A stretch of DNA of 18,321 nt from a bacterium. Its GTDB lineage: Bacteria > CSSED10-310 > JAJRTK01. The stretch spans positions 1-18,321 of the forward strand of contig JAJRTK010000490.1 in assembly GCA_024278345.1 (NCBI GenBank), given 5' to 3'. The notes beneath the pieces are model-generated. The model saw nothing but the letters and a program-made list of their open reading frames with translations, was not told the DNA's origin and did not search any database. Positions 1-18,321 of this stretch are shown piece after piece. How positions within the stretch are numbered: the first letter of the stretch is position 1; every line of letters starts with the position of its first letter. The position numbers and the translations under genes were made by a program.

Positions 1-29
1 ACAGCTTTCTGGAACAGGCAAGAAAATCA

Positions 30-67
30 AGAGGGCACCGAGCTTCTCCACTCGGTGCCCTCTTTTT
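30..67 (+). terminator. Strong factor-independent terminator (probably bidirectional)
   Basis: A 13-bp perfect stem pairs 30-42 with 51-63 around an 8-nt loop and is followed on the plus strand by a run of T (63-67). It most likely ends a plus-strand gene lying left of the window. On the minus strand the same hairpin is followed by a T-rich tract (complement of 21-29), so it could also stop transcripts leaving the kinase operon. The hairpin is read directly from sequence; bidirectionality is inferred. Confidence 0.85.
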
Positions 68-247
68 GTACAGAGTTTCCGGAGAAATCCCCCTCACGAA
101 CCTACGGCGGCGTCTAATGAACCATCCCCGAAGTTGGAACGGTTCACGCATGAAGACACGGATGATGCTTCGGTGCCCAAAATGCGAGTGGGGGCGACCG
201 GATGGACGGCGCCGTGAGCGGACCCAAGGATAGGGTTTTTGCCGATA
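68..247. other. Intergenic stretch with no recognised gene
   Basis: Between the left-edge terminator and the weak hairpin near 251-275 I see no credible coding frame, RNA gene or repeat. The short open frames here have no ribosome binding site and no recognisable protein character. Confidence 0.5.
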
Positions 248-279
248 AAGGGCGCCAAGCTCTTCAGCCGGCGCCTTTT
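248..279 (-). terminator. Possible terminator after the kinase / repeat-protein genes
   Basis: GGCGCC at 251-256 pairs with GGCGCC at 270-275 around a 13-nt loop. A and T residues flank both arms (AAAG before, TTTT at 276-279). It sits about 40 bp beyond the stop of the proline-rich repeat gene, where an operon terminator is expected. The U-tract is better in the plus direction than in the minus direction, so the minus-strand assignment rests mainly on position. Confidence 0.4.
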
Positions 280-312
280 CCGGTGTCTTAGAACATTGAT
301 GAATTGTTCTGC

Positions 313-807
313 TCAGCTCAGGCGGGTCTCGTTGGTCTCGGGCTGCGGACCTTCCAATGTGTTCGGCGTCGTTCGCCCCATGGTTCCGCCGCGGCCGCGG
401 TCAGCAATGGGCTCGGTAGAGGTCGCGAGTGTGGATGGAGGCGTATCATATCCCATGGTTCCCCCCCGGCCACGGTCGGCGAGGATCGTCCTGCCATTCG
501 GTTGGCTCGAAGGCAACGTCTTTCCCATGGTCCCTCCACGCCCTCGATCCACAATGGGTCCCATCCCAGATCGTTGACTCCGTGATGGAGGTCGGCCTGG
601 CATGGGGGACATGGACCGGGTAGGGCGCTGCGGCTGAACGGCCGGTTTATAATTGGATGTCGTCGTCGAAGGTGCGGACGGAGGTTGAGAAGAACCGGAT
701 TGAGTCGATTTGGGGGGGGCCGGTGTCGGCGCAATCGGCGCCAGCGGTCGAGTAACGGATGGGTGATGATTCGATGATGTCTTGCTGGGGCCAGTGGGAG
801 TGGGCAT
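313..807 (-). CDS. Proline/Ser/Thr-rich protein with three DRGRGGTMG repeats
   Basis: I do not recognise a family. The product is about 164 residues and probably disordered. The N-terminal half is rich in Pro, Ser and Thr, and the C-terminal half carries three copies of D-R-G-R-G-G-T-M-G (DNA 523-549, 451-477, 376-402) spaced 24 and 25 residues apart. The copies differ almost only at third codon positions, indicating selection on a protein sequence, with the caveat that an antisense frame shares the same wobble positions. I chose ATG at 807 because a GGAG lies 7 nt upstream; an in-frame TTG at 855 would add 16 residues but has no ribosome site. No signal peptide or membrane segment is visible. 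It starts 52 bp after the Ser/Thr kinase gene on the same strand, so it is probably cotranscribed. Each repeat offers one Thr, making it a candidate kinase substrate or FHA-domain ligand. That role is inference only. Confidence 0.6.
   Translation of the reverse strand: MPTPTGPSKTSSNHHPSVTRPLAPIAPTPAPPKSTQSGSSQPPSAPSTTTSNYKPAVQPQRPTRSMSPMPGRPPSRSQRSGMGPIVDRGRGGTMGKTLPSSQPNGRTILADRGRGGTMGYDTPPSTLATSTEPIADRGRGGTMGRTTPNTLEGPQPETNETRLS
376..549 (-). repeat. Three degenerate coding repeats (DRGRGGTMG)
   Basis: Copies of 27 bp lie at 523-549, 451-477 and 376-402, separated by unrelated spacers of 45 and 48 bp. The nine encoded residues are identical in all three copies while the nucleotides vary mainly at third positions. 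This indicates old copies held under protein-level constraint rather than a recent tandem duplication. Confidence 0.8.
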
Positions 808-859
808 ATGCATTCTCCATGAAGGGACAAAGGGTTCTTCCTTGATTATCGGCAAATGT

Positions 860-3800
860 TCATGGCCGTTGCTCCTGATCGGTCGTTTTCCTTGGATCCG
901 TGGAATCTTTTTGAGATTGGACGATCATGGTCCTTTCAAAGGCACTTGCCATCTTACTCGTGCTGGAGAGCTCGACCCCCAAATCCAGGAAGGCCTCACT
1001 GAGCTCATCCGGCTCGGCAAAGTGAAGGGCGAAGGTCAAGATGCGCACGGCCATGGGCGTTCCCAGAAAAGCCCGACGGTGTTCGGCAGGGATGGCGGCC
1101 GAAATCTGGTAGAGCAAATCGAGGGCTTCGTCACAGGTTCTCCAGGCCTCCTCTGGTTGCCCACTAAGCTCTTTGCAGGCGGCGAGGACGAATGCCGCGC
1201 GCATCTGCTCTTCGGGCTTGCCGCCCTGCTCTGCCGCCTCATGGACCTCCTGCGCCAGCAAGGCCGCTTTATCTTCTGCCCCGGAATCCAGGAATGCCTC
1301 TGCCACGGTCAAACTGAGGTCCAAGTTCCGCATGACCGGGCTGGACTCCCGAAGCTGAGCCAATAGGCTCCATAAGAGTTCCCGATCCGACGCCTGGACT
1401 CCTCCCACACACAAGCTTCGAATCTGGGCGGCGGTAGCGTAGCTATGAGCTCCAGCATCTTCACTCCGGCTCAGAGCCGTCTGGTAGGAGGAGCGAGCTT
1501 TCTCCAGCTCTCCTTGCTGTTCATCGATCCACCCCTTGGAAATCCACTGCCCGGCAAGCTGAGAGGTGAGCTCAAGTTCTTTGGCAATCTGCTGGGTTCC
1601 GTCGAGATAGGCCATCGCCTGTTGGTAAGCGCCAAATCGAGCGACCACCAAAGAGAGATCCCAAAGGGCTTGAGCCAGAAAATAGCGGTTTTCCGCTTCT
1701 TCCGCAAGCTCCACAGCCTGCTTCCCGACCTCATAAGCCCTGCCATAGCGAGCCTGATAGAAGTGGAGCTTGCTTTGATTGATCCGACAAATGAGAACAT
1801 CTTGTTGCGCCCCTAAAGCCTGGAGCTGCAGCAGAGCCGCGCTAAGATGTTCTTCCGCCCGATGGAGATCATCGAGCTCCAGATAACAAATTCCCAAACG
1901 CATCATACTCTGGGCCCCCCCGTAGACCTCTCCGAGGCGCTCGAATAGATCCAGGGCTTTCTTCAAGTATTCCATGGATTTTTCGATATCGCCATGGAGA
2001 AAAAAACCCACCCCCAACCCGCTGAAAAGCTCGGCCACTTGCAGACGCTCCCCTGCATCCACGTAGAGTTCCAAAGCCTTCCTGTGGTGTCCAAATGCCT
2101 CCTTGAACTTGTCCTGAAATCCGATAACGCGAGCGATCTCTCGATGGCAATCGGCCGCTCCCTTTCCCTCTCGGAGCTGTTCAAAGCGGGCCATTGCTTC
2201 TTTGAAATCGGCCAGAGCTTCGGAGTTGTTGCCCAGTCTTGCTTGGGCAATGCCGCGCCACAAGCGTGCCTGGGCCCACCGAGTTGGTGAAGCCGGGAGA
2301 TCCTCCACCAGTTTCTCGAATTCGGCGAGCGCCTCGCGGTTCTCTCCCACATGGAGGAGAATCTCCCCCAGAGCCTGCCGGCAATCGAAGCGACTTCCCT
2401 TGAGGGCGTCAGAGAGCGTCCCTGTTTTCGCATCAAGAAGCCCCAATGCTCGACGAAGCTGAATAATGGCAGCGTCGTTATGGTAACCGCGCTTGAGGGA
2501 AAGGCCGGCGAGCGTGCAATATTCCGTTGCCTTTTCCTCGATTCCCGCGAGGAAGAAGTGCTGCGCCAAGAGCTCCAGGTAGGGCTCGACATCAGCGGAA
2601 TAAAGGCGTTCCGCGGCCATGGCGATCCGTCGATGCCAAGCCAACCTGCGCCGCGCCGTAAGATCGCCGATGACGACTTCCCGCACTTTTTCGTGGCAGA
2701 ACTCGAACTCCTCTCCGGTTGACCGGTTCTCCTTGACGATATCAGCCCGAAGCAATCTGTCCATGCAGTCAAGAAGCAGATCCTCGCCAGAAGCCACGGC
2801 ATCCAAAAGGAGATCAAAATAGAATTTCCGGCCGATCACCGCCGCACAGCCAAGGATCTTGAGGTCTTCTCCGCTTAGGCGATCAATACGCTTTTTCACG
2901 ATATCCTTGATACTGGCTGGAATCTTCAACTGGCTGTAGGTTCCCAAATCTGATGGATCCTCCTTTCCCGCCGAATCCAGCTGAAGATGCCACTGGCCCT
3001 TTTGTCGCACTAACACTCCGTCATCGAGGAGTGATTTCATCATCTCCTCAAGAAAAAATGGATTTCCCTCCGATTCCCGGTAGAGTCGACCGGCCAAACG
3101 AGCAGGAGCCTCCGGCATGGATAACATTGACTGAACGAACTCCCCGACCTGTCGCTCTTCGAGGCGTTCGAGGCGCAAGACCCGGCAAAGCCCCTTCTGT
3201 TGGAACCTCCGCACCAGCGACTGGACAGGGCGGCCTTCCATCTCGTCAGGACGGAAGGTGCCCAGGATCAAGATTGGAGTCGTGAGGGTTCCCTCCGCCG
3301 GAGAAACTTGGCCGAAACGCCTACTCAGGTGGGCCAAGAGATCGGCACCCGGGGCGGTCATCCACTGCAGATCCTCCAGAACCAGCACGAGATGCCCACG
3401 CCGGGCAGCGGCCATGAGCAGGTTCGCCACGGCGGCGAAGAGAAGGTAGCGTCTCTTTTCCGGAGAATCGAGTGGCGGAAGGTGTGGCAGACGGGGGTAG
3501 ACGTCGGTTCCCGAGAACGAAAGGACGATATCGGCCAAGGCCCGCCCCTCGGCTCCGAGAGCCTCGATCTGTTCCTCCAACGGCCATCGGGACAACCGCT
3601 CCACGAGCTTCCCCAAAACCACGGACCAGGCGCCATATGGGGAGTCGCCCCACTCGAAACATGTCCCGACGACGGATCGCATTCCCCGGAGATGGATAGA
3701 GACCTGTAACTCCTCGATCATCCGGCTCTTTCCAATCCCGGCTTCTCCAGCAAGAAAGAGCATATCCCCCCGACCCGCCTGCAACTCATCGAGCTTCGCG

Positions 3801-4783
3801 CCAAGAGTGGCCATTTCCTTCTGCCGCCCGACAAATCGCTGAGGCAGAAGGTGTTCAAGGCGCTCCACTCCGAGGGGTTTGTAGACGGAGATCTCCGTTG
3901 TCTCCACGGGGTCGGAATCTCTGTCTTGCCAAACCGCCTCCAGGGTAGCTAACAGTTCGGCAGCACTCTGAAACCGTTTGAATGGGTCCCGCTGGAGGAG
4001 CTTCAGTGTGACGGATTCAAACGCCGGCGGGACAGCGGGATTGAACACCCGTATTGGCGGTGGATCCTCCGAGATCCTTTGGCGAGCGCGGCCATCGAAC
4101 GGCCGGCGCCCCGCCAAGGTTTCGTAAAGGATCACTCCCAGGGCATAGAGGTCGCACCGACTGTCGAGGCGCGAACCCATCATCTGTTCCGGGGCCATGT
4201 AGGCCAGCGTTCCCACGACAGCCCCTTGCCGTGTAAGAAGCTCGTCTTCTTCCCCAATGCGCCGCACCAGCCCAAAGTCAATGAGTTTGATCCGCCCCTG
4301 CTCACCAACCAGGATATTGCCGGGTTTCAGATCTCGATGCACCATCTTTTTGGAGTGTAATTCAGCTAGAGCGCTCAGTACTTGTGAAAGCGAGGAATAG
4401 AGCCTCTCCATCCGCCGGGGATCGTTAAGGTGATCGAGGTCCGCGCAGTGATGGCGGCGGATCTCAAGATAGTGTGCCAGATTCTGCCCCCGAACAAACT
4501 CCATGGTAAAATAGCTCGTCCCCCGAAAGGCGCCATAGTCAAAAACCGTCACGACGTTGGGGTGAGCGATCCTCTGGATGGAGCGAAACTCCCTGCGGAA
4601 CCTCCTGGACAGCTCGTAGCGGTCACCGCTGGATAAGACAAGCTTGAGCGCCACTGGGTGACCGCGCTCTTCATCGTCGGCCAGGAGAACGATTCCCATC
4701 CCGCCACGCCCCTCTTCCCGGACAATGCGATAGCGTCCCGCAAAGAGGGCTCCGGGCTCGAGTTGGCAGGAAAGTTCGTTCAT
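860..4783 (-). CDS. Ser/Thr protein kinase fused to AAA-type ATPase and TPR repeats
   Basis: A cytosolic signalling hub of 1307 residues. The kinase domain spans about 18-283: glycine loop GRGGMG (25-30), ATP lysine K47 in VALK, catalytic H-R-D-L-K-P-G-N (149-156), DFG (169-171) and GTLAYMAPE (191-199), so it should be an active Hanks-type kinase. A linker leads to an ATPase of the predicted-ATPase/STAND type with FVGR (317-320), Walker A GEAGIGKS (346-353) and Walker B LVLVLED (465-471). From about residue 700 to the end, helical TPR repeats form a protein-binding scaffold. The architecture matches large kinase-ATPase-TPR proteins of Acidobacteriota and Myxococcota; partners are unknown. The start at 4783 lies just before the kinase fold, with only a weak ribosome site. 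It lies 87 bp after cca and just before the Thr-repeat protein. No transmembrane segment is visible, unlike many PknB-type kinases. Confidence 0.95.
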   Translation of the reverse strand: MNELSCQLEPGALFAGRYRIVREEGRGGMGIVLLADDEERGHPVALKLVLSSGDRYELSRRFRREFRSIQRIAHPNVVTVFDYGAFRGTSYFTMEFVRGQNLAHYLEIRRHHCADLDHLNDPRRMERLYSSLSQVLSALAELHSKKMVHRDLKPGNILVGEQGRIKLIDFGLVRRIGEEDELLTRQGAVVGTLAYMAPEQMMGSRLDSRCDLYALGVILYETLAGRRPFDGRARQRISEDPPPIRVFNPAVPPAFESVTLKLLQRDPFKRFQSAAELLATLEAVWQDRDSDPVETTEISVYKPLGVERLEHLLPQRFVGRQKEMATLGAKLDELQAGRGDMLFLAGEAGIGKSRMIEELQVSIHLRGMRSVVGTCFEWGDSPYGAWSVVLGKLVERLSRWPLEEQIEALGAEGRALADIVLSFSGTDVYPRLPHLPPLDSPEKRRYLLFAAVANLLMAAARRGHLVLVLEDLQWMTAPGADLLAHLSRRFGQVSPAEGTLTTPILILGTFRPDEMEGRPVQSLVRRFQQKGLCRVLRLERLEERQVGEFVQSMLSMPEAPARLAGRLYRESEGNPFFLEEMMKSLLDDGVLVRQKGQWHLQLDSAGKEDPSDLGTYSQLKIPASIKDIVKKRIDRLSGEDLKILGCAAVIGRKFYFDLLLDAVASGEDLLLDCMDRLLRADIVKENRSTGEEFEFCHEKVREVVIGDLTARRRLAWHRRIAMAAERLYSADVEPYLELLAQHFFLAGIEEKATEYCTLAGLSLKRGYHNDAAIIQLRRALGLLDAKTGTLSDALKGSRFDCRQALGEILLHVGENREALAEFEKLVEDLPASPTRWAQARLWRGIAQARLGNNSEALADFKEAMARFEQLREGKGAADCHREIARVIGFQDKFKEAFGHHRKALELYVDAGERLQVAELFSGLGVGFFLHGDIEKSMEYLKKALDLFERLGEVYGGAQSMMRLGICYLELDDLHRAEEHLSAALLQLQALGAQQDVLICRINQSKLHFYQARYGRAYEVGKQAVELAEEAENRYFLAQALWDLSLVVARFGAYQQAMAYLDGTQQIAKELELTSQLAGQWISKGWIDEQQGELEKARSSYQTALSRSEDAGAHSYATAAQIRSLCVGGVQASDRELLWSLLAQLRESSPVMRNLDLSLTVAEAFLDSGAEDKAALLAQEVHEAAEQGGKPEEQMRAAFVLAACKELSGQPEEAWRTCDEALDLLYQISAAIPAEHRRAFLGTPMAVRILTFALHFAEPDELSEAFLDLGVELSSTSKMASAFERTMIVQSQKDSTDPRKTTDQEQRP

Positions 4784-4870
4784 GAGCTCGCTTCATCAAA
4801 GGATGAACGGCCAAAAGTCTTTGGACTCAACAATTCGAAATCGACGAACACAGCATAACAACCGGGGAAA

Positions 4871-6247
4871 TCAAGTGTCACGCGGAAGAAGTCCCAGAAA
4901 CTCAAGACCCTCCTCCACATTGGTGACCTGGCCGTCCGTCTGAGCTTCGTAGGCCCGCCGAAGAAGCTCTCCCAGATGTGGGCCGGGTTTGAGGCCCTGC
5001 TGGATGAGGTGGCGGCCAAGAAGGATGGGTGGCGGGGCATGATGTTGGACTTCGAGGTCTCGGGCGCGGGCCAAAAGCCAGTCGCCAGCGGGGAATTTCC
5101 GTCGCATCGATTCCTTGGTGGCCCGGCCCAAATGATCGGCTCTCGCAACCCGAACCAGCCTGTGGATGTTGACCCTTCGCGCCAAGCGCCGTATTGCTGG
5201 GGCACCGGCCTGTGCTTCGAAGAGTTGCGCAGGAGCAAGATGTTCGACGACCAAAGGCACGACAGCGTTCACCAGGCGGGGCTGGTTGGCAACCCGGGCC
5301 AAGAATGAGCGCGTGGGTTCCTCGCCGGCCTGACAATGGCCAATGGCCCGCCAATGGCCATCTTCGAACTTCGTTGTGGAGGGCTTCCCAAAATCATGGC
5401 ACAGGACCGCCAGAGCGACAATGAAATCCTCCTCGTCATGGCCGATTCGATCCGCGGCGGCGGCATTGATGCTGAGCATTGTGTGAGTAAAAACGCAGCC
5501 TTCGGGGTGCCATTTCGGATCTTGAGGGAGATCCGCCAGAAGTTCGAGCTCCGGGAAAATCCGAAGCTGACCGGCTCGACGAAGAAACTGAAAGCCCACG
5601 GCCGGTTTCTTTCCCTTGATCAGGAGCTTTCGGAGCTCTTCATACAACCTTTCCCGCGGCAGCTCCAAGAGATCGAGTCCCCGACAAAGCTCAACAAGCT
5701 CAGGAACCGGGCGAAACAAAAGGCGTGCCGCGAACTGAGCAACCCGAAGCACCCTTAGCGGATCTTCGACGAAGGTGGTGGGATCGACGGCCCGCAAAAG
5801 GCGGGATTGGAGGTCCTTGTATCCGCCGGAGGGATCCAAAAGCTCCCGTGTCACTAAGTCGATCCCCATGGCATTGATGGTCAAATCCCTGCGCCGCGAC
5901 GCTTCCTTGAAGCTCATCATGGGATCGGCATCGATCTCGAAGCCTTTGTGTCCGGAACCCGTTTTGTGTTCGCGCCGAGGTACCGACACATCGATTGCAT
6001 CATCGAGGCCCGGCGTCCAGACCTTTAAGACCCCGAAGGCTCGGCCCACGGCGCTGACGCGAAAGGTGGAGCGGAGCAGTTTCTCCAAACGGCTGGGCGC
6101 AAGGCCAAAGACTTCGATGTCGATGTCCTTCGATTCGAGGGCCAAAAATTGGTCTCGTACCCAGCCCCCCACGGCAATTGCCCGGCCTCCGGCCCCCTTG
6201 ACCAAGCGTGCGAGATCGCACGCGACCACATAGGAGTCGAGCTGCAT
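4871..6247 (-). CDS. cca: CCA tRNA nucleotidyltransferase with HD domain
   Basis: Adds or repairs the 3'-terminal CCA of tRNAs using CTP and ATP. It is a class II (bacterial) enzyme of 458 residues. The nucleotidyltransferase head has GGWVRD (27-32) and the metal-binding DID (41-43), then RRRDLTINAM (118-127) and the DPLRVLR signature (162-168). The C-terminal half carries an HD phosphohydrolase fold with THT (255-257) and CHD (283-285), as in E. coli-type CCA enzymes where this domain gives phosphatase/phosphodiesterase activity. I chose ATG at 6247 because AGGAG lies 6 nt upstream; starting at 6349 would overlap mtaB and add a hydrophobic run unlike the family. It follows mtaB by 41 bp, so the two are probably cotranscribed. 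A CCA versus poly(A) polymerase role cannot be settled by motifs alone; the HD domain favours CCA addition. Confidence 0.9.
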   Translation of the reverse strand: MQLDSYVVACDLARLVKGAGGRAIAVGGWVRDQFLALESKDIDIEVFGLAPSRLEKLLRSTFRVSAVGRAFGVLKVWTPGLDDAIDVSVPRREHKTGSGHKGFEIDADPMMSFKEASRRRDLTINAMGIDLVTRELLDPSGGYKDLQSRLLRAVDPTTFVEDPLRVLRVAQFAARLLFRPVPELVELCRGLDLLELPRERLYEELRKLLIKGKKPAVGFQFLRRAGQLRIFPELELLADLPQDPKWHPEGCVFTHTMLSINAAAADRIGHDEEDFIVALAVLCHDFGKPSTTKFEDGHWRAIGHCQAGEEPTRSFLARVANQPRLVNAVVPLVVEHLAPAQLFEAQAGAPAIRRLARRVNIHRLVRVARADHLGRATKESMRRKFPAGDWLLARARDLEVQHHAPPPILLGRHLIQQGLKPGPHLGELLRRAYEAQTDGQVTNVEEGLEFLGLLPRDT

Positions 6248-6251
6248 GGAA

Positions 6252-6258
6252 CTCTCCT
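6252..6258 (-). promoter_or_regulatory. Ribosome binding site that fixes the cca start
   Basis: The minus strand reads AGGAGAG at 6258-6252, placing AGGAG six bases before the ATG at 6247. No comparable site precedes the upstream in-frame start at 6349. Confidence 0.75.
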
Positions 6259-6288
6259 GTCTAAGGACAAGAAAAACGCCCAAGAAGG

Positions 6289-7629
6289 CTAAGAAACAAT
6301 GCGAAGAAGGGGTGATGAATGTTCCAGGAGGGTTCCCCAGGCGCGGCAACCTTCCACACGCTCCACGCGAACCGGGAGTATTCTGCCCATACTCGTGTCA
6401 TCACCATCGACGAGAAGCTCCAGGTAGTGCCCCGTCAGCGCCCGCAAGAGCCCTGAGTCCTTGTCCCTATCCTCCAAAACAATGGCATCGTACTCCCGCC
6501 CCAAAGCGCGACGATAAAAGAGAGTCTTGAGTTCCTGGTGCAGAACTCGCATCTCCAGGGAACGGCGAGCCCGAGTTTCTGGCGGAACCTGATCCGGCAT
6601 CGCCGCGGCCTCAGTCTTCTCCCTTGCCGAAAAGTTGAACACGTGGAGGTAATCCACCCCTACGTCTCGGACGAAATTCAAGCTTTCGCGATGTTCAGCT
6701 TCGGTTTCCCCGGGAAACCCCACAAGCAGATCGGCGCCGACGCAAAAATCGGGATCGACCTTTCGAAGCTGCTCCACGATCCAGCGATAGAAACCGGCGG
6801 AATACCGACGACGCATACGGCGAAGCACGGAATCGCAACCCGACTGCAAAGCCAGGTGCAGAGCATGACAGATTCTGTCGCTCCCAGAAACCAACTCCAG
6901 CAGAGGCTGGGTGACTCCCAGGGGTTCCATGGAACTGAGGCGTACGCGCCCCAAACCAGGTACAGCAATGATCTGCTCCAGAAGGGTCGTCAGTGTCGTC
7001 CGGGGCCGAAGATCCCGACCATAGTCCACCAGATGAACACCGGTGAGAACGATCTCTTTGAAGCCGGCGCTGACAAGCCGACCGATGTGCTCCAGCACTC
7101 GTCCGGGCTTTTCGCTGCGATTAGGGCCGCGGCCCAACCGGATAGCGCAGTAAGCGCATCGTAGGTCGCAGCCATCCTGAATCTTGACAAATGCCCGCGT
7201 GTAGCCGGGAAATCTGGTCATGGGAAAGGAAACGAAGGGGTCCTCCTTCTTGAACTCGTGGACTTCCACCAGGGGCCCGTTAGAACAGTCCCATTCCTCT
7301 TCAAGAAGATCGAGGATTCGGTCCTTGTCGGCATTCCCAACGACTAGATGCACACCGGGTAGTCCAGCCACCTCTTCCGGATTGTGCTGAACGTAACAAC
7401 CGGTGACCACGATAGTAGCCGCAGGGTTAAGGCGTTGAGCACGCCGGATGAGTTGCCGGCCTGTCCTCTCGGTCTTCGACGTGACCGTACAAGTATTGAT
7501 GACGTAGACATCGGCCTTCTGCGTGAACGGGACGACTCGAAAGCCGCGTCGTTCGAACTGATCGCCGATCCCAGCCGTTTCATAGTGATTCAGCTTGCAC
7601 CCAAGCGTATCGAGGGCAACCCTCTTCAT
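6289..7629 (-). CDS. mtaB: tRNA t6A37 methylthiotransferase MtaB
   Basis: A radical-SAM methylthiotransferase that converts t6A at position 37 of ANN-decoding tRNAs to ms2t6A. The protein is 446 residues. The N-terminal UPF0004 domain begins with the family-typical TLGCKLNHYET and provides cysteines C11, C47 and C78 for the auxiliary [4Fe-4S] cluster. The radical-SAM CxxxCxxC motif is C154, C158 and C161 in GCDLRCAYC, and a C-terminal TRAM-like region follows. TLGCKxNxYE and the C-x35-C spacing favour MtaB over MiaB or RimO. I set the start at ATG 7629 because family members begin a few residues before TLGC; longer starts up to 7713 only add a 28-residue tail without a ribosome site. It precedes cca by 41 bp, a sensible tRNA-maturation pair. 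It ends with TAG, showing that amber is a normal stop here. Confidence 0.9.
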   Translation of the reverse strand: MKRVALDTLGCKLNHYETAGIGDQFERRGFRVVPFTQKADVYVINTCTVTSKTERTGRQLIRRAQRLNPAATIVVTGCYVQHNPEEVAGLPGVHLVVGNADKDRILDLLEEEWDCSNGPLVEVHEFKKEDPFVSFPMTRFPGYTRAFVKIQDGCDLRCAYCAIRLGRGPNRSEKPGRVLEHIGRLVSAGFKEIVLTGVHLVDYGRDLRPRTTLTTLLEQIIAVPGLGRVRLSSMEPLGVTQPLLELVSGSDRICHALHLALQSGCDSVLRRMRRRYSAGFYRWIVEQLRKVDPDFCVGADLLVGFPGETEAEHRESLNFVRDVGVDYLHVFNFSAREKTEAAAMPDQVPPETRARRSLEMRVLHQELKTLFYRRALGREYDAIVLEDRDKDSGLLRALTGHYLELLVDGDDTSMGRILPVRVERVEGCRAWGTLLEHSSPLLRIVS

Positions 7630-7734
7630 GGTGGAAAGGACCCCACTAAGCCATGGCATGTAGTGAGCCGCACGTGGAGCCGGCCCGGGCGACAGAGAAT
7701 AAAACGCCCTCAATCGCGAAACGTGGCTATGAGC

Positions 7735-9504
7735 CTATTGGTCGCCCTGCTTCACCCGCTCCAGTAGCTCTGGATGATCCGGAGCTAGGAGTAATCCCCT
7801 GCGATAAAGCTCCTGGACGTCTTCCATACGTCCCTCTTCTAGCGCCAGGTCAGCCTGTTCCAAAATGAGCTTGACCTTGGAGTGAACCCATCGCCGCTTC
7901 CGGGCATCCTTGGTAAACTGATGGTATTCGTTGTGGTCTGGGTATTCCTCCGCGAGCTCTTTGTACAGGGTTGCGGCAAGTTCGTAATCCTTGGTCAAAA
8001 AGGCATCCCGTGCTGCCTTTTCCTGTTTTTTGCGACGGTCAGCCCTCAGTGCCGCGGTGGCGGCAAAGGAGATTTTTTCGCGCCATCCCGCCAATTGAAC
8101 ATCGCTCGATCCCAGCAGTTCCCCTGCGTCACGAGCGAGTCTCTGGGCTTCCTGATAGCGGTCATTCCACAACTCCCATTCGGCCCTGCCCAAGTATCCA
8201 ACCCCCGTCATGGTTGTGGGCCATCTTGGAAAGAGCAGCGTAAATGCTACGACAATCGCTACGATAACGGCTAGTCCGACCCCTTTTTTTCCCACGGAAC
8301 GAAGCCACGGAGGCAGGCTCCTACGAGGCGGCGCAAAGCTGGAGGAATCTTTCTCCTCGTCCGTAAGCTCCTCCTCCCTGGTCTGGTAGGAAACTTCGTC
8401 ATAGTAAGCCTCGTGGATGACCGGTTCTGGCATGAGCAAATCGGTGTTGGCGGAAACCGCTTCTTCCTGGTCCGGCTCTTGTGAGGATTCATCCCGAAGG
8501 GGGCGATAGGCTTTGCGTGCCCGCTCACTGGACGCCTCGCCGCTGGCCTGTCCTCTCGGCGCGGCCCACCGATGATGATCGCCAAGACCAGCTTGTCCCC
8601 CTCTCTTCTCCAGATCGCCAGTGGTCCCCACGAAGGTCCGCCGCTGGGGCACCGCCGCCGAATCTGGCAACGCCCTTCCCACCGCCCGATCCCAAAGATC
8701 CTCGATGAGCTCCTGCAGGCGGTCTTCCATTTCCCCCTCAGTGAGCAATCGGCTGCTCAGGACCGCGTGAAGACCGTCCGCTACGTGAGAATAATTGACC
8801 TTCGTCTTGCCGCGTAGATAAGCCACTACCTTGGCCACCCGTGCAAGCTCCAAGATGGCGTAGGAACTGACGCCAGGCCAACCAGCCTGCTCCAGTAGGT
8901 CCGGCAGTCCCTGGAGCGCAATCTGAAGATCCTGTGGCATCCAGACCTGCTTGATGCGCCTTCGCAGATCGCTGATATCCTCCGGTAATAGCTGCCCAGA
9001 ACCCAGCATGTCGGGCTCCAAGCTTGACGACAGTTTCTCCAAGGACTCTTCGAGCTGCTCCTGGAGCACAATGGTGAACATCTCATCCCAAAGTGGGCGC
9101 GCTGGGTCATCGAGCCGAGGCAACGCTGATGGACTGGTGGTCGCCAAGATGAAGCATGGTTCTTCCATACCTGGATCGGCCTCAAGGGAAGCACGAGTCA
9201 GCACTTTACGAAATTCTCTTAGGCGCTCGGTATTGAGGTCTTCAATCAGGATTACATGGGGCAATTGCCGCCGTTTTCCACGTTTTTGAAAACGAAACGC
9301 TTCCTCTGCTCCAAACCGGTGGATCACACCATTGAATGCCCAGCCAACCGCATTTGCCAGATCCAGGGCATGTTCTCTTCCGGGGATCAACAGTGCATGC
9401 CCTCCGGCCAGGAGAGCCAACACAGCCTGCACGGCTGTAGCCGGATCACCTTCGTAAAGGGTCAAGACTTCTGAGATCAGTCTTTGTGCTTTGGCTCTGG
9501 ACAT
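7735..9504 (-). CDS. MoxR-like AAA protein with decayed P-loop, membrane anchor and TPR-like tail
   Basis: The protein has 589 residues. Residues about 24-255 follow the MoxR AAA plan: LLAGGHALLIPG (31-42) matches the segment leading into Walker A, VILIEDLN (84-91) the Walker B strand, FILATTSP (118-125) sensor 1, and GVSSYAILELARVAKVVAYL (211-230) with RGKTKVNYSHV the C-terminal MoxR lid. The GxGKT core is replaced by GREHA (42-46), so ATP hydrolysis is doubtful. A low-complexity linker (about 285-400) leads to one hydrophobic helix (409-426) and a helical TPR-like tail (430-589), presumably across the membrane. The start overlaps the end of nuoI by 28 bp with GAGG upstream, suggesting translational coupling. 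MoxR proteins usually aid metalloenzyme assembly; a scaffolding or assembly role for the respiratory subunits is inference. The gene ends with TAG. Confidence 0.65.
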   Translation of the reverse strand: MSRAKAQRLISEVLTLYEGDPATAVQAVLALLAGGHALLIPGREHALDLANAVGWAFNGVIHRFGAEEAFRFQKRGKRRQLPHVILIEDLNTERLREFRKVLTRASLEADPGMEEPCFILATTSPSALPRLDDPARPLWDEMFTIVLQEQLEESLEKLSSSLEPDMLGSGQLLPEDISDLRRRIKQVWMPQDLQIALQGLPDLLEQAGWPGVSSYAILELARVAKVVAYLRGKTKVNYSHVADGLHAVLSSRLLTEGEMEDRLQELIEDLWDRAVGRALPDSAAVPQRRTFVGTTGDLEKRGGQAGLGDHHRWAAPRGQASGEASSERARKAYRPLRDESSQEPDQEEAVSANTDLLMPEPVIHEAYYDEVSYQTREEELTDEEKDSSSFAPPRRSLPPWLRSVGKKGVGLAVIVAIVVAFTLLFPRWPTTMTGVGYLGRAEWELWNDRYQEAQRLARDAGELLGSSDVQLAGWREKISFAATAALRADRRKKQEKAARDAFLTKDYELAATLYKELAEEYPDHNEYHQFTKDARKRRWVHSKVKLILEQADLALEEGRMEDVQELYRRGLLLAPDHPELLERVKQGDQ

Positions 9505-10046
9505 TGGATCGCCTCACACTCGATTTCGCCAGCGGCCAGTCTGTTCCGGTAGCGCTGGGTATCCTTGCCAAGCTCGAGCATCCGCATTCTGTCGAGAACC
9601 TGGTCCTCCCTATTCGTCATGATGAGAGTAACGGTCTGGCTCATCTCCAAGGCATCGGTAGGACATATTTCGACGCATAAGGAACAGAGCATACACCGTT
9701 GAAGATCGACCTCAAAAGTGGGGATCAGGGCCTTTTTCTTCTTTTCCTCGAACTTTCTGCCCAGGAGCTCCTCTTTGCTGAGCTTCCGCATCTCCACGGT
9801 GAGGCAATCCACGGGACAGATTTTCACGCACTGCATACAACCGATGCAAAGATCGTCGCCATATTTATCGGGAATCAGCGCCAAGACTCCCTTTGCGCAA
9901 GAAGAGAACTCTCTTTTCTCAAAGGGGTACATCACGGTGACTGGATGGGAGAAAAAATACTTAATGGTCACGCTAGCGCCAGCTACCAGATCGCTGGGAT
10001 CAGCCATGGCGACGGCTTTGGAGAGGAATTCCTTGAGTTTGGACAT
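9477..10046 (-). CDS. nuoI: NADH-quinone oxidoreductase subunit I (two [4Fe-4S] clusters)
   Basis: An electron-transfer subunit of respiratory complex I that carries clusters N6a and N6b and relays electrons toward NuoB. It has 189 residues. Two 8Fe-ferredoxin motifs are complete: C67-x2-C70-x2-C73-x3-C77 (CIGCMQCVKIC) and C118-x2-C121-x2-C124-x3-C128 (CMLCSLCVEIC). A 40-residue lysine-rich insert separates them. The N-terminus HPVTVMYP resembles the usual NuoI membrane-docking segment. I placed the start at ATG 10046 with GAGG about 10 nt upstream; an in-frame GTG at 10097 would add 17 residues. It follows nuoD closely and overlaps the decayed MoxR gene. In most complex I operons nuoH separates D from I, but not here. 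The fold could also serve an Fpo-like or hydrogenase-type complex; NuoB, C and D next door favour complex I. Confidence 0.92.
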   Translation of the reverse strand: MSKLKEFLSKAVAMADPSDLVAGASVTIKYFFSHPVTVMYPFEKREFSSCAKGVLALIPDKYGDDLCIGCMQCVKICPVDCLTVEMRKLSKEELLGRKFEEKKKKALIPTFEVDLQRCMLCSLCVEICPTDALEMSQTVTLIMTNREDQVLDRMRMLELGKDTQRYRNRLAAGEIECEAIQCPEPKHKD

Positions 10047-10106
10047 AGCACTTAGCCTCGTTTTCTGTTGTCCGGCGGAAGGAGGGTCTCCAGCCACCGG
10101 TGCCGT

Positions 10107-11240
10107 TCAGCGATCAACCTCTCCAAGAACAATGTCGATGCTTCCGATGACTGCAACGACATCCGCGAGCAACGCTCCCCTGATCAAAACGGGTAAGGCC
10201 TGGAGATTAATGAACGAGGGGGCTCGAATCTTGACCCTGGCTGGCTGCGTTCCGCCATCGGAATAGATGTAAAACCCGAACTCTCCCCGCGGACTTTCCG
10301 TGGCATGGTAAAGCTCGCCCTTGGGCGCCTTTAGCCGCTTCGGCACCTTCCCGATGAACGGCCCGGATGGCAGTTGATCCACACACTGGCGAAGAATCCG
10401 TAGACTCTGGTTCATCTCCTCCATCCGTACGAGGTAACGTGCATAAACATCCCCCTCTTCTTGGGTTGGAATGTCGAAATCCAAGCGATCATAGATTTCG
10501 TATGGTTGCTTCCGGCGGAGATCCAAAGCAATGCCCGATCCACGAATGAGAGGACCGCTGAGCCCCCAATCAACACACTCATCGGCAGTGACAACACCGA
10601 TCCCCTTGGTGCGGCGGAGCCAAATCCTGTTCTTCGTCAAGAGCTTATGGTAGTCGGAAAGGCGTGATGGAAAAAGATCCAGAAAGGCCTCTAGATCTTC
10701 CAGCCAACCTTTTGGGAGATCGTTGGGGAGACCGCCCACACGGAAGATGTGGGTGGTCAACCGGGCGCCCCCGAAACCCTCGAACAGATCAAGGACCATC
10801 TCGCGCTCGCGAAAACAATAAAGGAAGAGCGTCAAGGCTCCAATGTCCATGGCGTGGGTCCCAAGCCAGAGCAGGTGGCTGGCCAGCCTGGTCAACTCGG
10901 CAATGATGACCCTTATGTACTTGGCACGCTCCGGTACCTCAAGCTGCAACAAGCGTTCGCAAGCCTCGACCCAGGTCAGATTCATGGCTGGCGCCGCAAT
11001 GTAGTCCAGGCGATCCGTGTAGGGGGTGAATTCCACGTAGGGCAGGTTTTCAGCGGTTTTCTCCTGTCCTCGATGCAAGTATCCGATATCGGAATCACAA
11101 TCGACGACATTCTCCCCTTCAGTCCGCAGTATGACTCGCAACACGCCATGCGTCGCCGGGTGCTGCGGGCCCATATTCAGGATAAAATCGCCTTCCTTTT
11201 CACCGGGTTCCAGGAAGGCTCCGACGGTTCCGGTTTCCAT
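10107..11240 (-). CDS. nuoD: NADH-quinone oxidoreductase subunit D (49 kDa)
   Basis: Together with NuoB it forms the quinone-binding site of complex I. The protein has 377 residues. GPQHPATHG (24-32) contains the loop whose conserved His lies at the quinone pocket, followed by GYLHRG and the long 49-kDa core, ending in the typical GSIDIVLGEVDR. The N-terminal CxxC of NiFe-hydrogenase large subunits is absent at the equivalent place, supporting complex I rather than hydrogenase. I chose ATG 11240 because GGAG lies 7 nt upstream. A TTG at 11315 overlaps the nuoC stop and would prepend a hydrophobic stretch not expected in a cytosolic subunit. It lies 71 bp after nuoC, in the same transcription unit as nuoB, nuoC and nuoI. 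Confidence 0.95.
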   Translation of the reverse strand: METGTVGAFLEPGEKEGDFILNMGPQHPATHGVLRVILRTEGENVVDCDSDIGYLHRGQEKTAENLPYVEFTPYTDRLDYIAAPAMNLTWVEACERLLQLEVPERAKYIRVIIAELTRLASHLLWLGTHAMDIGALTLFLYCFREREMVLDLFEGFGGARLTTHIFRVGGLPNDLPKGWLEDLEAFLDLFPSRLSDYHKLLTKNRIWLRRTKGIGVVTADECVDWGLSGPLIRGSGIALDLRRKQPYEIYDRLDFDIPTQEEGDVYARYLVRMEEMNQSLRILRQCVDQLPSGPFIGKVPKRLKAPKGELYHATESPRGEFGFYIYSDGGTQPARVKIRAPSFINLQALPVLIRGALLADVVAVIGSIDIVLGEVDR

Positions 11241-11311
11241 GCTCATGCTCCAACCCATCGGGACGATGGCCGAAACGGCGGACAAAGCCGCCGCCAATGG
11301 AATTCGCTGTA

Positions 11312-12478
11312 TCAATCGAAAGAATAGGGCTTGGTCTCAGTTTCCAACGGGATCTTCGCCAGCCTTTCTTGAAGAATTTCCTCCGACCGCTCTCGGAATC
11401 CTCTCCAGGGGTAGTCCTTCCGCAATGGATGACCCTCCCAGTACTGGGGCAAGAGGATCCTCCGTAAATCCGAATGCCCGTGGAAGTGAATGCCCAGCAT
11501 GTCGTAGGCCTCTCGCTCCTGCCAACCCGCGGTAGGCCAGAGGTCAGCAACGGAATCCACGGAAGGTGCCTCGGCGGGCAAGAGGACCTTGACCCTCACC
11601 CTTCGGTTGTACGGCGTGGAATACAGCTCCAAAACCACCTCGCACCGAGGCTCAGTGCCAACGTAATGTGCCCCGGTCAAGAGTGAAAGATAGTCGAAGC
11701 GCAAAGCGGCCTGGTCCCGCAGGTGCCGGCAGAGCGAATGGTATCCGCCAGACCGCACAACGATGGTATCCTCGCCGTAGCGATTGTACACGTCCGCGAC
11801 GATTTCGGAGTGCGCCGCAGCCACGTCCCGGACAAAACCGGAGGGCTCTTTTTCCGGAGCCTTGACCACCTTTTTCGGGCGCCGAACGGGCCTCTTGCGA
11901 GGAGCCGCAGTTTTTCGAGGCATCTTGGAAGCACTCACTGGCGGTTTCGCCGAAGGCTTCCTTTCCTCCAGTACAACGACCTCTTCCCCGGGCTCTGCTT
12001 CCGCGCTCTTCTCCTGGGGCAGGGCCTTTGGCGGTTCTTCAGGGGCTATAGTTCCCTTCGGGGACGCCTCTTCCGCGCTCTTCTCCTGGGGCAGGGCCTT
12101 TGGCGGTTCTTCAGGGGCTACAGTTCCCTTTGGGGACGCCTCTTCCGCGCTCTTCTCCTGGGCCTGGGCCTTTGGCGGTTCTTCAGGAGCTACAGTTTCC
12201 TTGGTGGAAGCCTCTTCCCCGGGCTTTGCTTCAACGGGGACACTTTCATTCCCGGCTGAGCCAGTTTGTTCCCCTTCGGGAGTGACCTCCTCCTCCCCCT
12301 TGATTGCTGACATGCCGCCTGCCATCTCGCTGGCTGAGGCGCTGTTGGTGTCGAGGGATTCACCGCCGACTTCTTCCTGGCTTGCCGAGTTCGAACCGGC
12401 AGAGGGCTCCTGGGGCAACTCTGTGGGGCCATCTGGCTCCACAGAGGCTCCCGCCTCCTTGTCATGCGTTTCAGCCAT
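11312..12478 (-). CDS. nuoC: NADH-quinone oxidoreductase subunit C with long acidic repeat extension
   Basis: The 30-kDa subunit of the complex I peripheral arm, with 388 residues against about 150-220 usually. The conserved core is residues about 214-388, including GWQEREAYDMLGI and WEGHPLRKDYP. Ahead of it lies a disordered extension of about 213 residues: an acidic Ser/Glu-rich part (1-88), three 24-residue repeats rich in Glu, Pro, Ala and Lys (about 89-160), and a strongly basic Pro/Lys/Arg patch (about 185-212) resembling histone-H1-like tails. I chose ATG 12478, with AAGGA 8 nt upstream; ATG 12556 would add 26 residues. An internal ATG at 11923 would give a near-normal NuoC but has no visible ribosome site. 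The extension shares a frame with the core, with no stop between. Its function is unknown; a linker or tether role is inference. Confidence 0.9.
   Translation of the reverse strand: MAETHDKEAGASVEPDGPTELPQEPSAGSNSASQEEVGGESLDTNSASASEMAGGMSAIKGEEEVTPEGEQTGSAGNESVPVEAKPGEEASTKETVAPEEPPKAQAQEKSAEEASPKGTVAPEEPPKALPQEKSAEEASPKGTIAPEEPPKALPQEKSAEAEPGEEVVVLEERKPSAKPPVSASKMPRKTAAPRKRPVRRPKKVVKAPEKEPSGFVRDVAAAHSEIVADVYNRYGEDTIVVRSGGYHSLCRHLRDQAALRFDYLSLLTGAHYVGTEPRCEVVLELYSTPYNRRVRVKVLLPAEAPSVDSVADLWPTAGWQEREAYDMLGIHFHGHSDLRRILLPQYWEGHPLRKDYPWRGFRERSEEILQERLAKIPLETETKPYSFD
11999..12214 (-). repeat. Three 72-bp in-frame tandem repeats inside nuoC
   Basis: Units begin at 11999, 12071 and 12143. The first two differ at only two of 72 positions; the third is more diverged, mainly in its last part. 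Each unit encodes 24 residues built around A-P-E-E-P-P-K-A and Q-E-K-S-A. The high nucleotide identity of two units implies a recent duplication, and copy number is likely to vary between strains. Confidence 0.95.
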
Positions 12479-12650
12479 CTGTTCCATCCTTACGCCGCAC
12501 TCGACCGTTGCGACCTTCTGACGTTGGATCTTTCTTCGCCGTTGGGAGCATATCATAGGGTGGGCTTCAGACCCGCCTACTCGTCATGCCCTTCCTTTCG
12601 GAGGAAAGGTGCTAAGCCTGTTCACTAGGTGCAACGGTGAAAAACTGGGG
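12479..12650. other. nuoB-nuoC intergenic region
   Basis: A gap of 172 bp, long for adjacent nuo genes. It holds a small hairpin on the minus strand (CCTTTC, loop ctcc, GAAAGG, around 12592-12607) without a U-tract, and an in-frame upstream ATG for nuoC at 12556. I see no convincing promoter or terminator. Confidence 0.4.
12487..12491 (-). promoter_or_regulatory. Ribosome binding site that supports the nuoC start at 12478
   Basis: The minus strand reads AAGGA at 12491-12487, eight bases before the ATG at 12478. This favours translation of the whole extension rather than starting at the conserved core. Confidence 0.6.
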
Positions 12651-13157
12651 TCAAGCCTGGCCCACAAGCTCGGGGTATTTCTGTCTGGCTACCGAATCCT
12701 TCTCGATGAGCTTTTGGAGAGCGAAAATCCCCTCCATGAGGGCTTCTGGGGTTGGAGGGCACCCGGGGATATAAATGTCTACGGGAATGATCTTATCGAC
12801 GCCTTGCAGAACCGCGTAGTTATTGAATGGGCCCCCGGCATTTGAGCAAGCGCCCATGGAGATGACCCACTTGGGCTCAGGCATTTGATCATAGAGGCGC
12901 TTCACGACTTCGGCGATTTTGAAGTTTACCGTTCCCGCGACGATCATGACATCGGATTGACGGGGCGTGGCGCGAAAGACTCCGGCTCCAAAACGATCCA
13001 GATCGAAACGTGGTGCCCCCACGGCCATCATTTCAATGGCGCAGCAAGCAATGCCAAAGGTCATGGGCCAGAGCGAAGACTTTCGGGCCCAATTGATCAA
13101 TTTGTCGGCCCGAGTCGTCAGATAATTTTCGTTGAATTGGCGATCGAGAAGTCCCAC
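12651..13157 (-). CDS. nuoB: NADH-quinone oxidoreductase subunit B (cluster N2)
   Basis: Carries the terminal [4Fe-4S] cluster N2 that reduces quinone. The protein has 168 residues. All four ligands are present: tandem C38-C39 ([11 protein letters not shown]), C104 (MGACSNAGG) and C133 (PGCPPTPE), with spacings of 65 and 29 residues as in canonical NuoB. The GTG start at 13157 gives [16 protein letters not shown], the usual NuoB N-terminus, and follows a strong GAGGGAG. The frame stays open upstream to 13298, but that part is Pro/Arg-rich and unlike NuoB. It is the first gene of the nuoBCDI block; nuoA, which normally precedes it, is absent here. NuoB-like proteins also occur in hydrogenases, but the NuoC and NuoD partners argue for complex I. 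Confidence 0.95.
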
Positions 13158-13159
13158 GG

Positions 13160-13166
13160 CTCCCTC
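13160..13166 (-). promoter_or_regulatory. Ribosome binding site that decides the nuoB GTG start
   Basis: The minus strand reads GAGGGAG at 13166-13160, two bases before the GTG at 13157 (GAGG alone is five bases away). Together with the family-typical N-terminus it rules against the longer in-frame start at 13298. Confidence 0.75.
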
Positions 13167-13541
13167 ACTTGCAAGATTGTCCAGCCTGGGAACACGGCCA
13201 AAAGCCACGAAACAGGCCAACAGATCTCCGTTGTGCCACATCCCCGGCCAGGACCTGGGAGGCGGCGGTCCTCGATTTTTAGGGGTCGGCCAGGCCAATC
13301 ACCCGTGGGGCCTCAACTGGGCCTCCGGGGCAGAGAAAAAATTACTCTAACACAAGTTTCATCAAGCGCAACCTTAGACGCTGTGACGATCCCTGGTGGA
13401 ATCCACGGGCACGTGCCTCAGTGTAGAAAAACAGCCCCCGGCGAGAAGAAAGGCGACCAGCGCCGGACGGACTGCCGGCGATGGGAGCGGACACAACGCC
13501 CAAAAAGAGGGACCAGCCAGATCCAGTCCCACTCTTCAAGG
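13167..13541. other. Long gene-free leader upstream of nuoB
   Basis: The 384 bp between the DUF3352 gene and nuoB contains no nuoA and no other credible gene in any frame. A 65-codon TTG frame on the minus strand (13342-13539) is Arg/Ser-rich and unsupported. The stretch holds a weak terminator-like hairpin (13427-13466), an AT-rich tract (about 13335-13372) with only poor promoter matches on the minus strand (TTGATG, 15 bp, TAATTT), and a GC-rich leader of roughly 180 bp before nuoB. A nuo operon promoter is expected here but I cannot fix it. Confidence 0.5.
13427..13466 (-). terminator. Weak terminator candidate after the DUF3352 gene
   Basis: CCGGCG (13461-13466, minus strand) pairs with CGCCGG (13438-13443) around a 17-nt loop, with five T's (complement of 13427-13431) six bases later. 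The stem is short and the loop large, so support is modest. Position, about 75-115 bp after the stop, is reasonable. Confidence 0.3.
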
Positions 13542-16124
13542 CTATTTCAAGGAATCCAAAATTCTCTGAAACGCCGGTTGATGCGCCTCACAAGCATTTA
13601 CGGCACACTGCATGGAAAGGGTGTAAAGGTTCGCGCCATCCTGGAGGTAGATGAGGCGGATTCTCTGCCTTCCACCGTCAGGACCCAGCTCGTAAACGAG
13701 CTCCGCACCTGATAGCCCACCAATAGAAAGCGCGCCCTCGCGGACAACCTTGAAACCTTCGGTGGATGCTGACGCCGATTTCACCTGGTTCAGCATCGCC
13801 TCTATCTGCATGTGGGGCGAATAGGGGGTCTTGAGCCAATTCACCGTCCCCTTATAATCGGCTGAAAGATAAGAGACCATAGTCTCCGAGGAGCTGCTGA
13901 CGCTCCAACCTTCTGGCGAGGCAGGAGGTCCGATGGGTTTATCTGATCCTGGCTCCGTGACTTGGGCACCTGTGGAATCAGGGATCGCGGCTACCGTGGT
14001 GGTGTCCGCCGCCGTGGAAGCGACTGGCTCCTTGACTTCCTTGGTCTGCTGAGGCTCCGGGGCTTTTTCTGATTCCTGGGCTCCGGCTGGCGGTGAAAGT
14101 GGCGTCTCGCCGGTGGATGTGCCTGGTTTGTCAGCCCCTTCCGCTCCAGGTGCTGACGCATCAGTCTCATGCCCCTCTGAAGGCGTCGAAGCCGGCTCCA
14201 TTGGCTTTGGTTCTTCCTTCACGTGGGATGGCGCGGCCTCCTCTTCCTGGTGGGATTCCTCTTTTCGCGCTTCTCTTTGGGCTTTCCTGCGCTTCTTCCT
14301 GGATATCTCCTGGAAGAGGTTCGCGCCGCCACTCAAGGCCACCTGCCCCAGATAGCCGAAGGGTGAATAGTGCTCTGCCACGGCGCCTTGGGGAGTATTG
14401 ATAGAACCGCTGATGAGCGGCGGAATCAGCGCGGTGATCTCTTCTAGCTTGGGCAAAGTGTCGAGATCAACGGGAAGGGGTTGTCCCTTGCTCTTCATGG
14501 ACTCGGCGTAGCCAAGGCCGAGGTTGCCAGAGATGGTGAGAAGCCTTGGGATATCGAAGTATCCCACCTGCGTTCCTGGGGCATGGTTGAGTGTTTCGAG
14601 GGCTTTCTTGTATCCCGGCGCTTGCTCGATGTTGACGGTACGTCCCTGATAGGTATCGACTGCTGCTCTCAAGGTCGTTTCGTTCAGGGCGATGACCAGG
14701 ACATCCCCAATGGTGGCATATCCGGAGAGAACTGGGGAATAGGGGACAGTCACCAGGCGGAACTCGACGTTCTGGTAGTTCTGACTCGAGACGTTAATTC
14801 CGGCCTGCTGGAGGAGCGCTTCCAGTTTGGGAAGGAGGGTCTGTCCTTGGCTCAAACCAATGTAAAGAGCCAGCTTCGCTTCGTTGAGTTTGCCCAGGCC
14901 GGCAACGGGGTTGTCAATGAGTGCGACCGGCAGGTCCGGAATCGTCATGCTGAGGCCCAGCTAGCCAGAGAGGGAAGCCAAGACATCTTCCACAAGATCG
15001 AAGTTGGTTTCTTTCTTGAATTCCGCCAGCGCCTGGTGGAGCGCCGCGTCCATTTCGCTATGGACGTCAGTTGGCAGTTTTTCTTTTAGCAGGCCCAACA
15101 CATCGTCGTACAGGCCTTTCACGGCACCGAGGTTTCCGGCACTATAAAGGATCGAATCCTCCGGGGCCATTCTGATGCTGGTGAGGGGCGCGCCTTGGGA
15201 CTTCGCCATGAGCTTCACGATTCCATCGGCCTGTGTGCCATAGCCCAACGCCACTCGATCCAGCACGCCGCCATGGACGATGCTCATGGAGTAGCCCAAG
15301 CCTGCTAAGGTATCGAGGGCAAGGATATCGAACACCATTTGCGCCTCTTTGCCGCCTTCTTCCACGATCAAGGGTCGGATCAGCTCGGTGATCGCGCCGG
15401 CATTGAGGTAGAAAAGGGCAAGGTTGTCTCCGCCCACTTTGGAGTAGACCCATGAGAAATCGGGATCATCCTTGAGAGTCTTGTGGGAAGGACGAAGGAA
15501 AACCGATTGTAGGAGGTCCGCTCGCGAGGCTAGAACAAACTTGCCGTCGCGGACGATTCCGAAAAACCTAAACCCATCTTTCCCCTTGGGACCGACGGTA
15601 TAGAGGGTCGAACCATTCCAGTCCGACTCGGACCAATGGTCCTGACGGCGCTCGATTTCTTCCTTGAACATGGGGACGAATTTATCCCAGAGTGTTTGCC
15701 ATTGGGCTTCACGCCCCGTCAGGTCGAGGCTCCAAACAAAGCCAGGCAAGGCTTCTTCACTCTTCAAGGCCTGAATATCCAGGTCGGTGAGAGCAAAAGT
15801 CATCTTGCCGCCAAGCACTTTCCACACGGTGTCAAAAGGAATTTGAGTCTCTTGCTCGAACGCCGTCGCCACCTCACGCCAGCCGCTCCGCACTGCTTCG
15901 GCCAGCGGCGGGATTTTCTCCCCCACCTTCCACAATCCGGTGGTCCGGAGTTGTGCCTCCATCTCGTCGAGTCCCGCCATGGAAACGTAGACCAAGGTGC
16001 CGGTGGGCAGCGCGCTGGCCTCCGCATCACTGGCAAAGCCCCCCGCAATCGATACGCCAGGCACGAGCCCTATCACGAGGGCTACAGTCACCAGCCAAGA
16101 AACGCTTCTTCGTTGTCGTTTCAT
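13542..16124 (-). pseudogene. Exported DUF3352-type protein interrupted by an in-frame amber codon
   Basis: The gene reads as one frame of 860 residues with a single TAG at 14963-14961 (codon 388). Residues 1-27 form a Sec signal peptide (basic start, hydrophobic core, VSIA before the cut), so the product is periplasmic or surface-bound. The body resembles DUF3352, a family of unknown function that often carries a conserved G-E followed by a hydrophobic strand just where TAG falls; TAG is one change from GAG (Glu). Past the stop the same frame continues for 472 codons with domain-like sequence: more DUF3352, a Lys/Arg then Pro/Glu-rich linker, and a C-terminal region resembling PsbP/DcrB-like domains ending FQRILDSLK. 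A GGGAG precedes the ATG at 16124. It could be a recent nonsense mutation, readthrough, two polypeptides, or a sequencing error. Confidence 0.7.
14961..14963 (-). other. In-frame TAG inside the DUF3352 gene
   Basis: The minus strand reads L-S-G, TAG, then L-G-L-S-M-T-I in the same frame, with no ribosome site before the next ATG at 14948. Amber also ends mtaB, the MoxR-like gene and this gene itself, so general recoding of TAG is unlikely. Confidence 0.9.
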
Positions 16125-16274
16125 TCGAAATCGTCTCCCATCACAAATGGTTTACACGGGGCCTTGGGTGTCCCCTCCATTCCCGGTTTCCCCAAGGTCG
16201 TCAGGTTCTCCCTCCAGAGCGGAAAGACTCTATCAGGCCACCGCAAGAAGGGGAACTGCCACGAGGACAAAACG

Positions 16275-16290
16275 TCTTCCACGTGGGAGA
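16275..16290. promoter_or_regulatory. Near-palindromic 16-bp operator candidate
   Basis: TCTTCCACGTGGGAGA is palindromic at 14 of 16 positions with a perfect CCACGTGG core at 16279-16286. It lies between the divergent genes and about 35 bp upstream of the plus-strand promoter candidate, where a dimeric regulator could control either gene. The regulator is unknown. Confidence 0.35.
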
Positions 16291-16322
16291 TGCAAAAAGA
16301 AAAAACTTTGTTTTGATTTGAG

Positions 16323-16352
16323 TTGTGCGACTTTTCCATTCCGGCTTAGAAT
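16323..16352 (+). promoter_or_regulatory. Sigma-70-like promoter candidate for the PATAN gene
   Basis: TTGTGC (16323-16328) and TAGAAT (16347-16352, five of six matches to TATAAT) are separated by 18 bp. Transcription would start near 16359, leaving a leader of about 170 nt with a 6-bp hairpin at 16361-16386. The -35 match is weak. Confidence 0.4.
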
Positions 16353-16515
16353 GGTCAATCCGGCCAACCTCATGGATGGCTGGCCGAATCCGGTCCGGAG
16401 ATGCTTTTTGGTCCCGCTGTAATCCGGGTGATCCATGTCCAATAACCAACCGGACCCTTTGAGCTGGCTTTCAGAATCGAGTTGAGGTATGAATGTTCTG
16501 CCTCACGCCGCCTTT

Positions 16516-16522
16516 AGGAGGG
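16516..16522 (+). promoter_or_regulatory. Strong ribosome binding site for a GTG start
   Basis: AGGAGGG at 16516-16522 sits about five bases before GTG at 16527 and decides this start for the PATAN gene. Confidence 0.8.
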
Positions 16523-16526
16523 TATC

Positions 16527-18107
16527 GTGTCCCAATCCACTGACAACAAGACGCGCGGCGTCCTGGCGATACTCGCTGCGTTGAGCAGCCGGGGAGCTAC
16601 GGGGACTCTCCGATTTCAGGCCGATTCCGATTCCAAGGACTGGATCGAGTTCCTCTTCCGCCAGGGCCACCTTCTCTACGCAACTTCGAACCGGAAAGGC
16701 GAACGGCTTGGTGAATTCCTGGTTCGTAGAGAAGTTCTGTCGAAAGAGAAAGCTCTGGAAATCCTGCGGGAAGCGAACCGTCGCAAACAGCTCTTTCACG
16801 CCCATCTTGTAGAGCTTGGCCTCATCCAGCTCGACAAGCTCAAGGATCTTCTTTTCCAGCGGGCGGAAGAGCTCCTCGACGCCATCATCCATTCCGATAA
16901 CGGTCGCTTTGTCTTCTTGCCGAACTACCCGCCGGAGATCCAGTCAACCCTGGGTTTATGGATTGACTCGGAGCTTTTTGCTCGTCTGCTGAAACGGCGG
17001 GACGTCTGGCCTCGGGTCTACGACAAGTTCCGAGACCAAAAGCTTGTTCTCCAACTGGGAGCAACTCTTCGACAGCCTGGAGCTCTGGAGAGATTCAACC
17101 CTCCCCAGCGGCGCTTGCTTGAGCTGTTGGATGGCGAGCGGCCAGTTTCCGAAATCCTTGCTGGCCGAAAGAACCGTTTGGACCTCATGATCGCCCTTGA
17201 ACGTTTTCTGGAAAAGGGGGTCATCGAGGTGCGGCAACAAAAGCGGGTCAAGCCCACTTCACCTGGACAAGCCCCCATTCATCCCGCCCCCAGTGCAAGT
17301 GTGGACAAGTATGATCTCGACTTGGTTCCAAGTCTGGCCTCCGGCACGAGTCTTGACAAGATTTCCATTACAGGCTTGATGATGGATGACCTGTATCTGG
17401 TCAGCCAGCTCGATGGCAGGATGTCGATTCGAGAGCTCCTCATTGTTACCGGCCTCACGGAAAACCAGGTGAGCCAAGTTTTGAACCGGCTGAGCAAACG
17501 GGGCTATGTGAAGTTTGCTCGGACAAGGGTGGCAGGGCCGGAAGGAGAAGCTGCTCCGTCCAAGGCAGGGAAACAGTCGCCAGCCGCCCCAGAAGCCGGT
17601 TCCTCCGGAAAGAGGCGCAGTTTTTCTTCGGCGCCGGGGCCTCGTTGGGACCCAAGTGCTCCGGGGGCAACTCTTGGCCCCAAGGCGACGGATCTTTACG
17701 AGCGTGCGCTCCGCGCCTACTCTGCTCGCCAAACCGGGGATGCTCTGAAGCTACTGCGGCGAGCCATGCAGAGAGTGGGAACGCACCCGCCGTTGCGCTC
17801 GAGAATCGCCGTCTGTCTCCTGGACTTCCCTGGGCAACAAGAACAAGCCCTCCACGAAGCGCGACTGGCTTATGAGAGGGCGCCTCAGGAGCGCATGTGT
17901 CTGGAAGCAATGGGTTATGCCTATCTTAGGAAAGGGGATCTCGACACAGCTCGCCGTTTTCTCAAACAGGCGATACTCCGGGACAATAACAACAAAATTT
18001 CCTCTGCCGGGAGGGTTTTTTCCAAGATCCAGCACCACTCCAGTGTCAACGAGCCCTCCGAGTCCATGTGGGAGAGCATCAGACCGTTGATTGGCCTCTC
18101 CAAGTGA
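16527..18107 (+). CDS. PATAN (DUF4388) protein with winged-helix-like segments and TPR tail
   Basis: A probable cytosolic signalling or regulatory protein of 526 residues; no enzyme motif is visible. Residues about 8-135 match the PATAN/DUF4388 plan: ATGTLRF, then WIEFLFRQGHLLYA and RLGEFLVRREVLS. Two segments look like paired winged-helix modules often attached to PATAN: about 193-236 (LLELLDGERPVSEIL...LEKGVIEV) and 288-331 (LYLVSQLDGRMSIRELL...LSKRGYVKF). A Pro/Ser/Gly-rich linker (about 335-380) precedes TPR-like helices (about 384-490). The GTG start at 16527 has an excellent ribosome site. It is the only plus-strand gene, transcribed away from DUF3352. PATAN proteins are known mainly from gliding, heterocyst-pattern and GTPase or two-component signalling contexts; the partner here is not in the window. 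The gene ends with TGA directly before an inverted-repeat element. Confidence 0.8.
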   Translation: MSQSTDNKTRGVLAILAALSSRGATGTLRFQADSDSKDWIEFLFRQGHLLYATSNRKGERLGEFLVRREVLSKEKALEILREANRRKQLFHAHLVELGLIQLDKLKDLLFQRAEELLDAIIHSDNGRFVFLPNYPPEIQSTLGLWIDSELFARLLKRRDVWPRVYDKFRDQKLVLQLGATLRQPGALERFNPPQRRLLELLDGERPVSEILAGRKNRLDLMIALERFLEKGVIEVRQQKRVKPTSPGQAPIHPAPSASVDKYDLDLVPSLASGTSLDKISITGLMMDDLYLVSQLDGRMSIRELLIVTGLTENQVSQVLNRLSKRGYVKFARTRVAGPEGEAAPSKAGKQSPAAPEAGSSGKRRSFSSAPGPRWDPSAPGATLGPKATDLYERALRAYSARQTGDALKLLRRAMQRVGTHPPLRSRIAVCLLDFPGQQEQALHEARLAYERAPQERMCLEAMGYAYLRKGDLDTARRFLKQAILRDNNNKISSAGRVFSKIQHHSSVNEPSESMWESIRPLIGLSK

Positions 18108-18110
18108 TGG

Positions 18111-18321
18111 GTATCCACGCAAGGCGGGACAATGGCTCGGAAAAAAACTTGGCTTCGGACAACGCCGCGCTCCGCTCGGCGGTGGTCCGGGGACTCCGTC
18201 CCCGGTCCCCTGGCAGGGCTTCGCCCCGCACCCACCAGGGAGCTAGCTCCCTGGACCCACATTTTTTGTACGCTTCACATTTTCCTTTTTTTTCCTGTTC
18301 TGTCCCGCCTTGCGTGGATGC
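18111..18321. mobile_element. MITE-like palindromic element with 19-bp perfect terminal inverted repeats
   Basis: ATCCACGCAAGGCGGGACA at 18113-18131 is repeated perfectly inverted at 18301-18319, and the outermost bases 18111 and 18321 also pair. The interior is noncoding and packed with hairpins: 18163-18167/18177-18181; an 8-bp stem 18187-18194/18198-18205; GGGC-ttc-GCCC at 18216-18226; and a perfect 20-bp palindrome at 18235-18254. No transposase frame is present. It begins three bases after the PATAN stop. The window stops at the right repeat, so target-site duplication cannot be checked. It may instead be a structured intergenic repeat family. Confidence 0.65.
18235..18267 (+). terminator. 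Terminator candidate for the PATAN gene inside the repeat element
   Basis: The 20-bp palindrome at 18235-18254 is followed by six T's (18262-18267) on the plus strand, with an intervening ACCCACA. The gap is longer than ideal, but a hairpin plus U-run 130 bp past the PATAN stop could end its transcript. A second T-rich tract follows at about 18278-18295. Confidence 0.45.

Follow-up and report, generated by a model that had tools for sequence, protein, structure and literature searches.

The window, by which we mean the entire 18,321-nt stretch analysed, is the whole of contig C434 in a genome of 6.06 Mb (550 contigs, 88% complete). It carries the complex I genes nuoB-C-D-I together with the gene of a protein combining an AAA lid, a single transmembrane segment (TM) and TPRs, and its principal features are these:

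12651-13298, minus strand: nuoB, start uncertain (NF005012, E 4.8e-75; cluster N2 cysteines present)
12487-12491, minus strand: ribosome binding site AAGGA, 8 nt upstream of the ATG at 12478 (read from the sequence)
11312-12478, minus strand: nuoC, 388 residues including a 213-residue N-terminal extension (open frame, ribosome site, PF00329 at E 1e-41)
11840-12478, minus strand: N-terminal extension predicted to be disordered, residues 1-213, net charge -16 (composition; low pLDDT for residues 1-190)
11998-12218, minus strand: 72-bp tandem repeat in 3.1 copies, giving three 24-residue E/P/K/A units at residues 88-159 (TRF, codon comparison)
11840-11962, minus strand: basic patch, residues 173-213, net charge +13 in 41 residues (composition, shuffle test)
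11396-11761, minus strand: Complex1_30kDa core (PF00329), residues 240-361 (profile match at E 1e-41, Foldseek match 8qby_C)
10107-11315, minus strand: nuoD, start uncertain and probably inside the frame (TIGR01962, E 2e-153)
9477-10097, minus strand: nuoI with two CxxCxxCxxxC 4Fe-4S motifs, start uncertain (TIGR01971, E 1.7e-27; motif check)
7735-9504, minus strand: AAA-lid/one-TM/TPR protein of 589 residues (PF17863, AAA_lid_2, E 6e-6; TPR_14), its frame overlapping the nuoI stop by 28 nt

The nuoC frame runs free of stops for 388 codons, from the ATG at 12478 to the stop at 11312-11314, and its product matches PF00329 with 142.8 bits (cut-off 22.5) and, narrowly above the cut-off of 122.45, TIGR01961 with 123.7 bits. 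In an AlphaFold model computed with a 33-member alignment, the pLDDT is about 45-59 at residues 1-190 and 84-98 from residue 201 through most of the core, with a confident NuoC fold from about residue 211. Foldseek matched this core to Paracoccus NuoC and to other complex I structures, the best match being 8qby_C (E 1.1e-16, rmsd 1.4 over 143 columns), so that the core, as modelled, is an ordinary NuoC fold. Since its first modelled element is a helix at residues 214-222 and the PF00329 match covers residues 240-361, 213 residues precede the first core element. The preliminary description of this DNA had assigned complex I subunit C to positions 11312-12478 without stating the strand; the assignment and its coordinates are right, as the profile match, the fold and the nuoB/nuoD/nuoI operon attest.

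That description had also placed the extension in frame behind a good ribosome site, which is what we observe. Codon statistics favour the annotated frame across residues 1-86; in the repeats (residues 87-160) one antisense frame scores equal to it, and at residues 160-213 no frame is favoured. Because of this tie and this indecision we infer translation of the tail from the ATG at 12478, for which the context speaks well. It is highly improbable, to a degree that makes it the least credible reading we weigh, that NuoC instead begins at the in-frame ATG at 11923 or later and that the extension is untranslated. That ATG exists and is the next strong alternative start, codon bias gives little guidance at residues 160-213, and translation of the tail is itself inferential; however, AAGGA precedes 12478 and no ribosome site precedes 11923, the frame is stop-free with coding-like codon use over residues 1-160, the repeats stay in frame (72 bp being a multiple of three), a late start would leave 0.7 kb empty within the operon, and relatives carry real, if shorter, tails.

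Glutamate makes up 19% of the extension, proline and alanine 14% each, and serine and lysine 10% each, while a composition count of residues 1-213 returned no F, W, Y or C. Consistent with the charge-segregated, low-complexity chain that had been described, the region is predicted to be disordered and its parts follow in the order given at the outset: an acidic head (residues 1-70, net charge -15), the three E/P/K/A repeats, and a Lys/Arg/Pro/Ala-rich, histone-tail-like basic patch. The segregation of charge is pronounced, the best 40-residue stretch (+13) having been equalled in 0 of 20,000 shuffles. TRF scores the repeat at 379 with 93% matches; two codons distinguish copy 2 from copy 3, and between copies nonsynonymous changes are no rarer than synonymous ones.

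The composition of the patch invites the idea that it localises the complex by binding to nucleic acid, to ribosomes or to anionic lipid. We regard this as very unlikely: although +13 in 41 residues of histone-tail-like sequence is what such binding might use, composition alone is unspecific, the patch occurs in no relative examined, and we found no complex I precedent in this analysis.

Long disorder is not peculiar to NuoC in this genome. Among 204 ORFs sampled from it (272 kb), nine contain disordered stretches of at least 100 residues, the NuoC tail being the longest; also among the nine are L147, a protein of AKPE repeats, and the DUF3352 protein encoded immediately upstream of nuoB. This genome is thus given to long disordered repeats, a point in favour of the tail being partly neutral in origin. 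The L147 frame (3-1097, plus strand) opens with a run of PAEAKPEAKP-type repeats at least 205 residues long and is cut by the contig end. The DUF3352-type protein (13542-14948, minus strand) has a 154-residue acidic, Pro-rich disordered stretch of its own and is followed by another DUF3352 gene at 14961-16124.

Elsewhere in the window, the gap between nuoB and the DUF3352 gene holds an intergenic repeat of about 70 bp (13438-13507), which is matched at six other places in the 272 kb (79-90% identity); Rfam returned no match for it and no RNA family anywhere in the window. Another, dispersed repeat (18109-18319) recurs as matches of 40-220 bp at 74-99% identity; of 25 further stretches sampled from the genome, at least 12 carry copies, which often lie at contig ends, and the repeat is likely one cause of the fragmented assembly. 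A Pro/Ser-rich ORF at 313-855 (minus strand), downstream of a Ser/Thr kinase-TPR gene, contains three RGRGGTMG repeats, and codon statistics do not support its being coding.

The redox motifs of the complex I cluster are intact, namely the cluster N2 cysteines of NuoB and both 4Fe-4S motifs of NuoI. Contig C154 holds nuoA-H-J-K-L-M-N, and nuoE, nuoF and nuoG occur neither there nor with nuoB-C-D-I in the window, in a genome that is 88% complete. The single NuoF of the genome is on contig C374 and belongs to a second complex I, whose other genes lie on C259 (A-B-C-D-G-H), C348 (E-J-K-L) and C105 (L-M-N). Given the missing E, F and G and the location of the sole NuoF, the window set would be part of an 11-subunit, NuoEFG-less complex I, a pairing with C154 that follows from the subunit count. 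The NuoC of the second complex, which has NuoE, F and G, has a clear start and no tail.

To place the tail among its relatives, 290 genomes were searched for PF00329, gene neighbourhoods were retrieved for about 100 NuoC genes, and the presence of NuoE, F and G was recorded. Open-frame length was rejected as a proxy for tail length, most long NuoC frames being read-through of the upstream nuoB region (for example in the GC-rich genomes of L049, L050, L052 and L058), and starts were therefore re-scored using the upstream gene end and the ribosome site. An automatic charge threshold was likewise rejected, as it counted the L050 read-through and missed L051, L065 and L077; because of these misjudgements the final coding of tails was done by hand.

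Among the 104 NuoC genes examined, the window tail is the longest believable one. Acidic tails of low hydrophobicity, 26-55 residues long, occur in eight others (L051, L131, L067, L087, L068, L065, L077 and L081), all in NuoEFG-less clusters. In a tree of 96 rows of concatenated NuoD and NuoC, the window gene and these eight relatives fall into one ten-member NuoEFG-less clade with a weak SH-aLRT of 82, the window being sister to L051/L131 (SH-aLRT 98). Nine of the ten members have an acidic tail, the exception being L104, and in the nearest, sister family f142, acidic tails of about 30-38 residues are conserved in 15 of the 15 genes with a readable N-terminus. The preliminary description had stated that NuoC normally starts close to its core; this agrees with the exceptional length of the window tail but does not hold for the clade, nor for NF005832, a NuoC model that is itself long. 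The search for extended homologues which it had proposed yielded the eight shorter acidic tails and none as long as that of the window.

By hand coding, an acidic tail is present in 9 of 30 NuoEFG-less clusters and in 0 of 59 clusters containing NuoEFG or NuoG (Fisher p 2e-5). Many other NuoEFG-less NuoC are without a tail. On the tree the character changes twice, and the association of tail with NuoEFG status is not significant, with only 3-5 independent pairs; the independent-pair test is without power because the tails sit in one clade and are not repeated gains. The 24-residue repeats and the basic patch were found in none of the tailed relatives, and tail length and sequence vary freely within the clade. 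Because acidic tails run through a clade of NuoEFG-less complexes, sequence comparison indicates that the tail is a lineage trait, apparently enlarged in the window gene by tandem duplication and an added basic patch.

The two other genomes of the window's phylum in which NuoC was found carry other types. A scan of genome contigs by the whole protein, in which half of the search patterns fell within the extension, returned only two distant NuoC; a plasmid search matched the NuoC core only; and the literature search brought up no paper directly on a NuoC that is disordered or has tandem repeats. At L054 (9000-12100) and L055 (7400-10300) there is a split cluster of another kind, nuoB-D-I-C with EFG not in view, in which the N-terminal region of NuoC is charged, helix-like and at least 60 residues long.

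A largely neutral expansion, in which a short tail at a permissive terminus grew harmlessly by tandem duplication and serves at most as a partner-less solubility bristle, is almost as likely as the flexible electrostatic tail proposed below and is its strong rival. The repeats are recent and near-identical (93%), with the excess or parity of nonsynonymous changes noted above; length and sequence are free to vary in the clade, of which L104 has no tail at all; and long stretches rich in E/K/P/A also occur elsewhere in the genome, for example in L147 and in the adjoining DUF3352 gene. Against neutrality, acidic tails are kept in the clade and in f142, a persistence that suggests some constraint, and the basic patch is strongly segregated.

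A more specific function would involve the neighbouring gene, which had been called a membrane-anchored MoxR-like protein. The membrane anchor stands, as there is a single transmembrane helix near residue 408, and the protein has C-terminal TPRs; the MoxR likeness stops at AAA_lid_2, since neither a Walker A P-loop (GxxxxGK[ST]) nor an AAA_3 domain was found in the protein, whose single-sequence structure model has a pLDDT of 46. In E. coli, the MoxR protein RavA and ViaA bind NuoCD anaerobically and have been proposed to aid Nuo maturation (PMC3893208), and the idea that the tail is an assembly or maturation handle, bound by a MoxR-type chaperone for this complex, therefore deserves consideration despite the missing P-loop. 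The gene overlaps nuoI on the same strand, and the E. coli NuoC domain, which has no cofactor, steers assembly (PMC7050243). We nevertheless consider such a handle improbable, given that the neighbour shows a lid domain only and that the E. coli RavA-ViaA/NuoCD interaction needs no tail.

From these observations we tentatively favour, while thinking it somewhat likelier to be wrong than right, the hypothesis that the disordered tail on NuoC of this 11-subunit complex I acts electrostatically, as a flexible bristle or tether, at an exposed donor face. A short acidic ancestral tail of about 30-50 residues would have grown by duplication of the 24-residue unit and by gain of the basic patch beside the core. 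As the NADH module that would cover NuoI and NuoC is absent, the electron-entry face would be exposed, and the tail may surround it. The core-proximal patch could draw in ferredoxin or another acidic donor, by analogy with cyanobacterial NDH-1, and capture of a partner by the tail is possible; the acidic repeats could give reach, solubility or competition. Counting against donor attraction, the relatives' tails are acidic without a patch and would repel an acidic ferredoxin. The bolder proposal that the tail substitutes for part of the NADH module, its patch capturing a soluble donor, its acidic repeats gating access and its length tuned across the clade by tandem duplication, is unlikely, if a little less so than the assembly handle. 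How 11-subunit complex I is supplied with electrons is an open question (PMC11238625), for which a clade-specific tail on a subunit of the exposed peripheral arm offers a concrete, removable element; were the tail neutral, it would still plainly illustrate how repeats can lengthen a core subunit of respiration.

Several known systems resemble the window complex in part. The 11-subunit complex I of Desulfitobacterium hafniense (nuoABCDHIJKLMN) also lacks EFG, its donor is likewise open, and such enzymes have been proposed as docking platforms; we found no NuoC tail mentioned for it (PMC11238625), and the window operon, by comparison, is split over two loci. In cyanobacterial NDH-1L, which is without NuoEFG, ferredoxin is bound at the tip, in a pocket of strong positive charge, for which NdhO, held in part by the NuoC equivalent NdhJ, supplies N-terminal lysines (PMC7021789). 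There the positive patches are on NdhI, NdhH, NdhV and NdhO, whereas that of the window is on NuoC; NdhJ, with 168 residues in the PDB chain, has no such tail. NuoC length is known to differ between organisms (PMC7050243). The short-tailed NuoC of the clade (L051, L131 and others) share the operon type, the tail position and the acidic head with the window protein, but at 26-55 residues have neither the repeats nor the patch. NF005832 (PRK07735), which we take to be the Bacillus NuoC, presumably also part of a complex without NuoEFG and bearing a charged tail rich in Ala, Lys and Glu, is a model of 430 positions that, like the window protein, has a very long N-terminal region before the core. 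The window NuoC aligns to it over its core only (positions 292-423; 134 bits, far below the cut-off of 431); the extension does not align, and, in a comparison with the model only, the 24-residue repeats and the basic patch belong to the window protein. Very long NuoC N-termini are therefore already known from NCBIfam NF005832, and what is new here is the repeat-built, charge-segregated form, its NuoEFG-less setting and the clade-wide acidic tail.
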